Below are positions 1 to 64,000 of a stretch of 64,000 bases of DNA, piece by piece. The position numbers were made by a program, and so were the translations under genes. The notes beneath the pieces are model-generated. The model did not search any database. It saw nothing but the letters and a program-made list of their open reading frames with translations, and was not told the origin of the DNA. This stretch comes from Mycolicibacterium confluentis (lineage in GTDB: Bacteria > Actinomycetota > Actinomycetes > Mycobacteriales > Mycobacteriaceae): contig NZ_AP022612.1 in NCBI RefSeq assembly GCF_010729895.1, forward strand, positions 3,410,001 to 3,474,000. The letters are read 5' to 3'. The stretch's first letter is position 1. Every line of letters begins with the position of its first letter.

Positions 1-173
1 ACCGGCGGCAACGCCGTCGCGACGGGGGCTTCTGTGCTCATCGACGACTCCTCAACTTCTCTGGTGGTCTCCACCCAATACAGACACAGGTGAGGGCCGA
101 AAATCATCGCCAACTTGCCGCCAGGTAGATTCCCGTCACAAAGGATGCCCTAACACGAAGGCAGGTCACCTGC

Positions 174-953
174 ATGAGCGGTCAACTGCAAGACGCGGCC
201 GGGTTGCGGATCCTGGTGGTCGGCGCGTCGTCCGGAATCGGCCACGCCGTCGCCACGAGCGCGGCCGAACGCGGCGCCAAGGTCGCGGTCGCGGCGCGCC
301 GGATGGAACTGTTGACTCAACTGGCGAAGTCGATCGACGGCACGGCCTTCGAACTCGACGTCGAGGACCTCAAAGCCATCGAACGGGTGGTCGGCGAGGC
401 GGCGAGCGCTCTGGGTGGCCTGGACGCGGTGGTGTTCACCAGCACCGTGGTGCCGTTCGCCTACATCGAAGACACCGACGTCGCCACCTGGCTGCATGCC
501 TTCGCGGTCAACACGATCGGCGCCAACAACGTGCTGCGCGCCGCGCTGCCGCACCTGTCGGAGAACGGCGTCGCGCTGATCACCTCCAGTCGTGATGTCG
601 GCCGTCCCCGCGCCGGCGTCGCGGCCTACGACGCCAGCAAGGCCGCACTCGACGAGATCCTGCACTCGTGGCGCAGTGAGCATCCCGAACTGTCGGTCAT
701 CCGCGTCGGCATGGGACCCACCGAGGACACCGAGATCCTCCGAGGGGCGGACCGCGACCTGCTCGAAGAGCTGTTCAAGTCGTGGGTCGAGCATGGTCAG
801 CTGCCCGCGCAGATGTCCGCACTGCGCGACGTCGCCGAAACCCTGGTCTCGCTGGTGACCACCGCGTACGCCAATCCGAGCGTGGTGCCGGAGATCGTGC
901 AGTTGGCACCGCGCATCCGGCCACGCACGAAGAATGCCGCCGACCAGCAGTGA
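174..953 (+). CDS. SDR family NAD(P)-dependent oxidoreductase
   Basis: Classical short-chain dehydrogenase of 259 residues, a normal length for the family. The dinucleotide-binding glycine motif GASSGIG lies at residues 17-23, the active-site serine region LITSS near 135-139 and the catalytic Tyr152/Lys156 pair in YDASK. These residues support NAD(P)-dependent oxidation or reduction of a hydroxyl/keto substrate, but the substrate cannot be read from sequence. The ATG at 174 is preceded by a GAAGG-like ribosome site about 11 bases upstream. A long reading frame on the opposite strand is an antisense shadow. The gene stands alone; the next gene is a separate secreted protein. Confidence 0.9.
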   Translation: MSGQLQDAAGLRILVVGASSGIGHAVATSAAERGAKVAVAARRMELLTQLAKSIDGTAFELDVEDLKAIERVVGEAASALGGLDAVVFTSTVVPFAYIEDTDVATWLHAFAVNTIGANNVLRAALPHLSENGVALITSSRDVGRPRAGVAAYDASKAALDEILHSWRSEHPELSVIRVGMGPTEDTEILRGADRDLLEELFKSWVEHGQLPAQMSALRDVAETLVSLVTTAYANPSVVPEIVQLAPRIRPRTKNAADQQ

Positions 954-1061
954 CCACACCGGTCACTGTGTCGCATGTGGCAGATTACGATTCCTGTGAA
1001 TTCGCTGCGCAAAACTGACGCGGCCGACTACCGTTCTGCTTTCGACCAGAGAGGGTTCTCC

Positions 1062-1400
1062 ATGACCAAGCACGTTGCAGGGATCTCCACGCTCAGCGCG
1101 GTGCTGGCGGCAGGCGCGCTGATGTTCGCCGGCCCGGCCTCCGCCGCTGACGAAGAGGGCACCGTGGAGATGCCGGACGTGCGGGGCATGAGCCTTGCCG
1201 CGGCTTATGCCGAGGTCGCGGGCCTGGACGAGAGCGTCCGGATCCCCACCGGCACCCTGGACATGAACGGCTTGGCCCGCCAGCAGTTGAGCCCCGCGAA
1301 CTGGACCGTGTGCGCCACCGCGCCGCGCGCCGGTAAGGCGTTCGTGCCTCAGGAGGGCGTGCTGTTCGGCGTGGTGCGCCGCGGCCTCGAGTCCTGCTGA
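1062..1400 (+). CDS. Small secreted protein with a PASTA-like segment
   Basis: A 112-residue exported protein. The first about 30 residues form a signal peptide (Lys, hydrophobic stretch, cleavage expected after GPASAA). The mature part opens with MPDVRGMSLAAAYAEV, which resembles the start of a PASTA domain, followed by a short region with Cys near the middle and at the C-terminus that could form a disulphide. I chose the ATG at 1062 over an upstream frame start because AGAGAGGG sits 7-14 bases before it and the signal peptide begins there. Function is unknown; PASTA-type folds in mycobacteria often bind cell-wall fragments, but that is inference. Confidence 0.75.
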   Translation: MTKHVAGISTLSAVLAAGALMFAGPASAADEEGTVEMPDVRGMSLAAAYAEVAGLDESVRIPTGTLDMNGLARQQLSPANWTVCATAPRAGKAFVPQEGVLFGVVRRGLESC

Positions 1401-1416
1401 GTTCGTCTCACCCCTC

Positions 1417-3783
<2,367 letters not shown>

Positions 3784-3801
3784 GCAGTTTCGTCCTCTCG
3801 G

Positions 3802-4212
3802 TCAGGCGGCCTGTCGGATGCGGATCATGGTCCCGGCGGGATCGCGGACGGCGCAGTCCCGCACGCCGTAGGGCTGGTCGGTGGGTTCCTGCACGATCTC
3901 GGCGTCACCGGCGACCAATCGATCGAACACCGCGTCGAGGTCCTTGGCGGCCAGGACCACCATGGCGAAGGTGCCCTTGGCCATCATTTCGGCGATGACG
4001 CTGCGCTCCTCGTCGGAGGTGCTCGGATCGACGACGGGCGGTGCCAGGACGATCGCCGTGTCCGGCTGATCAGGCGGGCCGACCGTGATCCATCGCATGG
4101 CGCCGCCGCCGACATCGAGACGGACCTCAAACCCCAGAAGATCGCGGTAGAAGGCCAGCGATGCGTCCGGATCCTCGTGCGGAAGGAAGGTGTTGAAGAT
4201 GCTGATGTCCAT
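3802..4212 (-). CDS. VOC family (glyoxalase/bleomycin-resistance fold) protein
   Basis: A 136-residue single-domain vicinal oxygen chelate protein. The fold is recognisable from the N-terminal strand MDISIFNTFLPHEDP, the helix SLAFYRDLLGFEV and the C-terminal RDPAGTMIRI strand. Such proteins bind a metal or sequester a small molecule; the ligand here is unknown. The start at 4212 lies 5 bases after the AraC-type gene's stop, so the two are probably translationally coupled. The UvrA-like gene follows at 18 bases. A drug-binding VOC protein next to a DNA-protection ABC protein under an AraC regulator is consistent with a resistance or stress operon (inference). Confidence 0.85.
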   Translation of the reverse strand: MDISIFNTFLPHEDPDASLAFYRDLLGFEVRLDVGGGAMRWITVGPPDQPDTAIVLAPPVVDPSTSDEERSVIAEMMAKGTFAMVVLAAKDLDAVFDRLVAGDAEIVQEPTDQPYGVRDCAVRDPAGTMIRIRQAA

Positions 4213-4217
4213 GACCG

Positions 4218-4664
4218 TCACGCTAGGTGCAGCGTCGGGGGCGGCGCTTCTCGATTCCTGACCGGTCTGGTGGCGTGTCTCTCGACGCATGACGGCATTC
4301 CGTCGCTCGCGCCGCCGTGCCTGCGGCGATACTCGCTGGGCGGTACACCCATCAATTCACTGAACCTGGTGCTGAACGTGCCGAGCGAGGAGCATCCGAC
4401 CGTGAAACAGACCTCGGTGACGGTCATGTCCCCCCGGCGCAGCAGGGCCGCGGCGCGTTCGATGCGGCGCGTCATCAGGTAGCTGTACGGCGATTCGCCG
4501 TAGGCGAGGCGAAACTGACGAGACAGGTGGCCGGCCGACATATTCACGCCGCGGGCCAGTGCCTCGACGTTGAGCGGCTGGGCGTACTCGCGGTCCATCC
4601 GGTCCCGCACACGCCGCAGCAGTTTGAGGTCACGCAACCGCTGTGAGTCCAACGGGGTGGGCAC
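4218..4664 (-). CDS. AraC family regulator, DNA-binding domain only
   Basis: A 148-residue protein that consists almost entirely of the double helix-turn-helix of AraC/XylS regulators: the first HTH around NVEALARGVNMSAGHLSRQF and the second around TEVCFTVGCSSLGTFSTRF, followed by FSELMGVPPSEYRRR. There is no separate ligand-binding domain, so sensing may be indirect. GTG start at 4664. It is the first gene of the operon with the VOC and UvrA-like genes and probably controls it. The roughly 20 C-terminal residues after the second HTH are low complexity. Confidence 0.88.
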   Translation of the reverse strand: MPTPLDSQRLRDLKLLRRVRDRMDREYAQPLNVEALARGVNMSAGHLSRQFRLAYGESPYSYLMTRRIERAAALLRRGDMTVTEVCFTVGCSSLGTFSTRFSELMGVPPSEYRRRHGGASDGMPSCVERHATRPVRNREAPPPTLHLA

Positions 4665-4698
4665 GCACTCGATGCTGCCACGACGGTGCGTCGACGTC

Positions 4699-4880
4699 CT
4701 ACTGCACCCACTGCACGAACTGGATGATGATGCCGTTGGGATCTTCGAACTGGCAGTAGCGTTCGCCCCACGGTTCGGTCTGAGGTTCGGTGATCACCGT
4801 CGCGCCGCCGGCACGAACAGTCTCGAAGGCGTGGTCGACGTCATCGACGACGTATGCCAGAAGCAACCCGTCACCTGCGC
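4699..4880 (-). pseudogene. 3' remnant of a second VOC family gene
   Basis: Only the last about 60 residues of a VOC protein survive, from AGDGLLLAYVVDDVD to DPNGIIIQFVQW. The C-terminal metal-site strand (GERYCQFEDPNG) is intact, but everything N-terminal is gone: upstream of about 4880 this frame becomes antisense to a TetR-type sequence. No start codon or ribosome site fits the remaining fragment. It was probably divergent from the TetR gene whose own 5' end is also missing at the same point. Confidence 0.75.
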
Positions 4881-5224
4881 TAACCCTGGCCAAATACGAA
4901 CGCGAACTGGCCGCCGTGGAACCTCTGCCCCTGCCCGACGCCGGCAAGGACGCGGCCCTGGCCCTGGTGCTCGATTTCGTCCGCTCGTGCGCCAGGTCGA
5001 TGCACCATGCCCAGCGCGAGCGCGCCCAGGAGTCACCGCAGCAGTGGTGGGAGCGCGAGGGTGCGCAGCTGGCACGCCTGGGCGTCATCGAGCGCTTTCC
5101 CCTGGCCTCGCGGATCGGCAGCGCCACCGGCGAGGCTCAGGGTGCCGCGCAGGACGCCGACGCGCACTACGCCTTCGGCCTGGAGGTGATCCTGCGGGGC
5201 ATCGCGGAGACGGCGAAGGTTTGA
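4880..5224 (+). pseudogene. 3' remnant of a TetR family regulator
   Basis: About 114 codons of a TetR-type C-terminal effector domain (LAKYERELAAVEPLPLP ... HYAFGLEVILRGI) without the N-terminal helix-turn-helix. The frame can be extended upstream to an ATG at 4790, but that extension is purely antisense to the VOC remnant and does not look like protein. The head-to-head loss of both 5' ends at one point indicates a deletion that removed the shared promoter region and the start of both genes. Confidence 0.7.
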
Positions 5225-5251
5225 GTTCATCAGTTTCTGTACCATGAGTGC

Positions 5252-5590
5252 ATGAAGACCGTGGCGCACGCTGATGCGCTCGCCCGATTCGGCCACGCAC
5301 TGTCCGACGCCACCCGCACGCGAATCCTGCTCAACCTCAATGCCGAACCGAGCTATCCCGCTGATCTGGCGGACCGGATCGGTGTGTCGCGACAGACGCT
5401 GTCCAATCACCTGGCCTGCCTGCGCGGTTGCGGCCTCGTCGTGGCGGTGCCGGAGGGCCGGCGCACCCGCTATGAACTGGCCGACAAACGCATCGGCCAC
5501 GCCCTCGACGATCTGATGGGCCTGGTGCTCGCCGTCGATCCCGACTGCCGATGCGACGGGCCCGACGGCGCCGCCTGCGGATGCGGGTGA
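5252..5590 (+). CDS. CmtR-like ArsR/SmtB metalloregulator
   Basis: A 112-residue winged-helix repressor. The recognition-helix region VSRQTLSNHLACLRGCGLVV is very close to mycobacterial CmtR, including Cys56 and Cys60, which correspond to the Cd/Pb ligands Cys57 and Cys61 of M. tuberculosis CmtR. The third ligand (Cys102 there) falls in a C-terminal tail with four cysteines here (Cys99, 101, 109, 111). The expected action is release of DNA on binding Cd(II) or Pb(II). No cation exporter is adjacent: downstream lies a convergent gene 1 base away, so it either represses itself or acts elsewhere. Confidence 0.85.
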   Translation: MKTVAHADALARFGHALSDATRTRILLNLNAEPSYPADLADRIGVSRQTLSNHLACLRGCGLVVAVPEGRRTRYELADKRIGHALDDLMGLVLAVDPDCRCDGPDGAACGCG

Positions 5591-5591
5591 G

Positions 5592-6653
5592 CTAGCGAAT
5601 CCGCTTGTAGGCCGCCACAATCGGCTCAAGCTCGGCGGGGGTCGCCCCGTGCAGAATGACCCCGTCGGCCCCGAGGTCCAACTGCCCCCGCACCGCCGCG
5701 GCACACTGCTGCGGTGTTCCCGTGGCCGCCGGTGCCAGCCACTCATCGGGAATGAGTGTCGCGATGTGCTCCAACTGCTCCACCGGCGTCGACAGACTGT
5801 CGATGGGTTTCAAGCCGCCCACATAGAAGCTCTGGACGAACGAATCCTCGCGGAAGCGCTGCAGCACCTGGGGATCCCAGCCGTTTGTGCGGACCATCAG
5901 ATCCCCGTAGGCCTGCAGGTAGGTCGCCAGCCGGCCCACGGTCTTGCGCAGCCGCAGGTCCTCCGACAGATGGTCCCCCACCGTCGCGAAGCAGGACCAC
6001 ACCTTGACGGCCTCGGGATCGCGGCCCGCCTGCTCGGCCGCCTCCTTCACGGTGCGTACGCAGCGCGCCAACGTCTCGTCGGTGAAGAACGTGTGCAGCA
6101 CCACCTGATCGAACGCCCGCCCACCCAGCGCCAGGGACTCCGGGCCGAACGCCACCAGGCCCAGCGGGATGCCCTCGGCGTAGTCACCAAGGCGCAGCAC
6201 CGGATAGCGGCCGATCGGACCGTCGTGCCCGATGACGGTCTCCCCGCGGAACAGCCTCCGCATGACGCCGGCGAAGTCCTCCATCTGTGCGGTGGTGATC
6301 GGGGACATCCCGAACGCCTCCTGCAGGGGTCGGATGCCGCGTCCGATTCCGAGGGTGAACCGTCCTTCGGTGAGCCGGTGCATGGTCAGTGCGTAGGCGG
6401 CGGTCACCACAGGGTGCCGGGTGTTGTGATTGGTTGCAGCCGTGGCGATTCCGATGCGCTCAGACACCGCGCCCGCCGCACCGGACAGGGTCGAGGCCTC
6501 CTTGGTGTTGAAGCGCTCGGAGATGAAGACGTGCCCCAAACCCATGGCCTCGCCCTGGCGGACTTCGTCGACGAGTTCGCGGGGACGGTCCGGCTGCCCA
6601 CCCAGCGTGTAGAAGCCGAGTTCGGGCATCTCGGTGGTGTTCACGTCGGTCAC
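5592..6653 (-). CDS. LLM-class F420-dependent oxidoreductase
   Basis: A 353-residue luciferase-like (TIM-barrel) protein. The N-terminus ELGFYTLGGQPDRP and the segments EAMGLGHVFISERFN and LTEGRFTLGIGRG are typical of mycobacterial F420-dependent LLM oxidoreductases; the substrate is unknown. It overlaps the upstream NTF2-like gene by the ATGA at 6650-6653, so the two are co-transcribed and translationally coupled. It faces the ArsR gene tail to tail with a 1-base gap. Confidence 0.88.
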   Translation of the reverse strand: MTDVNTTEMPELGFYTLGGQPDRPRELVDEVRQGEAMGLGHVFISERFNTKEASTLSGAAGAVSERIGIATAATNHNTRHPVVTAAYALTMHRLTEGRFTLGIGRGIRPLQEAFGMSPITTAQMEDFAGVMRRLFRGETVIGHDGPIGRYPVLRLGDYAEGIPLGLVAFGPESLALGGRAFDQVVLHTFFTDETLARCVRTVKEAAEQAGRDPEAVKVWSCFATVGDHLSEDLRLRKTVGRLATYLQAYGDLMVRTNGWDPQVLQRFREDSFVQSFYVGGLKPIDSLSTPVEQLEHIATLIPDEWLAPAATGTPQQCAAAVRGQLDLGADGVILHGATPAELEPIVAAYKRIR

Positions 6654-7051
6654 TTCGCGCCACTTTCTTCGAGTTCGGGCCAGCGGCCGTGGTCATGGAC
6701 GTTGTTCCAGACCTCGACGATGCGCCCGTCAACCACCCGGAACACCTCGATGGAGGCGATGGCGTCGGCAGCTCCCCCGGGCAACCGGATGTCGGCCTGG
6801 TAGACGATGGTGCACATCTCGCCGTCGACGATGGTGTGCAGCAGTGAGAACTCGACATGCTCGACCGAGGCCCACATCGTCCGCACCCGTTCGATGGACT
6901 GCTCTCGGCTGAGCACCTCGCGGCCGGCCGGGCTGTTGCGGATGACCTGTTCGCCGAGGAGTTCATGGCCCAACTCGAACCGGCGCTGGTTCCACAACTC
7001 CAGGTTGTAGCGCTGAACGACCTCGCGAGTGAGTGATGCGTCTGTGGACAC
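6650..7051 (-). CDS. NTF2-like / SnoaL-like domain protein
   Basis: A 133-residue cone-fold protein (VQRYNLELWNQRRFELGHEL ... VVDGRIVEVWNNVHDHGRW) of the SnoaL/NTF2 type, used by small isomerases, hydrolases and polyketide cyclases. I chose the GTG at 7051; another GTG at 7057 is possible. A much longer in-frame extension beyond 7057 is antisense to the phosphotransferase gene and was rejected. It forms a two-gene operon with the F420-type oxidoreductase and is divergent from the APH-like gene; both share the short control region with the inverted repeat at 7067-7088. Confidence 0.8.
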   Translation of the reverse strand: MSTDASLTREVVQRYNLELWNQRRFELGHELLGEQVIRNSPAGREVLSREQSIERVRTMWASVEHVEFSLLHTIVDGEMCTIVYQADIRLPGGAADAIASIEVFRVVDGRIVEVWNNVHDHGRWPELEESGAK

Positions 7052-7066
7052 GGTCACAAAACATAG

Positions 7067-7088
7067 TTGTTTGTGTGCAACCAAACAA
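7067..7088. promoter_or_regulatory. Inverted repeat, probable TetR operator
   Basis: Perfect 7-base arms TTGTTTG-N8-CAAACAA sit in the 51-base gap between two divergent operons. The size and symmetry suit a TetR-type dimer, and a TetR gene is the second gene of the rightward operon. The site lies 14 bases before the APH-like start and 15 before the NTF2-like start, where a bound repressor would block both. Confidence 0.55.
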
Positions 7089-7102
7089 GTAGCGTCTGCG
7101 TC

Positions 7103-8185
7103 ATGAGTACGACCATCCCCACCACCGCTGCAGGACTGACACCCGAATGGCTCACGACTGCCCTTCAGTCCGCGGGCACCCTCAGCCCGGACACCACCGT
7201 CCAGGCGGTGCGCGCGGAGCAGATCGCCGAAGGCGTCGGCTTCCTCTCCTACCTCTACCGGCTTCATCTCGACCTGGACGGAACCGGTCCGGCCACCCTG
7301 GTGGCCAAGCTGCCGACCGACACCGCCTACCTCCATCTGGCGCAGATGACGGGGGCCTACACCCGCGAGGTGCACTTCTACGCGAACGTCGCACCGTCGG
7401 CGCCACTGCGCACCGCGCACGCCCACGTCGCGCAGATCGCGCCGGAGTCCACGGACTTCGTGTTGGTCCTCGACGACCTCGGTGGACTGGACGCAGCCGA
7501 TCACCTCGACGGCCTGCCCATCGACCGGGTTGAGCGCGTCATCGATCAATTCGCCGAGTTCCATGCCTGGGCGTGGAATCTCGGCCCCGAAGTGACACGC
7601 GCGCAGGTGATTCCGGCCATCGACGATCCCGCCATGGCGGGGCTGTATTCGATGGGAGTGGCACTTGGGTGGGCCACCTACCGGACCCATGGCCGAGTGG
7701 CGGCGCCTACGGGCCTGGGTGAGTTCCTCGACGGATTCGCGCAGCACCTGCCGGGACTGCTGGCCGCCCTGGGCGAACCGCAGACCCTCCTCAATGGCGA
7801 CCTGCGGGCCGACAACCTGTTCTTCGACGCGGACGAGAACCCGACACTCGTCGACTTCCAGCTGGTGATGCGGGGCGCGGGCGTCTGGGACATCGCCTAC
7901 CTGGTCGGCCAGGGGATGACGCCGGTCCAGCGGGCCGGACGCGAACGAGAACTGGTGCAGCGCTATGTCGACGCCCTGACGTCCCACGGTGTGCGCAACT
8001 ACGGCTTCGACGATGCGTGGCGCCAGTTCCAGGCGGCCGTTCTGGCGCAGATCACGTTCCCGCTCACCGCGATGATGTCGTGGGACACCCTCACCGATCG
8101 CGCGCGCGAACTACTGCACGCCCTGACCGAGCGAGCCTTCGCGATCATCAGCGACACCAACGCACTCCAGACCATCGGCGACTGA
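7103..8185 (+). CDS. Aminoglycoside phosphotransferase (APH/EcKL-like) family kinase
   Basis: A 360-residue small-molecule kinase-like protein. The catalytic loop NGDLRADN has Asp233 and Asn238, and the metal-binding Asp251 lies in VDFQ; a Lys in LVAKL (Lys69) fits the ATP site. All key residues are therefore present. Family members phosphorylate small hydroxyl substrates, and many mycobacterial members sit near acyl-CoA or steroid genes; the substrate here is unknown. ATG at 7103 was chosen because upstream TTG starts fall inside the operator. The TetR gene follows after 17 bases. Confidence 0.87.
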   Translation: MSTTIPTTAAGLTPEWLTTALQSAGTLSPDTTVQAVRAEQIAEGVGFLSYLYRLHLDLDGTGPATLVAKLPTDTAYLHLAQMTGAYTREVHFYANVAPSAPLRTAHAHVAQIAPESTDFVLVLDDLGGLDAADHLDGLPIDRVERVIDQFAEFHAWAWNLGPEVTRAQVIPAIDDPAMAGLYSMGVALGWATYRTHGRVAAPTGLGEFLDGFAQHLPGLLAALGEPQTLLNGDLRADNLFFDADENPTLVDFQLVMRGAGVWDIAYLVGQGMTPVQRAGRERELVQRYVDALTSHGVRNYGFDDAWRQFQAAVLAQITFPLTAMMSWDTLTDRARELLHALTERAFAIISDTNALQTIGD

Positions 8186-8202
8186 ACCCCTATCGTGACC
8201 TC

Positions 8203-8820
8203 GTGACCGATAAGCCGCGCCGGACGCAGCAGGAGCGCGTCGACGAGTCGTCGCGACGGCTCATCGACGCCGCGATCATCCTGATCGGGCAACAGGGCTA
8301 CGCGGCGACCACCGCGCAACAGATCGGCCTGCACGCCGGCTACAGCCGGGACATGGTCCGGGTGCGGTTCGGCAGCAAGGACGCCCTGCTCGACGCGATG
8401 CTCGCGTCTCGGTACGAGAGCCGCCTCGACATTCCGGACGAGCCGGGCGATTCGGGCCTGCAGCGTGTTCTCCGTCGAATCTCCGGCCTGCGCGAGTTCG
8501 CGATCAGCGACCCCGACCTACTGCGGGCGATGCTGGTGTTGAACTTCGAGGCCGCCCAGGCTGATACCCAACTGCGGACCCGCATCCGCAACTGGATAGA
8601 CCGAGTCCGGACAGGATTCGCGGAGGCGATCCGCACCGGCCAGGCCGACGGCAGCATCACCGACAGCCTCGACGCCGGCGCGGAGTCCAGGGAGATGGTC
8701 TCGGCCACAATCGGTTTCGCCTACTGGTGGATTGTCGAACCCGGCTTCGACCTGGCCGGTGAACTGACGGAATGGTCGGAGCGAGTACAGGCGAGACTCA
8801 GTTCGACTGCGACTGTGTGA
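8203..8820 (+). CDS. TetR/AcrR family regulator
   Basis: A 205-residue repressor. The N-terminal helix-turn-helix covers roughly residues 12-65 (RLIDAAIILIGQQGYAATTAQ, then AGYSRDMVRVRFGSKDALLD), followed by an all-helical ligand domain. GTG start at 8203, 17 bases after the APH-like gene, so it is in the same operon. The inverted repeat upstream of that operon is the likely target, which would make this a local regulator of both divergent operons (inference). Its last 23 bases overlap the end of a decayed frame on the other strand. Confidence 0.88.
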   Translation: MTDKPRRTQQERVDESSRRLIDAAIILIGQQGYAATTAQQIGLHAGYSRDMVRVRFGSKDALLDAMLASRYESRLDIPDEPGDSGLQRVLRRISGLREFAISDPDLLRAMLVLNFEAAQADTQLRTRIRNWIDRVRTGFAEAIRTGQADGSITDSLDAGAESREMVSATIGFAYWWIVEPGFDLAGELTEWSERVQARLSSTATV

Positions 8821-9020
8821 CTTCGGGCCGCAGCAGCAGGTTGGGCAGCGCGTGGGCCAGCCACTGCTTGTAGCGTTCGACGTTGCCGCTCCGATCGACG
8901 CGGTACCTCGACGGCGCCACGTCGGCCGGACTGGGGCGATGATTCCGAGGCGCCACAGATGCCGCCAGCCGGTCAGTATCTGTAGCTCGCGGGCGGCGAA
9001 TCGGCGCAGACTTCGGACGT
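8798..9020 (-). pseudogene. Possible 3' remnant of an unidentified gene
   Basis: About 73 codons without a stop or a plausible start, ending in residues such as SRYRVDRSGNVERYKQWLAH and ALPNLLLRPEVTQ before a TGA at 8798-8800. The end reads like genuine protein, while the upstream part is low-complexity and then hits a stop near 9021. I do not recognise the family. It may be the tail of a gene lost by deletion, or chance coding-like sequence. Confidence 0.3.
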
Positions 9021-9274
9021 TATCTCCCCACGAGGGCGTCGACCAATTCGCTTCCGACGAACTGGACAAATTTCACACGACGGAACAAATCAGGTCGTAC
9101 GAATTGAAATAGGGACCAAAGTCGTATGGCGTACCCACTCGCCCCCGTCCAGATAATAAATTGACCACATGAGCACCGCTAGCAACAATTGCCCCAGTGT
9201 TAACTTCACCAGGCACCGGCCCGCTTGGCGGGGTACATTCTGCGGGTAAAACTGCAGTTCATCGGGGGAGAATT
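9021..9274. other. Intergenic region, richer in A+T
   Basis: No coding frame is convincing. The stretch from about 9090 to 9170 is noticeably richer in A and T than its surroundings, and the bases just before 9275 carry the GGGGGAG ribosome site of the next gene. Together with the remnant before it, this makes a 450-base stretch without an intact gene. Confidence 0.4.
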
Positions 9275-9667
9275 GTGAAATTGAGCTTCGCCATTGGCGC
9301 CGCGCTGGGTGTTGCCGCGGGCCTCACGCTCGCACCGCCCGCAAACGCCGACGTCCAACCCGGCTGTCAACACGATCGTTGGGGGTTCCTCGGCACCCAG
9401 ACACGCAGCATCTGCGATGGCCCCCAACTGCCGGACGGCAGTTGGGTCCGTTACCGCATTGTCTGGATTCCGGCCCATACGGTGCCAGTCACCACCAGCT
9501 GTGGTTCTTACAGCTGCTCCACTAGCGGCGGCTACTGGCAGGACGAACAGGTCTTCGAAAAGGTGAAGTATCCGGTTCGGCCCGAAACAGTGGTGGCCGG
9601 CGAACCAGGTTGGCTGCCGCCCACATACACAGACTCAGCCGGCTTCACACCCTTGAATTTCAATTAG
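9275..9667 (+). CDS. Secreted mycobacterial protein of unknown function
   Basis: A 130-residue exported protein. The signal peptide runs from the GTG start to LAPPANA, and the mature protein starts near DVQPGCQH. Six cysteines follow (in GCQHD, SICDGP, TSCGSYSC, among others), suggesting disulphides. The sequence CDGPQLPDGSWVRYR resembles a family of small secreted proteins common in mycobacteria and their phages, with no known role. GTG at 9275 was chosen for the GGGGGAG site 5-10 bases upstream and the immediate signal peptide. Confidence 0.75.
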   Translation: MKLSFAIGAALGVAAGLTLAPPANADVQPGCQHDRWGFLGTQTRSICDGPQLPDGSWVRYRIVWIPAHTVPVTTSCGSYSCSTSGGYWQDEQVFEKVKYPVRPETVVAGEPGWLPPTYTDSAGFTPLNFN

Positions 9668-10101
9668 CGCCGGTCACCATCCCCAACTCGCTTGACTTTA
9701 GCTTTGAACAACCACTGCCGATCATTCGCAGCGCAGTGTTTCTGCGGTGGCGAGGTCGGGTTGGGGAGAGGTCAGGATTCGGCTAGGCATCCCATGATGA
9801 TTGGGGGGAATCCAACGTTCAGCGACGTCGCGTCCAAATGCGCATGTTTCAGACTGTCAATTGGCACCGCCGGATCCAGTCCGGTCTCCTACGAAAACGG
9901 ACTGGGGCGTATCGAGTGCGCGGGTGGGCTCACTGGCGACTACTTCAATCCGGTCCGGCGGGAACACAAACAAGACGACAGCTACACCCCGCGAATGCCG
10001 GGTTTCATTCGATCCGTGCGCTTCCCAGCACCCCAGCATGCTCACGCCGCTCCCGCGACCCTCATTTTGGGCGGCGCGGCACTGGCAGATTGTCGTCCGA
10101 A
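9668..10101. other. Intergenic region without a recognisable gene
   Basis: Frames exist in several directions, but none has protein-like composition, a good ribosome site or a recognisable domain. I see no clear terminator hairpin, repeat or RNA gene here. Confidence 0.4.
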
Positions 10102-10959
10102 ATGGTGACTGGGCCCGGTTGGTACCCTGACCCACTGGGCGGTCAGGGCGCCCGCTATTGGGACGGCAGCCAATGGGATGGAGCGATCCAACCCAGCCCG
10201 CCGACAGTTCCCCACAAGGACGCAGAACCGCCGCCGACGACGGGGAAGTCGCGAAACACATGGTCGGTGTGGATACCGGTTGCGGCTGTCGCAATTGCTG
10301 TCGGCGCAGTGGTATTCGTGTTGACACGCCCCACCGGGGAAGCTTCGCAGGCCGCACCGCCCACCCCGTCGACTACCACTGTGGCGAGTCCGACTTCTCC
10401 CCCGGCGGAAGTTGCCGCCGCGGCCGTCAAAATCTCGATGCAGAGAAAGCTGGACAGCGACCCAGATCTGAAAGAGCTCGGTTTGACCGTAGTTGAAGTC
10501 ATACTGGTCAACAGGTCGGGCAATGAATTCAAGGGCATCGCGACAGTGAAGGAATCGGACGGCGAAGAGCACGATGTTCCGGTAAATGTCACTTCCGATA
10601 CGGACAACACGCTGTGGGAAACCCCGCCTGGCGCGTTCGTATTCGCGCACGAACAGCCTGCGCCCTCGCCAACTGCTGCCATAACCCCGCCCCCGCCCTC
10701 GGACACTCTCGAGGACTTCAAGGTCTGCCCATCAGGCTTGAGCGGGGTCGCCTCCGATGACACAAGCTGCGCATTCGCAGACAGCGTTCGATTCTCTTGG
10801 TATTCCAATCCGGGCCCCGCCGTAATGGCCTACAGCCCGGTCACCCACCAGTCGTACATGATGCATTGCAGCCCGGCGACGACCACTCTATGGCCGGACG
10901 CGATGCGGTGCGTGGGCACGAACGCCCAAGGCACGCTTCTGATCGTCTACATCGACTAA
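10102..10959 (+). CDS. DUF2510/DUF4333-type single-pass membrane protein
   Basis: A 285-residue protein. The N-terminal 30 residues (GWYPDPLGGQGARYWDGSQW) are a DUF2510 motif, often found on the cytoplasmic side of actinobacterial membrane proteins. A transmembrane helix follows at about 54-76 (VWIPVAAVAIAVGAVVFVL), then a Pro/Thr-rich linker. An extracytoplasmic domain of DUF4333 type comes next (VKISMQRKLDSDPDLKELG to VPVNVTSD), and a C-terminal domain with four cysteines. ATG at 10102 is the start because the DUF2510 motif begins at residue 5; longer upstream frames lack support. Role unknown. Confidence 0.75.
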   Translation: MVTGPGWYPDPLGGQGARYWDGSQWDGAIQPSPPTVPHKDAEPPPTTGKSRNTWSVWIPVAAVAIAVGAVVFVLTRPTGEASQAAPPTPSTTTVASPTSPPAEVAAAAVKISMQRKLDSDPDLKELGLTVVEVILVNRSGNEFKGIATVKESDGEEHDVPVNVTSDTDNTLWETPPGAFVFAHEQPAPSPTAAITPPPPSDTLEDFKVCPSGLSGVASDDTSCAFADSVRFSWYSNPGPAVMAYSPVTHQSYMMHCSPATTTLWPDAMRCVGTNAQGTLLIVYID

Positions 10960-11091
10960 GCGTAGGTGTACACGGGCTTTCGAGCGCGAGCAGCACGGTT
11001 CGATCGTCGAGGGCGTCCGGTCCGCGTGGGGACGGTGAGAGGGAAGGGTTCTGCTGTGCTCGCGCCTGATCCTCGGGTTGGTCACCAAGGC

Positions 11092-11799
11092 TCAGTGCAT
11101 CTGCAGCCGCCGTGCAACGAAGTCGGCCGCCTGGTCCACCATCCCGTTGACGGTGTAGCTGCTGTGCGCCGCACGATTGAAGCTGCCGGGTTGACAGACC
11201 GGATCGGCCGGAGCGCAGAGATCCAGGGTCTTGCCGGCATACGGAGCGCCGAGCGCCAACGGCGGGGATCCGCGGTGTACGAGTTGCACCACCTCGCTGG
11301 ACGGCTTGCCGAACAGAGTCACGGCCGCCACGTGCTCGGCAACCGATGTCGGCAGCACGCCGTCGATACCGGCAGGAAGGACGAAATCCGCCGGAACGGA
11401 ATCCGAAGTCACGTAGGCACTCACCGCAGCACCCTGGGAGTAGCCACCCAACACGATGTCGGTGTCGGGGCACCGTTCGTACAGTCGCCGAATGTGCCCG
11501 CTCGCGTCGGCGACACCCTCGGCAGCGCGACCGAAGTCCAGCGACGCTGGGTAGTTGACCGCATACACCGCGACAGTCCGTTCCGGAAGTCGCGACCGCA
11601 AGGAGGATGCCAACGCATCACCGACCCGGCCGAGTCCCGACGGCTCGAACGTGCCTCGCGCGAAGACGAGTTCGACATCCGGACACCCGCCCGCAGTGCT
11701 GGCGGCGACCGGCGGCGACAGGAATGCCGGCGCTGCGAAAAATGCCATCGCAAAGGCGAATACAGCAGCCCGTAACGCGAACGGGGGCCAGGCGGTCAT
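11092..11799 (-). CDS. Cutinase family esterase, secreted
   Basis: A 235-residue secreted alpha/beta hydrolase of the mycobacterial cutinase-like (Culp) family. The signal peptide covers about residues 1-34. The catalytic triad is visible: Ser121 in GGYSQGA, Asp199 in APADPVC and His212 in RAAHSSY. Cysteine pairs 39/110 and 195/202 match the two cutinase disulphides. It should hydrolyse ester bonds of lipids at the cell surface. I chose ATG at 11799 over an upstream start because GAGGAG sits 4-10 bases before it and the signal peptide starts there. It lies 101 bases downstream of the ECF41 sigma gene on the same strand. Confidence 0.9.
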   Translation of the reverse strand: MTAWPPFALRAAVFAFAMAFFAAPAFLSPPVAASTAGGCPDVELVFARGTFEPSGLGRVGDALASSLRSRLPERTVAVYAVNYPASLDFGRAAEGVADASGHIRRLYERCPDTDIVLGGYSQGAAVSAYVTSDSVPADFVLPAGIDGVLPTSVAEHVAAVTLFGKPSSEVVQLVHRGSPPLALGAPYAGKTLDLCAPADPVCQPGSFNRAAHSSYTVNGMVDQAADFVARRLQMH

Positions 11800-11900
11800 A
11801 GGTGCTCCTCTTCGCAGTGCCCGGCGCGACAGCATCCGGTCGAATGGGCCGACCCGCTCAGAGGCGGGGCGCCAGCTGAAATGTTGTGGTCCAGTCGTAG

Positions 11901-12884
11901 TCACTCAACGCCGGCAGCGGTGCCGATTCTTCCCTGAGCCGACGTCGAACTCTCCGGCGCCGACCCCACTGGGACGCTGCTGGCGTGCTCAGCGGTGTTC
12001 CAGTACGTGAGCTTGTCGGAGTTTCTGACGACCCAGAGGTGGGTGATCAGTCCATTGCGAACCTGCAGTGCCGCAACGGCAATGGTGACGCCGTCGCGCT
12101 GCATCCGCAGACCGGCCTGGCCGTTCACATCGATCACTGACGTGTCCACCGCGGCCTCCAGACGACGGACCCCCGCCAGGTAACGCAGAACTCGCTCGGC
12201 GCCGACGATCGGTCGCAGCGCAGCACGCACTCGGCCGCCCCCGTCGTTGGTCACGCAGACATTGGGGTCGAGCAGACCGATGACGGACTTGATGTCTCCG
12301 CGCTGAAACGCCCTGGACAACGCGAGCGTGGTGTCGTTGTGGCGCTGCGGATCACCGGCGCTCTGCCGCGCCGGTTCGACTCGGCGCCGAGCGGACACCG
12401 CGAGTTGACGGCAGGCCGCCTCCGACCTGCCCACGATCGCGCTGATCTCCGAGAAGGGATAGCCGAATACGTCTCGCAACACGAAAGATACGCGCTCTGC
12501 GGGTGTCATCGACTCCAGGACCACCAACATGGCCATGCTGACGTGTTCGTCTATGGCGACCGCCTCGGCGGGGTCAGTCGGCAACGAGGACGGCTGGGCG
12601 CTCCGACCCGGAACCGGTTCGGGCAACCACGGCCCCACATAGTGTTCGCGTCGATGACGTGCCGAGGTCAGATTGTCCAGACAGATTCGGGTCGCCACCC
12701 GGACGCACCACGCGGCAGGAGTGCGGATGGAATCGCGTTCCGCCTCCGTCATCCGGTACCAGCGGACGTAGGTCTCCTGCGCCACGTCTTCGGCGTCCGC
12801 CATCGAACCCAGCATCCGGTACGCAAGGTTGATCAGCAGTGCGCGGTCCAGATCGCGTTCCAACCTGTCGATCACGATGGTCAT
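11901..12884 (-). CDS. ECF41-type RNA polymerase sigma factor with SnoaL-like C-terminus
   Basis: A 327-residue sigma factor, far longer than a minimal ECF. Region 2 (AYRMLGSMADAEDVAQETYVRW) and region 4 (VFGYPFSEISAIVGRSEAACRQL) are clear. A C-terminal SnoaL-like domain of about 120 residues begins near RAFQRGDIKSVIGLL. This layout defines ECF41 factors such as M. tuberculosis SigJ, in which the SnoaL domain replaces a separate anti-sigma protein. ECF41 genes usually sit beside an oxidoreductase, epimerase or carboxymuconolactone decarboxylase gene; here an FAD oxidoreductase lies 114 bases upstream on the same strand. ATG at 12884 with GGGAGAG before it. Confidence 0.92.
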   Translation of the reverse strand: MTIVIDRLERDLDRALLINLAYRMLGSMADAEDVAQETYVRWYRMTEAERDSIRTPAAWCVRVATRICLDNLTSARHRREHYVGPWLPEPVPGRSAQPSSLPTDPAEAVAIDEHVSMAMLVVLESMTPAERVSFVLRDVFGYPFSEISAIVGRSEAACRQLAVSARRRVEPARQSAGDPQRHNDTTLALSRAFQRGDIKSVIGLLDPNVCVTNDGGGRVRAALRPIVGAERVLRYLAGVRRLEAAVDTSVIDVNGQAGLRMQRDGVTIAVAALQVRNGLITHLWVVRNSDKLTYWNTAEHASSVPVGSAPESSTSAQGRIGTAAGVE

Positions 12885-12998
12885 GTCGTCTCTCCCGTCA
12901 TCCGAACTTGAGAATCACCGTGGGCCGTTCGCCGCGCCCCGTCCCATGCGACGACGCTGACTTCGACTGCACCTGGGAACGCATCGCCAGTGCCGCAG

Positions 12999-14198
12999 TC
13001 ATCCCGCGGGGGTCGGTGCCACCGCGTCGGGTCGCTTGTTGGCCCCTGGCCACCGGTAACTGCCCGGTTTGCGACTCTCCTTGGCGATCTGCTTGACCAC
13101 GGTGGCGCAGACCATCTCTTTGATGACGGCCGCAAGCCATCCCCCGATGTACAGGCCGCGGGGCGAATCATCATGACGCGCGGTGGCGATGGTGCCGTGA
13201 CGACGTCCGATGCTGATGTTCGAGCCGACGAAGGACTGATTGAGAACGTTGACCTCGGTACCCGCGATGCGCGCCAGCACAGTACTCGTGGCCCGAGCAG
13301 CCAACGGCATCGCCGCCTGGCAACTCATCCGCAGCGCAGGGCCCGCCGGCGCCGATGCGTCCCCAGCGCCGATGATCCACGGATCGTCGACGCTGGTCAG
13401 GGTTTCATCTGTGACCAGCCGACCGATGCTGTCGGTGGTGAGTCCACTTCGGACCGCCAAGTCAGGGACGCCGAAGCCGGCGGTCCACACGGTGACGCCG
13501 CTGGGGAGGCTACGACCGTCGGACAATCTGACCCGGTCTGCGAGGACTTCCGCGACCACCGCGTCATCCTCGACTGCCACACCCAGCCTGGTGAGCTGTC
13601 TGGCCACCGATGCTCGGGCCTTCTCTCCGACCGACGGGGCCAGGATGCCGCCGCACAGCAGCGACACCTTTGCGTCGGGGCGCTGCTCAGCGAGTTCGGA
13701 GGCCGTTTCGATTCCGGTCAATCCACCACCCACCACGCAGATCGGTGCGTTCTTCGGCAGCAGAGCGACCGCCGCACGCAGGCGCTCGGCCTGTTCGAGC
13801 TCGCTGATCGGATACGCGTGGGCGCGTGCACCCCGAACTCCTTCAGGTACCGTCCCAGTGCTGCCCACCGCGTAGACCAGATAGTCGTAGGAGACCTGGG
13901 ATCCGGACTCCAGTTCCACCGTCCGTGCCGCCGCATTGATTCTGGTGGCGGTGTCGACGATGAGGTGGACCCTCTCCCCCAACAGGTCGGCGAGGTCGAC
14001 CGTGGCGTCACCACTGCCGGCGACGAACTCGTGTAGGCGCACCCGTTCGACGAAGACCGGGCGCGGATTGATGATCGTGATCTGGATGTCGCGGTTCTGC
14101 TGCAGCCGATTTGCGGCCAGCGCGCCAGCGTAGCCGGCGCCGATCACGACCACATGGGGATCACTGGACGACCTCAGTCGTGGGTTGTTGGCAGACAT
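12999..14198 (-). CDS. NAD(P)/FAD-dependent oxidoreductase (NDH-2-like)
   Basis: A 399-residue flavoprotein of the NADH:quinone oxidoreductase II-like group. The FAD site is HVVVIGAGYAGALAANRL at the N-terminus, the NAD(P) site is ICVVGGGLTGIETASELAE in the middle, and the second FAD motif is WIIGAGDASAP. The C-terminal region is short, and whether it binds membrane is unclear. ATG at 14198 follows a strong AGGAGG. An ECF41-type promoter candidate lies 34-60 bases upstream, so the gene is a likely target of the neighbouring sigma factor. Confidence 0.9.
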   Translation of the reverse strand: MSANNPRLRSSSDPHVVVIGAGYAGALAANRLQQNRDIQITIINPRPVFVERVRLHEFVAGSGDATVDLADLLGERVHLIVDTATRINAAARTVELESGSQVSYDYLVYAVGSTGTVPEGVRGARAHAYPISELEQAERLRAAVALLPKNAPICVVGGGLTGIETASELAEQRPDAKVSLLCGGILAPSVGEKARASVARQLTRLGVAVEDDAVVAEVLADRVRLSDGRSLPSGVTVWTAGFGVPDLAVRSGLTTDSIGRLVTDETLTSVDDPWIIGAGDASAPAGPALRMSCQAAMPLAARATSTVLARIAGTEVNVLNQSFVGSNISIGRRHGTIATARHDDSPRGLYIGGWLAAVIKEMVCATVVKQIAKESRKPGSYRWPGANKRPDAVAPTPAG

Positions 14199-14231
14199 CT
14201 GAATCCTCCTGGTGTGTGCGGACACCCTTAT

Positions 14232-14258
14232 GACACCGGGGGGCCCGGAAATGTGACG
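14232..14258 (-). promoter_or_regulatory. Candidate ECF41-type promoter
   Basis: Read on the minus strand, CGTCACA, 16 bases and TGTC closely match the published ECF41 promoter form TGTCACA-N16-CGTC (one mismatch in each box, exact spacing). It sits 34 bases upstream of the flavoprotein start, the usual target of ECF41 factors, and the ECF41 gene is the next gene downstream. Confidence 0.55.
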
Positions 14259-14288
14259 TTGATGCACCAGGAGTGGCGGACATCACCG

Positions 14289-14774
14289 ATGGCCTCACAA
14301 ATCCGGCCGCTGCGTCGTCACAATGGCGTGAACCCTTTACTGCACCGCTTCTGCCTGACCGTCCTCGCACTCACGGGAGTCGTCGTGGGTGTGTGGGCCT
14401 ACTTCGCTCCACTGCACTGGTACAACACGTTTCCGGGTTTTGGTCTTCAGTGGCTGCCCGTGCTCGGACCCTACAACGAGCACTTCGCCAAGGACGTCGG
14501 CGCGATGTACCTGGGGACGGCCGCGCTCGCCGCGATGGCGTTTGCGTATCTGGGCAATCGGGCACTGATGCGCGCCACGGCCCTGATGCTGTCGATCTTC
14601 AACCTGCTGCATCTCGTCTATCACGTTCCGATGCTGCACATGTACGGCCCGCTCGACGCCACTCTGAACGTGATCTCGCTGACGGCGATCCTGGCATGCT
14701 CACTGGCGACAGCACTTCCAGTCAAGACACACACCAGCCGGGAGCGCTCAACTGCCCCGGCCCGAACAGGTTGA
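14289..14774 (+). CDS. Four-helix integral membrane protein
   Basis: A protein of about 161 residues with four predicted membrane helices (around FCLTVLALTGVVVGVWAYF, MYLGTAALAAMAFAYLG, ATALMLSIFNLLHLVYHV and LNVISLTAILACSLATAL). It resembles small mycobacterial membrane proteins of DUF4345-like type; the function is unknown. Starts at 14262, 14289 and 14328 are all possible; 14289 is a compromise, since the AGGAG before it is rather far (about 16 bases). It is divergent from the NDH-2-like gene and shares its control region. Confidence 0.7.
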   Translation: MASQIRPLRRHNGVNPLLHRFCLTVLALTGVVVGVWAYFAPLHWYNTFPGFGLQWLPVLGPYNEHFAKDVGAMYLGTAALAAMAFAYLGNRALMRATALMLSIFNLLHLVYHVPMLHMYGPLDATLNVISLTAILACSLATALPVKTHTSRERSTAPARTG

Positions 14775-14953
14775 TCACGGGTTCACGGGGCCGCTGAGTG
14801 CAGACATGACATCTGCCTCGGCGGCTTCGGTGTTCTCTCGGCATGGACCGTCCTCGTGATTCCTGCCACCTTTCCCGCCGCGACCTCACTGAAGCTCCAC
14901 CCCAATCGTCACATATGCAGTGTCAGAGGATCTTTCAATCGAAGAGGTGCGAT

Positions 14954-15565
14954 GTGACGACGAGCAGTGCTCAGTCCGACAAAGCCGCGGATCAGCGCGA
15001 GAGGTTTGTTCAGGAGGCCTGGCCTCTGTTGGATCAGCTCTACCGGGCTGCCTGGAACCACACCCACAGTCATTCCGATGCTGAGGCTCTCGTCCAGGAG
15101 ACCATGCTCAAGGCGTACCGGAGTTTTGACCAGTACTCCGGCGGGACCAACATTCGGGCGTGGCTGTTCCGGATTCTGGTCACCACATGGATCAATCGGT
15201 ACCGCAGTCGGCAACGGCGCCCGGATGAGGTGTTGACCGGGAAAATCACCGACTTGGAGTTCAACGCCACGGTGCGGCAGTCGTCGATCACGTCGGCGTC
15301 CGCCGAACTGCTCGCCCTGGAAACTCTCGCCGACGACGAGGTGAAGGCCGCCCTCGCCGCGCTGCCCGAAGGACAGCGCATGGCGGTCTACTACGTCGAC
15401 GTCGAAGGGTGTCGCTACGCCGAAGCCGCTGCGCTGCTTGCCGTCCCGGTGGGGACTCTGATGTCACGGCTGCACCGTGGCCGCCGAGCACTGCGCCAGG
15501 CTCTTGTCGACAGGGCACCGACAACCCGTCTTCCATGCGACGCCGCAGACGGGGCGACCCCATGA
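14954..15565 (+). CDS. ECF sigma factor (SigH/SigR-like region 2 and 4)
   Basis: A 203-residue extracytoplasmic-function sigma factor. Region 2 includes DAEALVQETMLKAYRSFDQY and NIRAWLFRILVTTWINRYR, the pattern of SigH/SigR-type factors; region 4 includes EGCRYAEAAALLAVPVGTLM and SRLHRGRRALRQAL. GTG start at 14954 with GAAGAGG 5-11 bases before it. Unlike most SigH-type genes it has no small zinc anti-sigma gene next to it. The following gene, 99 bases on, is a broken NmrA-like oxidoreductase. Regulation is therefore unclear. Confidence 0.88.
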   Translation: MTTSSAQSDKAADQRERFVQEAWPLLDQLYRAAWNHTHSHSDAEALVQETMLKAYRSFDQYSGGTNIRAWLFRILVTTWINRYRSRQRRPDEVLTGKITDLEFNATVRQSSITSASAELLALETLADDEVKAALAALPEGQRMAVYYVDVEGCRYAEAAALLAVPVGTLMSRLHRGRRALRQALVDRAPTTRLPCDAADGATP

Positions 15566-15664
15566 CTCGACGCCACCCGCCGGCATCACAGCATGCGGCG
15601 CTGGTTCGTCAAGAAGCTGTGCGCGGACCACGCGGCCCGCGTCCACATCACCAAGGAGTTCACC

Positions 15665-16454
15665 ATGCGTCTCGTCATCGCCGGAGCGACAGGCACCGTC
15701 GGTCGGCACGTCGTCGAAGCGGCGCGCTCACGCGGTCATCAGACAGTCACGCTGTCTCGCGCGACAGGCCAGGACCTTCTCAACGGCTCTGGACTGACCC
15801 AGGCAATGGCCGGCGCCCACGCGGTCATCGATGTCACCAGCACGCGGACAACCAGCGCAGCAAAAGCCACCGCGTTCTTCACGACCGTCACCCGCAACCT
15901 GCACCGCGCCGAGACGCAGGCCGGCATCGGCCACCACATCGGACTGTCGATCGTCGGCATCGACAACCTCGACGCGGGCTACTACCGGGCGAAATTGGCC
16001 CACGAGCGCGCGATCAGCGACGGCCCGGTGGCGTGGTCACTGTTACGCGCCACCCAGTTTCACGAGTTCGCCGAACAGATCGTGCAGCGGGCATCCCTCG
16101 GGCGCATTGTCGCCGTGCCGAGGATGTTGCTGCGCCCCGTTGCCGCCCGCGACGTCGGGACTCGGCTGGTCGAACTCGCGGAGGGGCCGCCCGCCGGGCG
16201 TGTGACCGACTTGGCCGGCCCCGGCGACGAAATGTTGATCGACATTGGTCCGTCGGATGTTCGCGTTCGACGGAGTCCCACGGCTCTGCTTCCCGCTGGC
16301 GTTGCCAGGAAGAGTCTGGCGCGGATCAGCTTGCGGGGCACTGCGGGGCAACGACGCCGCCGACCGCGGCAGCATCGGGTTCGACCAATGGCTCGCCGGT
16401 CCCGATCACAACAGAGGCAGAGGGGTCGGACCCTGCGGCGCATCTGCGGAGTGA
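15665..16454 (+). pseudogene. NmrA-like NAD(P)-binding protein, frameshifted
   Basis: The first 193 or so codons encode an atypical SDR (NmrA/SDR_a5 type) with MRLVIAGATGTVGRHVVEAA at the nucleotide-binding site. At about 16245 the sequence GACATTGGTCCGT has one extra T. Beyond it the expected C-terminus continues in the +1 frame (VRRMFAFDGVPRLCFPLALP ... GSIGFDQWLAG) to a stop at 16454. Removing one T gives an uninterrupted protein of about 262 residues. Without repair, the original frame runs on into Arg-rich nonsense to 16507. It is either a pseudogene or a sequencing error. Confidence 0.75.
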
Positions 16455-16634
16455 CGGTGGTCACCCCGGATCACAATCAGCACCGCTGCGGCGTCGTAAC
16501 GGTGTGAACGCCCACTGTCCTGCCCACCGTAGGCCCGTACCTCTTGGTGGCGCTTGCGCTTCCGAGGGCGGGATCCACGGTGCTGCTGAGCCATGGCAAT
16601 CGAAGAGACAACAAACAAGGGAGTGTCAAAGGTG

Positions 16635-17849
16635 ATGAAGATCCTGGTGATCGGCGGCGGTTTCGCCGGCGTGTGGAGTGCCGCGGCAGCTGCGCGGGTA
16701 GCGCGCGAGAACGGAACTGCGGGTACCGCTCCGCAGATCACCCTCGTCAGCGACAGCGATGAGATGGTGATCCGGCCCAGACTGTACGAACGCGATCCCG
16801 GCCAGATGTCGGTCCTGCTGGACCGCGTGCTCAAGCCGATCGGCGTTGAGCGCATTCGCGCCCGCGTGACCAAGATCGACACTGCGGCAAAGGCTGTCAC
16901 GATCTGCGACGCCACCGGCCAGGTTCGGAGCCTGATATATGACCGACTCGTGCTCGCCACCGGAAGTCAGGTCTTCCGACCGGAGCTGCCCGGTCGGGAG
17001 TTCCTGTTCAACATCGACACGATCGCTGCCGCGGACACGCTTGAGCGCCACGTCCAGCGCCTCGAAACCCACGCCGACAATGTCGCGCCGGAGAGCCGGT
17101 TCGCTGCCGTCGTCATCGGTGCCGGCTTCACCGGCTTGGAGATCGCCACCGAGCTGATGGGGCGCCTGCGCGAGATGGCCGACGCGCACACTGGGCGCGC
17201 CCGGGTCCTCCTTGTCGATCGGTGCGATGAAGTCGGGGCGCAGCTTGGTGAGGGTCCGCGCCCCTACATCACAGAGGCGCTGCAGCAGTTGGGAATTGAG
17301 CTTCGTCTGGGTTCTGAGGTCAGCGAAGTCACCGAATCGCAGGTGCGGCTCGCCGACGGTGAGATCATTCCAACCGCCACGACGGTATGGACCGTAGGGA
17401 TGTCTGCGAGTCCGCTCACGCAGATGATCCCGGGTGAGCGAGACGGGCTCGGCCGACTCGTCGTCGACGAATTCCTGCGGGTCCCCACGACTCCGAGCGT
17501 GTTCGCCGCCGGTGACACCGCGGCGGCGACGGTTGAGGGCGGCCACGTCACGATGCAGAGCTGCCAGTACGCGACACCGCTGGGCAAGTTCGCCGGCCAC
17601 AACGTCGCGGCCGATCTCATGGGCCTCGAGCCGGTCCCCTTCGCCCCCAACCCGTACGTGACCTGTCTGGATCTCGGCCCCGCAGGAGCGGTGCTCACCA
17701 CCGGCTGGGACCGCAGGGTGCAGATGACCGGCAGCGAGGCCAAGGCGTTCAAACACCGCATCAACACCGAGTGGATCTATCCGCCCGTCGATGATGAGGA
17801 CGCCATCCTCCGGGTGGCCGACTACCACTTCACCTGGACCATGGACTGA
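16635..17849 (+). CDS. NAD(P)/FAD-dependent oxidoreductase (NDH-2-like), second copy
   Basis: About 404 residues from the ATG at 16635 (upstream starts at 16623 and 16593 are also in frame). The FAD-binding motif KILVIGGGFAGVWSAAAAA is at the start, the NAD(P) motif AAVVIGAGFTGLEIATELM in the middle and the second FAD motif SVFAAGDTAAA near residue 300. It belongs to the same broad family as the flavoprotein at 13-14 kb but is clearly divergent. A quinone or small carrier is the likely electron acceptor (inference). It ends at a strong hairpin terminator. Confidence 0.88.
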   Translation: MKILVIGGGFAGVWSAAAAARVARENGTAGTAPQITLVSDSDEMVIRPRLYERDPGQMSVLLDRVLKPIGVERIRARVTKIDTAAKAVTICDATGQVRSLIYDRLVLATGSQVFRPELPGREFLFNIDTIAAADTLERHVQRLETHADNVAPESRFAAVVIGAGFTGLEIATELMGRLREMADAHTGRARVLLVDRCDEVGAQLGEGPRPYITEALQQLGIELRLGSEVSEVTESQVRLADGEIIPTATTVWTVGMSASPLTQMIPGERDGLGRLVVDEFLRVPTTPSVFAAGDTAAATVEGGHVTMQSCQYATPLGKFAGHNVAADLMGLEPVPFAPNPYVTCLDLGPAGAVLTTGWDRRVQMTGSEAKAFKHRINTEWIYPPVDDEDAILRVADYHFTWTMD

Positions 17850-17892
17850 GCAACGCCTCTAGTCGTCGGTTCGGTACGCCGACCTGAAGTAC

Positions 17893-17933
17893 AGCTGCCG
17901 CCGGTGGGACACCACCTGCGGCAGCTGCCTTTT
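17893..17933 (+). terminator. Rho-independent terminator
   Basis: AGCTGCCGC-C-GGTGG-GACA-CCACC-T-GCGGCAGCT forms a long hairpin (9 plus 5 base pairs around a GACA loop) followed by CCTTTTC. It lies 44 bases after the flavoprotein stop. Confidence 0.75.
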
Positions 17934-18107
17934 CGGGGCTTGAGTGGGCGTACGCAGCCCCTGGGCACGCTCACCGTCGTGTTGCCGGCGGCTTCGTCGG
18001 CCTGGGAGGAGCTGGCGCGGGCCGCCACGTCTTCGACGCGATCACCCCCGCCCCGGTGGCAGCGAACGCCATTCGTTCACCCTCAACTGCTGCGCGGCGC
18101 GTCCACA

Positions 18108-18851
18108 TCATCCGTTCGCACCCTCGCCCTCACCTTCCTTGACGCCGCCCCAGAAGTCGTCGGCATCGGCGAGTCGAGTGGCCCGCGGCTTGCCCCGCCA
18201 CTCCCGCACGGACCGGGTCAGTCCGCGGTGGGTGGCCAGCACACTCGTCGGCGAAGCGGTGAAGTTGGACGTGTTTCCCTTGGCCATGCCAAGTTCCGCA
18301 CCGGTTTCGTAACTGTCCTGGTTGGCGCCCGCGAACACGAAGGTCCAACCCGCCTTCCGCAGCCCTTCTATACGTTGGAAGATCGCCGTGGTGCTCCAGT
18401 GCTGGCTGGCATTCTCCAAACCGTCGGTCATGATGACGACCAACTGGTCTGCCGCTTCGCCGCCCGATCGCTCCAGGTGAGCCTCGGCGCGGTCCAGCAT
18501 CACCGCGATCGCGTCGTACAAAGGCGTCATCCCGCGTGGTGCGAACCGTCCGGCGATCGACCGGACCCGGTCCAGCGGTTCGGCGTCGATCAGCACGTCG
18601 TGGACATCCTCACCGTCGAACTGAACCAGGGTCATGGTGGCCACCCCCTGCTCCTCGCGCTGTTCCGCGACGAACTCGTCGAAACCCTGCACCACGTATT
18701 CGGCGATCGACCCCATCGATCCGGACCGGTCGAGCAAGTACCAGATATCAGCGCGGGAGGTCTCAGCGGCGGACTGCTGCGCGAGCAGGGCCTCCAACTT
18801 CGCGATCCGCGCATGCAATCCGTTGACGTCGGTGTTGCTCTCATTCGCCAT
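18108..18851 (-). CDS. von Willebrand factor A domain protein
   Basis: A 247-residue cytoplasmic protein. After a short coiled segment (residues 8-32) comes a vWA domain with the full metal-ion-dependent adhesion site: D41-R-S43-G-S45, a Thr in RGMTPLYDA and Asp in MTDGLENA. Such domains mediate Mg-dependent protein contacts; bacterial cytoplasmic forms often work with MoxR-type ATPases or in stress systems, but no such ATPase is adjacent. ATG at 18851 is preferred to a start 25 codons upstream, because the longer start lies within the control region shared with the NUDIX gene. Confidence 0.85.
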   Translation of the reverse strand: MANESNTDVNGLHARIAKLEALLAQQSAAETSRADIWYLLDRSGSMGSIAEYVVQGFDEFVAEQREEQGVATMTLVQFDGEDVHDVLIDAEPLDRVRSIAGRFAPRGMTPLYDAIAVMLDRAEAHLERSGGEAADQLVVIMTDGLENASQHWSTTAIFQRIEGLRKAGWTFVFAGANQDSYETGAELGMAKGNTSNFTASPTSVLATHRGLTRSVREWRGKPRATRLADADDFWGGVKEGEGEGANG

Positions 18852-18885
18852 GGTGCCCCCGTTCCGGCCGTCCCCAGCCTGGTAA

Positions 18886-18929
18886 TTGTCGGACTGACCA
18901 TAACAGATATTTGTCGATCTGACCATTAC
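18886..18929. promoter_or_regulatory. Two direct repeats, candidate operator
   Basis: TTGTCGGACTGACCATAAC at 18886-18904 and TTGTCGATCTGACCATTAC at 18911-18929 match at 16 of 19 positions with a 25-base offset. They lie between the divergent vWA and NUDIX genes. Because NUDIX proteins with a C-terminal winged helix (NrtR type) are repressors, the adjacent NUDIX protein may bind here (inference). Confidence 0.5.
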
Positions 18930-18946
18930 CGGTTAGGCTGCCCAGC

Positions 18947-19723
18947 ATGAGCGGGTCTGGAGGCAGTGTCCCCAAGGGGTACGACAGCTCCGCCTACCCC
19001 TCTTTCGCTGTGACGGTCGACATCGTGATCTTGACGATGTGGGAAGGCCGCCTCCATGTGCTCCTGGTGCGGCGTGGTCGCGACCCCTACGCGGGAACAT
19101 GGGCATTGCCCGGCGGATTCAAACGGCCCGACGAGACCCTCGACGACGCGGCGCGGCGGGAACTGCGCGAAGAGACCGGGGTGATCGCGCCCAAACACCT
19201 GGCGCAGTTCGGCGCCTATGGCGACCCCGGGCGCGACCCGCGCACCAACGTCGTCACCGTTGCCTACCTCGCCGTAATGCCGGACCCCGGAGGCCTGCGG
19301 GCCGGCACCGATGCCGCCGCTGTCCGGTTATGGCCGGTCGCCGACGCGGTGGAGAATCTCCCGCTGGCATTCGACCACCACCGCATCCTCTCCGACGCCA
19401 TAGACCGGGCGGCTGAACAACTCGAACAGACCGACCTGGCAACGGCATTCGTCGGCGAGACCTTTGCGCTGTCGGAACTGCAGAGCGTGTACGAAGAGTT
19501 GTGGCAGGCCGAGATCGATCCGGCCAACTTCCGTCGCAGCCTGACCACGCTGACACCGACGACCGCGTCGCCGGACAGCTACGTCACGCCGACCGGCAAA
19601 CGAGCCAAGGCCAGCCCCCGCGGCGGCCGGCCACCGGAGTTGTTCCGCGCCGGTGGTGCGTGGTCGACCCAACCACCGGTGCGGCGCCCGCGCAGGCCCA
19701 AGGAGCGCCCGGACGAGGCCTGA
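18947..19723 (+). CDS. NUDIX protein with C-terminal winged-helix region (NrtR-like)
   Basis: A 258-residue protein. The NUDIX box is complete (GGFKRPDETLDDAARRELRE followed by ETGV), so hydrolase activity on a nucleoside diphosphate derivative is possible. The second half (AFVGETFALSELQSVYEELW, then NFRRSLTTL) matches the winged-helix of NrtR-type ADP-ribose-sensing regulators, and the last 50 residues are a basic Pro/Arg tail. No NAD-synthesis genes are adjacent, so it may regulate itself and the divergent vWA gene. ATG at 18947 is 18 bases after the second direct repeat. Confidence 0.85.
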   Translation: MSGSGGSVPKGYDSSAYPSFAVTVDIVILTMWEGRLHVLLVRRGRDPYAGTWALPGGFKRPDETLDDAARRELREETGVIAPKHLAQFGAYGDPGRDPRTNVVTVAYLAVMPDPGGLRAGTDAAAVRLWPVADAVENLPLAFDHHRILSDAIDRAAEQLEQTDLATAFVGETFALSELQSVYEELWQAEIDPANFRRSLTTLTPTTASPDSYVTPTGKRAKASPRGGRPPELFRAGGAWSTQPPVRRPRRPKERPDEA

Positions 19724-19765
19724 TCAGCTTCCAGCGCCAGGCGCTCGTGTCCCACGAGACACGAA

Positions 19766-19799
19766 AAAACCCGCCCCGGCCGAAGCCGGAACGGGTTTT
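19766..19799. terminator. Bidirectional hairpin terminator
   Basis: AAAACCCG and CGGGTTTT flank an inner CCGGC-CGAA-GCCGG stem. The A-run on one side and the T-run on the other let it end both the NUDIX transcript and the oppositely directed tRNA transcript. Confidence 0.8.
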
Positions 19800-19805
19800 C
19801 CCTTG

Positions 19806-19878
19806 TGGAGCTAAGGGGATTCGAACCCCTGACCCCCACACTGCCAGTGTGGTGCGCTACCAACTGCGCCATAGCCCC
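19806..19878 (-). tRNA. tRNA-Ala (anticodon GGC)
   Basis: A 73-base cloverleaf: acceptor GGGGCTA pairs with TAGCTCC, the D-arm is GCGC-AGTTGGTA-GCGC, the anticodon loop is CTGGCAG (anticodon GGC) and the T-arm contains GGTTCGAATC. The 3' CCA is not fully encoded. The bidirectional terminator lies just past its 3' end. Confidence 0.95.
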
Positions 19879-19934
19879 TCAAGTGGTGCGTGTAGAAGTT
19901 ACACCACATACGCACCAAGCCTCAAAACGGCTGG

Positions 19935-21196
19935 TCACGGCACCTCTCCACCGGCCTCCGGGCCGATCGAACGGGCCGGAGTGTGCCCCGCGGGCGGTTC
20001 CCGATGGGTCTCCGGGGCGAAGATCCAGCCCAGCGCGGCCAGCAGCAGGATCAGCCCGCTGATGACAAAGGCCCAGGAGAACGACAGGTACTGGGCGATC
20101 AGCCCGACCAACAGCGATCCACCGATCGATCCGACGTCGGCCATCATCTGGAACGTCGCCACCGCGGTCCCACCGCGCGCCTTGTTGCCCACCACGTCGG
20201 CGACCGCGGCCTGCTGCGGCGAGATGAAGATCCCGGTCGCCGCGCCCGCCACATAACCGGCCACCAGAAACACCGTCAGCGAGTCGCTGAAGCCCACCAA
20301 ACCGGTCGACACGGCCGCCAGCACCAGACCGAAGATCACCAGCCTGCGCCGGCCGAACCGATCGGACATATACCCGCTGGGAACCACCACCGAGATGTTG
20401 CCCACCGCGAAGGCGGTCAGCGCCATCCCGGCCGCGCCCGGGCTGCGACCCAGCACCTCCACCACGAACAGCGGCACCAGCGCGATCCGCAGCCCGAACG
20501 ACGCCCAGCCGGTCGCGAAGTTCGACAACAGCGCCGCCTTGTACGCCCCGTGCCGGAACACCGTCGCGAACGGCACCGGCGGCTCGGTGGACTCGTCCGG
20601 GGCGGCCAGATGGGAATGCCGCAGGCTGACGAACACCACCAACGCGGCGACCACCAACGCGGCGCCGTAGATCAGGAACGGCGCCGACAGGCCGAAGCCG
20701 GCGGTCAGGGCGCCCAGGATCGGCCCGCCCACCGAGCCGATCATGAAGCCCGAGGAGAACAACCCGGCCACGCGGCCCCGCGCGTCGGCCGGCGAGATCC
20801 GGATCATCAGGCCCAGCGAGGACACCGTGAACATGGCCGACCCGACGCCGCCCAGCGAGCGGAACAACAGCAGCTGCCAATAACTTTCGGCCAGCGCGCA
20901 GGCCGCCGTCGAGACTGCGACGATCAGCAGGCCGGAGATGTAGACCCGCCGCTCCCCCAGCCGCTGCACCAGGAATCCGGCCGGCGGCGCCCCGACCAGT
21001 CGCATGACGGCGAAGGCGGTGATGACGAACGTCGCCGCAGCGATGCTGACGCCGAAGTGGCGGGCGTATTGCGGCAACACCGGAGCGACCACCCCGTAGC
21101 CCAGCGCGACCACCACGTTTGCTGCGACCAGTACCCAGACCTCGCGCGGCAGCTTCCGCTTGGCGGGCTTCTTACAGTCGTCCTCCGTACAAGAGC

Positions 21197-21200
<4 letters not shown>
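19935..21200 (-). CDS. MFS transporter, probable multidrug exporter
   Basis: A 421-residue major facilitator with 12 predicted helices. The cytoplasmic loop signatures [15 protein letters not shown] and [14 protein letters not shown] are typical of drug:H+ antiporters. The N-terminus has a Lys-rich, Cys-containing tail before the first helix ([20 protein letters not shown]). GTG at 21200 overlaps the stop of pgmA as GTGA, so the two genes are coupled. A 280-codon extension upstream is antisense-like sequence over pgmA and was rejected. Confidence 0.9.
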
Positions 21201-22843
<1,643 letters not shown>

Positions 22844-22910
22844 GGGCCAATTCTGCCCACGTTCTGCCGTCCGTGCGCGCATGACGACGTCCGCCGTCAT
22901 ACTTTGCCTC

Positions 22911-23309
22911 GTGTTCGGTCACGACAACCGCGAACTTGCCGCGGTCTTCATCGGCGGGGCGTTGGGCACATTGGCACGCGCCGGACTGGCGAACCTGACC
23001 GCACCCGATCCCGCGCACTGGCCGTGGCCGACGTTCGTCGTCAACATCATCGGGGCATTCCTGCTCGGCTACTTCAGCACCCGACTGCTCGAGCGACTGC
23101 CGCTGTCGAGTTACCGTCGACCGCTCCTGGGCACGGGCCTGTGCGGCGGCCTGACGACGTTCTCGACCATGCAGGTGGAGACCCTGCACATGCTGGCACA
23201 CCAGCACTACGGCTTGGCCGCGGGTTACGTCGCCGCGAGCCTGGTCCTGGGCCTGCTGGCCATCCACGTCGCCACCGGCCTGGTGCGCAGGTCTCGGGTG
23301 CGCGCGTGA
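22911..23309 (+). CDS. crcB1: Fluoride channel subunit FluC/CrcB 1
   Basis: A 132-residue four-helix membrane protein. FVVNIIGAF carries the conserved Asn of the fluoride path, and [16 protein letters not shown] the conserved GGxTTFST motif. It exports toxic fluoride. GTG at 22911 gives the family length (the M. tuberculosis homologue also has 132 residues). It overlaps crcB2 by GTGA. Two different CrcB proteins in tandem usually form a heterodimer. Confidence 0.93.
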
Positions 23310-23674
23310 CGACGGCGCTGGTGTGGCTCGGGGTGGCGGCGATAGGTGGTCTGGGTTCGGTGGCGCGCTTCGTCGTCGACCGCGCGGTCGCGCGGCGCAT
23401 GGCCGCGGCGTTCCCGTACGGCACGCTGACCGTCAACCTGACGGGCGCGGTGCTGCTGGGGTTCGTCGCCGGCCTGACCCTGAGCCACCACGCGGCCCTG
23501 CTCGCCGGAACGGCCTTCGTCGGCGCCTACACGACGTTCTCCACCTGGATGTATGAGACCCACCGACTGGCCGAGGAGCGGCAGTACCGGCCGGCGATCG
23601 CGAACATCGTGGTCAGCGTGGTGCTCGGAGTCGCGGCCGCCTGGCTGGGACAGTCGATTGCGAGATGGTGGTGA
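23306..23674 (+). CDS. crcB2: Fluoride channel subunit FluC/CrcB 2
   Basis: A 122-residue partner of CrcB1. [12 protein letters not shown] and [15 protein letters not shown] are the conserved pore and Na-site motifs. Its GTG overlaps the end of crcB1, and its own stop overlaps the start of the DUF190 gene, so the three form one tightly coupled operon. Confidence 0.93.
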
Positions 23675-24657
23675 GTGCGTTGAACGAAACCGCCAAGCTC
23701 GGCGTGTACTGCGCCGAACGGGAGCGCAGCGACGCGGGGTTCCTGGCCGATGTGCTGCTGGACCGGTTCGCCGAACGCCGGGTCGCCGACAGCATCATGC
23801 TGCGCGGAGTGGCCAGTTTCGGGCTGCACAACATCGCGCGCACCGACGAGTCACTGACCCTGTCGGAGGACCTGCCGGTGCTGATCAGCGCCGTCGACGA
23901 CGCGACGGTCATCGACGCGCTGGTCGCCCAGATCGCCCCGCTGTCCGGGCGCGCTCTGGTGACCGTCGAGCGCGCCGTGGCCACCGGGCAGGCGCTGCCG
24001 AGCGGGCCGGTGAAACTGAATCTGTATCTGCGGCGCCAGCAGCGGGTGGGCCGCACGCCGGCCTACCAGGTGGCGTGCGCGGTGTTGCACCGGCTCGGAT
24101 TCGTCAGCGCCACCGCGTTTCTCGGTGTCGACGGCACCTCGGCGGGACAGCGCCGTCGGGCCCGGTTCTTCAGCCGCAACGCCGAGGTCCCGATGGTGGT
24201 GACGGCCGTCGGCACCCCGGCCCAGGTCGCGCTGGCCACCGCGGAACTGGCCGACGTCCTCGGCGGGGCGCTGCAGACCACCCAACCGATCCAGGTGTGC
24301 AAACGCGACGGACGGGTGTTGAGTGCACCGGCCGGCACCGGCGCCTTCCAGCAGATGACGGTGTTGTCGGCGGAGGACAACCACGACGACGGGGCGCCCA
24401 TTCATCGCCTTCTCGTCCGCTCTCTGCGCGAGGGGCAACACGTCTCCGGCGCGACGGTCCTGCGCGGCCTGTGGGGGTTCCAGAACGGTCAGCCACCCCG
24501 CGGCGACACGATGGCGCGACTGTCGCGGCGCGTGCCGGTCGCGACGGTGGTGATCGACACTCCCGCGCGGGTGGCGCGCGCGTTTGAGATTGCGGACACA
24601 CTCACCGCCGAGCACGGGCTGATCATCTGCGAAGATGTCGAGGTCCACGCCTCCTGA
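23671..24657 (+). CDS. Tandem DUF190 domain protein
   Basis: 328 residues with two DUF190 domains, roughly residues 8-110 (YCAERERSDAGFLADVLLDR ... GRALVTVERA) and 225-325 (HRLLVRSLREGQHVSGATVL ... GLIICEDVEV). DUF190 proteins resemble PII signalling proteins and accompany crcB in many bacteria. The role is unproven; a regulatory or sensing role in fluoride export is plausible. GTG at 23671 overlaps the crcB2 stop as GTGA; ATG at 23665 is an alternative. Confidence 0.85.
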   Translation: MSALNETAKLGVYCAERERSDAGFLADVLLDRFAERRVADSIMLRGVASFGLHNIARTDESLTLSEDLPVLISAVDDATVIDALVAQIAPLSGRALVTVERAVATGQALPSGPVKLNLYLRRQQRVGRTPAYQVACAVLHRLGFVSATAFLGVDGTSAGQRRRARFFSRNAEVPMVVTAVGTPAQVALATAELADVLGGALQTTQPIQVCKRDGRVLSAPAGTGAFQQMTVLSAEDNHDDGAPIHRLLVRSLREGQHVSGATVLRGLWGFQNGQPPRGDTMARLSRRVPVATVVIDTPARVARAFEIADTLTAEHGLIICEDVEVHAS

Positions 24658-24664
24658 CCGGGGG

Positions 24665-24683
24665 TAAGCCTAGCCTTGGCTAA
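24665..24683 (+). promoter_or_regulatory. Candidate IdeR iron box
   Basis: TAAGCCTAGCCTTGGCTAA matches about 13 of 19 positions of the IdeR consensus TTAGGTTAGGCTAACCTAA, including the central TAG core. It is 24 bases before mbtL, where Fe-IdeR would repress the acyl-chain operon. Confidence 0.65.
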
Positions 24684-24707
24684 CCCCGCGGTGTAGCGTC
24701 GCACGCC

Positions 24708-24968
24708 ATGGAAACGTCTCACCCGGAAGCCGTCACCGCCGCTCTCGAGGAGATCCTGCGCGACGATCTCAACGTCGATATGAGCCGCGTCTCACGGGAT
24801 TCACGCCTGGTCGACGACGTCGGAATGGATTCGGTGGCGTTCGCCGTCGGCATGGTCGCCATCGAGGACAAGCTCGGGGTGGCGCTGTCCGAAGAGGACC
24901 TGCTCAGCTGCGACACGGTCGGAGACCTTGAGGCCGCCATCCTGGCCAAGGTCCCCGCCGAGAAGTGA
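24708..24968 (+). CDS. mbtL: Acyl carrier protein for mycobactin lipid tail
   Basis: An 86-residue carrier protein. Ser42 in GMDSVAF is the phosphopantetheine attachment site. In the mbt-2 pathway it carries the fatty acyl chain that is dehydrogenated by MbtN and transferred to the mycobactin lysine by MbtK. It is the first gene of mbtL-mbtM-mbtN, with a GTGA overlap to mbtM and an IdeR-box candidate upstream. Confidence 0.93.
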
Positions 24969-26542
24969 GCGTCCTCGCGTCGGCGCTGACGCAGTCGATG
25001 ACGCAGTCCTCGCACAGCCTGGTGGTGCTGGATCGGGACAGCGGCGAGTGGATTCCTCGTCCGTGGCAGGAGGTGCACGCCCGCGCCGAGAACGTCGCCG
25101 AGCGCGTCGCCGACGGCCCCCTCGGCGACATCGGTCTGGTGGGCGAAGTCTCGGTCGAGTTCGTCGCCGCCATCCAGGGCGCCTGGCTGGCTGGTCGCGC
25201 GGTGTCGATCCTGCCGTCCCCGATCCGCGGCGCCGACCCCGCCCAGTGGGCGACGTCCACTCTGACCCGGTTCACCGACATCGGTGTCGGGACGGTGCTG
25301 TCCACCGGCGAGACCCTCGGCCTGCTGCGCGACGCCGGTTCCCCACTGCGCCTTCTCGACCTCCCCGACGTCGCGCACCAGCAGCGGTCCACGACGTTTC
25401 ACGCGGTGCCCAACGACACGGGCTGTGCGGTGCTGCAGGGCACCGCCGGTTCCACCGGCACACCCCGCACGGCGATGCTGTCCCCGCACGCCGTGCTCAA
25501 CAACGTCGGCGGCCTGCTCACGCACACCGGCGTGGACCCGGGTGTCGACGTCGGTCTGACGTGGCTGCCGGTGTACCACGACATGGGCCTGACATTCCTG
25601 CTCAGCGGGGCGCTCGCCGGCGCCGACATGTGGCTGGCGCCCACCTCCGCGTTCTCGGCGTCGCCGTTCCGATGGCTCACCTGGTTGTCGCAGAGTCGCG
25701 CATCCCTGACTGCCGCACCGAATTTCGCCTATAACGTGATCGGCAAGTACGCCCGTCGCGTGCCGGAGGTCGATCTGTCGGCACTGCGTTTCGCCATCAA
25801 CGGTGGCGAACCGATCGACTGTGACGGCTTTGCGCAGTTCCTCTCGGAGTTGAGCCGGTTCGGACTCGATCCGGGCGCCGCCGCACCCTCGTATGGGCTG
25901 GCCGAGGCCACCTGTGCCGTCACCGCGCCGACACCGGGCACCGGCCTGCACCACGACGAGCTGCTGGACCCGGCAACGGAATCCGTGCGCCGGCACGCCA
26001 TCCTCGGTGAGCCGATCCCCGGTATGGAACTGCGCATCTCCCCCTCCGAACAGCACTCGGCGGATGCCGGGCGTGACGTCGGCGAGGTCGAGATCCGCGG
26101 CACCTCGATGATGTCGGGATACCTCGGCGGTGAAAGCCTGGCCCCCGGCGAGTGGTTCCGCACCGGTGACATCGGCTACCTGACCGACGGCGGTCTGGTG
26201 GTCTGCGGGCGCGCCAAGGAACTCATCACGGTGGCGGGGCGCAACATCTTCCCCACCGAGGTCGAACGCGTCGCCGCCGGCGTGCGCGGCGTGCGCGAGG
26301 GCGCCGTCGTCGCGGTCGGCACCGACGAGGGATCGACGCGTCCGGGCCTGGTGATCGTCGCCGAGTTCCGCGGGCCCGATCAGGACGGCGCCCGTGGCGA
26401 ACTCATCTCGCGGGTGGCCTCCGAATGTGGTGTCGTGCCAGCAGATGTGGTGTTCCTGGCACCGGGTTCGCTGCCGCGCACCTCGTCGGGCAAGCTGCGC
26501 CGACTCGAAGTCAAACGCGACCTGGAAGGGGTTCGGACATGA
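24965..26542 (+). CDS. mbtM: Fatty acyl-AMP ligase loading MbtL
   Basis: A 525-residue adenylating enzyme (FadD33-like). The nucleotide-binding loop is [12 protein letters not shown], followed by SYGLAEAT (motif A5), TGDIGYL (A7), [17 protein letters not shown] and the C-terminal Lys in RTSSGKLRR. It activates a long-chain fatty acid and loads it on MbtL. It has GTG and ATG overlaps with its neighbours on both sides (4 bases each), so the operon is tightly coupled. Confidence 0.95.
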
Positions 26543-27708
26543 CGGCGACCATCGGGGCCTCGCTCGAGGAGTACCGGGACCTGCTCGCCGAGGTCTTCGA
26601 CGACCGCGTGACGGCCTGGACCGCAGAGGCCGAGGAGACCGAACGCTTTCCTCGCAAACTGATCGAACACCTGGGCAGCTCAGGGGTTTTCACCGCCAAG
26701 TGGGGCGATTCCCAGCACCCCGACGTCGCCAAACTCCTGGAGTTGGCCTACCGGCTGGGGCGTTTGGGTTCGGCCGGCATCGGAGTCGGTGTCAGCCTGC
26801 ATGACTCGGCGATCGCGATCCTGCGCAGGTTCGGCAAGTCGGATCACCTCAAGGCGATCTGCGAACAGGCCATCCGCGGCGAGTCGGTCCTGTGCATCGG
26901 CGCCTCCGAGGAGTCGGGCGGCTCCGACCTGCAGATCTGTGAGACCGAGATCCGTTCGGCGCGAGACGGTTTCGAAGTCCGGGGCGTCAAGAAGTTCGTG
27001 TCGCTGTCCCCTATCGCCGACCACATCATGGTGGTGGCCCGCAGCGTCGACCACGACCCGAACAGCCGGCACGGCAGCGTGGCGCTGATCGCGGTGCCGA
27101 CCGCGCAGACCGAGGTGCAGACGCCCTACCGCAAGGTCGGCGCCGGACCCCTGGACACCGCGGCGGTGCACATCGACACCTGGGTGCCCGCCGACGCCCT
27201 GATCGCGCGCGCCGGGACCGGACTGGCCGCCATCTCCTGGGGCCTGGCGCACGAGCGGATGTCGGTCGCCGGGCAGGTCGCCTCGTCGTGCCAGCGGGTG
27301 CTGGGCATCACCCATGCCCGCATGGTCAACCGCAGGCAGTTCGGCTCAACGCTTTTCGAGCATCAGGCACTGCGGATGCGAATGGCTGACATGCAGGCCC
27401 GCGTTGATCTTCTGCGGCACGGACTCAACGGCGTCGCCGCGGTGAACAAGCTCGATCTGCGCACCGCCGCAGCGTTGAAGGTGACGGCGGCCCGCCTGGG
27501 CGAAGAGGTCATCAACGAGTGCATGCACATCTTCGGCGGCGCGGGCTACCTCGTCGACGAGACGCCGCTGGGCCGCTGGTGGCGTGACATGAAGTTGGCG
27601 CGCGTGGGCGGCGGCACCGACGAGGTGCTGTGGGAACTGGTGGCCGCGGCGATGAAGCCCGACCATGACGGCTACGCCGAACTCATCGGCGGCGCAGTTC
27701 CCGACTGA
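26539..27708 (+). CDS. mbtN: Acyl-ACP dehydrogenase of mycobactin synthesis
   Basis: A 389-residue acyl-CoA dehydrogenase-fold enzyme (FadE14-like). The FAD/substrate loop is [12 protein letters not shown], and the C-terminal signature is [20 protein letters not shown]. It introduces the double bond in the mycobactin acyl chain while the chain is bound to MbtL. The ATGA at 26539-26542 couples it to mbtM. Its end is separated from convergent mbtK by a perfect hairpin. Confidence 0.95.
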
Positions 27709-27716
27709 CGCTGACA

Positions 27717-27741
27717 GGCCGCGGGATTCAGTCCCGCGGCC
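27717..27741. terminator. Hairpin between convergent mbtN and mbtK
   Basis: GGCCGCGGGA-TTCAG-TCCCGCGGCC is a perfect 10-base-pair stem. There is no T-run, as is common in mycobacterial terminators. It sits just after mbtN and covers the last codons of mbtK, so it can end both transcripts. Confidence 0.7.
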
Positions 27742-28345
27742 GGTGCAGTGCGTAGAGCGACATCCTGCGGTTGGCCATGTCGTGCTCGCCGAGGAACTCG
27801 CAGCCGGCGTATTCACACAGGCGCCGCGCCGCCGAGTTGCGGTGATCCGGGTCGAACATGATGCGCTGACACTGCGGTTCGAGTTCGAACAGGCTCTTGG
27901 CCACGCGAGGCAGCAGCAGCGGACCGAAGCCCCGGTTGACGATCCGCAGGTCGGCGATGGCTGCGTGCAGACCCAGGTCGTACGGATCGGCGTCATACCG
28001 CGGCGCGATCGAATCCTTGGCGGCACGGTAGACCTCGACGTAGGCCAGCGGCTCACCCTTGAAGCTGCCGATCAGAGGGCGCGAGTACTGTCCCGCGAGT
28101 TGCGCGCTCAGGTAGGCACGCCAGCGCTCCTCGGGCCACGGGTACTCCCACGCCTCGACCAGGTGTGGTCGGTTCATCCACTCGGAGATCAGCGCGGCGT
28201 CTGCATCTGCGTCCACCACCCGGATCGCGTACGGGTCAGCGAGGACCGGCGTCGGGGGTGGCGGAACCGCGCGCACCTCGTCGGAGATGTCCGTGAGTTC
28301 GCGGGGCAGAACGGGCAGCGCGGCAGACGAAACGGAATCGGTCAT
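27728..28345 (-). CDS. mbtK: Mycobactin lysine N-epsilon-acyltransferase
   Basis: A 205-residue GNAT-fold acyltransferase (homologue of M. tuberculosis Rv1347c). Characteristic segments are [32 protein letters not shown] and [20 protein letters not shown]. It transfers the fatty acyl group onto the lysine side chain of mycobactin. The ATG lies 26 bases downstream of an IdeR-box candidate. Confidence 0.95.
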
Positions 28346-28371
28346 CGTGACCGCTGAGCCTACCCGAGGGG

Positions 28372-28390
28372 TGAGGCTAGGGTTACCTTA
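28372..28390 (-). promoter_or_regulatory. Candidate IdeR iron box
   Basis: TGAGGCTAGGGTTACCTTA (plus-strand reading) matches about 14 of 19 positions of the IdeR consensus, with AGGCTAGG intact. It lies 26 bases upstream of mbtK, as expected for iron repression. Confidence 0.65.
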
Positions 28391-28399
28391 CCCTCGGCG

Positions 28400-28744
28400 T
28401 CAGTGTGCTTCGCGACTGTCGGCCAGAACCGTCAGCAGCACCGCGGAATCCTCAAGCGCCTCAAGCGAGTGCCGGCTGCGCGGGATCACCGCGAAATCAC
28501 CCGTCGCCAACTCGACGGCGTCCTCGCCAGCGGCCAGGCGCACCTTTCCCGCCAGCACCTGCAGCGTGGCCTCACCGGGGCTGTCGTGCTCGGCCAGGGC
28601 CTGGCCCCCGGCCAGGGCGATCACGGTCTCCCGCAGGAAGTGGTCGTGGCCGCCGCGCACCGTCTGGGCCGAGCGTCCGGCTTTGGCCGTGCGGGCCGCC
28701 GCGAGCTGCTCCTCGACAACCTTGGTCAACGAAATCGATTCCAC
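28400..28744 (-). CDS. Cupin domain protein
   Basis: A 114-residue single cupin. Motif 1 is around AEHDSPGEATLQVLAGKVRL and motif 2 around ATGDFAVIPRSRHSLEAL, with His and Glu residues available to bind a metal. The specific role is unknown. It is the last gene of a minus-strand operon (LLM, DUF488, membrane protein, cupin) and ends only 9 bases before the mbtK iron box. Confidence 0.82.
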   Translation of the reverse strand: MESISLTKVVEEQLAAARTAKAGRSAQTVRGGHDHFLRETVIALAGGQALAEHDSPGEATLQVLAGKVRLAAGEDAVELATGDFAVIPRSRHSLEALEDSAVLLTVLADSREAH

Positions 28745-28762
28745 AACCGCACCTCTTTCAGC

Positions 28763-29194
28763 TCATCCGCCCAGCAGCAGGATGCCGGCGGTCACCAGGG
28801 CCACGACCTTCACAATCTCAAGCGCGACATAAGCGTAGTGAACCCGCGACCTGGACTCGCCAACGGCTGGGGATCCGGCGAGAACGCTATCGGATCTGCG
28901 GGTCAGCGCCGGGCGAACCGCACCCAACTGGACGACCAGGGCGGCGACGGCCAGCACCAGCGCCACCATGGCCGCCGTCGACGGACGATGCAGCGCGGCA
29001 CCCACCAGGACCGCCGCGGCGAGCACCACCTCGCAGGCGTTGAGCGCGCGGAACACCACACGGCCGATGCCCAGGCCGATCTGCAACGTCACGCCCGGGG
29101 CGCGGAACTTCAGCGGTGCCTCAACGAAGGAGATCGCCAACACCATGCCCAACCAGATGAAAACTGCTGCCACAGCGATTGATTCGCCCATCAT
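28763..29194 (-). CDS. Four-helix membrane protein
   Basis: A 143-residue integral membrane protein with four helices (IAVAAVFIWLGMVLAISFVE, CEVVLAAAVLVGAAL, MVALVLAVAALVVQLGAV, IVKVVALVTAGILLL). It resembles small DUF4149/TMEM205-like proteins, weakly. Function unknown. The start (ATG at 29194 or 29191) overlaps the stop of the DUF488 gene as ATGATG, so translation is coupled; the cupin gene follows after 18 bases. Confidence 0.75.
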   Translation of the reverse strand: MMGESIAVAAVFIWLGMVLAISFVEAPLKFRAPGVTLQIGLGIGRVVFRALNACEVVLAAAVLVGAALHRPSTAAMVALVLAVAALVVQLGAVRPALTRRSDSVLAGSPAVGESRSRVHYAYVALEIVKVVALVTAGILLLGG

Positions 29195-29538
29195 CTGCCC
29201 TCCAACAGACGAGTCAACACGATCAGATGGCTCAGATTGAGGTCTTTGGTCGCCGTCACGAGAGTTAAAGGTCCCTCGTTGGCGAGGCGACGCAGTTCGG
29301 CCAATGCATCAGCCTCGGGCCCGTCGGCCAGTTCCGCGAGATAGCGCTTTTCGAACTCGTCGAACTTCGCCGGGTCGTGTCCATACCAGTGCCGCAGTTC
29401 GGTCGAGGGCGCGACGTCCTTGAGCCAGCGCCCCACTCGAGGATCGGTCTTGGCGATGCCGCGGGGCCACAGCCGATCAACCAGGACCCGCCTGCCCTCG
29501 TCGGGCTCCACGGCGTCGTACACGCGCCTGATCTCCAT
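29191..29538 (-). CDS. DUF488 family protein
   Basis: A 115-residue DUF488 protein. The hallmark RRVLVDRLWPRGI lies at 16-28, followed by WLKDVAPSTELRHWYGHDP and a C-terminal TLVTATKDLNLSHL. The biochemical role of the family is not established. ATG at 29538 is 4 bases after the stop of the LLM gene. The longer in-frame upstream stretch is antisense-like and was not accepted. Confidence 0.88.
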   Translation of the reverse strand: MEIRRVYDAVEPDEGRRVLVDRLWPRGIAKTDPRVGRWLKDVAPSTELRHWYGHDPAKFDEFEKRYLAELADGPEADALAELRRLANEGPLTLVTATKDLNLSHLIVLTRLLEGR

Positions 29539-29542
29539 CAGG

Positions 29543-30412
29543 TCAGTGCAGCACCCACATCCACTGCCGAGCAAGGTCACCGACCCAGGCCTCCGCCTCG
29601 AGCGGATCGGCTGGCGGGCTCCCCACCAGCACCAATTCGTCGACCCCGATGTCGGCGAGCCTGCCCACGTCATTCGGCGAGGGGTGCCGCAGCGACACCG
29701 ACAGCCGCAGGTCACCGGCGTCTCGGTGGGCCTCACGACACAGTCCCCGCAGCAGCGACACCCGCTCGGCGACCTCCTCGAGGTCGGCAAGGCTGTAGCC
29801 GTACCAGCCGTCACCCCATTCCACGACCCGGCGCAGGGCGGCGTCGCTGTTGCCGCCGAGCACCACCGGGACCCGTCCGCGGCGCGGTTTGGGGTTGACC
29901 CGGATGCCGTCGAAGTTCACGAACTCGCCGTGAAACGACGCCGGTTCGTCTCGCCACAGGGTGCGCATCGCCGCGACATATTCCTGGGTCCGCTGCGCCC
30001 GCCCCTCGAACGGCACGCCGAGCGCGTCGAACTCGTCGCGGGACCATCCGATTCCCACCCCGAGCGTGAAGCGGCCCCCACACAGCCGGTCCAGCGACGC
30101 GGCCTGCTTGGCCACGATGACCGGGTTGTGCTCGGCGAGCAGAAGCACTCCGGTCGCCAGTTCGATGCGGGTGGTGGCGGCCGCGGCGAAGCTCAGCGCG
30201 ATGAGGGGGTCCAGCCAGTCCGCGGTCGGCGGCACCGCCATCTGGCCGTCCTGGGAGTAGGGATAGCGCGAGGCGGACTCGTCGACCATGGCGACGTGCT
30301 CACCGGCCCACAGCGTGGAGAAGCCGGCCCGTTCGGCGGCCCCGGCCACGGCATCGATCACGGTGCGCTCGGCACCCGAGTCGATGCCAAGCGCATGCAG
30401 TCCTATCTCCAC
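29543..30412 (-). CDS. LLM-class F420-dependent oxidoreductase
   Basis: A 289-residue luciferase-like TIM-barrel oxidoreductase. Typical segments are GFSTLWAGEHVAMVDESASR, RIELATGVLLLAEHNPV, RFTLGVGIGWSRDEFDALGV and RVPVVLGGNSDAALRRV, all characteristic of actinobacterial F420-dependent enzymes. The GTG at 30412 matches the family N-terminus (VEIGLHALG). It heads the LLM-DUF488-membrane-cupin operon and is divergent from a small conserved-looking gene. Confidence 0.88.
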   Translation of the reverse strand: MEIGLHALGIDSGAERTVIDAVAGAAERAGFSTLWAGEHVAMVDESASRYPYSQDGQMAVPPTADWLDPLIALSFAAAATTRIELATGVLLLAEHNPVIVAKQAASLDRLCGGRFTLGVGIGWSRDEFDALGVPFEGRAQRTQEYVAAMRTLWRDEPASFHGEFVNFDGIRVNPKPRRGRVPVVLGGNSDAALRRVVEWGDGWYGYSLADLEEVAERVSLLRGLCREAHRDAGDLRLSVSLRHPSPNDVGRLADIGVDELVLVGSPPADPLEAEAWVGDLARQWMWVLH

Positions 30413-30436
30413 CCGGCGATCATGGCAGGCAAGATC

Positions 30437-30637
30437 ATGGGAATGAGCCTCGATCCGGTTGCGGTACTGCAACGGTGGGAGCAGTCCGGCGCGCATTGGC
30501 GGGTGCTGCACCGCGGCGCCGGATCGGTGACCGTCGCTCTGGTCACGTGCGACGGCGGCGAAGAGGTGGATCGCCTCACGTCCGGGGACGCCGCGCTGCT
30601 GGAGTTCCTGCGCGAACGCGACTCTGACCTCGACTGA
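30437..30637 (+). CDS. Small conserved mycobacterial protein
   Basis: About 66 residues (64 if the ATG at 30443 is used; 71 from 30422). The core QRWEQSGAHWRVLHRGAG and EVDRLTSGDAALLEFL has normal protein composition, and I recall similar small proteins in mycobacteria; no function is known. It is divergent from the LLM operon and ends 89 bases before mature tmRNA. Confidence 0.6.
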   Translation: MGMSLDPVAVLQRWEQSGAHWRVLHRGAGSVTVALVTCDGGEEVDRLTSGDAALLEFLRERDSDLD

Positions 30638-30696
30638 TACCGGTCTGAGACGTTTAATCGCTGGCCCTTGTCGGACCTGACGGTAAGATGGACGAG

Positions 30697-30717
30697 TCCC
30701 GCCGAAAGTCGGCGGGA
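30697..30717 (+). promoter_or_regulatory. Hairpin in the ssrA 5' leader
   Basis: TCCCGCCGA-AAG-TCGGCGGGA is a perfect 9-base-pair stem with a 3-base loop, ending 9 bases before the 5' end of mature tmRNA. A TAAGAT at 30684-30689 could be the -10 box, putting transcription start at about the hairpin. The stem may mark or block 5' processing of the precursor. Confidence 0.5.
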
Positions 30718-30726
30718 TATGTGCGA

Positions 30727-31094
30727 GGGGCTGAACGGTTTCGACTTCGCGCATCGAATCAAGGGAAGCGTGCCGGTGCAGGCAAGAGACCACCGTAAGC
30801 GTCGTTGCAACCAATTAAGCGCCGATACCAATCAGCGCGACTACGCCCTCGCTGCCTAAGCGATAGCTAGTCCGTCAGCCCGGGAGCGCCCTCGACCCGG
30901 ATCCTGGCGTCATCAAGAGGGACAAACCCATACGTCCGGTCGCGGGATGTACGGGGACACCAAACAGCGACTGGGATCGTCATCCTGACTTGTTCGCGTG
31001 ATCAGGAGATCCGAGTAGAGACATAGCGGACTGCGCACGGAGAAGCCTCGAGGGAATGCCGTAGGACCCGGGTTCGATTCCCGGCAGCTCCACC
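30727..31094 (+). ncRNA. ssrA: Transfer-messenger RNA (tmRNA)
   Basis: A 368-base tmRNA. The 5' end GGGGCTGAACGGTTTCGACT pairs (GGGGCTG with CAGCTCC) with the tRNA-like 3' end that carries GGGTTCGATTCCCG. The tag frame at 30821-30859 encodes ADTNQRDYALAA and then TAA, close to the ADSHQRDYALAA tag I recall for M. tuberculosis. It rescues stalled ribosomes with SmpB, whose gene is in this window at 47.6-48.1 kb. Its 3' end is a common integration site; integrase debris lies downstream. Confidence 0.97.
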
Positions 31095-31097
31095 GAG

Positions 31098-31139
31098 AAA
31101 GGCCCTGGTCAGAGCAAGTTTTCTGACCGGGGCCTTTTT
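31098..31139 (+). terminator. Rho-independent terminator of ssrA
   Basis: AAAGGCCC-T-GGTCAGA, a GCAAGTT loop, then TCTGACC-G-GGGCCTTTTT: a long stem with one internal mismatch and a T-run, starting 4 bases after the mature tmRNA end. Confidence 0.88.
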
Positions 31140-31181
31140 CTACGTCCACACCGCGGTCCACATTTCATAGAGTTCGGCGTT

Positions 31182-31338
31182 TTGGCATCCATTCGCCCAC
31201 GCGCCCGCAAGCGAGGAAACCTCGACGTCGTTCGACGACGCCGGGCAGGCCGTCGAGTTCACGCTAATGGTCGACCAGCTCGGCGCCGCCAAGGCTCTAG
31301 AGGTGATCGAATCGACCGACGCGGCCGGTGCGCGCTAG
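31182..31338 (+). pseudogene. Decayed N-terminus of a tyrosine integrase
   Basis: A TTG-started piece reads MASIRPRARKRG, the usual beginning of mycobacterial phage/island integrases. From 31213 the sequence continues in the +1 frame as EETSTSFDDAGQAVEF and LMVDQLGAAKALEVIESTD, matching the next part of the integrase arm-binding region, then stops at 31338. About 15 codons seem missing between the two pieces, and the whole catalytic domain is absent. The position right after ssrA is a classical attachment site. Confidence 0.65.
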
Positions 31339-31418
31339 GCGTATCGACGCCGCGCGACCTCTCGGTCCAAAGGTGACACGCTCGGAATGGAACGGCCCGC
31401 AGTCCGGTTTCTGAGGTG

Positions 31419-32117
31419 ATGGGTACCGGCTTTTTGGCATCGAGGAACGTGGTTTTGGTTCACGGCGCTTTTGTGGACGGGTCGACGTGGCGTGCGGTTT
31501 ACGACCTGCTTACGCGGGACGGTTATCACGTTGCCGTAGTGCAGAACCCGAACTTGTCGCTGCAGGGCGACGTCGCCGCGACGAGGCTGGTCATCGACGC
31601 GCAGGACGGGCCGGTCGTGTTGGTGGGGCACTCTCACGGCGGGGCGGTCATCACCGAGGCGGGCACGCACCCCAAGGTCGTCGCCCTTGTGTACGTCGCC
31701 GCCTTTGCGCCGGATACCGGCGAGTCGGTGACGACACTCTACGGCGACCCGAACGCTGCCGAGTCGCCGCTCGTGTCGGCGCCCGGTGGGTTCTTGTTTC
31801 AGGACCGGGACGGGTTCCACAGTTCGTTCGGTGCTGACCTGCCCGCTGCAGACGCCGCGTTTCTGGCCGACGCGCAGGTGCCGTTCGCCGCGAAGGCTAT
31901 GGGGGACCCGGTCACCGAGCCCGCATGGCGCACCAAGCCCAGCTGGTACCTGGTCGCAACCGAGGACCGCATGATTCCGGCGTCAGCTCAGCGCGCGATG
32001 GCGAAGCGCGCCGGTGCGACAACGGTCGAGGTGGCTGCTGGCCACGCCGTGTACATGTCACGTTCGGCTGAAACGGCAGCCCTCATTCGACAGGTAGCGT
32101 GCGAGGTGTGTAGCTAA
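31419..32117 (+). CDS. Alpha/beta hydrolase (EstC/HNL-like esterase)
   Basis: A 232-residue hydrolase. NVVLVHGAFVDGSTW holds the oxyanion region; the nucleophile is Ser72 in VGHSHGGA, the acid is Asp183 in TEDRMIP and the base is His209 in AGHAVYMS, a complete triad. It belongs to the short esterase/hydroxynitrile lyase-like group common in actinobacteria; the substrate is unknown. ATG at 31419 (GTG at 31416 also possible). It lies directly after the integrase remnant, so it may be cargo left by an element (inference). Confidence 0.85.
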   Translation: MGTGFLASRNVVLVHGAFVDGSTWRAVYDLLTRDGYHVAVVQNPNLSLQGDVAATRLVIDAQDGPVVLVGHSHGGAVITEAGTHPKVVALVYVAAFAPDTGESVTTLYGDPNAAESPLVSAPGGFLFQDRDGFHSSFGADLPAADAAFLADAQVPFAAKAMGDPVTEPAWRTKPSWYLVATEDRMIPASAQRAMAKRAGATTVEVAAGHAVYMSRSAETAALIRQVACEVCS

Positions 32118-33083
32118 TCAGCGTGTCGGCCTCGGTGGAGAAGCCGATGGACGGGCCAGGTACTCCGCGACCGGGATCGGCGCAGTCTCCGAGTAGCCAA
32201 GGGGCAGCAGAACATCGCCGGCGGTGGTGACGTAGTAGACCTGCCACCGGTGATACCCGCGAAAAGCCGCCGGATCGGAGTCCATCACCGCGGCATAGTC
32301 GTTGACCGCCCGGACATATCTGTCGGAGTTGTTGTAGCGGAACAAGGCGTTGTCGCGATCGGCCGTAAAACCCTGCGCGGCAAGGAATCGGGCCGCCGCC
32401 ATGATGGCATCGCGCGGGGCGTGAATGTCACCGCCCGCACCGTATTCGGCCCACGTGGTGGGCATGAACTGCATCGGCCCCTGAGCACCGGCGGTGCTCG
32501 TGCCCTCGATGCGGCCGAAACCGGTCTCGATGAAATTGATCGCCGCGAGGTGGGCCCAGGGCACTCCGGTGGCCGCTTCCGCCTCGCGGTAGTGCGCCAG
32601 CAGTTCATCGGCCGGCGCCGGTGTGACGATCCGCCACGCCGGCACCGTGTCGCGGATGCCGGAACTCTGCCCCAACGCGGCGAGGTTGCGGCGCGCGTCG
32701 ATGTTGCGGTCATAGCACTCCAAGAGCCCCGGCGGCATCCGAGTCCGCACAATCGACTCCCGGTCGAGATCGCGTCCGAGCATGCGATAGGCCGCCTGCT
32801 GCCGCTGCGCGGCCGCGGCCCGGGCGGCCTCCGACGACGACGGGTCACGCAGCGTGCGGTCGTCGTCGACGAGGTCATCGGCGATCTGCACGGGGTCCTC
32901 CGCCAGTTCCCCGCGCGGGACCTCCGGCGTCGACGACGGGGCGGCCGCCTCGGTCTTCGAAGAGGTCGCGGAAGTGGTGGGTGACGGGGCCGCTGGATCC
33001 TCCGCGCTCGAACACCCGCCGAGTGCCAGCAGAACAGCGACGAGAAGCGCCGAGCGCGTCCCGCAGCAAGACGCTGTGGTCAT
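32118..33083 (-). CDS. Lipoprotein with lytic transglycosylase (SLT) domain
   Basis: A 321-residue exported lipoprotein. The lipobox LALGGC follows a short hydrophobic signal, then a Ser/Thr/Pro-rich linker of about 35 residues. The SLT fold is at the C-terminal half: AAINFIETGFG contains the likely catalytic Glu, followed by GAQGPMQFMPTTWAEYG and ALFRYNNSDRYVRAVNDYA. It would cleave peptidoglycan glycan strands. ATG at 33083 has GAGGGTG upstream; a GTG 9 bases earlier is less likely. It is divergent from the Ntn peptidase gene with only 36 bases between. Confidence 0.88.
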   Translation of the reverse strand: MTTASCCGTRSALLVAVLLALGGCSSAEDPAAPSPTTSATSSKTEAAAPSSTPEVPRGELAEDPVQIADDLVDDDRTLRDPSSSEAARAAAAQRQQAAYRMLGRDLDRESIVRTRMPPGLLECYDRNIDARRNLAALGQSSGIRDTVPAWRIVTPAPADELLAHYREAEAATGVPWAHLAAINFIETGFGRIEGTSTAGAQGPMQFMPTTWAEYGAGGDIHAPRDAIMAAARFLAAQGFTADRDNALFRYNNSDRYVRAVNDYAAVMDSDPAAFRGYHRWQVYYVTTAGDVLLPLGYSETAPIPVAEYLARPSASPPRPTR

Positions 33084-33119
33084 GGTTCGCACACCCTCGA
33101 CTATGGCAGCATCGATCAG

Positions 33120-33818
33120 ATGACCGTTGTCATCGCCCTGCGCTGTGCGGATGGTCTGGTCATGGGCTCGGATTCACAGATCACCGACCCCGGCCGCGGA
33201 CTGACCTACCCCGACCAGAAGCTGCACGCGTTGGGTAAGCGTGCGGCGTGGGGTGGCAGCGGCTCCCGCGCGGTGCTTCATGACCTCGAGCAGATCTTCG
33301 GGTCCGAGCCCGAATCCATCCTCGAATCCGACGACATCGGCCGCGCCCTGCAGGCGCGCGCCGTACCCGTGCTCAAACATCACTACGAGAACTTCATCGA
33401 GAACGTCCCAGCGCAGAAGTCCAGCGGCGCCACTCCGGCGACGTATCTGCTGGCGGCCGGCTACACCGGAGGCCAGCCCTTCATCGCGGACATCGACCCG
33501 CACGGACTGATCGGCCGTCACGAGGACACCGGATTCCAGGCAATCGGCAGCGGCGCACCGATGGCGCAGCAGGCCTACACGCTGATGGAGAACTTCACGA
33601 TGTCCGACCGCGGAGTCGACTACGGCCTGCTGGGCGTGCTGCGGGTGCTCGACGCGCTGGCCGTCTCGTCGCCGAGCGTGGGTGGCCCGATGGACCTGTG
33701 CAGGATCACTTCCGAGGAGGCGCACCACCTCGATCCCGACGAGGTCGCCGAGGTCCGCGAACAGGTGAGCCGATGGAAGGACCGCGAGCGGGAAACGCTC
33801 GACAACCTCTTCGGCTAG
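33120..33818 (+). CDS. Proteasome-like Ntn-hydrolase without propeptide
   Basis: A 232-residue protein of the proteasome beta/HslV/Anbu fold. It starts MTVVIALRCADGLVMGSDSQ. After removal of Met1 the residues Thr1, Asp17 (GSDSQ) and Lys33 (DQKLHALG) fall exactly at the proteasome catalytic numbering. AIGSGA corresponds to the Ser129-Gly loop and DALAVSS to the Asp166/Ser169 region. There is no N-terminal propeptide, unlike mycobacterial PrcB, which makes it HslV- or Anbu-like. The C-terminal 35 residues are charged and helical. No unfoldase gene is adjacent. Substrates and assembly state are unknown. Confidence 0.82.
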   Translation: MTVVIALRCADGLVMGSDSQITDPGRGLTYPDQKLHALGKRAAWGGSGSRAVLHDLEQIFGSEPESILESDDIGRALQARAVPVLKHHYENFIENVPAQKSSGATPATYLLAAGYTGGQPFIADIDPHGLIGRHEDTGFQAIGSGAPMAQQAYTLMENFTMSDRGVDYGLLGVLRVLDALAVSSPSVGGPMDLCRITSEEAHHLDPDEVAEVREQVSRWKDRERETLDNLFG

Positions 33819-33971
33819 TTGATCGGCGACGCGGACCCTGAACAACAACCGAGCCCGAACAACATCACCGTTGGTGACAGTCGCGGTGGATCCCAGACGA
33901 AGTCGTCGATCAGGTTCGCCGCGTCGCAGACAAGCACGTCCTCAAGCCAGGAGACCAGAAGGTCCTGCGGC

Positions 33972-34160
33972 CTATTTCGCAAACGGGGCGGTCATGCCGG
34001 CGAGAGTTCCAACCGGCTCCACATCGGGATTCTCTTCTGTCCTCATCTCGCGGATGAACTTCTCGACGCTCTTCTGCCGATCCGCGTGTGAGTCGAGCTC
34101 CCGGGACGGACCCAGCGGATGCTGTAGTGCGTACCAGAAGCCGCCGAGGCGAGTGGTCAT
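33972..34160 (-). CDS. Small hypothetical protein
   Basis: 62 residues beginning MTTRLGGFWYALQHPLG, with charged helical middle (RQKSVEKFIREMRTEEN). GATAGGACA lies before the ATG. It follows two minus-strand membrane-protein genes and could belong to the same transcript. No family recognised; protein-like composition is the only support. Confidence 0.4.
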   Translation of the reverse strand: MTTRLGGFWYALQHPLGPSRELDSHADRQKSVEKFIREMRTEENPDVEPVGTLAGMTAPFAK

Positions 34161-34229
34161 GATTGTCCTATCTTTTTTGGGGGCAGCTGAGCGGCAACAT
34201 GATTGGTCAGCAGCTGCAGCCGGTGGGGT

Positions 34230-34697
34230 CTACCTGTTCCTGGGCATGGCAGGCGGCGCCTGCCTGCCTGTCGGCGCACTTCGATCCGCACCATTGCCTG
34301 AGGGGTTCGGACGGCCTGTGGAGTTCGGACGCGATGTGTCATCACGATGCGTGTCCGGGTCGATCTTGTCGGCACGGTCGAATTCCTCGTTCACCTCGTC
34401 ACGCGCGGAAGCCGCCTCTGTGCGCCGCACCTGCGCCTGGTGTTGTAAACCCGTCGCATGCGCTGCGTTGGCGTCGGCTTCGGCTTGAGCGGCGCGGGCT
34501 TTGGCCGCGGTCTCCTCGGCGAGCGCCTCCTGCTGCCCAACCCGGTGCGACTGCTCGGCGGCGGTGTCACGGATGTCGCCAGCCTCGACACGGTGGGATT
34601 CGGCACGTTTGTTACGCGACACCCAGGCGACTGCCACAATCAGCAGAATTGCGATGATCGCGACGATGACGAGCAGGACGATGGTGTTGGTGGTCAT
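34230..34697 (-). CDS. Single-pass membrane protein with coiled coil
   Basis: A 155-residue protein. One N-terminal transmembrane helix (IVLLVIVAIIAILLIVAVAW, residues 6-25) is followed by a long Ala/Glu/Arg-rich coiled coil (about 30-110, EETAAKARAAQAEADANAAH) and a Pro/Arg-rich tail. Proteins of this pattern are common in mycobacteria and have no assigned function. It follows the 2-helix membrane gene after about 100 bases on the same strand. Confidence 0.75.
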   Translation of the reverse strand: MTTNTIVLLVIVAIIAILLIVAVAWVSRNKRAESHRVEAGDIRDTAAEQSHRVGQQEALAEETAAKARAAQAEADANAAHATGLQHQAQVRRTEAASARDEVNEEFDRADKIDPDTHRDDTSRPNSTGRPNPSGNGADRSAPTGRQAPPAMPRNR

Positions 34698-34799
34698 GGT
34701 GACTCCTCATTGGTTCAGTGTGTGACGAGCGGGCGTGTGGCGGACTCTTGCCTGTGACGGGGCCAACAGCTTCCTTCCCTCGGTGTTTGAGCGATCGCG

Positions 34800-35237
34800 C
34801 TACAGGTTGACGTCGCGCTGACTGGACTCAGTCGGCTGCCGAACGCGAAACCAACGACGGAACAGTCCAGGTCGATTCGAGCCAGCCTGGCCACCTTCGC
34901 CGTAGGCAGGATCCAGGCTCTGCTGTTCCAGCAGGGTGGCACGGTCGCGATTGATGAATGCCGTCTCGCGTTGGGATCGAGCGAGCTCACGCCGCGCGTC
35001 CTGCCCGCGGGCCGCCGTGCGCCGGGCACCGGCCAACAGCGTGCTCATTCCCAACATGGCCACGGCACCGACCACGATGCCGAACAGAAAGAGCGTGCCC
35101 GTCGACCCGGTGACGTGATAGCCGAACACAGCGAAATTGTCGGTCAACGGGTGCGCAGGACCGGCGTTGCTCAGCACTCCCAAGACTCCGACGATCACCG
35201 CGACGAGCAGAACTGCCAATCCGATGATGACGATCAT
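34800..35237 (-). CDS. Two-helix membrane protein
   Basis: A 145-residue protein with two transmembrane helices (VIIGLAVLLVAVIVGVLGVL and GTLFLFGIVVGAVAMLGMST) joined by a short loop, then a basic, Arg/Gln-rich cytoplasmic tail with a possible coiled coil (ARRELARSQRETAFINRDR). The pattern is LapA-like. Function unknown. It is divergent from the TetR gene at 35.4 kb. Confidence 0.75.
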   Translation of the reverse strand: MIVIIGLAVLLVAVIVGVLGVLSNAGPAHPLTDNFAVFGYHVTGSTGTLFLFGIVVGAVAMLGMSTLLAGARRTAARGQDARRELARSQRETAFINRDRATLLEQQSLDPAYGEGGQAGSNRPGLFRRWFRVRQPTESSQRDVNL

Positions 35238-35358
35238 GGCGACGCCTCGTATTCCCTGCTAGATACCTCAGTCAACGCCGAAGCGCAGCCCTTGTCAACA
35301 CCGTTGACACACAACGTGGGACTACAGTGTGGGCGGAGTGTCATATAAGGAGGCATTG

Positions 35359-36147
35359 ATGACGCAGCAACCGACTGGTGGCCCCTCTGACGGCGAGTCA
35401 TCGGAGGCTCTCGACCGCAAGAACGGTCAGATCACCCGGTCCCTCATACTGCGATCAGCACTGGAGATCATCGACCGTGACGGCGTCGACGCACTGTCGA
35501 TGCGCCGACTCAGCGACGCCGTGAACCGCGACACGACAGTGCTTTACCGTCACCTACCAAACAAAGCCGCCGTCCTCGACGGGGTGGCCGAGATCGTCTT
35601 GAGTCAGCTTGCGGTGGACACCGCCGACCGAGACTGGTCGGGCCAGTTGCGCGCCGTCGCACATCGATTCCGCGCGTTGGCCCTCGACCACCCCAAGGTG
35701 GTGCCGCTGCTGGTCACCCGGCCTCTGGCCACCCCACTTGGGCAACGGCCACCGGGCACTCTGCGGCCCCTTGAGAACATCCTCGCCCTGCTGACCTCCA
35801 ACGGGTTCGCCAGCAAAGACGCCCTCCGCGTCTACCGGGTGCTTTTCGCCTATCTGCACGGCCACATCCTGACCGAACTCCAGGAGGTCATCGAGAGACC
35901 CGAAGAGACCGATCATGTCCTCCAGCTCGGGCTCCATCGGCTGCCGATCACGGAGTTCCCCCACATACGTTCGGTGGCACCTGCGTTGGCCACCTACGAC
36001 GGAGCCGCCGAACTCGACCGTGGCCTCGACCTTCTTCTCACTGGTCTCACCGCCACCCTCACCTATGCCGACGGAACCTCCTGCACCACCACAGCCGCGC
36101 TCCACGACCGCTCCTGCGAATCCCCCGAACTGCTGCGCCCCCGCTGA
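35359..36147 (+). CDS. TetR family regulator (TetR_C-type)
   Basis: 262 residues. The helix-turn-helix covers about 28-75 (SLILRSALEIIDRDGVDALS, then MRRLSDAVNRDTTVLYRHLP), followed by a ligand domain resembling that of the tetracycline repressor. The perfect AAGGAGG at 35347-35353 fixes the ATG at 35359. It is divergent from the two-helix membrane gene and may regulate it. About 40 C-terminal residues are low in structure. No transporter is adjacent. Confidence 0.87.
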   Translation: MTQQPTGGPSDGESSEALDRKNGQITRSLILRSALEIIDRDGVDALSMRRLSDAVNRDTTVLYRHLPNKAAVLDGVAEIVLSQLAVDTADRDWSGQLRAVAHRFRALALDHPKVVPLLVTRPLATPLGQRPPGTLRPLENILALLTSNGFASKDALRVYRVLFAYLHGHILTELQEVIERPEETDHVLQLGLHRLPITEFPHIRSVAPALATYDGAAELDRGLDLLLTGLTATLTYADGTSCTTTAALHDRSCESPELLRPR

Positions 36148-36286
36148 CCGCGCCCCTGGATTGACAGCGCCGGTCCAGGCCCCGCCAGAGAGGCGGACAG
36201 TGATTCCACAGATCAAGCGGGCCATGCGGATGGCCTTCGTCCGATGCCGCGCTGGCGGACCCGCCCGCGCATCAACCTGCGCGGCA

Positions 36287-36349
36287 GGCGCCGTGGCCGC
36301 AGGCAGGCTCGCCGCGCAGGGCGCGTCGGTCATCCTGGTGGCACGCCGA
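36287..36349 (+). pseudogene. Possible fragment of an SDR nucleotide-binding site
   Basis: One frame reads GAVAAGRLAAQGASVILVAR, which resembles the first helix and second strand of an SDR Rossmann fold. No flanking SDR sequence survives on either side. It may be a gene relic or coincidence in a 240-base gap between TetR and the phosphotransferase-like gene; I see nothing else in that gap. Confidence 0.25.
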
Positions 36350-36388
36350 GTCCGGGTTGGTGGCGGTGCGGGCCAGGCCGTCACCCAC

Positions 36389-37261
36389 CTAATCCTGGAC
36401 CGCCTTGGCGATCGCGACGAACCGGGTCAATGCCGCACCGTCTGCGGCTGCGCCCCTGGCCAATTCGCGCGTCGCCTCATGGACCACACGCACGATCACC
36501 CATGCCCGGGCACGGTCCTCATCGAAACCCGCGGCGTCGGCCAGCGCCCAGAACCGCGCCCGAACACCGTCGCGGATATGACCCGCAAGATCGTCCCAGC
36601 GGTGCCAGAGCATCGGCGCGATCTCGGCGTGCGGATCGCCGTTGAGGGGCCGAGGCGAGATGCTCAGCCACGGTTGGCGATCGGAGGCCAACACCGTGCC
36701 GTAATGCAGATAGCCATGCAGCACCCGCTCGGAATCGACGCGCTCCCCAGCCAATTCGCGTCCCAGTGCGCTCGCCTGCTCGACAAGGCGGCGCGGGATC
36801 GGCGCGCTGCGAGGCAGTGCCCCGAAGTCGCGCACCCAGTCCTGGACCTGGGACCCCAGTGGGCTCAGCTGCGGCATGGCCGGTACGTGCAGGCGTCGGT
36901 ACAGATCGGCGATCACACCGCAGGCCTCGACGTCGGGCACCGCCGCAAGGCTGCGCGCCTGCAGGCGTTCGAGCAGCAGCGCGCGCCGACGTGGGTCGGC
37001 CCGCAGCAGACGCGCCGCGCCGTCACCAGCCCACCGCCGAAGCACAAGGTGCTCCTGACTGTCCGGCGCATCGGGCCCGCCGACCTTGAGCACGGCCGGC
37101 AGGGAAGCCGACGTGCGCACCGGCACCACGAGGGAACGGGAACCGTGGATGGCTGGGCCGTCGGGGCGAAGATCCCACTGCTCCATGAGGCTGTCCACGA
37201 CAGCGCCGACCACGTCACCCACGTGTTTCACCGTAGGGGCCCGGGGGTACAGGCCAACCAC
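36389..37261 (-). CDS. APH(6)-like protein with degenerate kinase motifs
   Basis: 290 residues aligned by eye to the streptomycin 6-kinase (APH_6_hur) family: the trailing PRPLNGDPHAEIAPMLWHRW is the family hallmark. The catalytic loop normally reads HGDLHYxN; here it is HGYLHYGT (Tyr184 for Asp, Thr189 for Asn). The metal-binding DP(K)P motif reads ISPRP (Ser202 for Asp). All three residues needed for phosphotransfer are therefore altered. It may be a pseudokinase that binds a ligand, or a gene that has lost its function but keeps its frame. GTG start at 37261; a later GTG (37231) is possible. Confidence 0.8.
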   Translation of the reverse strand: MVGLYPRAPTVKHVGDVVGAVVDSLMEQWDLRPDGPAIHGSRSLVVPVRTSASLPAVLKVGGPDAPDSQEHLVLRRWAGDGAARLLRADPRRRALLLERLQARSLAAVPDVEACGVIADLYRRLHVPAMPQLSPLGSQVQDWVRDFGALPRSAPIPRRLVEQASALGRELAGERVDSERVLHGYLHYGTVLASDRQPWLSISPRPLNGDPHAEIAPMLWHRWDDLAGHIRDGVRARFWALADAAGFDEDRARAWVIVRVVHEATRELARGAAADGAALTRFVAIAKAVQD

Positions 37262-37307
37262 GCTGCGTCAAGATCAGCGCTCCCATGACCTGGAAGGCGA
37301 CCCCCCC

Positions 37308-37412
37308 ATGATCCCCTTCATCTGCCCCACGTGCGGTCAGTTCGACCTCGAGTCGCCCGCGTGCGCTTCCTGCGCCACTGACGACGGTGGCCGCACATCC
37401 GACCTCCGGTAA
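37308..37412 (+). CDS. Tiny zinc-ribbon protein
   Basis: 34 residues, MIPFICPTCGQFDLESPACA then SCATDDGG. Two CxxC pairs (CPTC and CASC, with an extra Cys in ATDD context) form a plausible zinc ribbon. GGAAGG lies about 12 bases before the ATG. It is too short for ordinary gene finders; the support is the paired cysteines and the ribosome site. It is divergent from the APH-like gene. Confidence 0.4.
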   Translation: MIPFICPTCGQFDLESPACASCATDDGGRTSDLR

Positions 37413-37494
37413 CGGCTGTCAAACACGCTCGTGAACCTTCCGGTTGCAGCCGTTCGCACTCCGTTGGCGCAGACGTGAATGAAATAATGGCCCC

Positions 37495-38163
37495 ATGCCC
37501 GACCCGTCATCCGCTCCGGACGCCGAGACCGACGCGTTGGCCCAGGCCGCCGGGGATCTGAGTGTCGGCAGCTTCCGGTTCTGGTTCCTGAGCCAGCGCT
37601 GGGAATGGTCCGATCGGGTGGCACGCATGCATGGCTACGAGCCCGGAACCGTGACCCCCACCACCGAACTGCTGCTGTCACACAAGCATCCGGAGGACCG
37701 GCAGCACGTTCAGGAGCTTCTCGACAAGGCGCTGCACTCGGGCGGGTCGTTCTCCAGCCGACATAGGTTCATCGACACCGCGGGGCAGGAACACGCCGTC
37801 CTCGTGCTCGCCGACCGCATGGTCGACGATCGCGGCGCGGTGGTGGGCACCGAGGGTTACTACGTCGACCTGACCCCGACCGTCGACCAGGCCCGGCGGG
37901 ACGCACTCGAGACGTTGCCGGGCATGTTCAGGTCCCGCGCGGCTATCGAGCAGGCCAAGGGCATGCTGATGCTGGTCTACCGGATCGGCGCCGACCAGGC
38001 CTTCGAACTGCTCCAGTGGCGGTCGCAGCACACCAACACCAAGCTCCGGACGCTCGCGACCCAGGTGGTGGCCGCGGCGAGCGCCGAGGATCTCGGCTCG
38101 GACGCACTGCGCCGCCGGTTCGACCACCTGCTGCTCACCGCACACACCCGCACTAACGGGTGA
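37495..38163 (+). CDS. PAS-ANTAR regulator
   Basis: A 222-residue protein. A PAS domain covers about residues 20-130 (RVARMHGYEPGTVTPTTELL, HKHPEDRQHVQELLD, then DRMVDDRGAVVGTEGYYVDL). An ANTAR domain covers about 143-198 (SRAAIEQAKGMLMLVYRIGA, then DQAFELLQWRS). ANTAR domains bind RNA hairpins and cause antitermination; the PAS would provide the signal. It lies 71 bases upstream of a STAS gene on the same strand and probably belongs to the partner-switch locus. Confidence 0.9.
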   Translation: MPDPSSAPDAETDALAQAAGDLSVGSFRFWFLSQRWEWSDRVARMHGYEPGTVTPTTELLLSHKHPEDRQHVQELLDKALHSGGSFSSRHRFIDTAGQEHAVLVLADRMVDDRGAVVGTEGYYVDLTPTVDQARRDALETLPGMFRSRAAIEQAKGMLMLVYRIGADQAFELLQWRSQHTNTKLRTLATQVVAAASAEDLGSDALRRRFDHLLLTAHTRTNG

Positions 38164-38234
38164 CCATTTCGGGTACATACTGATCGCAATGATCGATTTC
38201 CAGTGACGGATCGAGGGCGGACAGGTTCACGGCG

Positions 38235-38597
38235 GTGGGGCAACTGGACATACGGCAGGACGTCCACGACGGGGCGATCGTCGTGTCGGCCGAGGGTGAA
38301 GTCGACTCCGGCAACGTGGGTGAACTGGCCGCACATCTCGACGAGGCGCGCGGCGCCGCCGCGACGTCGCAGCGCAGGCTTCTCGTCATCGAGTTGGACC
38401 GCGTGAAGTACTTCGGCAGTGCAGGGCTCAGCGCGGTGCTGGACTGCCATGAGCGGGGCGGCGTTGAGGGGGTCACGGTGCGGCTCGCGGCAAGCAACAC
38501 CGAGGTGCTGCGCCCGATCGAGGTGACCAAGCTCGACGAGGTGCTCCACCTCTACGACACGGTTGCCGCGGCCACCCACGACGACGGCCGAGACTAG
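38235..38597 (+). CDS. STAS-domain anti-sigma factor antagonist
   Basis: A 120-residue STAS protein. RVKYFGSAGLSAVLDCHERG holds the usual phosphorylatable Ser in GSAGL. In partner-switch systems the unphosphorylated form binds an RsbW-type kinase and frees a sigma factor. GTG start at 38235. The next gene begins immediately at 38598, with no gap, and encodes both a kinase and a phosphatase that could act on this protein. Confidence 0.9.
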   Translation: MGQLDIRQDVHDGAIVVSAEGEVDSGNVGELAAHLDEARGAAATSQRRLLVIELDRVKYFGSAGLSAVLDCHERGGVEGVTVRLAASNTEVLRPIEVTKLDEVLHLYDTVAAATHDDGRD

Positions 38598-41500
38598 ATG
38601 AGCGCCCGCGATCCCGACCGCTCACCGTCATCGAGGGTGTTCGCCGACGGCGGTGAGGTTGGCCGGGATCTCGGGCAGGTGGACTGGGACGCGACGCCAC
38701 TGGGGCCACCGCAGCAGTGGCCGCAGAGCCTGCAGGCGGCGGTCGGAATTCTGCTGTCGTCACGGTTCCCGATGTGGATGGCCTGGGGGCCAGATCTGAC
38801 GTTCTTCTGCAACGACGGCTACCGGCGCGCCACCCTGGGAGAAAAGTACCCGTGGGCGCTGGGCAGGCCCGCGCGGGACGTGTGGGCCGAGATCTGGGAT
38901 GACATCGGATGGCGGGTGCATCAGGTGCTGGACACCGGTCAGGCGACCTGGGACACCGCGCTGCTGCTGTTGCTGAAACGCTCGGGATACATCGAGGAGA
39001 CCTACCACACCTTTTCCTACAGTCCGCTGCGCGACGACGACGGCCGGGTCGTCGGAATGCTGTGCGTGGTCAGCGAGGACACCGACCGGGTGATCGGCGA
39101 GCGGCGGATGTCGACGCTGCGCGACTTGGGCTCGGACCTGAGTGTCGTCCGCAATGAAGAGGAGATCCTGGCCTTCTCCGACCGCCAGCTGAGCCAGAAC
39201 CTGCGCGACCTGCCGTTCACGCTGACATATCTCTTCGACGACGACGGCAACGCCCGACTGGCCGGCACCAGCGGCGTCCCCGCGGGCCATGCCGCGGCGC
39301 CCGACCGTCTGGAAGCCGGGGACGACACCCTGTGGCCAGTGCGACCGCCGGCGCACGGCGAAACCGTCCTGGTCGACCTCGACGAGCACCGGTTGCCCGA
39401 CCTGCCGACTGGCGCCTGGCCGGATCCTCCCACGCACGCCCTCGTGGTCCCGCTGCAGCAGCAGGGCGGTTCACCGTCCGGATTCCTGGTGGCCACACTC
39501 AACCGCTATCGCCGGCTCGACGACGCCTACCGCGGCTTCGTCGCGCTGGTGGCCTCGCACGTGGCCACCGGTCTCGGCCTCGCGCGCAGCTATCAACTGC
39601 AGCAGCGGCGGGCCGAGGAACTGACCGAACTTGACCGGGCCAAGACGACGTTCTTCTCGAACATCAGCCACGAGTTCCGCACCCCCCTGACGCTGATCCT
39701 TGACCCCGTCGACGCACTCCGGCAGTCCCCGGACCTCACGCCTGAGGCACGTCAGGAGCTGGACGTCGTGTGGCGCAACGGCTTACGGCTGGCAAAGCTG
39801 GTGAACTCGCTGCTCGATTTCTCACGAATCGAGGCCGGCCGGGGCCAGGCCGCCTACCACCCAGTCGACATCGGCACGGTCACCGCCGATTTGGCGAGTG
39901 TGTTCCGCTCCGCGGTCGATCGCGCCGGGCTGAGTTTCGAGGTGGACTGCCCGCCGCTGGACATGCCCGTGCACCTCGACCTCGACATGTGGGAGAAGGT
40001 GATCTTCAATCTGCTGTCGAACGCACTGAAGTTCACCTGCGAGGGCAGCATCGCCGTCACGGCACGTCGCGACGGGGACGCCGCGGTGATTGAGGTGGCG
40101 GACACCGGGATCGGGGTTCCGGAAGCCGAGCAGTCCCGGCTGTTCGAGCGGTTCTATCGGATCGAGAACGTGTACGCGCGCTCCAACGAGGGCAGCGGGA
40201 TCGGTCTGGCCCTGGTCAAGGAACTCGTCGGCCTGCACGGTGGGACGATCGACGCCGTCAGTGCCGAGAACGAGGGCACGACCTTCACGATCCGTGTGCC
40301 GTTCGGCACCGCCCACCTGCCTGCCGCGGCGGTCGCAGCCGGTTCCGCCCCGCGCACCAGCGGCGACGGCGCACAACCGTACATCGAAGAGGTGTTGCGC
40401 TGGCTGCCCAGCGGATCCGAACCCGACAACAGCGCCGCCCCCGGAACCGACACCTCCCCGGCGCAGGAGAAAGCGCCGCAGACCCGCATCCTCGTCGCCG
40501 ACGACAACGCCGACATGCGCGAGTACCTCGCGCGCCTGCTGCGCAGCGACGGCTATCGCGTCGACACCGCGGTCGACGGCCGCGAGGCCTTGGAAGCGGT
40601 CCGTGCCGACGTACCCCATCTGCTGATCAGTGACGTGATGATGCCACGCATGGACGGGCTGGCGCTGGTCAGTGCACTGCGGGCGGACCGGCGGACGGCG
40701 TTGGTGCCCGTTCTTCTGCTGTCCGCACGGGCCGGCCAGGAGGAATCGATCACCGGCCTCGCGGCCGGAGCCGACGACTACCTGGTTAAACCATTCACCG
40801 CGGCCGAACTGCTGGCCAGGGCCCGGGCCATCGTCCACCTGGCCCGCCTGCGCGACCACCAGTCGCGTTGGCGCGCAGCCCTGGTGGACTCCCTGCAGGA
40901 GGCGTTCTTCCTCTGCGATGAACACGGGTCGGTGATCGAGATCAACGCTGCGTTCACCGAGATCCTCGGATACGACGCGAGCGGACTGCCCTATGAGCAG
41001 CGGCATCCGTGGTGGCCTTCCGAGGGGTCCGACCCCGACGCCAACCGCCAGAGCGAAGAGGCGTTCCGAACCCTCCTGGAACAGCCGCACGGCATCCTCT
41101 CCGCGGTCCCCGTCATTCATCGCGACGGGCACCGGATGTGGGTCACCGCAACGTTCAACCACGCCGACGATCCCGACACCGGCAGGCGCGTCACCATCGG
41201 AACGCTGCGCGACGTCACGGCCGACCACTACCAGGCCCAGCGCGAGACCGCACTGGCGGCGCTCAGCGAACAACTCGCACAAGCGGAGACGTTGGACGGC
41301 GCTGTACTGGCCGTCGCAGAAGGCCTGCAGCGCGTCTACAACTCCGACCGCGTTCTGGCGGTCACATTGCCCGGGAGAGACGACGTGGACGCGGCGCCCT
41401 CATTGTTCTCGGTGGGCGATTCCGCCGAATGGGCCGATCTCGCTCAGTCCACGCGTGCGACCCTGACGCGGTTGTCGCACGGGGACCTGCTGGTGGCCGA

Positions 41501-42758
41501 CACCAGTGACGCCGGCACGGCCGGCATCGCACTGCAGCATCCGCGCGGGGTTCTGGTCATCTACGTCGAACTTCGCGAGCGGAGGGCGTTCACCCCCGAA
41601 GAGCGCACGCTGCTGACCGTTCTGGCGGGTCGCCTCGGCCAGGGACTGCAGCGGGTTCATCTGCTCGACCAGCAGCGCGAGACCGCACTGGCACTGCAGC
41701 ACGCGATCCTCGGGCCTGCGGTCTCAAGCGGGTTCGCGGTCCGCTACCAGCCCGCCAGCCGGCCGCTGCAGGTCGGCGGCGACTGGTACGACGTGGTCAA
41801 CCTCGATGACGGCCGGATCGGACTCGTCGTCGGCGACTGTGTCGGACACGGCTTGTCGGCCGCCACAGTGATGGGCCAACTGCGCAGCGCCTGTCGCGCA
41901 CTGCTGCTCGAACATCTCAGTCCCGCAGCGGCATTGGCCGGTTTGGACCGGTTCGCGATGCATCTGCCCGGCGCCCGTTGCACCACCGTCTTCTGCGGGG
42001 TGCTCGACCCGGAGTCCGGCGAACTGGTCTACTCCTGCGCCGGTCACCCACCGCCGATCCTGGTCCATGCCGACCTGTCCACCGAACTGTTGGAGGACGC
42101 CCGCGCGATACCGCTGGGACTGCCCCAACACCGAGCGCGCCCCGAGGCCCGTGTGACCATTCGACCGCGCGCGACTCTGGTTCTCTACACCGATGGCCTG
42201 GTGGAACGCCGGCGTGAATCGCTCGACGACGGCATCGCGCGGGCGGTCGATGTGGTGCAGGACAATCGCTCCGTCGTGCTGGACGGGCTGGCCAAGCAGC
42301 TGATGGCGAATCTGGCCCCCCACAGTGGTTACCAGGACGACGTCGCGCTGCTGCTGTATCGACAACCGGCCCCCTTGGAGTTGGAATTCGCCTCTGACGC
42401 AGCACAACTCGCGGGCGTGCGGACCGCCCTCCGCGGCTGGCTGCAGCGGGCCGGCGTGGGCAGGGACCAGGCTCTCGACGTCCTGATCGCCACCGGCGAG
42501 GCCATTGCGAATGCGATCGAGCACGGCCATCGCGACACCCCGGGCACGGTGTGCCTGCGCGCGACCGCCTGGGCTGATCGATTGAAGCTCACAGTGATCG
42601 ACACCGGGAGGTGGGTGAAACCGCAACCCGCCCCCGCCACCGCCGTCACGTCGTTCCGCGGTCGCGGAATCAGCTTGATGCGCGCGTTGATGCAGGACAT
42701 CGACATTGAACCGGATCACACCGGCACCACCGTCCATCTGAATGCGAGGATCGCCTGA
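38598..42758 (+). CDS. Giant hybrid: PAS-GAF-HK-REC-PAS-GAF-SpoIIE phosphatase-RsbW kinase
   Basis: 1386 residues with eight domains in order. PAS about 45-165; GAF about 175-330; HisKA with H358 in SNISHEFRTPL; HATPase with N471/N475, G1 ADTGIGVP and G2 GSGIGLAL; a receiver with D635/D636, phospho-acceptor D679 and K731; PAS 755-875; GAF 885-1020; PP2C/SpoIIE phosphatase (GDWYD 1061-1065, GDCVGHG, YTDG 1197-1200, GYQDD 1244-1248); and a C-terminal RsbW-type kinase (E1301, N1305, GRGISLM). It therefore holds a two-component phosphorelay and both enzymes of a sigma partner switch in one polypeptide. It has no transmembrane segments, so it is a cytoplasmic sensor. It abuts a STAS gene and overlaps another by 1 base. 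Confidence 0.93.
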   Translation: MSARDPDRSPSSRVFADGGEVGRDLGQVDWDATPLGPPQQWPQSLQAAVGILLSSRFPMWMAWGPDLTFFCNDGYRRATLGEKYPWALGRPARDVWAEIWDDIGWRVHQVLDTGQATWDTALLLLLKRSGYIEETYHTFSYSPLRDDDGRVVGMLCVVSEDTDRVIGERRMSTLRDLGSDLSVVRNEEEILAFSDRQLSQNLRDLPFTLTYLFDDDGNARLAGTSGVPAGHAAAPDRLEAGDDTLWPVRPPAHGETVLVDLDEHRLPDLPTGAWPDPPTHALVVPLQQQGGSPSGFLVATLNRYRRLDDAYRGFVALVASHVATGLGLARSYQLQQRRAEELTELDRAKTTFFSNISHEFRTPLTLILDPVDALRQSPDLTPEARQELDVVWRNGLRLAKLVNSLLDFSRIEAGRGQAAYHPVDIGTVTADLASVFRSAVDRAGLSFEVDCPPLDMPVHLDLDMWEKVIFNLLSNALKFTCEGSIAVTARRDGDAAVIEVADTGIGVPEAEQSRLFERFYRIENVYARSNEGSGIGLALVKELVGLHGGTIDAVSAENEGTTFTIRVPFGTAHLPAAAVAAGSAPRTSGDGAQPYIEEVLRWLPSGSEPDNSAAPGTDTSPAQEKAPQTRILVADDNADMREYLARLLRSDGYRVDTAVDGREALEAVRADVPHLLISDVMMPRMDGLALVSALRADRRTALVPVLLLSARAGQEESITGLAAGADDYLVKPFTAAELLARARAIVHLARLRDHQSRWRAALVDSLQEAFFLCDEHGSVIEINAAFTEILGYDASGLPYEQRHPWWPSEGSDPDANRQSEEAFRTLLEQPHGILSAVPVIHRDGHRMWVTATFNHADDPDTGRRVTIGTLRDVTADHYQAQRETALAALSEQLAQAETLDGAVLAVAEGLQRVYNSDRVLAVTLPGRDDVDAAPSLFSVGDSAEWADLAQSTRATLTRLSHGDLLVADTSDAGTAGIALQHPRGVLVIYVELRERRAFTPEERTLLTVLAGRLGQGLQRVHLLDQQRETALALQHAILGPAVSSGFAVRYQPASRPLQVGGDWYDVVNLDDGRIGLVVGDCVGHGLSAATVMGQLRSACRALLLEHLSPAAALAGLDRFAMHLPGARCTTVFCGVLDPESGELVYSCAGHPPPILVHADLSTELLEDARAIPLGLPQHRARPEARVTIRPRATLVLYTDGLVERRRESLDDGIARAVDVVQDNRSVVLDGLAKQLMANLAPHSGYQDDVALLLYRQPAPLELEFASDAAQLAGVRTALRGWLQRAGVGRDQALDVLIATGEAIANAIEHGHRDTPGTVCLRATAWADRLKLTVIDTGRWVKPQPAPATAVTSFRGRGISLMRALMQDIDIEPDHTGTTVHLNARIA

Positions 42759-43066
42759 TGGCCACCCCGCTGGACCTGCGCAACCGTCGTCTGCCGGACG
42801 GCACTCCAGTCTTGGCGGCCGTGGGCGAATTGGATCTCAGCAACATCGCCGCCTTCTCTGCGGCCGTCACGGAGACGCGCGCGTCGGCCCCGAAGGGGAC
42901 TCGGGTCACCCTCGACCTCAGCGAGGTCTCCTATCTCGACAGCGGCGCCATCAACGTGCTGTTCGACCACGTCGACGGCGTCGACATCGTGGCGCACCCG
43001 GATCTGATGGCCGTGTTGAAGATCAGCGGGCTCAGCGACGTCGGGTCCGTTCGCTCCGCGCCGTGA
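42758..43066 (+). CDS. STAS-domain anti-sigma factor antagonist, second copy
   Basis: A 102-residue STAS protein. SEVSYLDSGAINVLFDHVDG contains the phosphorylatable Ser in DSGA. The ATG shares one base with the stop of the giant hybrid (TGATG), so it is translationally coupled and is probably its direct substrate. It differs clearly from the STAS protein at 38.2 kb (GSAG against DSGA), suggesting two outputs. Confidence 0.9.
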   Translation: MATPLDLRNRRLPDGTPVLAAVGELDLSNIAAFSAAVTETRASAPKGTRVTLDLSEVSYLDSGAINVLFDHVDGVDIVAHPDLMAVLKISGLSDVGSVRSAP

Positions 43067-43072
43067 CGTCAG

Positions 43073-44041
43073 TCAGTCCGGGGCACCTGACTCGGCGCGA
43101 CGTGCCCTGGCCCGGCGCTTCCCTTCATGCATGGCGGCGACCCGTGCGACCGGGATGGTGCGGCCCTGCTCGATCAGGTCGGTGGGCAGTCGCTGCGCCG
43201 ACGGCATCGCCTCCGTCCACGACTCGCGTGCGTCGGCGAGGCCTACAGCGGTGTGCACCGTGAAGTCGCCCGGCTGGATCCGGCCCAGGTCCGACCACGC
43301 CACTGGAAACGACACCGGCAGGCCCGGTCGCCAGCGTGGACTGTACGCGGCGACGACCGTCGCGCCACCGGACCGCGTGGAGTCGACGAAGACCCGACCG
43401 CCGCGGTCATCGACGATGAACGCGGTGGTGGCGATGTCGGGATCGAGGGCCTCGGCCCGCGCCGCGATCGCCCGTGTCGCCGCCGCCACGTCATCGACGG
43501 GCGCGGAATCGTCGATCGGCACGAACACGTGCAGGCCCCGCGATCCGCTGGTCTTGACCGCACCCTGCAGGCCACAGTCGTCGAGCACGCGTCGCACCAG
43601 GTGGGCCACCGCGACGACCGCCGGGAAATCGTCGGCCGTGGGCGGATCGAGATCGATGATCAGGTGCGTTGGCCGGTAGATGTCCTCGGCCAGTCCCAAC
43701 GCCGGGTGGTACTCGATGGCCCGCTGATTGGCCAACCACAGCAGCGTGCGGCGATCGTTGCACAGCGCGTACCGGATCTCGCGGTGCGAGGCCTCCGCCC
43801 AGACCGGGACCGTCGCCACCCACTCGGGGGTGTACTTCGGCACGTTCTTCTGCATGAACGCTTCTCGGCCCCGCAGCACCCGCAACACCGTCAGGGGCCG
43901 GTGCGCCAGGCCGGGCAGCATCCTGTCCGCGATGGCGTCGAGATAGTCGATCAGGTCGCGCTTGGTCGCCCCGGCGTCCGGTCCGAGTTGCTGGTCGAGG
44001 TTGGTCAACTCGACACCGGCGCGCTGCTCCCCGCCGCTCAT
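43073..44041 (-). CDS. polD1: LigD-type polymerase (archaeo-eukaryotic primase fold), PolD1-like
   Basis: A 322-residue stand-alone polymerase domain related to that of LigD. The two metal-binding aspartates are D130 and D132 in LIIDLDPP, the nucleotide-binding motif is SGSRGLHVFV (S165-H171), and the third acidic residue is D220 in VFVDSTRSGGA. It belongs to the mycobacterial PolD enzymes that add nucleotides or ribonucleotides during gap filling and NHEJ-like repair. No ligase or nuclease domain is fused. It converges on the STAS gene with 6 bases between. Whether it is PolD1 or PolD2 rests on synteny I recall, not on a search. Confidence 0.85.
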   Translation of the reverse strand: MSGGEQRAGVELTNLDQQLGPDAGATKRDLIDYLDAIADRMLPGLAHRPLTVLRVLRGREAFMQKNVPKYTPEWVATVPVWAEASHREIRYALCNDRRTLLWLANQRAIEYHPALGLAEDIYRPTHLIIDLDPPTADDFPAVVAVAHLVRRVLDDCGLQGAVKTSGSRGLHVFVPIDDSAPVDDVAAATRAIAARAEALDPDIATTAFIVDDRGGRVFVDSTRSGGATVVAAYSPRWRPGLPVSFPVAWSDLGRIQPGDFTVHTAVGLADARESWTEAMPSAQRLPTDLIEQGRTIPVARVAAMHEGKRRARARRAESGAPD

Positions 44042-44159
44042 GTCCCCACCCTACGACCCCATGCGAAGCCACGTCTTCAGCGACCGGAATCCGTGCCGAC
44101 ACCGCTCAATTGACGCCTACGTCGCGCATTTCCTGCGACCATCGTCTAGGCTCCCGGCC

Positions 44160-44432
44160 ATGATCACCCGGCCCGCCCTGCTGCTCTGCGCGTCCGCGAT
44201 TGCGTTGGCATGCACCGGATGTGGCACTTCGCATGACCGGCACTCCTACGACATCGGTCGCGGTGTCAGCGCGGATGCGCACCGCATCGCCCAGAATTCA
44301 GGCTCGGCCGACATGACCGAATCCTGCCGTGAGGCGGTGCGGGCACGGTTCTCCAGCGAGCTGATGTTCCGCGATTCGCCTGCCGGGATCGACATGCCGT
44401 CGGCGATCGCCGGGTGTGTCGACGCCGGCTGA
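44160..44432 (+). CDS. Small secreted protein or lipoprotein
   Basis: 90 residues with a hydrophobic N-terminus (ALLLCASAIALACTGCGTS) that looks like a lipoprotein signal, although the residues before each Cys are not a perfect lipobox. The mature part has two further cysteines (ESCREAV and AGCVDAG), possibly a disulphide. It resembles small DUF732-like mycobacterial secreted proteins. No function is known. Confidence 0.65.
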   Translation: MITRPALLLCASAIALACTGCGTSHDRHSYDIGRGVSADAHRIAQNSGSADMTESCREAVRARFSSELMFRDSPAGIDMPSAIAGCVDAG

Positions 44433-44447
44433 TCCGTTCGACACCCG

Positions 44448-45482
44448 TCAGCCGCGGACGATCAAGCCCACCACGATCACCACGAGTACCGCGCACATCA
44501 GCCAGAACGTCGCCCACGTCAGCACGGGGACAAGCACTCCCGCGGCACCGAGCAGCGCATACATCCCACAGACGGTGAGCACGACGATCCGCACGGCGAA
44601 GAACCTTCGAGCCCGCCACGCCAGTCGCCACGCCTGCCGGGGCAGCCGTCGACCCACCCACACCAGCAGCAGCACGTAGCCGACGGCGGCGAGACCGACC
44701 GCGATCCGAATACCGGGCACGGACTGGCCCTCGTACTGCGGGATCACCGCCAGACTCGCGAAGATCAGCAGTACCGCAGCAAATCCGGTCAGCAGCCGCA
44801 GCGGTGTGCGCACTGCCACAACGATGTTGCTGCGGGCCAGGTCGCCGACGGCAGGGTCCAGGCGGGCGGCGGCCATCAGGCCGTGCACACCGCTGAACCA
44901 GCGGCCCCGGTTGATCCTGTTGACCGCGATATCGTGAAGCGCGTCACTGGACTCCGGTTCGAGGCGCAGCGCCTCCCGGAACGCCCCGGTGGACTCCTCG
45001 CGCCGACCGAGGCCCCTCAGAATTCTGCCGTGCGCCACATGGAGATCCGCGTCGGCGGGGTTGCGTCGCAGTGCCTCGACGATCACCGGCAGCGCCTGGT
45101 GTGCCCTTCCCGCCTCGCACAGCAGCGCCGCGTAGACGTGGTGGTTGGCCACGCCCTGCGGGTCGGTGTGCACGGCCCGCCACGCCACGGCAAGCGCATC
45201 GTCGTGCCGGTTCAGGCCGGCCAATGCCAGCGCATAGACCCGCATCGGGTAGGTGTCCTGTGGTGCCCGCCCCATCGCCGCATAGGCCGTGTCCGCGGCA
45301 CCGCGCTGATCGCCGAGGTACATCTGGGTCCGGGCCAACTCCGTCAGCAGACCGGCATGATGCGGCGAGATCGTCAGCGCTGAACGCAGGATCTCCTGCG
45401 CACGGGTGTAGCTGCGCGCCTCGAGGTACTGCTGCGCAACTGCCACCGCGCGGTCGGGATCCTCGGCGCGCGCCTGAGTCAC
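44448..45482 (-). CDS. TPR membrane protein
   Basis: 344 residues. The first 200 are tetratricopeptide repeats (about five, for example YTRAQEILRSALTISPHHAG and DADLHVAHGRILRGLGRREE). The C-terminal part has four to five transmembrane helices (LLTGFAAVLLIFASLAVIP, AVGLAAVGYVLLLVWV, ALLGAAGVLVPVLTWATFWL, AVLVVIVVGLIV). GTG at 45482 overlaps the stop of the AAA+ gene (GTGA), so the two proteins are made together and are likely partners. The TPRs may recruit substrate to the membrane. Confidence 0.82.
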   Translation of the reverse strand: MTQARAEDPDRAVAVAQQYLEARSYTRAQEILRSALTISPHHAGLLTELARTQMYLGDQRGAADTAYAAMGRAPQDTYPMRVYALALAGLNRHDDALAVAWRAVHTDPQGVANHHVYAALLCEAGRAHQALPVIVEALRRNPADADLHVAHGRILRGLGRREESTGAFREALRLEPESSDALHDIAVNRINRGRWFSGVHGLMAAARLDPAVGDLARSNIVVAVRTPLRLLTGFAAVLLIFASLAVIPQYEGQSVPGIRIAVGLAAVGYVLLLVWVGRRLPRQAWRLAWRARRFFAVRIVVLTVCGMYALLGAAGVLVPVLTWATFWLMCAVLVVIVVGLIVRG

Positions 45483-46699
45483 CGAAACTTTTTCCGCCGC
45501 AGATACTTCGCGAGATCGTCGTAGCTTCCGTCGCTGTTGCCGAACTCGATGACATTGCGTGCCACGTCGAACCACGGTCCGGCGCTCGGCCGGGTCTGGG
45601 CCAACCCCGCATCGATGTCGGGCATCGACACCGGCCGGACCTGCCCGGTGCGCACCGAATCCGCCATCGCCAGTTGCGTTGCCGTGGCGCACACCTGCGC
45701 CAGGTCGGCGCCGGAGTAACCCTCGGTGCGCGCCACGACCGAACCGAGGTCGATCGCGGTGACCGGTCGGTCACGCAGGTGCAGGCGGACGATCTCGGCG
45801 CGGGCCTCGGCGTCGGGCAGTGACACGAAGATCATCCGGTCCAACCGGCCGGGACGACGCAGCGCGGGATCGATGTCCCACGGCATGTTCGTCGCGCCGA
45901 TCACGTAGACGCCCTCGTTGTCGGACGTCGCCGAATCAAGCTCAGCGAGCAGGGCATTGACCACCACGCGCAGCGCCGAACTGTTCGACAGCGAACTGCG
46001 GCGCAGGCCGAGAGCGTCCATCTCGTCGAAGAACAGCACGCACGGCGCGTTGCGGCGGGCCGCTTCGAAGATGTTGTGCAGCGCCCGCTCGCTGTTGCCC
46101 AGCCAGAGGTCGAGCACGTCGGAGATGGCGACCGGATAGAACGAGGCGCCGATCTCACCCGAAACAGCCCGTGCCAGAAACGTCTTGCCGCATCCCGGTG
46201 GTCCGTACAGGAGCAGTCCGCCGCGCGCCGAGAGGTTGAAGGCCCTGGCGACCTCGGGGTTGCGCATGGGCCCCAGCAGTGCGAGGTCCAACTGCCTCTT
46301 CACATCGGCCATGCCCGCGACGTCGGCCAGTCGCACGTCGGGGCGCTGCACCACGTCGTAGTCGGCGTCCGAGATCCCCGCGCCAGCGTGTTCGACTTCG
46401 ATGAACTCAGGCTCGATGATCTCTGCGACCTGTTCCTCGGCGGCCCGCCAGTCGAATTCGACGGGCGGGGGCGCCTTCTCGTCGGTGGGGGCCGCCAGGG
46501 CGGCGGTGCATCGCTGCAGCAGCACCAGGGCGGTCCTGTTCGCCGCGTCCTGCGAGAGCACGGTGCTGCAGTGCGTCAGGGCCTCGGCGTATCTGCCGTC
46601 GGTGGCCAACAATTCGGCCAGATGAAGCCGCAGTTCGACCACATCCGGCGCCCGGTTCACGGCCGCCTCGATCTCCCGAATCAACGCCTCCTGCGCCAC
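45479..46699 (-). CDS. AAA+ ATPase with N-terminal TPR-like region
   Basis: 406 residues. Residues 5-70 are helical repeats (AAVNRAPDVVELRLHLAELL); a linker follows, then a Cdc48/FtsH-type AAA+ module: Walker A GPPGCGKT (K172), Walker B VLFFDEMDA (D225, E226), sensor GATNMP and arginine-finger region RRPGRLDRM. It should be an unfoldase or remodeller. No protease domain is fused. GTG at 46699 with GGGAGG. It overlaps the TPR membrane gene by 4 bases, implying a two-component complex. Confidence 0.87.
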   Translation of the reverse strand: MAQEALIREIEAAVNRAPDVVELRLHLAELLATDGRYAEALTHCSTVLSQDAANRTALVLLQRCTAALAAPTDEKAPPPVEFDWRAAEEQVAEIIEPEFIEVEHAGAGISDADYDVVQRPDVRLADVAGMADVKRQLDLALLGPMRNPEVARAFNLSARGGLLLYGPPGCGKTFLARAVSGEIGASFYPVAISDVLDLWLGNSERALHNIFEAARRNAPCVLFFDEMDALGLRRSSLSNSSALRVVVNALLAELDSATSDNEGVYVIGATNMPWDIDPALRRPGRLDRMIFVSLPDAEARAEIVRLHLRDRPVTAIDLGSVVARTEGYSGADLAQVCATATQLAMADSVRTGQVRPVSMPDIDAGLAQTRPSAGPWFDVARNVIEFGNSDGSYDDLAKYLRRKKFR

Positions 46700-46755
46700 T
46701 GAGACCTCCCCACCTCGTTGCTCAGCCGTTTCGATCGTACTGAAGCTCGGAGGTG

Positions 46756-47589
46756 TCAGCCGACGGCAATGAGTGCGACGGCGGCCAGTGCCGCCACCAT
46801 GCCGACGGCCTGCCACCGAGTGATCCGCTCCTTGAGCACCACCATGGCCAGAATCACGGTGGCCGCGGGATACAGCGACATCAGCACGCTGGCCAGCGAG
46901 AGCATCGACGCCTGCAGCGCCAACAGCATCGCGACGTTGGCGACCGTGTCGAGCACACCCGCGGCCAATGCCAGCCGCATCGGCACCCCGGTGGGCAGCT
47001 TCAGATTCGCCGTCAATGCGGCCACCAGAAACACCAGTGCGGTCGCGGATATCCGCGCGAACACCAGCGGCCACAGCTTGGCCTCGACGGGCGCCTGGTC
47101 GATCAGCACGAAGTTGAGCCCGAACGCCACCCCCGACCCCAGCGTCAACCACGCCACCTTGGCGGTGAACCGATGTGGGGTCGAATCAGCGTCGCCCGCA
47201 CCGTGGCTGACCAAAAGCACCGCCAGCAGTGCCATCACGATTCCGACACCGGCCAGCAGGCCCGGCCGCTCCCCCAGCGCGAGACCCACGCCCACGGGGA
47301 CGCCCGCGACGAGGATCGCGGTCAGCGGTGACACCACGGAGATGGGCCCGGCCCCAAGTGCGGCGTAGAACCACCAGACCCCGAACGCCTGGCTCACGCC
47401 GCACAGCGCGCCCCACACGACGGCCGGCGTGGTGATGTGCCCGCCGACCACCGAGGCGATCACCGCGAGCAGCACCATGGCCACCGGATAGGACACCAGG
47501 ACCACGCGCAGGGCAGCGATACGGCGCGAGGCGATCCCTCCGACGAAATCGCTGACGCCGTAGCCGAGCGCTGAGACCAGCGCGAACAC
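46756..47589 (-). CDS. EamA/DMT family transporter
   Basis: 277 residues, ten transmembrane helices in two EamA repeats (first at about 3-130, second at about 145-277). ISVVSPLTAILVAGVPVGVG and SVLMSLYPAATVILAMVVLK are typical of metabolite exporters of the drug/metabolite superfamily. Substrate unknown. GTG start at 47589 lies 8 bases after the smpB stop, so it is probably in the same transcript as ftsEX-smpB. Confidence 0.85.
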   Translation of the reverse strand: MFALVSALGYGVSDFVGGIASRRIAALRVVLVSYPVAMVLLAVIASVVGGHITTPAVVWGALCGVSQAFGVWWFYAALGAGPISVVSPLTAILVAGVPVGVGLALGERPGLLAGVGIVMALLAVLLVSHGAGDADSTPHRFTAKVAWLTLGSGVAFGLNFVLIDQAPVEAKLWPLVFARISATALVFLVAALTANLKLPTGVPMRLALAAGVLDTVANVAMLLALQASMLSLASVLMSLYPAATVILAMVVLKERITRWQAVGMVAALAAVALIAVG

Positions 47590-47597
47590 CAGGCCGA

Positions 47598-48101
47598 TCA
47601 GTTCATGCCCTTGGCGCGGCGCCCCATCTCTCGGATGATCTCGCGGTCCGCATCGCGGCGGGCGAGGTCCTGCCGTTTGTCGTGGGCCTGCTTGCCTCGG
47701 GCCAACGCCAACTCGACTTTGACCTTGCCCTCGGAGAAGTACAGCGACAACGGCACCAGCGTCAGGTTGCCGTCGCGGACCTTGCCCACCAGGTTGTCGA
47801 TCTGCTTGCGGTGCAGCAGCAGTTTGCGGTTGCGGCGCGGTGCGTGGTTGGTCCAGGTGCCGTGGAAGTACTCCGGGATGTGCAGGTTGCGCAGCCAGAT
47901 CTCACCGTCGTCGACCGTCGCGAACGCGTCGGCCAGCGACGCCTGCCCCTCCCGCAGGCTCTTCACCTCGGTGCCCTGCAGCACCACGCCGGCCTCATAG
48001 GTGTCGAGGATCGTGTAGTTGTGCCGGGCTCTGCGGTTGGTGGCGACGACCTTGTGATTGTTCTTCGCATCGTCCTTCTTGGACTTAGCCACAGCTACCA
48101 T
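47598..48101 (-). CDS. smpB: SsrA-binding protein
   Basis: A 167-residue SmpB. The conserved core is [20 protein letters not shown] and [18 protein letters not shown], with the OB-fold strand ending [12 protein letters not shown]; the C-terminal tail is [20 protein letters not shown]. It escorts tmRNA (30.7 kb in this window) to stalled ribosomes. The ATG at 48101 directly follows the ftsX stop, and GTG at 48092 is an alternative. It is in the prfB-mscS-ftsE-ftsX-smpB block. Confidence 0.97.
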
Positions 48102-48995
48102 TCACCTTCGGACATACAGGCGCAGCGTGACGTAGGACGTGACCCCCGCCATCACCACGCCGACGAAAAACAGAATCGGCGCGATGTAGAGGATATCGGC
48201 GAAGTCGATTCTCGCAATGAGATTTGCTTGGTAGAACTGGTCCAGCGCGCGTTCGAGGAACAGTGAGCGCACCACCAGCAGGCCGATCACGGCCAGCACC
48301 ACGCCGATCGTCGCGGCCAGCACAGCCTCCAGCAGGAACGGCAGCTGGGTGTACCACCGACTTGCACCCACCAGGCGCATGATCCCGATCTCCGTACGCC
48401 GGGTGTACGCCGCCACCTGAACCATGTTCGCGATCAGCAGCACCGCTCCGATCGCCTGCACGAGCGCGACGGCGAACGCCGCGTTGGACAGTCCGTCGAG
48501 GACGGCGAACAACCGGTCGATCAGGTCCTTCTGGTTGAGCACGTTGTACACACCGGGCTGGCCGCGCATCGCGTCGTCGAAATCCTGGTGCTGTTCCGGG
48601 TTCTCGAGCTTGACGATGAACGAGGCCGGGAACGCGTCGCGCCCCGCGAACTCCTTGAACTGCGGGTTGCGCTTGATCGCGTCCTCGTACGCGTCGTCGC
48701 GGTTGAGGAACCGCAGCGACTTCACGTCGTCACGAGCGTCGATCTGCGCGCGCAACGCCTTGCACGGGTCGGCGTCACAGCCCGGGTCGTTGTCCGACAC
48801 GTCGTTGGTGAGGAAGACCTGGGTCTCGACGCGGTCGAGGTAGATGTCGCGGGACTGGTCGGCCAGCCGGACCACCAGCAGGCCGCCACCGAACAGGCCG
48901 ATCGAGATCGCCGTCGTGAGGATCATCGCAACCGTCATCGTGACGTTGCGCCGAAGGCCTGTCAGGACTTCGTTGAACAGGAAGCCAAAGCGCAC
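48102..48995 (-). CDS. ftsX: Cell division protein FtsX
   Basis: A 297-residue membrane protein with four helices and a large extracytoplasmic loop after helix 1 (about 50-165), which in mycobacteria activates the hydrolase RipC. The loop has two Cys in DPGCDADPC. The other helices and [17 protein letters not shown] are as expected. The GTG at 48995 abuts the ftsE stop codon. Confidence 0.96.
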
Positions 48996-49685
48996 TTATC
49001 GATCCATTCCGTAGACGCCGCGCTGTTCGTCGCGGACCAGACGGCCCAGCGACAGCTCGACCACGCGCTGGCGCATCGAGTCGACGATGTGATGGTCATG
49101 AGTTGCCATCAGGACCGTGGTACCGGTGCGGTTGATCCGCTCCAGCAGATCCATGATGTCCTTGCTGGTTTCGGGGTCCAGGTTGCCCGTCGGCTCGTCC
49201 GCCAGCAGCACCAGGGGACGGTTGACGAAGGCGCGTGCGATGGCGACGCGCTGCTGCTCACCGCCCGACAGTTCCGCGGGCAGTCGGTTGGCCTTGCCGG
49301 ACAACCCGACCATCTCCAGCACGTCCGGCACCACGCGATTGATGGTGTCGGCAGGCTTGCCGATCACCTCGAGCGCGAACGCGACGTTCTCGAACACGGT
49401 CTTCTGCTGCAGCAGGCGGAAGTCCTGGAACACGCAGCCCAGAACCTGGCGCAGGCCGGGGATATGGCGGCTCCGCAGCTTGTTGACGTGGAACTTCGAC
49501 ACCTGGATGTCGCCCGCGGTCGGGTGCTCTTCACCGAGCAGCAGGCGCATGAACGTGGACTTGCCCGAACCCGAGGGTCCGATGAGAAACACGAACTCAC
49601 CCTTGTCGATTTTCAGGCTGACATTGTCGAGCGCGGGACGCGCCGACTGTTTGTACTGCTTGGTGACATGGTCAAGGGTGATCAT
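48996..49685 (-). CDS. ftsE: Cell division ATPase FtsE
   Basis: A 229-residue ABC ATPase, the same length as M. tuberculosis FtsE. Walker A is GPSGSGKST, the signature LSGGEQQR, Walker [15 protein letters not shown], and the His switch ATHDHHI. With FtsX it couples ATP to peptidoglycan hydrolysis at the septum. ATG at 49685 matches the family start [14 protein letters not shown] at 49688 is one codon earlier. Confidence 0.97.
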
Positions 49686-49724
49686 CACGGCACGCCAGTG
49701 TAGCCGGGGTAGTCCCGAGCGCCG

Positions 49725-50210
49725 TTATTCCGCGCGGGGCAGTGTCGGCGACGGGACCGGGCCCGGCAGAACGGGGGTGGTCGTCGGCGGAACCGGGAAG
49801 AACGGATTGGGCGCCGGCGTGGGCGTCGTGGGCGTCGTGGGCGTCGGCGGTTCGCCTGTGTCGGTCGGCCCGCCGTCGGGGACGGGCGCGTCCGTGTCGG
49901 TGGTGGGCTCAGGCGACGGCGTCGTGGTGGTCGTCGTGGTGGTGGTGGGAGTCGTCGTCGTCACGCGCGGCGCCTCGACGATGGTGCGCGGCACCCAGGT
50001 GTAGGCCGGATCCGGCACGAAGCCCGGCGGCACCACCTGCGAACCGGGTGCCGGCCTCGGTTCGGGCGAGGGTGAGTAGTTGTCGTAGACCCACCACAGC
50101 GCGAAGAAAGCGATGATCAGCACGATCGTCGACGTGCGCATCCACCCGAGCACATAAACCGGCCAGCGCCGATGCTCGCCCTCACGGCGGCCGATCAGCG
50201 TGAACTTCAT
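49725..50210 (-). CDS. Single-pass membrane protein with Thr/Pro-rich tail
   Basis: 161 residues. One transmembrane helix ([20 protein letters not shown], about 26-45) is followed by an extracytoplasmic region that becomes low complexity: a run of Thr with few Pro (about 83-98), then Pro/Thr/Asp repeats to the end. The simple GTG/GTC-rich DNA at 49.8-49.98 kb is this coding repeat. It overlaps mscS by 4 bases and is conserved in layout between prfB-mscS and ftsEX, suggesting a cell-envelope role. Confidence 0.8.
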
Positions 50211-51205
50211 CGCCGCTCCTCCTGCTGCGACGGGTGGGAGCCCTGGGTCTCCTCTTCAGCGCCGGCGGAGGTGGCCGGATGCACGATGGCGCCCACCATG
50301 GGTCTGGTCTCGGCGGTCGTCACGATGCCGTTGCGGGCCAGCGCGGCGATCACCAGCACGCGCAGCCTGCGGCCGACCTCGAACTGCTTGCCGGGCAGCG
50401 TGCGCGCGACGATGCGCAGGTTGACGTTGTCCAACTCGATGCTCTCGACGCCCATCAACTGCGGCGCGTCGAGCAGCAGGTCCTTCATGACCGGGTCCTT
50501 GATCGACGCCTCACACACCCGGTGCAGCACGTCGTTGACGAGGTTGAGGTCGGCGCTCGTCGGCACCGGGACATCGACGACGGCCCGCGCCCAGTCCTTG
50601 GACAGGTTGACGGTCTTGACGATCTGACCGTTCGGGATTGTGAGCACCTCGCCCTCCGAGGACCGCAGCTTGGTCACCCGCAGGGTGACATCGATAACCG
50701 TGCCCTCGGCCGGGAGCGCCACGCTGGTCACCGTCAGCGCGACCAGGTCACCGAACCCGTACTGCTTCTCGGTGATGATGAAGAATCCCGACAGCAGGTC
50801 CTGGACCAGGCGTTGCGCGCCGAAACCGAGCGCGGCGCCCAGCACCGCGGCGGGCGCCACCAATGACGCGACGGGAATCGCCAGGATCTCGGTGAGCTGG
50901 ACGAAGACCATGACGCACAGCAGCGCGATGGTCACCCACGAGATGACCGACGCGACCGCCTGCCGGTGCTTGGCCGTCTCCGAGCGGACCAGGGCGTCGC
51001 TCTCCTGGAAGTCGGCGTCGATGCGCTGGGTGATCCGCTGTGCGGCCCAACTGACCAGGCGGGCGATCAGCACCGCGCCGATGATCAGCATCCCGATCCG
51101 CAGACCGCGCGTCAGCATCCATTCGCCCACGGCGCCGGTCCAGAAGTTGTGCCACTTCTGGTCCCAGTCGAATGCCAGGAGACTGGCTGAGGAGATGTCA
51201 GTCAT
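50207..51205 (-). CDS. Mechanosensitive ion channel (MscS family)
   Basis: 332 residues. Helices near the N-terminus ([19 protein letters not shown] and [19 protein letters not shown]) lead into the pore-forming TM3 ([20 protein letters not shown]) and the beta domain (GDLVALTV ... [20 protein letters not shown]). It would release solutes under hypo-osmotic stress. ATG at 51205 overlaps the end of prfB by 8 bases; a longer upstream start was rejected for that reason. Confidence 0.93.
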
Positions 51206-52310
51206 CCTTCCTGTTGCGCCATCGGATGCCGGCTTCGAGGAAGCCGTCGATGTCACCGTCGAGGACAGACCCCGGGTTGCCCACTTCGTAGTCCGTCCGC
51301 AGGTCCTTGACCATCTGGTAGGGCTGCAGGACGTAGGACCGCATCTGGGTGCCCCACGAACTGCCGCCGTCGCCCTTGAGCGCGTCCATCTCGGCGCGCT
51401 CCTCCAAGCGCTTGCGCTCCAAGAGCTTCGCCTGCAGAACCCGCATCGCGGACACCTTGTTCTGCAGCTGTGACTTCTCGTTCTGGCACGTCACCACGAT
51501 GCCGGTCGGGATGTGTGTGAGCCGGACCGCCGAGTCGGTGGTGTTGACCGACTGACCACCGGGACCACTGGACCGGTAGACGTCGACGCGCAGGTCGCCC
51601 TCGGGGATCTCGATGTGGTCGGTGGTCTCGACGACGGGCAGCACCTCGACGTCGGCGAAGGAGGTCTGCCGACGGCTCTGGTTGTCGAACGGGCTGATCC
51701 GCACCAGTCGGTGCGTGCCCTGTTCGACCGACAGCGTGCCGTAGGCGAACGGCGCGTGCACCGCGAAGGTCGCGCTCTTGATGCCCGCCTCCTCGGCGTA
51801 GGAGGTGTCGAAGACCTCGACGGGATAGTCGTGCTTCTCCGCCCAGCGGATGTACATCCGCATCAGCATCTCGGCCCAGTCCGCGGCGTCCACACCGCCG
51901 GCGCCGGAACGGATGGTGACGACGGCCTCGCGCTCGTCGTACTCCCCGGACAGCAGCGTGCGGACCTCCAAGGCCTCGATGTCCTCGCGGAGCTTCGCCA
52001 ATTCGGCGTCGGCCTCGGCGACGGCGCTCTCCGCGTCCGCCCCACTTTCCTCTTCGGCGATTTCGTAGAGCACCGGCAGGTCGTCGACGCGCTGACGCAG
52101 TTCTTCGACGCGGCGCAGTTCACCCTGGGTGTGGGACAGCTCGCTGGTCACCTTCTGGGCGCGAGTCTGGTCGTCCCAGAGCTTCGGGTCGGAGGCCTCG
52201 TGTTCGAGCTTGGCGATGCGATCGCGAAGGCCTTCGACGTCGAGCACTCGCTCCACGGTGGTCAGAGTGGTGTCCAGCGCGGCGATATCGTTTTGACGGT
52301 CGAGGTCCAC
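51198..52310 (-). CDS. prfB: Peptide chain release factor 2
   Basis: A 370-residue RF2. The stop-codon reading motif SPF is in [15 protein letters not shown] and the hydrolysis motif GGQ in [17 protein letters not shown]. It ends translation at UGA and UAA. The gene reads through from GTG at 52310 in one frame: there is no in-frame UGA near codon 25, so it lacks the autoregulatory frameshift found in many bacteria. It heads the operon continuing with mscS and probably ftsEX. Confidence 0.97.
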
Positions 52311-52534
52311 GGCTGTTCAGGTTACCGGCGTGCCGGTTCGGCTTACTACGGGCGGCGGTCTACCGTGCCGATTAACATCCAATCTGTAATCACTTTTGGC
52401 AGCGCGCGACCCCACAGCCTGGCCGGTTCAGCCCACGTACCGGCCAGGGTCGCATGCGCGGCAGTCAATGCGCCGCGACCGCGCGGGACAGCCCTCCTGC
52501 ACACGGCCCGGCTTCGACAGGAAGCACATCCTCC

Positions 52535-53920
52535 ATGCCTGATTCCCGTCCCTTCCACGTGGCGATCGTCGGCGCCGGACCCTCCGGGTTCTTCGCCGCA
52601 GCGGCTCTGCTGAAGGCGGGAGGCGACGACTCCGCTGGTCCGGAGGTGTTCGTCGACATGCTCGAGATGCTGCCCACCCCGTGGGGCCTGGTCCGTTCGG
52701 GCGTGGCACCGGACCACCCGAAGATCAAGACCATCAGTGCACAGTTCGAGAAGACGTCCGCCGATCCGCGGTTCCGGTTCTTCGGCAACATCACCGTCGG
52801 AGAGCACGTCACGGCCGCCGAACTCGCCGAGAAATACGACGCGGTGGTGTACGCGATCGGGGCGCAGTCCGACCGACCGCTGGGCATCCCGGGTGAGGAC
52901 CTGCCCGGCAGCGTGGCGGCCGTCGACTTCGTCGGTTGGTACAACGCGCACCCGCACTTCGAGCAGATGGCGCCCGACCTCTCCGGCGGGCGCGCCGTCG
53001 TGGTCGGCAACGGCAACGTCGCCCTCGACGTGGCGCGCATCCTCGTCACCGATCCGGCGGCCCTCGGCGTGACCGACATCGCCGACCACGCGCTGAAGTC
53101 ACTGCACGGCGGTGCCGTCCAGGAGGTCGTGGTGATCGGCCGGCGCGGCCCCCTTCAGGCACCGTTCACGACGCTGGAACTCCGCGAACTCGGTGCCATG
53201 AAGGGCCTCGAAGACGTCGACGTCGTCCTCGACCCGTCCGACTTCGCCGCCATCACCGACGAGGATCTCGAGGCTGCGGGCAAGACCGTCAAGCAGAACG
53301 TCAAGGTGCTGCGGAGCTATCTCGACCGTGAGCCCACCCCCGGGCACCGGCGGATCGTGTTCCGTTTCCGGACGTCGCCGATCGAGATCAAGGGCACCGA
53401 CCGCGTCGAGTCGATTGTGTTGGGCCGCAACGAACTCGTCACCGACGAGAACGGGCGCGTCGCGGCCAGGGACACCGGCGAGCGTGAGGAACTGCCCACC
53501 CAACTCGTGGTGCGCGCCGTCGGCTACCGCGGTCGCCCCATCCCCGGCCTGCCGTTCGACGAGCGCAGCGGAATCATCCCCAACACCGACGGCCGAGTCG
53601 ACGGCAGCAGCAACGAGTACGTGGTCGGGTGGATCAAACGGGGCCCGTCAGGGGTGATCGGCAGCAACAAGAAGGACTCGGCCGACACGGTCACGCTGCT
53701 GTTGGAGGGCCTGTCCGAGCGTGGAGGGCACGAGGTGTCCGGCGACCGCGGCGAGGATCTCGCCCGCTGGCTGCTGTCGCGCCAACCGGCCCTGGTGACC
53801 GACGACCACTGGCGCGTGATCGACGCGCACGAACGCGCCTCCGGTGAACCGCACGGCAGGCCGCGCGTGAAGCTCACCAGCGTGGCCGAGCTGTTGCGTA
53901 TCGGGCACACGGCGCAGTGA
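52535..53920 (+). CDS. fprA: NADPH-ferredoxin reductase FprA
   Basis: A 461-residue adrenodoxin reductase-like flavoprotein (M. tuberculosis FprA has 456). FAD site HVAIVGAGPSGFFAAAALLK, the family motif TPWGLVRSGVAPDHPKIK, NADPH site VVVGNGNVALDVARIL with RRGPLQAPFT, and C-terminal VGWIKRGPSGVIGSNKKD. It passes electrons from NADPH to ferredoxin for P450s and other acceptors. ATG at 52535; the 224 bases before it, divergent from prfB, show no other gene. Confidence 0.96.
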   Translation: MPDSRPFHVAIVGAGPSGFFAAAALLKAGGDDSAGPEVFVDMLEMLPTPWGLVRSGVAPDHPKIKTISAQFEKTSADPRFRFFGNITVGEHVTAAELAEKYDAVVYAIGAQSDRPLGIPGEDLPGSVAAVDFVGWYNAHPHFEQMAPDLSGGRAVVVGNGNVALDVARILVTDPAALGVTDIADHALKSLHGGAVQEVVVIGRRGPLQAPFTTLELRELGAMKGLEDVDVVLDPSDFAAITDEDLEAAGKTVKQNVKVLRSYLDREPTPGHRRIVFRFRTSPIEIKGTDRVESIVLGRNELVTDENGRVAARDTGEREELPTQLVVRAVGYRGRPIPGLPFDERSGIIPNTDGRVDGSSNEYVVGWIKRGPSGVIGSNKKDSADTVTLLLEGLSERGGHEVSGDRGEDLARWLLSRQPALVTDDHWRVIDAHERASGEPHGRPRVKLTSVAELLRIGHTAQ

Positions 53921-53988
53921 GCACTTCGTAACGGGGTCGGCAGTCGCGACGCCATCGGTTCGTAACGCCGTCGCCGGATGCTGGGGCG

Positions 53989-54360
53989 ATGAGCATCTAC
54001 GACGAGATCGGCGGCGCGAGTGCGGTTTCGGTGGCCGTCGACGATTTCTACGCACGAGTCCTCGGCGATCCCCAGCTTTCGGGCTACTTCGAGGGCACCG
54101 ACGTGAGCCGGCTCAAGCGTCATCAGCGGGCGTTCATCTCGGCAGCGATAGGCGGACCGGCGCCCTATCTCGGGCGCACGATGCGCGAGGCACATGCGCG
54201 CCTCGACATTGATCCGGCCGATTTCGATCGCGTCGTCGAGCACCTGGTGGCGACTCTGGCCGCACTCGGTGTGCCCGAGGCGACCATCGGAGCCATCGGC
54301 GCCACGCTGGCACCCCTGAAGGACGAGATCGCGCCGGGGTCCGCCGCCCGCGCGGGCTGA
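53989..54360 (+). CDS. glbN: Group I truncated haemoglobin
   Basis: 123 residues, similar to M. tuberculosis GlbN but without its N-terminal pre-A extension. The distal residues TyrB10 (DDFYARVL) and GlnE11 (KRHQRAF) and the proximal HisF8 (MREAHARL) are present, so NO dioxygenation is the likely activity. The two glycine motifs (YDEIGG and ISAAIGG) fit the two-over-two helix fold. It follows fprA after 68 bases on the same strand, so a reductase partner is next door. Confidence 0.92.
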   Translation: MSIYDEIGGASAVSVAVDDFYARVLGDPQLSGYFEGTDVSRLKRHQRAFISAAIGGPAPYLGRTMREAHARLDIDPADFDRVVEHLVATLAALGVPEATIGAIGATLAPLKDEIAPGSAARAG

Positions 54361-54366
54361 CGCCGC

Positions 54367-54729
54367 CTAGTTGAGCGGCGGTTCGGGGCTGGCCGACTCC
54401 TCGGGCGAGGCGAACCGCCAGTTGTCCGGGTTCTTCGGCGAGTAGGCGACGTCGAACAGCTGACCCATCGTCGGCCAGTTGTTCACATCGAGGGCGAGTC
54501 GCTGATAGACGACATGCTCGCGGACCGTGGGCCCGCTGATGACACCGGTGATGGTGACGAACTGTTCACCGTCCACGTCTGGCCGAGGGCTCACGCCGGT
54601 CACCAACAACGTCCCGTAGGCGAGGGCGGACCCCGGCCGTGGTCCGCGCTTCATGAACCGCGGACCGATGATCAGCACCAGCGCCCCGACGAGAAGCAGC
54701 AGGACAAAGATTTCCCACACGCTGCTCAT
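54367..54729 (-). CDS. Single-pass membrane protein of unknown function
   Basis: 120 residues. An N-terminal transmembrane helix ([20 protein letters not shown]) is followed by a soluble domain ([20 protein letters not shown] ... [20 protein letters not shown]) that looks beta-rich. Similar proteins sit next to hisN in mycobacteria as I recall. It is divergent from hisN with 15 bases between the starts and converges on glbN. Confidence 0.75.
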
Positions 54730-54744
54730 GGTAGGACTCCAGTC

Positions 54745-55527
54745 ATGGGTGGATACCAGCAGGACCTTTCCTTGGCGCTTGAACTCGCCGACCAGGCCGA
54801 CGACATCACGATGGCCCGCTTCGGCGCACTCGACCTGCGCATCGACACAAAACCGGATCTGACCCCGGTGACCGACGCCGATCAGTCCGCCGAGGAGCGG
54901 CTGCGCGAGGCGCTGTCGCGGCAGCGACCCGGCGACGCGATCTTCGGCGAGGAGTTCGGCGGCGACCCCTCGCTCGTCGGCAGGCAGTGGGTCATCGACC
55001 CCATCGACGGCACCAAGAACTTCGTGCGCGGCGTCCCGGTCTGGTGCACGCTCCTCGCGCTGCTCGAGGACGGCGAGCCGGTGGTCGGCGTGGTCAGCGC
55101 CCCGGCGTTGGGCCGCCGATGGTGGGCCGCGAAGGGCGAGGGCGCGTTCGGCTCCTTCAACGGCACTCAGCGCGCGCTGTCGGTGTCGGCGGTCGCGGAG
55201 TTGGACGCCGCGAGCCTGTCCTACTCCGACCTCACCACGGGATGGGAGGACCGCCGCGACACATTCATCGCACTGACCGACGAGGTGTGGCGTGTACGGG
55301 CGTACGGGGATTTCTGGTCGTACTGCATGGTCGCCGAGGGCGCCGTCGACATCGCGGTCGAGCCCGAGGTGAAGCTCTGGGACCTGGCCCCGCTCGACGT
55401 CATCGTGCGCGAGGCCGGCGGCGCGTTCACCAGCATCGATGGCCAGGATGGGCCCCACGGCGGCAGCGCGTTGGCCACCAACGGACTGCTGCACGATCAG
55501 GTGGTCGAACGGCTGCGAACCGTGTGA
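54745..55527 (+). CDS. hisN: Histidinol-phosphatase (inositol monophosphatase fold)
   Basis: 260 residues, the same length as M. tuberculosis HisN. The three metal-site motifs are present: [19 protein letters not shown] and [17 protein letters not shown]. It removes the phosphate from histidinol phosphate in histidine synthesis. ATG at 54745. In M. tuberculosis the same gene lies near fadE24 and fadE23, as here. Confidence 0.94.
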
Positions 55528-55550
55528 GTTAGGTAACAGTCGGCTCGGAC

Positions 55551-55566
55551 CTTACTTCGGAGTAAG
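55551..55566. promoter_or_regulatory. Palindrome upstream of fadE24
   Basis: CTTACT-TCGG-AGTAAG is a perfect 6-base palindrome with a 4-base centre, 37 bases before the fadE24 start. Its form suits a TetR/GntR-type operator controlling the fadE24-fadE23 operon; the regulator is not known from sequence. Confidence 0.5.
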
Positions 55567-55602
55567 ATACGGTTGTTCACACACCTACCGCAGAGGCTGA
55601 TG

Positions 55603-56973
55603 ATGAATAACCATGAGAGTGCTGTCGGTCTGAAGAAGCACAAGCGCACGGCGACTGACATCGGCCTGGCTCTGATCATGCCGATCGTGGGCCAGGAGTT
55701 GCTCGACAAGTACAACCTGCGCGACCCGTTCAACCGCGGCCTGCGCTACGGCGTCAGGACCGCGTTCTCGGCCGCAGGCGCCACGACTCGTCAGTTCAAG
55801 CGCGTGCAGGGCATCGGCAAGGCGCCCACCCGCCTGGCGTCGAGTCGCTCCGAGAAGGCATCGGACTACTTCGACCTCACTCCCGACGACGACCAGAAGA
55901 TGATCGTCGAGACGGTCAAGGAGTTCGCCGAGGAGATCCTGCGCCCCGCCGCGTACGACGCCGACGATGCCGCGCAGTATCCGGCCGACCTGCTGACCAA
56001 GGCCGCGGAACTCGGCGTCACCGCGATCAACATTCCCGAGGACTTCGACGGCATCGCCGAGCACCGCTCGACGATCACCAACGCCCTGGTGGCCGAGGCC
56101 CTGGCCTACGGGGACATGGGTCTGGCGCTGCCGATCCTGGCCCCGGGCGGCGTCGCGTCGGCCCTGACCCACTGGGGCAGCGCCGACCAGCAGGCCACCT
56201 ACCTGCGTGAGTTCGCGGGCGAGAACGTGCCGCAGGCATGTGTGGCCATCGCCGAACCGCACGCTCTGTTCGACCCGACCTCTCTGAGGACCACCGCAGT
56301 GCGCACCCCGAGTGGCTACCGCCTCGACGGCGTGAAGTCGCTGGTGCCTGCCGCGGCGAACGCGGAGGTGTTCATCATCGCCGCGCAGTTCAACGGAAGG
56401 CCTTCGCTGTTCCTCGTCGAGGCGGCCAGCGAGGGGCTGACCGTCAAGGCCGACCCGAGCATGGGCATCCGCGCCGCGGCGCTCGGCCAGGTTGAACTGA
56501 ACAAGGTCAGCGTTCCGCTGAGCGCACGCCTCGGCGAGGACATCTCCGAGTCTGAGCACGCGCAGAACTACTCCGAGGCCATGGCGCTGTCTCGACTGGG
56601 CTGGGCCGCCCTGGCGGTCGGCACGTCGCACGCCGTGCTCGACTACGTCATCCCCTACATCAAGGAGCGGCAGGCGTTCGGCGAGCCCATCGCACACCGC
56701 CAGTCGGTGGCGTTCATGGCGGCCAACATCGCGATCGAACTCGACGGGCTGCGCCTGATCACCTGGCGCGGTGCGAGCCGCGCCGAACAGGGTCTCCCCT
56801 TCGCCCGCGAGGCCGCGCTGGCACGAAAGCTCGGTTCCGACAAGGGAATGCAGATCGGCCTCGACGGCGTCCAGCTGCTCGGTGGCCACGGCTACACCAA
56901 GGAACACCCCGTCGAACGCTGGTACCGCGACCTGCGGGCAATCGGCGTCGCCGAGGGCGTGGTCGTCCTCTAG
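55603..56973 (+). CDS. fadE24: Acyl-CoA dehydrogenase FadE24
   Basis: 456 residues. An N-terminal extension of about 80 residues (KRTATDIGLALIMPIVGQEL) precedes an acyl-CoA dehydrogenase fold (KMIVETVKEFAEEILRP ... ERQAFGEPIAHRQSVAFMAA ... LLGGHGYTKEHPVERWYRDL). It is homologous to M. tuberculosis Rv3139, reported to be isoniazid-responsive. Two adjacent ATGs exist (55600, 55603). fadE23 follows after 14 bases; such FadE pairs usually form a heterotetramer with one catalytic glutamate. Confidence 0.88.
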   Translation: MNNHESAVGLKKHKRTATDIGLALIMPIVGQELLDKYNLRDPFNRGLRYGVRTAFSAAGATTRQFKRVQGIGKAPTRLASSRSEKASDYFDLTPDDDQKMIVETVKEFAEEILRPAAYDADDAAQYPADLLTKAAELGVTAINIPEDFDGIAEHRSTITNALVAEALAYGDMGLALPILAPGGVASALTHWGSADQQATYLREFAGENVPQACVAIAEPHALFDPTSLRTTAVRTPSGYRLDGVKSLVPAAANAEVFIIAAQFNGRPSLFLVEAASEGLTVKADPSMGIRAAALGQVELNKVSVPLSARLGEDISESEHAQNYSEAMALSRLGWAALAVGTSHAVLDYVIPYIKERQAFGEPIAHRQSVAFMAANIAIELDGLRLITWRGASRAEQGLPFAREAALARKLGSDKGMQIGLDGVQLLGGHGYTKEHPVERWYRDLRAIGVAEGVVVL

Positions 56974-56987
56974 AAAGGCTGGAAAAC

Positions 56988-58205
56988 ATGGCTATCAATC
57001 TGGAAATGCCGAAGAAGCTCCAGGCCGTCATCGAGAAGGGCCACCAGGGAGCTGCCGAGATGCTGCGGCCCGTCTCCCGCAAGTACGACCTCAAGGAGCA
57101 CGCCTACCCGGTCGAGCTGGACACCCTGGCCGACCTGTTCGAGGGCATCTCGGAGGCCAAGACCATCTCGTTCGCCGGCGCCGAGGCGTTCGCGGACACC
57201 GCCGACGACGGCAAGAAGGCGAACATCAACGGCGGCAACATGTCTGCGCTGTTGAATGCCCTGGAGATCTCCTGGGGTGACGTCGCACTGCTGCTCTCAG
57301 TCCCCCGCCAGGGTCTGGGCAACGCCGCGATCTCGTCGGTGGCCACCCCGGAACAGCTTGAGCGCCTGGGCCGCAACGTCTGGGCGGCGATGGCGATCAC
57401 CGAGCCCAGCTTCGGTTCCGACTCCGCCGCGGTCACCACCACCGCGACCCTCGACGGCGACGAGTACGTCATCAACGGCGAGAAGATCTTCGTCACCGCG
57501 GGTTCGCGGGCGAGCCACATCGTCGTGTGGGCCACGCTGGACAAGTCGAAGGGACGCGCGGCGATCAAGTCGTTCATCGTGCCCCGCGAGCATCCCGGGG
57601 TGATCGTCGAACGCCTTGAGCACAAGCTCGGCATCAAGGCCTCCGACACCGCGGTGATCCGATTCGACAACGCCCGAATCCCCAAGGACAACCTGCTGGG
57701 CGACCCGGAGATCCACGTGGAGAAGGGTTTTGCCGGGGTCATGGAGACCTTCGACAACACCCGCCCGATCGTCGCGGCCATGGCCGTCGGCGTCGCCCGC
57801 GCCGCCTTGGAGGACCTGCGCAAGATCCTCACCGACGCAGGCATCGAGATCTCCTACGACAAGCCGGCCCACGCGCAGAGCGCACCCGCCGCGGAGTTCC
57901 TGCGGATGGAGGCCGACTGGGAGGCCGGATACCTGCTCACCGTGCGTTCGGCCTGGCAGGCCGACAACCGGATCCCAAACTCCAAGGAAGCCTCGATGGG
58001 TAAGGCCAAGGCCGCCCGCGTGGCCAGCGATATCACGCTCAAGGCTGTCGAAATGGCTGGCACCGTCGGCTATTCCGAGCAGACCCTGCTGGAGAAATGG
58101 GCGCGCGACTCGAAGATTCTGGACATCTTCGAGGGCACCCAGCAGATTCAGCAGCTTGTGGTGGCCCGCCGTCTGCTGGGGCTCTCGTCGGCCGAACTCA
58201 AATAA
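56988..58205 (+). CDS. fadE23: Acyl-CoA dehydrogenase FadE23
   Basis: 405 residues, partner of FadE24. The FAD/substrate motifs are WAAMAITEPSFGSDSAA and EKIFVTAGSRASHIVVW, the C-terminal signature KILDIFEGTQQIQQLVVAR. It is homologous to M. tuberculosis Rv3140. Its last 8 bases overlap the end of the aldo/keto reductase gene on the other strand. Confidence 0.9.
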   Translation: MAINLEMPKKLQAVIEKGHQGAAEMLRPVSRKYDLKEHAYPVELDTLADLFEGISEAKTISFAGAEAFADTADDGKKANINGGNMSALLNALEISWGDVALLLSVPRQGLGNAAISSVATPEQLERLGRNVWAAMAITEPSFGSDSAAVTTTATLDGDEYVINGEKIFVTAGSRASHIVVWATLDKSKGRAAIKSFIVPREHPGVIVERLEHKLGIKASDTAVIRFDNARIPKDNLLGDPEIHVEKGFAGVMETFDNTRPIVAAMAVGVARAALEDLRKILTDAGIEISYDKPAHAQSAPAAEFLRMEADWEAGYLLTVRSAWQADNRIPNSKEASMGKAKAARVASDITLKAVEMAGTVGYSEQTLLEKWARDSKILDIFEGTQQIQQLVVARRLLGLSSAELK

Positions 58206-59058
58206 CGGCGTCGAGGCGCTCGCGCAGCGACGCGTCGAGTTCGATGTCGGCCACCGCGAGGTTCTCCTTGAGGTGCCCCACCGACGACGTGCCCGGGATG
58301 AGCAGCACGTTGGGTGCGACGCCGAGTGTCCAGGCCAGCGCGATCTGGGCCGGCGTGTGACCGAGGTCCTCCGCGGCTTGGGTGACGATCGCGTTGCCCA
58401 GGACGGGATTGTCGGCCACGAACGCCGATCCCAACGGGAAGAACGGCACGAAAGCGACACCGCGCCGGGCAGTTTCGTCGAGCACAGGCTGTGAGCTGCG
58501 ATCCACCAGGTTGTAGGGGTTCTGCACGCAGACGATCTCGGTGCGGTCCAACGCGCGGGTGAGGTGCTCGAGGGTGATGCTCGACAGCCCGATGCCGCCG
58601 ATCAGACCCTCGTCGCGCGCGGCGATCATCACGTCCAGCTGCTCGTCGAACAGAGCGTCGGCCCTCTCGCCCTCCATCACCCGCAGGTTGACCGCCGCGA
58701 GGCGGTCCACCCCCAGGGTCTCGAGGTTCCTCTCGAGGTCGGCCCGCAGGTCGGCCGGTCGTTCGATCGGCAGCCAGGCGCCGGTGTCGTCCCGTCGGGC
58801 GCCGAGCTTGCTGACCAGTGCCAGGTTGTCGGGATAGGGGTGCAGGGCCTCGCGGATCAGCTGATTGGCGACATTGGGACCGTAGTACTGCGCGGTGTCG
58901 ATGTGGTCGACACCGGCTTGCACCGCATGCCGCAGCACCTCGATGGCGGCGCCGTGGTCGCGTGGCGGTCCGAACACTCCCGGCCCGGGCAACTGCATGG
59001 CCCCGAAGCCGACTCGGTGGACGGTGAACTGCCCGAGCGGAAAGCGATCTGAGCTCAT
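58198..59058 (-). CDS. Aldo/keto reductase
   Basis: A 286-residue TIM-barrel reductase. Catalytic Asp54 and Tyr59 are in DHIDTAQYYG and Lys84 in LVSKLG. The usual fourth residue (His) is replaced: AAVNLRVME at 121-129, as in the YdbC-like subgroup. GTSSVGHLKENL is the NADP site. It follows the AcuI-like gene after 21 bases, forming a minus-strand operon; tail-to-tail overlap with fadE23 is 8 bases. Confidence 0.88.
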   Translation of the reverse strand: MSSDRFPLGQFTVHRVGFGAMQLPGPGVFGPPRDHGAAIEVLRHAVQAGVDHIDTAQYYGPNVANQLIREALHPYPDNLALVSKLGARRDDTGAWLPIERPADLRADLERNLETLGVDRLAAVNLRVMEGERADALFDEQLDVMIAARDEGLIGGIGLSSITLEHLTRALDRTEIVCVQNPYNLVDRSSQPVLDETARRGVAFVPFFPLGSAFVADNPVLGNAIVTQAAEDLGHTPAQIALAWTLGVAPNVLLIPGTSSVGHLKENLAVADIELDASLRERLDAVI

Positions 59059-59079
59059 GTGCGACCCAACGCCGAAGGG

Positions 59080-60078
59080 TCAGAAACCATTCCGGACCAC
59101 CACTCGGGTCCGGCCGGTGACGCCACCCGCGAGGATCGTGCGCAGCACCTCGGGGACCTCGAGCACCGACACGTCAGCGGTGATGAGGTCCAGGTGGCGA
59201 GGGCGCAACTCGGATTCGATCTGATGCCACACGGCGCGGCGGCTCTCGATCGGCAGCAGCACCGAGTCGATACCGACCAACGTCACGCCACGCAGGATGA
59301 ACGGGTGCACCGTCGCGGGCAGATCGGCCGACCCGGCCAGCCCTGAGATCGCCGCCACACCGGCATATTTCAGAGTGCTCAGGGCGTAGGCCAGAGTCTT
59401 GCCGCCAACGCAGTCCACCACCGCGGCCCACTGCGCCCGGCCCAGCGCGCGCATCTTGTCATCGGGGCCGGGGATCCGCTCGATCACCTCGGCCGCGCCG
59501 AGACCACTCAGCAGGTCCTGCGCGCCGATCTTCCCGGTCGACGCCACCACCTCATAGCCCAGGCCCGCCAGCAGGTCGACGGCGATGCTGCCGACGCCGC
59601 CGGTGGCACCGGTGACCAGAACCGGACCGTCACCCGGTGCGACGCCGTGCCGACTGAGGGCGTTGACGCTCATGGCCGCGGTGAATCCCGCGGTCCCGAT
59701 CGCGGCCGCGTCAGCCGCACTGAGATCGTCGAGTTTGACGACGTAGTCGGCAGGGTAGCGGGCCACCTCCGCGTAACCGCCGTGGCGTCCGGTGCCGATG
59801 TCCTGGCCGTGCGCGATCACGGTGTCGCCCACGGCGAAGTCCGGCGACGAACTCGCGGACACGGTGCCGACGACGTCGATGCCGGGTATCAGCGGATAGG
59901 ACCGGGCCACTCCAGCTTTCGGGGTGACCGCGAGCGCGTCTTTGTAGTTGACGCCCGAATACTCGACCGCGATCTCGACGTCACCATCGGGCAGGAACGA
60001 CTCGTCGACCACCTCGGGACGCAGGACCACACCCCGTTCGGCGTCCTCGTGCGCGACCAGCGCATTGATTCCCGTCAT
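59080..60078 (-). CDS. Zinc-free MDR reductase (YhdH/AcuI type), FadB4-like
   Basis: 332 residues. The medium-chain reductase fold has VEYSGVNYKDALAV near the N-terminus and the NADPH motif VLVTGATGGVGSIAVDLLA. YhdH/AcuI enzymes reduce acrylyl-CoA or related enones; the position matches M. tuberculosis fadB4 (Rv3141), after fadE23. Starts at 60087 and 60078 are both plausible. It is divergent from the TetR gene with only 35 bases between. Confidence 0.88.
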   Translation of the reverse strand: MTGINALVAHEDAERGVVLRPEVVDESFLPDGDVEIAVEYSGVNYKDALAVTPKAGVARSYPLIPGIDVVGTVSASSSPDFAVGDTVIAHGQDIGTGRHGGYAEVARYPADYVVKLDDLSAADAAAIGTAGFTAAMSVNALSRHGVAPGDGPVLVTGATGGVGSIAVDLLAGLGYEVVASTGKIGAQDLLSGLGAAEVIERIPGPDDKMRALGRAQWAAVVDCVGGKTLAYALSTLKYAGVAAISGLAGSADLPATVHPFILRGVTLVGIDSVLLPIESRRAVWHQIESELRPRHLDLITADVSVLEVPEVLRTILAGGVTGRTRVVVRNGF

Positions 60079-60113
60079 GACGGCCATCATGCCGCTCCCC
60101 GTAGGCTGCCACC

Positions 60114-60677
60114 ATGACAACCCGCGAATCCGGCACCGGTCGGCGGTCGGTGGACGACTGGATTCAGGCGGGTTACACGATCCTGGCGGAGGAGGGCATC
60201 GGAGCCCTCAAGATCGATCGCCTGTGTCAGCGTCTCGGCGTCACCAAGGGCAGCTTCTACTGGCATTTCACCGACATGGCCGGCTACCGCACCGCGCTGA
60301 TCGAGTCCTGGGCACAGCAGCGCGGCGAGGAGCATCGCGTCTATCACGACATCGACGACAAGGCCCCCGCCGAACGTTTGTCGATCCTGATGACCGCACT
60401 GGTGGCGCCGCGGCATTGGAAGCTCGAGCGCACGATGCGCGAATGGGCTCGCACCGACGCCCACGTCGCCGCCAGCGTCGACGAGGCGGATCGCCGCGTG
60501 CTGCACACCGTGCGTAAGGCCTTCCTAGATCTGGGATTTCCCGCCGAGGAGGCAGATCTGCGCGCGCACACCACGTTTGCGGCCGGAATCGGCTTCCTTC
60601 AGATCGCGGGCCAGAAGACCAGCCCGCTGACCACGGCTCAGCGAGATCGCTTCCTGCAGTTCATGCTCCGGCCCTGA
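60114..60677 (+). CDS. TetR family regulator
   Basis: 187 residues. The helix-turn-helix spans about 14-60 (GYTILAEEGIGALKIDRLCQ, then RLGVTKGSFYWHFTDMAGYR), the recognition helix being typical TetR. It is divergent from the AcuI-like/aldo-keto operon and probably regulates it. The ATG is at 60114. It ends 4 bases before the CopC-like gene's end (convergent). Confidence 0.88.
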   Translation: MTTRESGTGRRSVDDWIQAGYTILAEEGIGALKIDRLCQRLGVTKGSFYWHFTDMAGYRTALIESWAQQRGEEHRVYHDIDDKAPAERLSILMTALVAPRHWKLERTMREWARTDAHVAASVDEADRRVLHTVRKAFLDLGFPAEEADLRAHTTFAAGIGFLQIAGQKTSPLTTAQRDRFLQFMLRP

Positions 60678-60681
60678 GAGA

Positions 60682-61068
60682 TCACAGGCCCGCGAGCTCG
60701 GGCGCGGACACCATGAATGACCACGACCCCGCCACCTCATTCCCGTCCACGGTGAGCGCACGGTAGCGCGCCGTGTAGCCGCCAACATGCCGCAGCGGCA
60801 TCAGCGGCGCCGACAGCTGCGATCCCGACACCTCGACCTGACCCGTCGTCCAGGTGTAGCTGTCGGGCCCGACCACCGTGAGAGTCGCGAACGAGCCCAC
60901 GGGTTGGTCGAGGGTCGCGGTGACGCGGGTGGGCGCCACATGCAGGACTGTGCCCGCCGGCGGCGAACTCGCGACCAGGGCCGTGTCCGCGGCCGCGGGT
61001 GTGGGCCACCCGATGACCGCCCCCAGAGCCAGTGCGCCAGCAACGATCGTTCTCCCGCAGATCGGCAT
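60682..61068 (-). CDS. CopC-like secreted protein without the N-terminal His
   Basis: A 128-residue exported protein: signal peptide to TPAAA, then a CopC-type beta-sandwich (ALVASSPPAGTVLHVAPTRV ... RHVGGYTARYRALTVDGNEV). CopC normally binds Cu(II) through the new N-terminal His; here the mature start would read ADTALV, without it, although a His occurs in TVLHVAP and RHVGG. Copper binding is therefore uncertain. ATG at 61068 is used because the signal peptide starts there. It is divergent from the dioxygenase gene. Confidence 0.8.
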   Translation of the reverse strand: MPICGRTIVAGALALGAVIGWPTPAAADTALVASSPPAGTVLHVAPTRVTATLDQPVGSFATLTVVGPDSYTWTTGQVEVSGSQLSAPLMPLRHVGGYTARYRALTVDGNEVAGSWSFMVSAPELAGL

Positions 61069-61147
61069 GGCCGAACCGTACCGACGGGCCTGCGCCAATG
61101 TGCCGGGTTGGGAGGAACTGGTCGACTGTTGACCTCCCCCCAAGATG

Positions 61148-61169
61148 AAAGTAATGTCAGTTTTACTTT
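61148..61169. promoter_or_regulatory. Inverted repeat before the dioxygenase operon
   Basis: AAAGTAA-N8-TTACTTT, perfect 7-base arms, 33 bases before the dioxygenase ATG, in the gap divergent from the CopC-like gene. The local A+T content is high. It is a probable operator or promoter element for a dimeric repressor such as the TetR at 60.1 kb. Confidence 0.55.
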
Positions 61170-61202
61170 TTACGGAGCAGGCCTGAGAGGGAGCACTCGC
61201 CC

Positions 61203-62306
61203 ATGGAATCGTTCGTCCACCTGCGCAAAGGCAAGACGCCAAAGCGCATCCACGCCGATCTCGACGGGCTCAAAGACGACGAATTAGGCCGCGGCGGGTT
61301 CGTCGGACGCACCGCCAACATGTATCGCCGCAACGACCCCACCGCCTACCGTTCGGTCGGTCCCCTGCGCCCCACCGACGTTCTGAGTTCCGAACTCAAA
61401 CCCAGCGACGCCACCGACGCGCACGGCAGACCCATGCTGCTGTTCTCCAACGCCGACTGCCTGGTGCTGCTGTCCCGGCGGACCGAACCCATGCCGTTCT
61501 TCGTCCGCTACGTCGACGGCGACCTGCTGTCCTTCGTGCACAAGGGCTCGGGGTCCCTGGAGACCGAGTTCGGCCCCCTCGACTACCGCGTGGGTGACTG
61601 GATCTACATCCCCAAGGCGTGCACCTGGCGGCAGATTCCGGCCGAGGAGACCACGCTCCTGATGATCCAGGCCACCGACGAGTTCCGGGTTCCACCCGCA
61701 GGCACACTGGGCCGGCACTTCCCCTTCGACCCGGCCCAGGTGATCATCCCGGACCCCCAACCCATCGACGACGACGGGCGGGACGAGTACGAGGTGCGCC
61801 TCATCCATTCCGACATCGACGGGGTCGGGACGACCTCTCTTTTCTACCAACATAATCCGCTGGACGTCGAAGGCTGGCGCGGGGACAACTTCCCGTTCAC
61901 GTTCAACATCGACGACTACACCGTCATCACGTCCGAGAGTGTGCACCTGCCGCCCACCGTGCACCTGTTCATGCAGGCCACCGGTGTCTACGTGATGAAC
62001 TTCCTGCCCAAACCGGCTGAGACCGTCCCCGGCACCGAACGCACGCCCTGGTACCACCGCAACGTCGACTACGACGAGATCGCGTTCTTTCACGGCGGTT
62101 CGCTCTACGGCATCCCGATGCCGCCCGGCCTGCTCTCGCACGCGCCGCAGGGGGTTCACCACGGCGCCCCCGAGAAGGCCCGCGAACGCGCTCGGCGGAA
62201 GTTCGACGACTACGACCGCGTGGACTGGTCGGTCATCGCGATCGACACCCGCCGCCGACTGATTCCCTCCGACGAGATCCTGGCCAACGATTTGGGGCAG
62301 CACTGA
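61203..62306 (+). CDS. Homogentisate 1,2-dioxygenase family protein
   Basis: A 367-residue cupin-type dioxygenase, shorter than classic HGD (about 440). The likely iron ligands align as His285 (WYHRN), Glu292 (DYDE) and His319 or His320 (GVHHGA), and HNPLDVEGWRGDNFPFTFN is the family signature. It would open an aromatic ring, probably of homogentisate or a similar compound. The following genes are an alpha/beta hydrolase (2 bases on) and a CoA transferase, not the usual maleylacetoacetate isomerase and fumarylacetoacetase, so the real pathway may differ. Confidence 0.85.
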   Translation: MESFVHLRKGKTPKRIHADLDGLKDDELGRGGFVGRTANMYRRNDPTAYRSVGPLRPTDVLSSELKPSDATDAHGRPMLLFSNADCLVLLSRRTEPMPFFVRYVDGDLLSFVHKGSGSLETEFGPLDYRVGDWIYIPKACTWRQIPAEETTLLMIQATDEFRVPPAGTLGRHFPFDPAQVIIPDPQPIDDDGRDEYEVRLIHSDIDGVGTTSLFYQHNPLDVEGWRGDNFPFTFNIDDYTVITSESVHLPPTVHLFMQATGVYVMNFLPKPAETVPGTERTPWYHRNVDYDEIAFFHGGSLYGIPMPPGLLSHAPQGVHHGAPEKARERARRKFDDYDRVDWSVIAIDTRRRLIPSDEILANDLGQH

Positions 62307-62308
62307 AT

Positions 62309-63511
62309 ATGACCACCACCGAGACCCGCACCACATACAAGTACGACCGCATCCCCTATCTGGTTGCCTACCAGAACAATTCGGCGGTCCGCGACGTCTA
62401 CGGCGGAGTCGCCGAACTCGTGGTGCTGGAGAGCTACCTGCTCAAGCCCAGAGACGAGAACGGGCCAAAGCCGTCCGATACGGTCCTGGTGTTCATGCAC
62501 CCGATCGGTGGCGGCGCGTACCTTCCGATGATCAACGCCCTGGCCCGGGCGGGGCATCACGTCATCTACTGCAACAGCCGGTTCCGGGGCACCGACTCGG
62601 CTCTGCTGATGGAGAAGGTGGTCGAAGACCTCGGCGAGTGCATCAAGGACGCCAAGAACCGCCTCGGCTACTCCAAGGTGGTGCTGGCCGGGTGGAGTGG
62701 CGGTGGATCGCTGTCGGTGTTCTACCAGCAGCAGGCGCAGAACCCGACCGTGACGGCCAGTCCGTCGGGCGACGGTCCCGACCTGACCAAGCTGGGCCTG
62801 ATCCCCGCCGACGGCATCATGCTGCTGGCCGCGCACATCAGCAGGCACGGCACCATGACGGAATGGCTGGACGCCTCGATCCTCGACGAGTCCGACCCCA
62901 GCAAGCGCGACCCCGAGTTGGATCTCTACAACCCCGACAACCCGAATCAGCCGCCGTACACGCCCGAGTTCCTCGAGCGCTACCGTGAGGCCCAGATCGC
63001 CCGTAACCGGCGAATCACCAAGTGGGTCAAAGAGAAGCTCGCGGAGATCAAAGCCTCCGGGCGGCCCGATGACGAGTTCGCGTTCGTGGTGCACGGCACC
63101 ATGGCCGATCCGCGCTGGCTCGACCCCGCGGTCGACCCCAACGACCGCAAGCCCGGAACCTGTTACCTCGGCGATCCCCAGGTGGTCAACAACTCCCCCG
63201 TCGGACTGGCCCGGTTCTGCACCCTGCGCAGTTGGCTCTCCCAGTGGAGCTACGACGACGCCAACGGCGATGCTGTCAAGGCCGGCCCCGACATCGCGAT
63301 CCCCGCACTGGTGATCGGCAACCTCGCCGACGACGCGTGCACCCCCAGCCACACCCGTCGACTGTTCGAGGCCATCGGCCACCCCGACAAGGAGATGGCC
63401 GAGATCCCCGACGCCAACCACTACTACGCCGGCCCTGACCAGCGCGACACCCTGCGCCAGGCTGTTGGCATCTGCACGGACTGGCTGCACCGGCACGGGT
63501 TCTCGCTGTGA
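62309..63511 (+). CDS. Alpha/beta hydrolase
   Basis: 400 residues with a long N-terminal strand region. The nucleophile is Ser130 in AGWSGGG, the acid is probably Asp in LADDACTPSH, and the base is His in DANHYYAGP, a complete triad. FMHPIGGGAYLPM gives the oxyanion hole. It is larger than common esterases and has a lid-like insertion (about 150-270). It starts 2 bases after the dioxygenase and overlaps the CoA transferase as GTGA, so the three work in one pathway. Confidence 0.85.
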   Translation: MTTTETRTTYKYDRIPYLVAYQNNSAVRDVYGGVAELVVLESYLLKPRDENGPKPSDTVLVFMHPIGGGAYLPMINALARAGHHVIYCNSRFRGTDSALLMEKVVEDLGECIKDAKNRLGYSKVVLAGWSGGGSLSVFYQQQAQNPTVTASPSGDGPDLTKLGLIPADGIMLLAAHISRHGTMTEWLDASILDESDPSKRDPELDLYNPDNPNQPPYTPEFLERYREAQIARNRRITKWVKEKLAEIKASGRPDDEFAFVVHGTMADPRWLDPAVDPNDRKPGTCYLGDPQVVNNSPVGLARFCTLRSWLSQWSYDDANGDAVKAGPDIAIPALVIGNLADDACTPSHTRRLFEAIGHPDKEMAEIPDANHYYAGPDQRDTLRQAVGICTDWLHRHGFSL

Positions 63512-64000
63512 CCGCCGGTGCACTCGACGGCGTCCGGGTCCTCGAACTCGGCACGCTGATCTCCGGACCGTTCGCGGGCCGGCTGCTCGGCGACATGGGT
63601 GCCGAGGTCATCAAGATCGAGTTGCCCACCGCGCCGGATCCGCTGCGCACCTGGGGGCAGGCCGAACTCGACGGGCACCACTTCTTCTGGACCGTACACG
63701 CGCGCAACAAGAAGGCTGTCACGCTGGACCTGCGCACCGACCGCGGACGAGACCTGTTCCTCGAGTTGGTGGACAACTCCGACATCATCGTGGAGAACTT
63801 CCGGCCCGGCACACTCGAGAAGTGGAACCTGGGTTACGACGTTCTGCGCGAACGCAATAAGGGCATCATCCTGGTGCGCGTGTCCGGCTATGGCCAGACC
63901 GGCCCCGAAGCAGGCAAGGCCGGGTACGCCTCGGTGGCTGAGGCCGCCAGCGGGCTTCGGCACATGAACGGCTTCCCCGGCGGACCGCCACCCCGGTTGG
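63508..64000 (+). CDS. CaiB/BaiF family CoA transferase, 5' part
   Basis: The first 164 residues of a family III CoA transferase, cut by the window end. LDGVRVLELGTLISGPFAGR and LLGDMGAEVIKIELP are the typical start, followed by NKKAVTLDLRTDRGRDLFLE and NFRPGTLEKWNLGYDVL. The catalytic Asp region lies just at the end. It moves CoA between acids, or opens a CoA-ester route for the ring-cleavage products. GTG overlaps the hydrolase stop. Confidence 0.9.
   Translation, partial: MTAGALDGVRVLELGTLISGPFAGRLLGDMGAEVIKIELPTAPDPLRTWGQAELDGHHFFWTVHARNKKAVTLDLRTDRGRDLFLELVDNSDIIVENFRPGTLEKWNLGYDVLRERNKGIILVRVSGYGQTGPEAGKAGYASVAEAASGLRHMNGFPGGPPPRL

Follow-up and report, generated by a model that had tools for sequence, protein, structure and literature searches.

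The window analysed here, a stretch of 64,000 nucleotides of the Mycolicibacterium confluentis genome, carries four consecutive genes, which encode a PAS-ANTAR protein, a STAS protein (STAS1), a large hybrid controller and a second STAS protein (STAS2; Table 1). All four open reading frames lie on one strand with gaps of 71, 0 and −1 bases, as originally predicted, and the same four-gene order, whose conservation had been proposed as a check, is found in 20/148 sampled genomes of the genus and in 15 of the 60 loci fetched later. As judged from the compared loci, the operon consists of two units, a core formed by the hybrid and STAS2, and an added module formed by the PAS-ANTAR protein and STAS1.

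Table 1. Features of the four-gene locus (positions of the window; domains in residues of the hybrid).
Feature	Position	Strand	Remarks
Best SigF-like site of the window	37224-37250		starts 271 bp upstream
Extended -10-like element TGAAATAAT	37480..37488	+	6 nt between its end and the PAS-ANTAR ATG; start predicted to be leaderless
PAS-ANTAR protein	37495..38163	+	222 aa; added module
STAS1	38235..38597	+	120 aa; GTG start; Ser62; added module
Hybrid controller	38598..42758	+	1386 aa
Hybrid, N-terminal half			PAS-like 1-170, GAF 187-324, HisKA 348-414 (H358), HATPase 466-569
Hybrid, C-terminal half			REC 631-742 (D679), PAS 763-875, GAF ~944-1019, SpoIIE 1070-1255, RsbW-type HATPase_c_2 1264-1381 (E1301, N1305)
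STAS2	42758..43066	+	102 aa; Ser62; 1-base overlap with the hybrid stop; core partner

The hybrid matches the Pfam families GAF_2, HisKA, HATPase_c, Response_reg, PAS_4/PAS_9, SpoIIE and HATPase_c_2, while its second GAF domain corresponds to GAF_3 at 24.8 bits, which is under the cut-off of this Pfam family, and in residues 1-170 no Pfam family reaches its cut-off. The canonical kinase with receiver, the SpoIIE phosphatase and the RsbW-type kinase of the original prediction are all in place with the residues named for them (H358, D679, E1301 and N1305). In an alignment of 39 rows (the window and 38 mycobacterial orthologues, with the frameshifted loci L086 and L087 excluded), these four residues as well as K731, D1062, D1065, D1080, D1199, D1248 and D1335 are invariant (39/39), and so are N475, D502 and G504 of the histidine kinase and G1337, R1354 and G1355 of the RsbW-type domain. 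D635 and D1247 are each conserved in 38/39 rows, and the glutamine of the GYQDD motif is kept in 21/39. The chain is classified as a hybrid histidine kinase, as it contains HisKA, HATPase and receiver domains with intact H/N/G/D residues, as a SpoIIE/RsbU-type PP2C phosphatase (PF07228, 159.6 bits; acidic residues in 39/39 rows), and as an RsbW/SpoIIAB-type kinase with the glutamate and asparagine of the N box and the G1 and G2 boxes intact. We take D1062, D1065, D1080, D1199 and D1248 to be the metal ligands of the PP2C fold, while the N-box glutamate of the RsbW-type domain (E1301) presumably has a catalytic role.

Among the 14 Pfam families found in the hybrid chain at E ≤ 0.1 there is no HPt domain, so the phosphorelay that had been claimed does not hold in the strict, multistep sense; a direct His-Asp step is predicted to precede the phosphatase/kinase pair. 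The AlphaFold2 models, following a suggestion made with the original prediction, have a mean pLDDT of 82.9 for residues 19-600 and 81.1 for residues 620-1386, and contain three helices (735-766, 874-895 and 1000-1038, the end of the last being below pLDDT 50) which join the REC, PAS, GAF and SpoIIE domains, in agreement with the linker-control model as described in PMC12143880. A fold search of the PDB with the C-terminal half returned the RsbU-RsbW part of Rv1364c at the top, followed by the receiver-phosphatase RssB.

STAS2 accompanies the hybrid almost without exception. It is a short, divergent STAS protein, scoring over cut-off with PF13466 (30.8 bits) and PF01740 (28.9 bits) and under the cut-off of 53.45 with TIGR00377 (34.4 bits), and its Ser62 is conserved in 39/39 rows. 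Its gene lies directly downstream of the hybrid gene in 74/76 loci from mycobacteria and other actinobacteria, corresponding to 68 of the 70 distinct ones (45/46 mycobacterial, 23/24 from other genera), and adjoins it in 60/60 mycobacterial loci of a later set, in which L311 duplicates L153. Of 38 loci measured, 37 have a spacing of −1 or −4 between the two genes, and the remaining one is the frameshifted L086.

The controller had been considered uncommon; the core of hybrid and STAS2 is old, widespread in actinobacteria and not rare. At an identity of at least 59%, the hybrid is encoded in 121/297 sampled genomes of the genus (four of them with partial copies), a protein of the hybrid family is on record for M. 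vaccae (P0038, 69% identity), and further records come from Streptomyces, Amycolatopsis, Saccharothrix and Paractinoplanes, with the fusion order HK-REC-PAS-GAF-SpoIIE kept across genera. A literature search for this architecture returned no study that we recognised as describing it, while the work of de Been in 2011, which to go by its title deals with sigma-B modules and their complex hybrid histidine kinases, may describe relatives.

Shorter mycobacterial paralogues (type A; GAF-SpoIIE-RsbW, 831-1117 aa) have no kinase or receiver match and are followed by a STAS2-like gene in 9/9 cases. In a quick tree of the SpoIIE-RsbW region, from which row L211 is to be disregarded as the second SpoIIE gene at its locus, type A forms one group (SH-aLRT 98) joined to the mycobacterial hybrids (91), and the set holding type A, the mycobacterial and some Amycolatopsis-type hybrids has an SH-aLRT of 95, with the exact place of type A among the mycobacterial hybrids unsettled. 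As type A nests within the hybrids in this tree and the full hybrid occurs in several families, type A derives from the full hybrid. An origin of the hybrid by fusion of a type-A gene (with STAS2) and a type-B gene (another hybrid, accompanied by ANTAR and STAS1) was rejected, as the full hybrid spans several actinobacterial families and type A derives from it.

The PAS-ANTAR protein contains PAS_3 (PF08447, 46.9 bits) and ANTAR (PF03861, 64.3 bits; cut-off 27.3) domains, both over cut-off, and aligns across both domains with 6hmj (E 6.6e-22), which is described in PMC7496416 as PAL of Nakamurella multipartita. It has no receiver domain by Pfam and is therefore out of reach of the hybrid kinase by the usual route. 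STAS1 scores 55.9 bits with PF01740 and 60.4 bits with TIGR00377 (cut-off 53.45), contains a conserved Ser62 (12/12), and resembles the SigF antagonist RsfB (8ih8, E 3.6e-7) as well as 4qtp, a chain named anti-sigma factor antagonist (E 1.2e-9); like STAS2, it is a conserved-serine STAS protein over the Pfam STAS cut-off. Of the two STAS outputs proposed originally, both proteins are thus present, but they are not equivalent, since STAS2 is the core partner and STAS1 travels with ANTAR.

PAS-ANTAR and STAS1 genes lie upstream of the hybrid in 20/63 carrier genomes, within one mycobacterial branch, while both are missing from most hybrid loci; the module is a later mycobacterial addition in that branch. 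The other hybrid (type B, 1280 aa), found in 24/148 genomes, has both genes upstream in 22/25 loci. The pair also occurs beside shorter SpoIIE-RsbW genes (L278, L289 and L291) and in stretches fetched that hold no phosphatase/kinase gene (L277, L280, L282, L284, L286-L288, L290 and L292), and in one locus set ANTAR occurs without STAS1 in 8/20 loci (L279, L281, L283, L285 and L293-L296). Most pairs that lack a phosphatase are placed with the type-B and short-phosphatase rows in the ANTAR tree, with G095 and G042 branching outside, and from this nesting the pair seems to persist after its phosphatase is lost. The mutual exclusion of type B and the four-gene operon (0/20 versus 24/148 genomes; p 0.022 ignoring relatedness) is no more than suggestive. 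Control of transcript termination by the ANTAR protein, as predicted earlier, found no support within the window: the dual-hexaloop RNA element has one match on the plus and none on the minus strand of the 64-kb window, against a mean of 2.0 in plus-strand controls, with none by the operon, and Rfam gives no match at gathering score in 36200-44200, where a single sub-threshold match lies inside the hybrid gene.

Upstream of the operon, the extended -10-like element TGAAATAAT is a putative promoter. The pattern TGNNANNAT, which was picked after the rows had been inspected, stands at most 12 nt from the start in 34/37 distinct four-gene upstream regions versus 0/37 of their distal parts, the exceptions being L069, L266 and L308. 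A SigF-like signal was strong in a first set of 44 non-redundant regions (median 9.4 versus 4.1 on the reverse strand; 0/500 permuted matrices as good) and weaker in 38 regions of later loci (7.4 versus 4.3, p 0.009; 54/1000 permuted as good), of which 36 proved strictly new on comparison with the whole first set (median 8.0 versus 4.3, p 0.009; 11/1000 permuted as good, 0/1000 as strand-biased). Type-A operons have it too (9 regions, median 10.1), while it is absent for type B (18 regions, median 4.05 versus 8.9 on the reverse strand) and for lone or paired ANTAR genes (13 regions, median 4.2 versus 6.6). The best site of the window is not conserved in the closest (88%) relative, where the sequence is unrelated, and some of the best scores of four-gene loci are the extended -10-like element itself; a true SigF-like enrichment may stem from only some of the two-gene operons.

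The operon contains no sigma factor gene, as correctly noted before, and none was recognised by eye among 11 neighbour clusters recurring in at least 5/50 loci, in a loose clustering that picked up STAS2 at just 22 loci. Elsewhere in the M. confluentis genome, a SigF-like gene, assigned by reading its sequence, is adjoined by an RsbW-like gene (L111), and by analogy SigF would be the likeliest target of the controller.

The comparisons show the gene content, the conserved catalytic residues, the hybrid-STAS2 pairing and the later ANTAR-STAS1 addition; all biochemical steps, the signal, the direction of the receiver effect, the sigma target and any STAS1-ANTAR link are inferred. With some reservation, we regard it as probable that a partner switch is run by the hybrid as a one-protein controller, which acts on STAS2 and frees a SigF/SigB-type sigma factor, with STAS1 probably as a second substrate. 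The N-terminal PAS/GAF region would sense a signal and so set autophosphorylation of H358, and the phosphate would go directly to D679 within the same protein or dimer. The state of the receiver would then travel through the long helices, PAS and GAF to the two C-terminal enzymes, SpoIIE (PP2C) phosphatase and RsbW-type kinase, which would act oppositely on Ser62 of the co-translated STAS2, and unphosphorylated STAS2 would capture an anti-sigma factor and thereby free the sigma factor. To go by gene order, this phosphatase and kinase probably act on STAS1 as well, and the ANTAR protein may be an output or co-regulator of STAS1.

The cis action of the receiver could be questioned, as type-A paralogues retain GAF-SpoIIE-RsbW but match neither a kinase nor a receiver; H358 and D679 would then use separate partners, and the second PAS/GAF pair alone would control the phosphatase. 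This is very unlikely in view of the domain order kept across genera and of H358 and D679 being invariant in the mycobacterial rows. Like Bacillus RsbW, the hybrid's own RsbW domain might instead serve as the anti-sigma factor, with STAS2 freeing the sigma factor directly from the hybrid. The domain is complete, and Rv1364c is reported in PMC10950880 to bind SigF in vitro; the same paper, however, describes an RsfB-phosphorylating RsbW of M. smegmatis that does not bind SigF and a separate RsbW1 that does, and we consider such a role quite unlikely.

Two further possibilities concern STAS1, and each is rather unlikely in our estimate. Both STAS proteins might be redundant antagonists of one anti-sigma factor, with the ANTAR gene only sharing the transcript, which is consistent with the likeness of STAS1 to RsfB and 4qtp and its TIGR00377 score, but in the compared loci STAS1 accompanies ANTAR, not the hybrid. 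Alternatively, STAS1 and PAS-ANTAR might form a switch of their own, in which STAS1, phosphorylated or not, binds and controls ANTAR and the phosphatase/kinase drives an RNA-binding output with no sigma factor involved. The two stay paired with the hybrid (20/148 genomes), with type B, with shorter SpoIIE-RsbW genes and with no phosphatase, which the pair seems to outlive; yet this is adjacency only, ANTAR occurs without STAS1 as described above, and no RNA target was found in the window. A broader version of the one-protein controller, in which the hybrid sets the phosphorylation of STAS1 and STAS1 switches a PAS-ANTAR antiterminator, with a single chain driving a sigma factor via STAS2 and transcription termination via STAS1 and ANTAR, is unlikely; if true, partner switches would have a portable output independent of sigma factors in ANTAR-STAS1, which in mycobacteria accompanies any of three kinds of phosphatase gene or stands without one.

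According to PMC8115616, one or more unknown routes of mycobacterial SigF control must exist, and the draft genome of M. vaccae is described there as having neither the stressosome nor the RsbK route; RsfS/RsfR has since filled part of this gap in M. smegmatis, as reported in PMC10950880. The hybrid is a concrete candidate for a further SigF route, since a protein of its family is on record for M. vaccae and it occurs in 121/297 sampled genomes, with a STAS partner attached in almost all loci examined. Because two overlapping genes encode kinase, receiver, phosphatase, opposing kinase and substrate, two purified proteins could suffice to reconstitute the entire signalling step in vitro, and the ANTAR-STAS1 module makes a sigma-independent partner-switch output testable.

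The PAS-ANTAR protein shares the PAS and ANTAR domains of PAL and ends soon after ANTAR, at 222 residues versus 373 in PAL. Beyond these domains, PAL has a LOV domain that senses light. To our knowledge, RssB/RsbU-type proteins, which combine a receiver or sensor with PP2C, carry neither a kinase nor RsbW in the chain. As in the hybrid, helical linkers join receiver and phosphatase in these proteins (fold search; described in PMC12143880). In B. cereus RsbK/RsbY, as described in PMC10950880, a hybrid kinase likewise feeds a PP2C acting on the STAS antagonist of SigB, but these are two proteins, and the single chain of the window does not fit this type. RsbK homologues are reported for some rapid growers with no RsbY found in mycobacteria, and in mycobacteria with RsbK it is rsbM that adjoins rsbK (both as given in PMC8115616), whereas STAS2 adjoins the hybrid. 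In M. smegmatis, SigF is controlled by the kinase RsfS, the receiver-PP2C RsfR, the kinase RsbW2 and the STAS protein RsfB, according to PMC10950880, which is the same path from histidine kinase to receiver-PP2C to STAS, opposed by an RsbW kinase; these are separate proteins, while the hybrid holds HK, REC, PP2C and RsbW in one chain, and a kinase/receiver-PP2C pair of the RsfS/RsfR type, assigned by reading its sequence, is encoded elsewhere in the M. confluentis genome (L108). The original comparison with M. tuberculosis Rv1364c (PAS-PP2C-RsbW-STAS) was apt, as this protein ranks first in the PDB for the hybrid both by sequence (residues 1043-1385, E 6.6e-47) and by fold, and its PP2C is likewise followed by an RsbW-type kinase within a single chain. 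The hybrid has no fused C-terminal STAS domain, STAS2 being a separate overlapping gene: in Rv1364c, as described in PMC10950880, the STAS domain is fused and only PAS stands in front, whereas the window has a separate STAS gene and a kinase-receiver unit before the phosphatase.

The original prediction of four consecutive same-strand genes, with gaps of 71, 0 and -1 bases in order, is confirmed by the ORF coordinates and Pfam content, and, as also stated there, none of the four encodes a sigma factor. The hybrid contains GAF_2 (residues 187–324), HisKA (348–414), HATPase_c (466–569) and Response_reg (631–742) domains, followed by PAS (763–875), SpoIIE (1070–1255) and HATPase_c_2 (1264–1381); a second GAF domain is indicated by a weak GAF_3 match (944–1019) below the Pfam cut-off. 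Residues 1–170 give no Pfam match over the cut-off; in the AlphaFold2 model they form two strands, helices and then three strands, an order of structural elements read as PAS-like. Since Pfam detects no HPt domain in the hybrid, the term phosphorelay originally applied to it is not strictly valid. The stretch separating the operon from the gene upstream of it holds a possible 34-residue ORF with the pattern CPxCG...CxxC (37308–37412), and a tmRNA gene with the tag ADTNQRDYALAA is located at 30727–31094 of the window.

Features of the four-gene locus and its upstream region (window positions)
Feature	Position	Strand	Content
SigF-like site	37224–37250	+	TGTTT-16-GGGTAC; best of the 64 kb on this strand
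Extended -10-like element TGAAATAAT	37480–37488	+	six bases before the PAS-ANTAR ATG
PAS-ANTAR gene	37495–38163	+	Pfam PAS_3, ANTAR
STAS1	38235–38597	+	Pfam STAS
Hybrid, 1386 residues	38598–42758	+	Pfam multidomain
STAS2	42758–43066	+	Pfam STAS

The hybrid and STAS2 form an old and widespread core pair. At an identity of at least 62%, the hybrid is encoded by 63 of the 148 genomes sampled from the genus (59 near full length and four cut short, leaving out shorter 66–67% pieces in G076 and G134), and at 59% or more by 121 of 297 genomes of the genus, including four partial ones. Mycobacterium sp. ACS4331 has the closest other protein (87–88% identical); further families of the same order have the hybrid at 53–67% identity and weaker relatives at 43–46%, and named records of Streptomyces, Actinacidiphila, Amycolatopsis, Saccharothrix, Actinokineospora and Paractinoplanes have it at 55–63%. 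Its database names are SpoIIE family protein phosphatase, histidine kinase, response regulator and PAS domain S-box protein. A 69% identical hybrid (protein record P0038) is recorded for Mycolicibacterium vaccae, in whose draft genome neither RsbRST nor RsbK is present according to PMC8115616.

STAS2 directly follows the hybrid gene in 74 of 76 loci, or in 68 of 70 distinct loci once six repeats are removed (45/46 mycobacterial, 23/24 others), as well as in all 60 mycobacterial loci of a later set, which includes one duplicate of an earlier locus. Where the overlap of the two genes was measured (38 loci), it is 1 or 4 bases long in 37. The exceptions are L062, a case of decay in which STAS2 is reduced to a 14-residue start and then a stop, and the Kitasatospora locus L151, which has no STAS2 next to a hybrid whose RsbW domain scores just 28 bits. 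Frameshifts split the hybrid genes of L086 and L087, which is decay as well.

The hybrid was aligned with 38 mycobacterial orthologues, omitting two frameshifted loci and including one row (L088) that is just 42–44% identical. Invariant in 39/39 rows are the histidine kinase and receiver residues H358, N475, D502, G504, G506, D679 and K731, the SpoIIE residues D1062, D1065, D1080, D1199 and D1248, and the RsbW residues E1301, N1305, D1335 and G1337, among which are the four hybrid residues originally singled out (H358, D679, E1301 and N1305); D635 and D1247 are found in 38/39 rows. Ser62 is conserved in 12/12 STAS1 rows and 39/39 STAS2 rows. All four signalling units of the hybrid thus look active, as judged from these residues.

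The ANTAR-STAS1 module was added later to hybrid loci. The four-gene order expected across relatives is found in part of them: PAS-ANTAR and STAS1 lie upstream of the hybrid in 20 of the 63 carrier genomes, where gene order was checked by profile in all 20 and STAS2 lies downstream in each, and in 15 of the 60 later-fetched loci. One further case (G041, L052) ends with its contig after STAS1. In a quick hybrid tree the four-gene loci fall within a single mycobacterial branch, where four two-gene loci (hybrid and STAS2) are interspersed, a pattern requiring at least four changes, such as one gain and three losses. The ANTAR proteins of the four-gene loci cluster together, though support is modest (bootstrap 84, SH-aLRT 33).

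Two related kinds of gene also occur in mycobacteria. Type A (L090–L097 and L207), a set of shorter paralogues of 831–1117 aa, has a GAF-SpoIIE-RsbW organization with a differing N-terminus and is followed by a STAS2-like gene in 9/9 cases; as it clusters with the mycobacterial hybrids in the tree, its kinase-receiver half was probably exchanged or lost. Type B (L098–L100, L102–L107, L218, L219 and L222–L246) is a different hybrid of about 1280 aa, about 40–45% identical where aligned, and most of its loci have ANTAR and STAS1 upstream. At E ≤ 1e-250 it occurs at 25 loci in 24 of the 148 genomes, both genes being upstream in 22 (exceptions L223, L245 and L246); in the M. gordonae type (L105/L219/L245) STAS1 is divergent and ANTAR absent. 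The ANTAR gene of the type-B locus L235 is split over two frames, indicating decay. Twenty further ANTAR loci comprise three in which the pair precedes shorter SpoIIE-RsbW genes (L278, L289 and L291), nine in which the retrieved sequence has the pair but matches neither a phosphatase nor a kinase (L277, L280, L282, L284, L286–L288, L290 and L292), and eight with ANTAR and no STAS1. In the ANTAR tree most phosphatase-free pairs fall among type-B and short-phosphatase rows, two branching outside. The pair being kept across hybrid, type-B, short-phosphatase and phosphatase-free loci, the ANTAR-STAS1 link looks steadier than that between STAS1 and the hybrid. Several phosphatase-free pairs lie near a thiC-like gene and a large P-type ATPase gene, both named by sequence reading.

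Of 37 distinct upstream regions of four-gene loci, 34 carry an extended -10-like element, TGNNANNAT, near the PAS-ANTAR ATG and none carries it in its distal part, the pattern having been picked after the rows had been seen. The element is likely a leaderless promoter; in the window the short distance of TGAAATAAT from the ATG suggests such a start for the PAS-ANTAR gene. Some type-B loci show a similar sequence, and the ANTAR gene may carry this predicted promoter along with it.

The PAS-ANTAR protein aligns over both domains to PAL (6hmj). Receiver-ANTAR proteins such as Rv1626 differ from it in carrying a receiver, a domain which Pfam does not find in the window protein, so that the hybrid kinase cannot reach it by the usual phosphotransfer. 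In a search bearing on the original proposal that the ANTAR protein controls termination of a transcript, no dual-hexaloop RNA target was found close to the operon, and the 64-kb window has one match, fewer than the control mean. If the PAS-ANTAR protein and the hybrid are wired together, STAS1 would be the plausible link between them, a novel reading based on gene neighbourhood.

By eye, no sigma factor was recognised among neighbour clusters shared by five or more of 50 loci. The genome itself encodes three SpoIIE genes in all and ten STAS matches, and, by sequence reading, a SigF-like gene with an adjoining RsbW-like gene (L111) and an RsbW2-like gene with a STAS gene on either side (L109). 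By analogy, SigF is the natural candidate target. Another locus (L108; 2494379–2497604 of the genome) contains receiver-PP2C, CHASE3-like kinase and single-receiver genes, RsfR/RsfS-like by sequence reading and far from the L109 cluster, unlike the arrangement in M. smegmatis given in the available part of PMC7693655.

Upstream regions were scored with a SigF matrix based on the consensus in the same available text, its weights being set in the present analysis. The median best score in a first set of 44 non-redundant regions is 9.4 versus 4.1 on the reverse strand, with 0/500 column-permuted matrices equally good. A second set of 38 regions gives 7.4 versus 4.3 (p 0.009; permuted matrices as good 54/1000, as strand-biased 1/1000), and 36 regions unlike any in the first set give 8.0 versus 4.3 (p 0.009; 11/1000 and 0/1000, respectively). 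The SigF-like site of the window is not conserved in its closest (88%) relative, where relatedness of the upstream sequence ends after ~60 bp, and the promoter result is not counted as support for SigF as the target. Good SigF-like matches begin 58–145 bp before the hybrid gene in the two-gene loci L061, L065, L081, L315, L324 and L348, perhaps a SigF-controlled subset.

An AlphaFold2 model of hybrid residues 620–1386 has a mean pLDDT of 81.1 and a pTM of 0.44, the latter leaving domain placement unsure; its best PDB fold matches are Rv1364c RsbU-RsbW and RssB. For the N-terminal half, the matches are WalK, phytochrome and HK853-type kinases. Long helices follow REC, PAS and GAF (735–766, 874–895 and 1000–1038, the end of the last below pLDDT 50), and the state of the receiver might be passed through such helical linkers to the SpoIIE phosphatase, as in the linker-controlled phosphatase model outlined in the available text of PMC12143880. 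We infer every biochemical step of this mechanism.

In the literature searched, which covered few subscription papers, no paper was recognised as describing the hybrid or the operon. The nearest worked-out system is RsfS/RsfR/RsbW2/RsfB of M. smegmatis, in which, according to the available text of PMC10950880, RsfS phosphorylates the receiver-PP2C protein RsfR, lowering its phosphatase activity towards RsfB, while RsbW2 phosphorylates RsfB, whose unphosphorylated form counters the anti-SigF factor RsbW1. The same text reports that phosphorylation raises the activity of B. cereus RsbY, also receiver-PP2C, and the sign of the receiver effect in the hybrid is thus unpredictable. The hybrid unites in a single polypeptide the kinase, receiver, PP2C and RsbW units that are separate proteins in M. 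smegmatis, and its STAS partner, STAS2, is encoded by a gene overlapping the end of the hybrid gene. The parts and logic of the system are known already; the single-chain form with its conserved separate STAS partner, together with the ANTAR-STAS1 addition, looks new.
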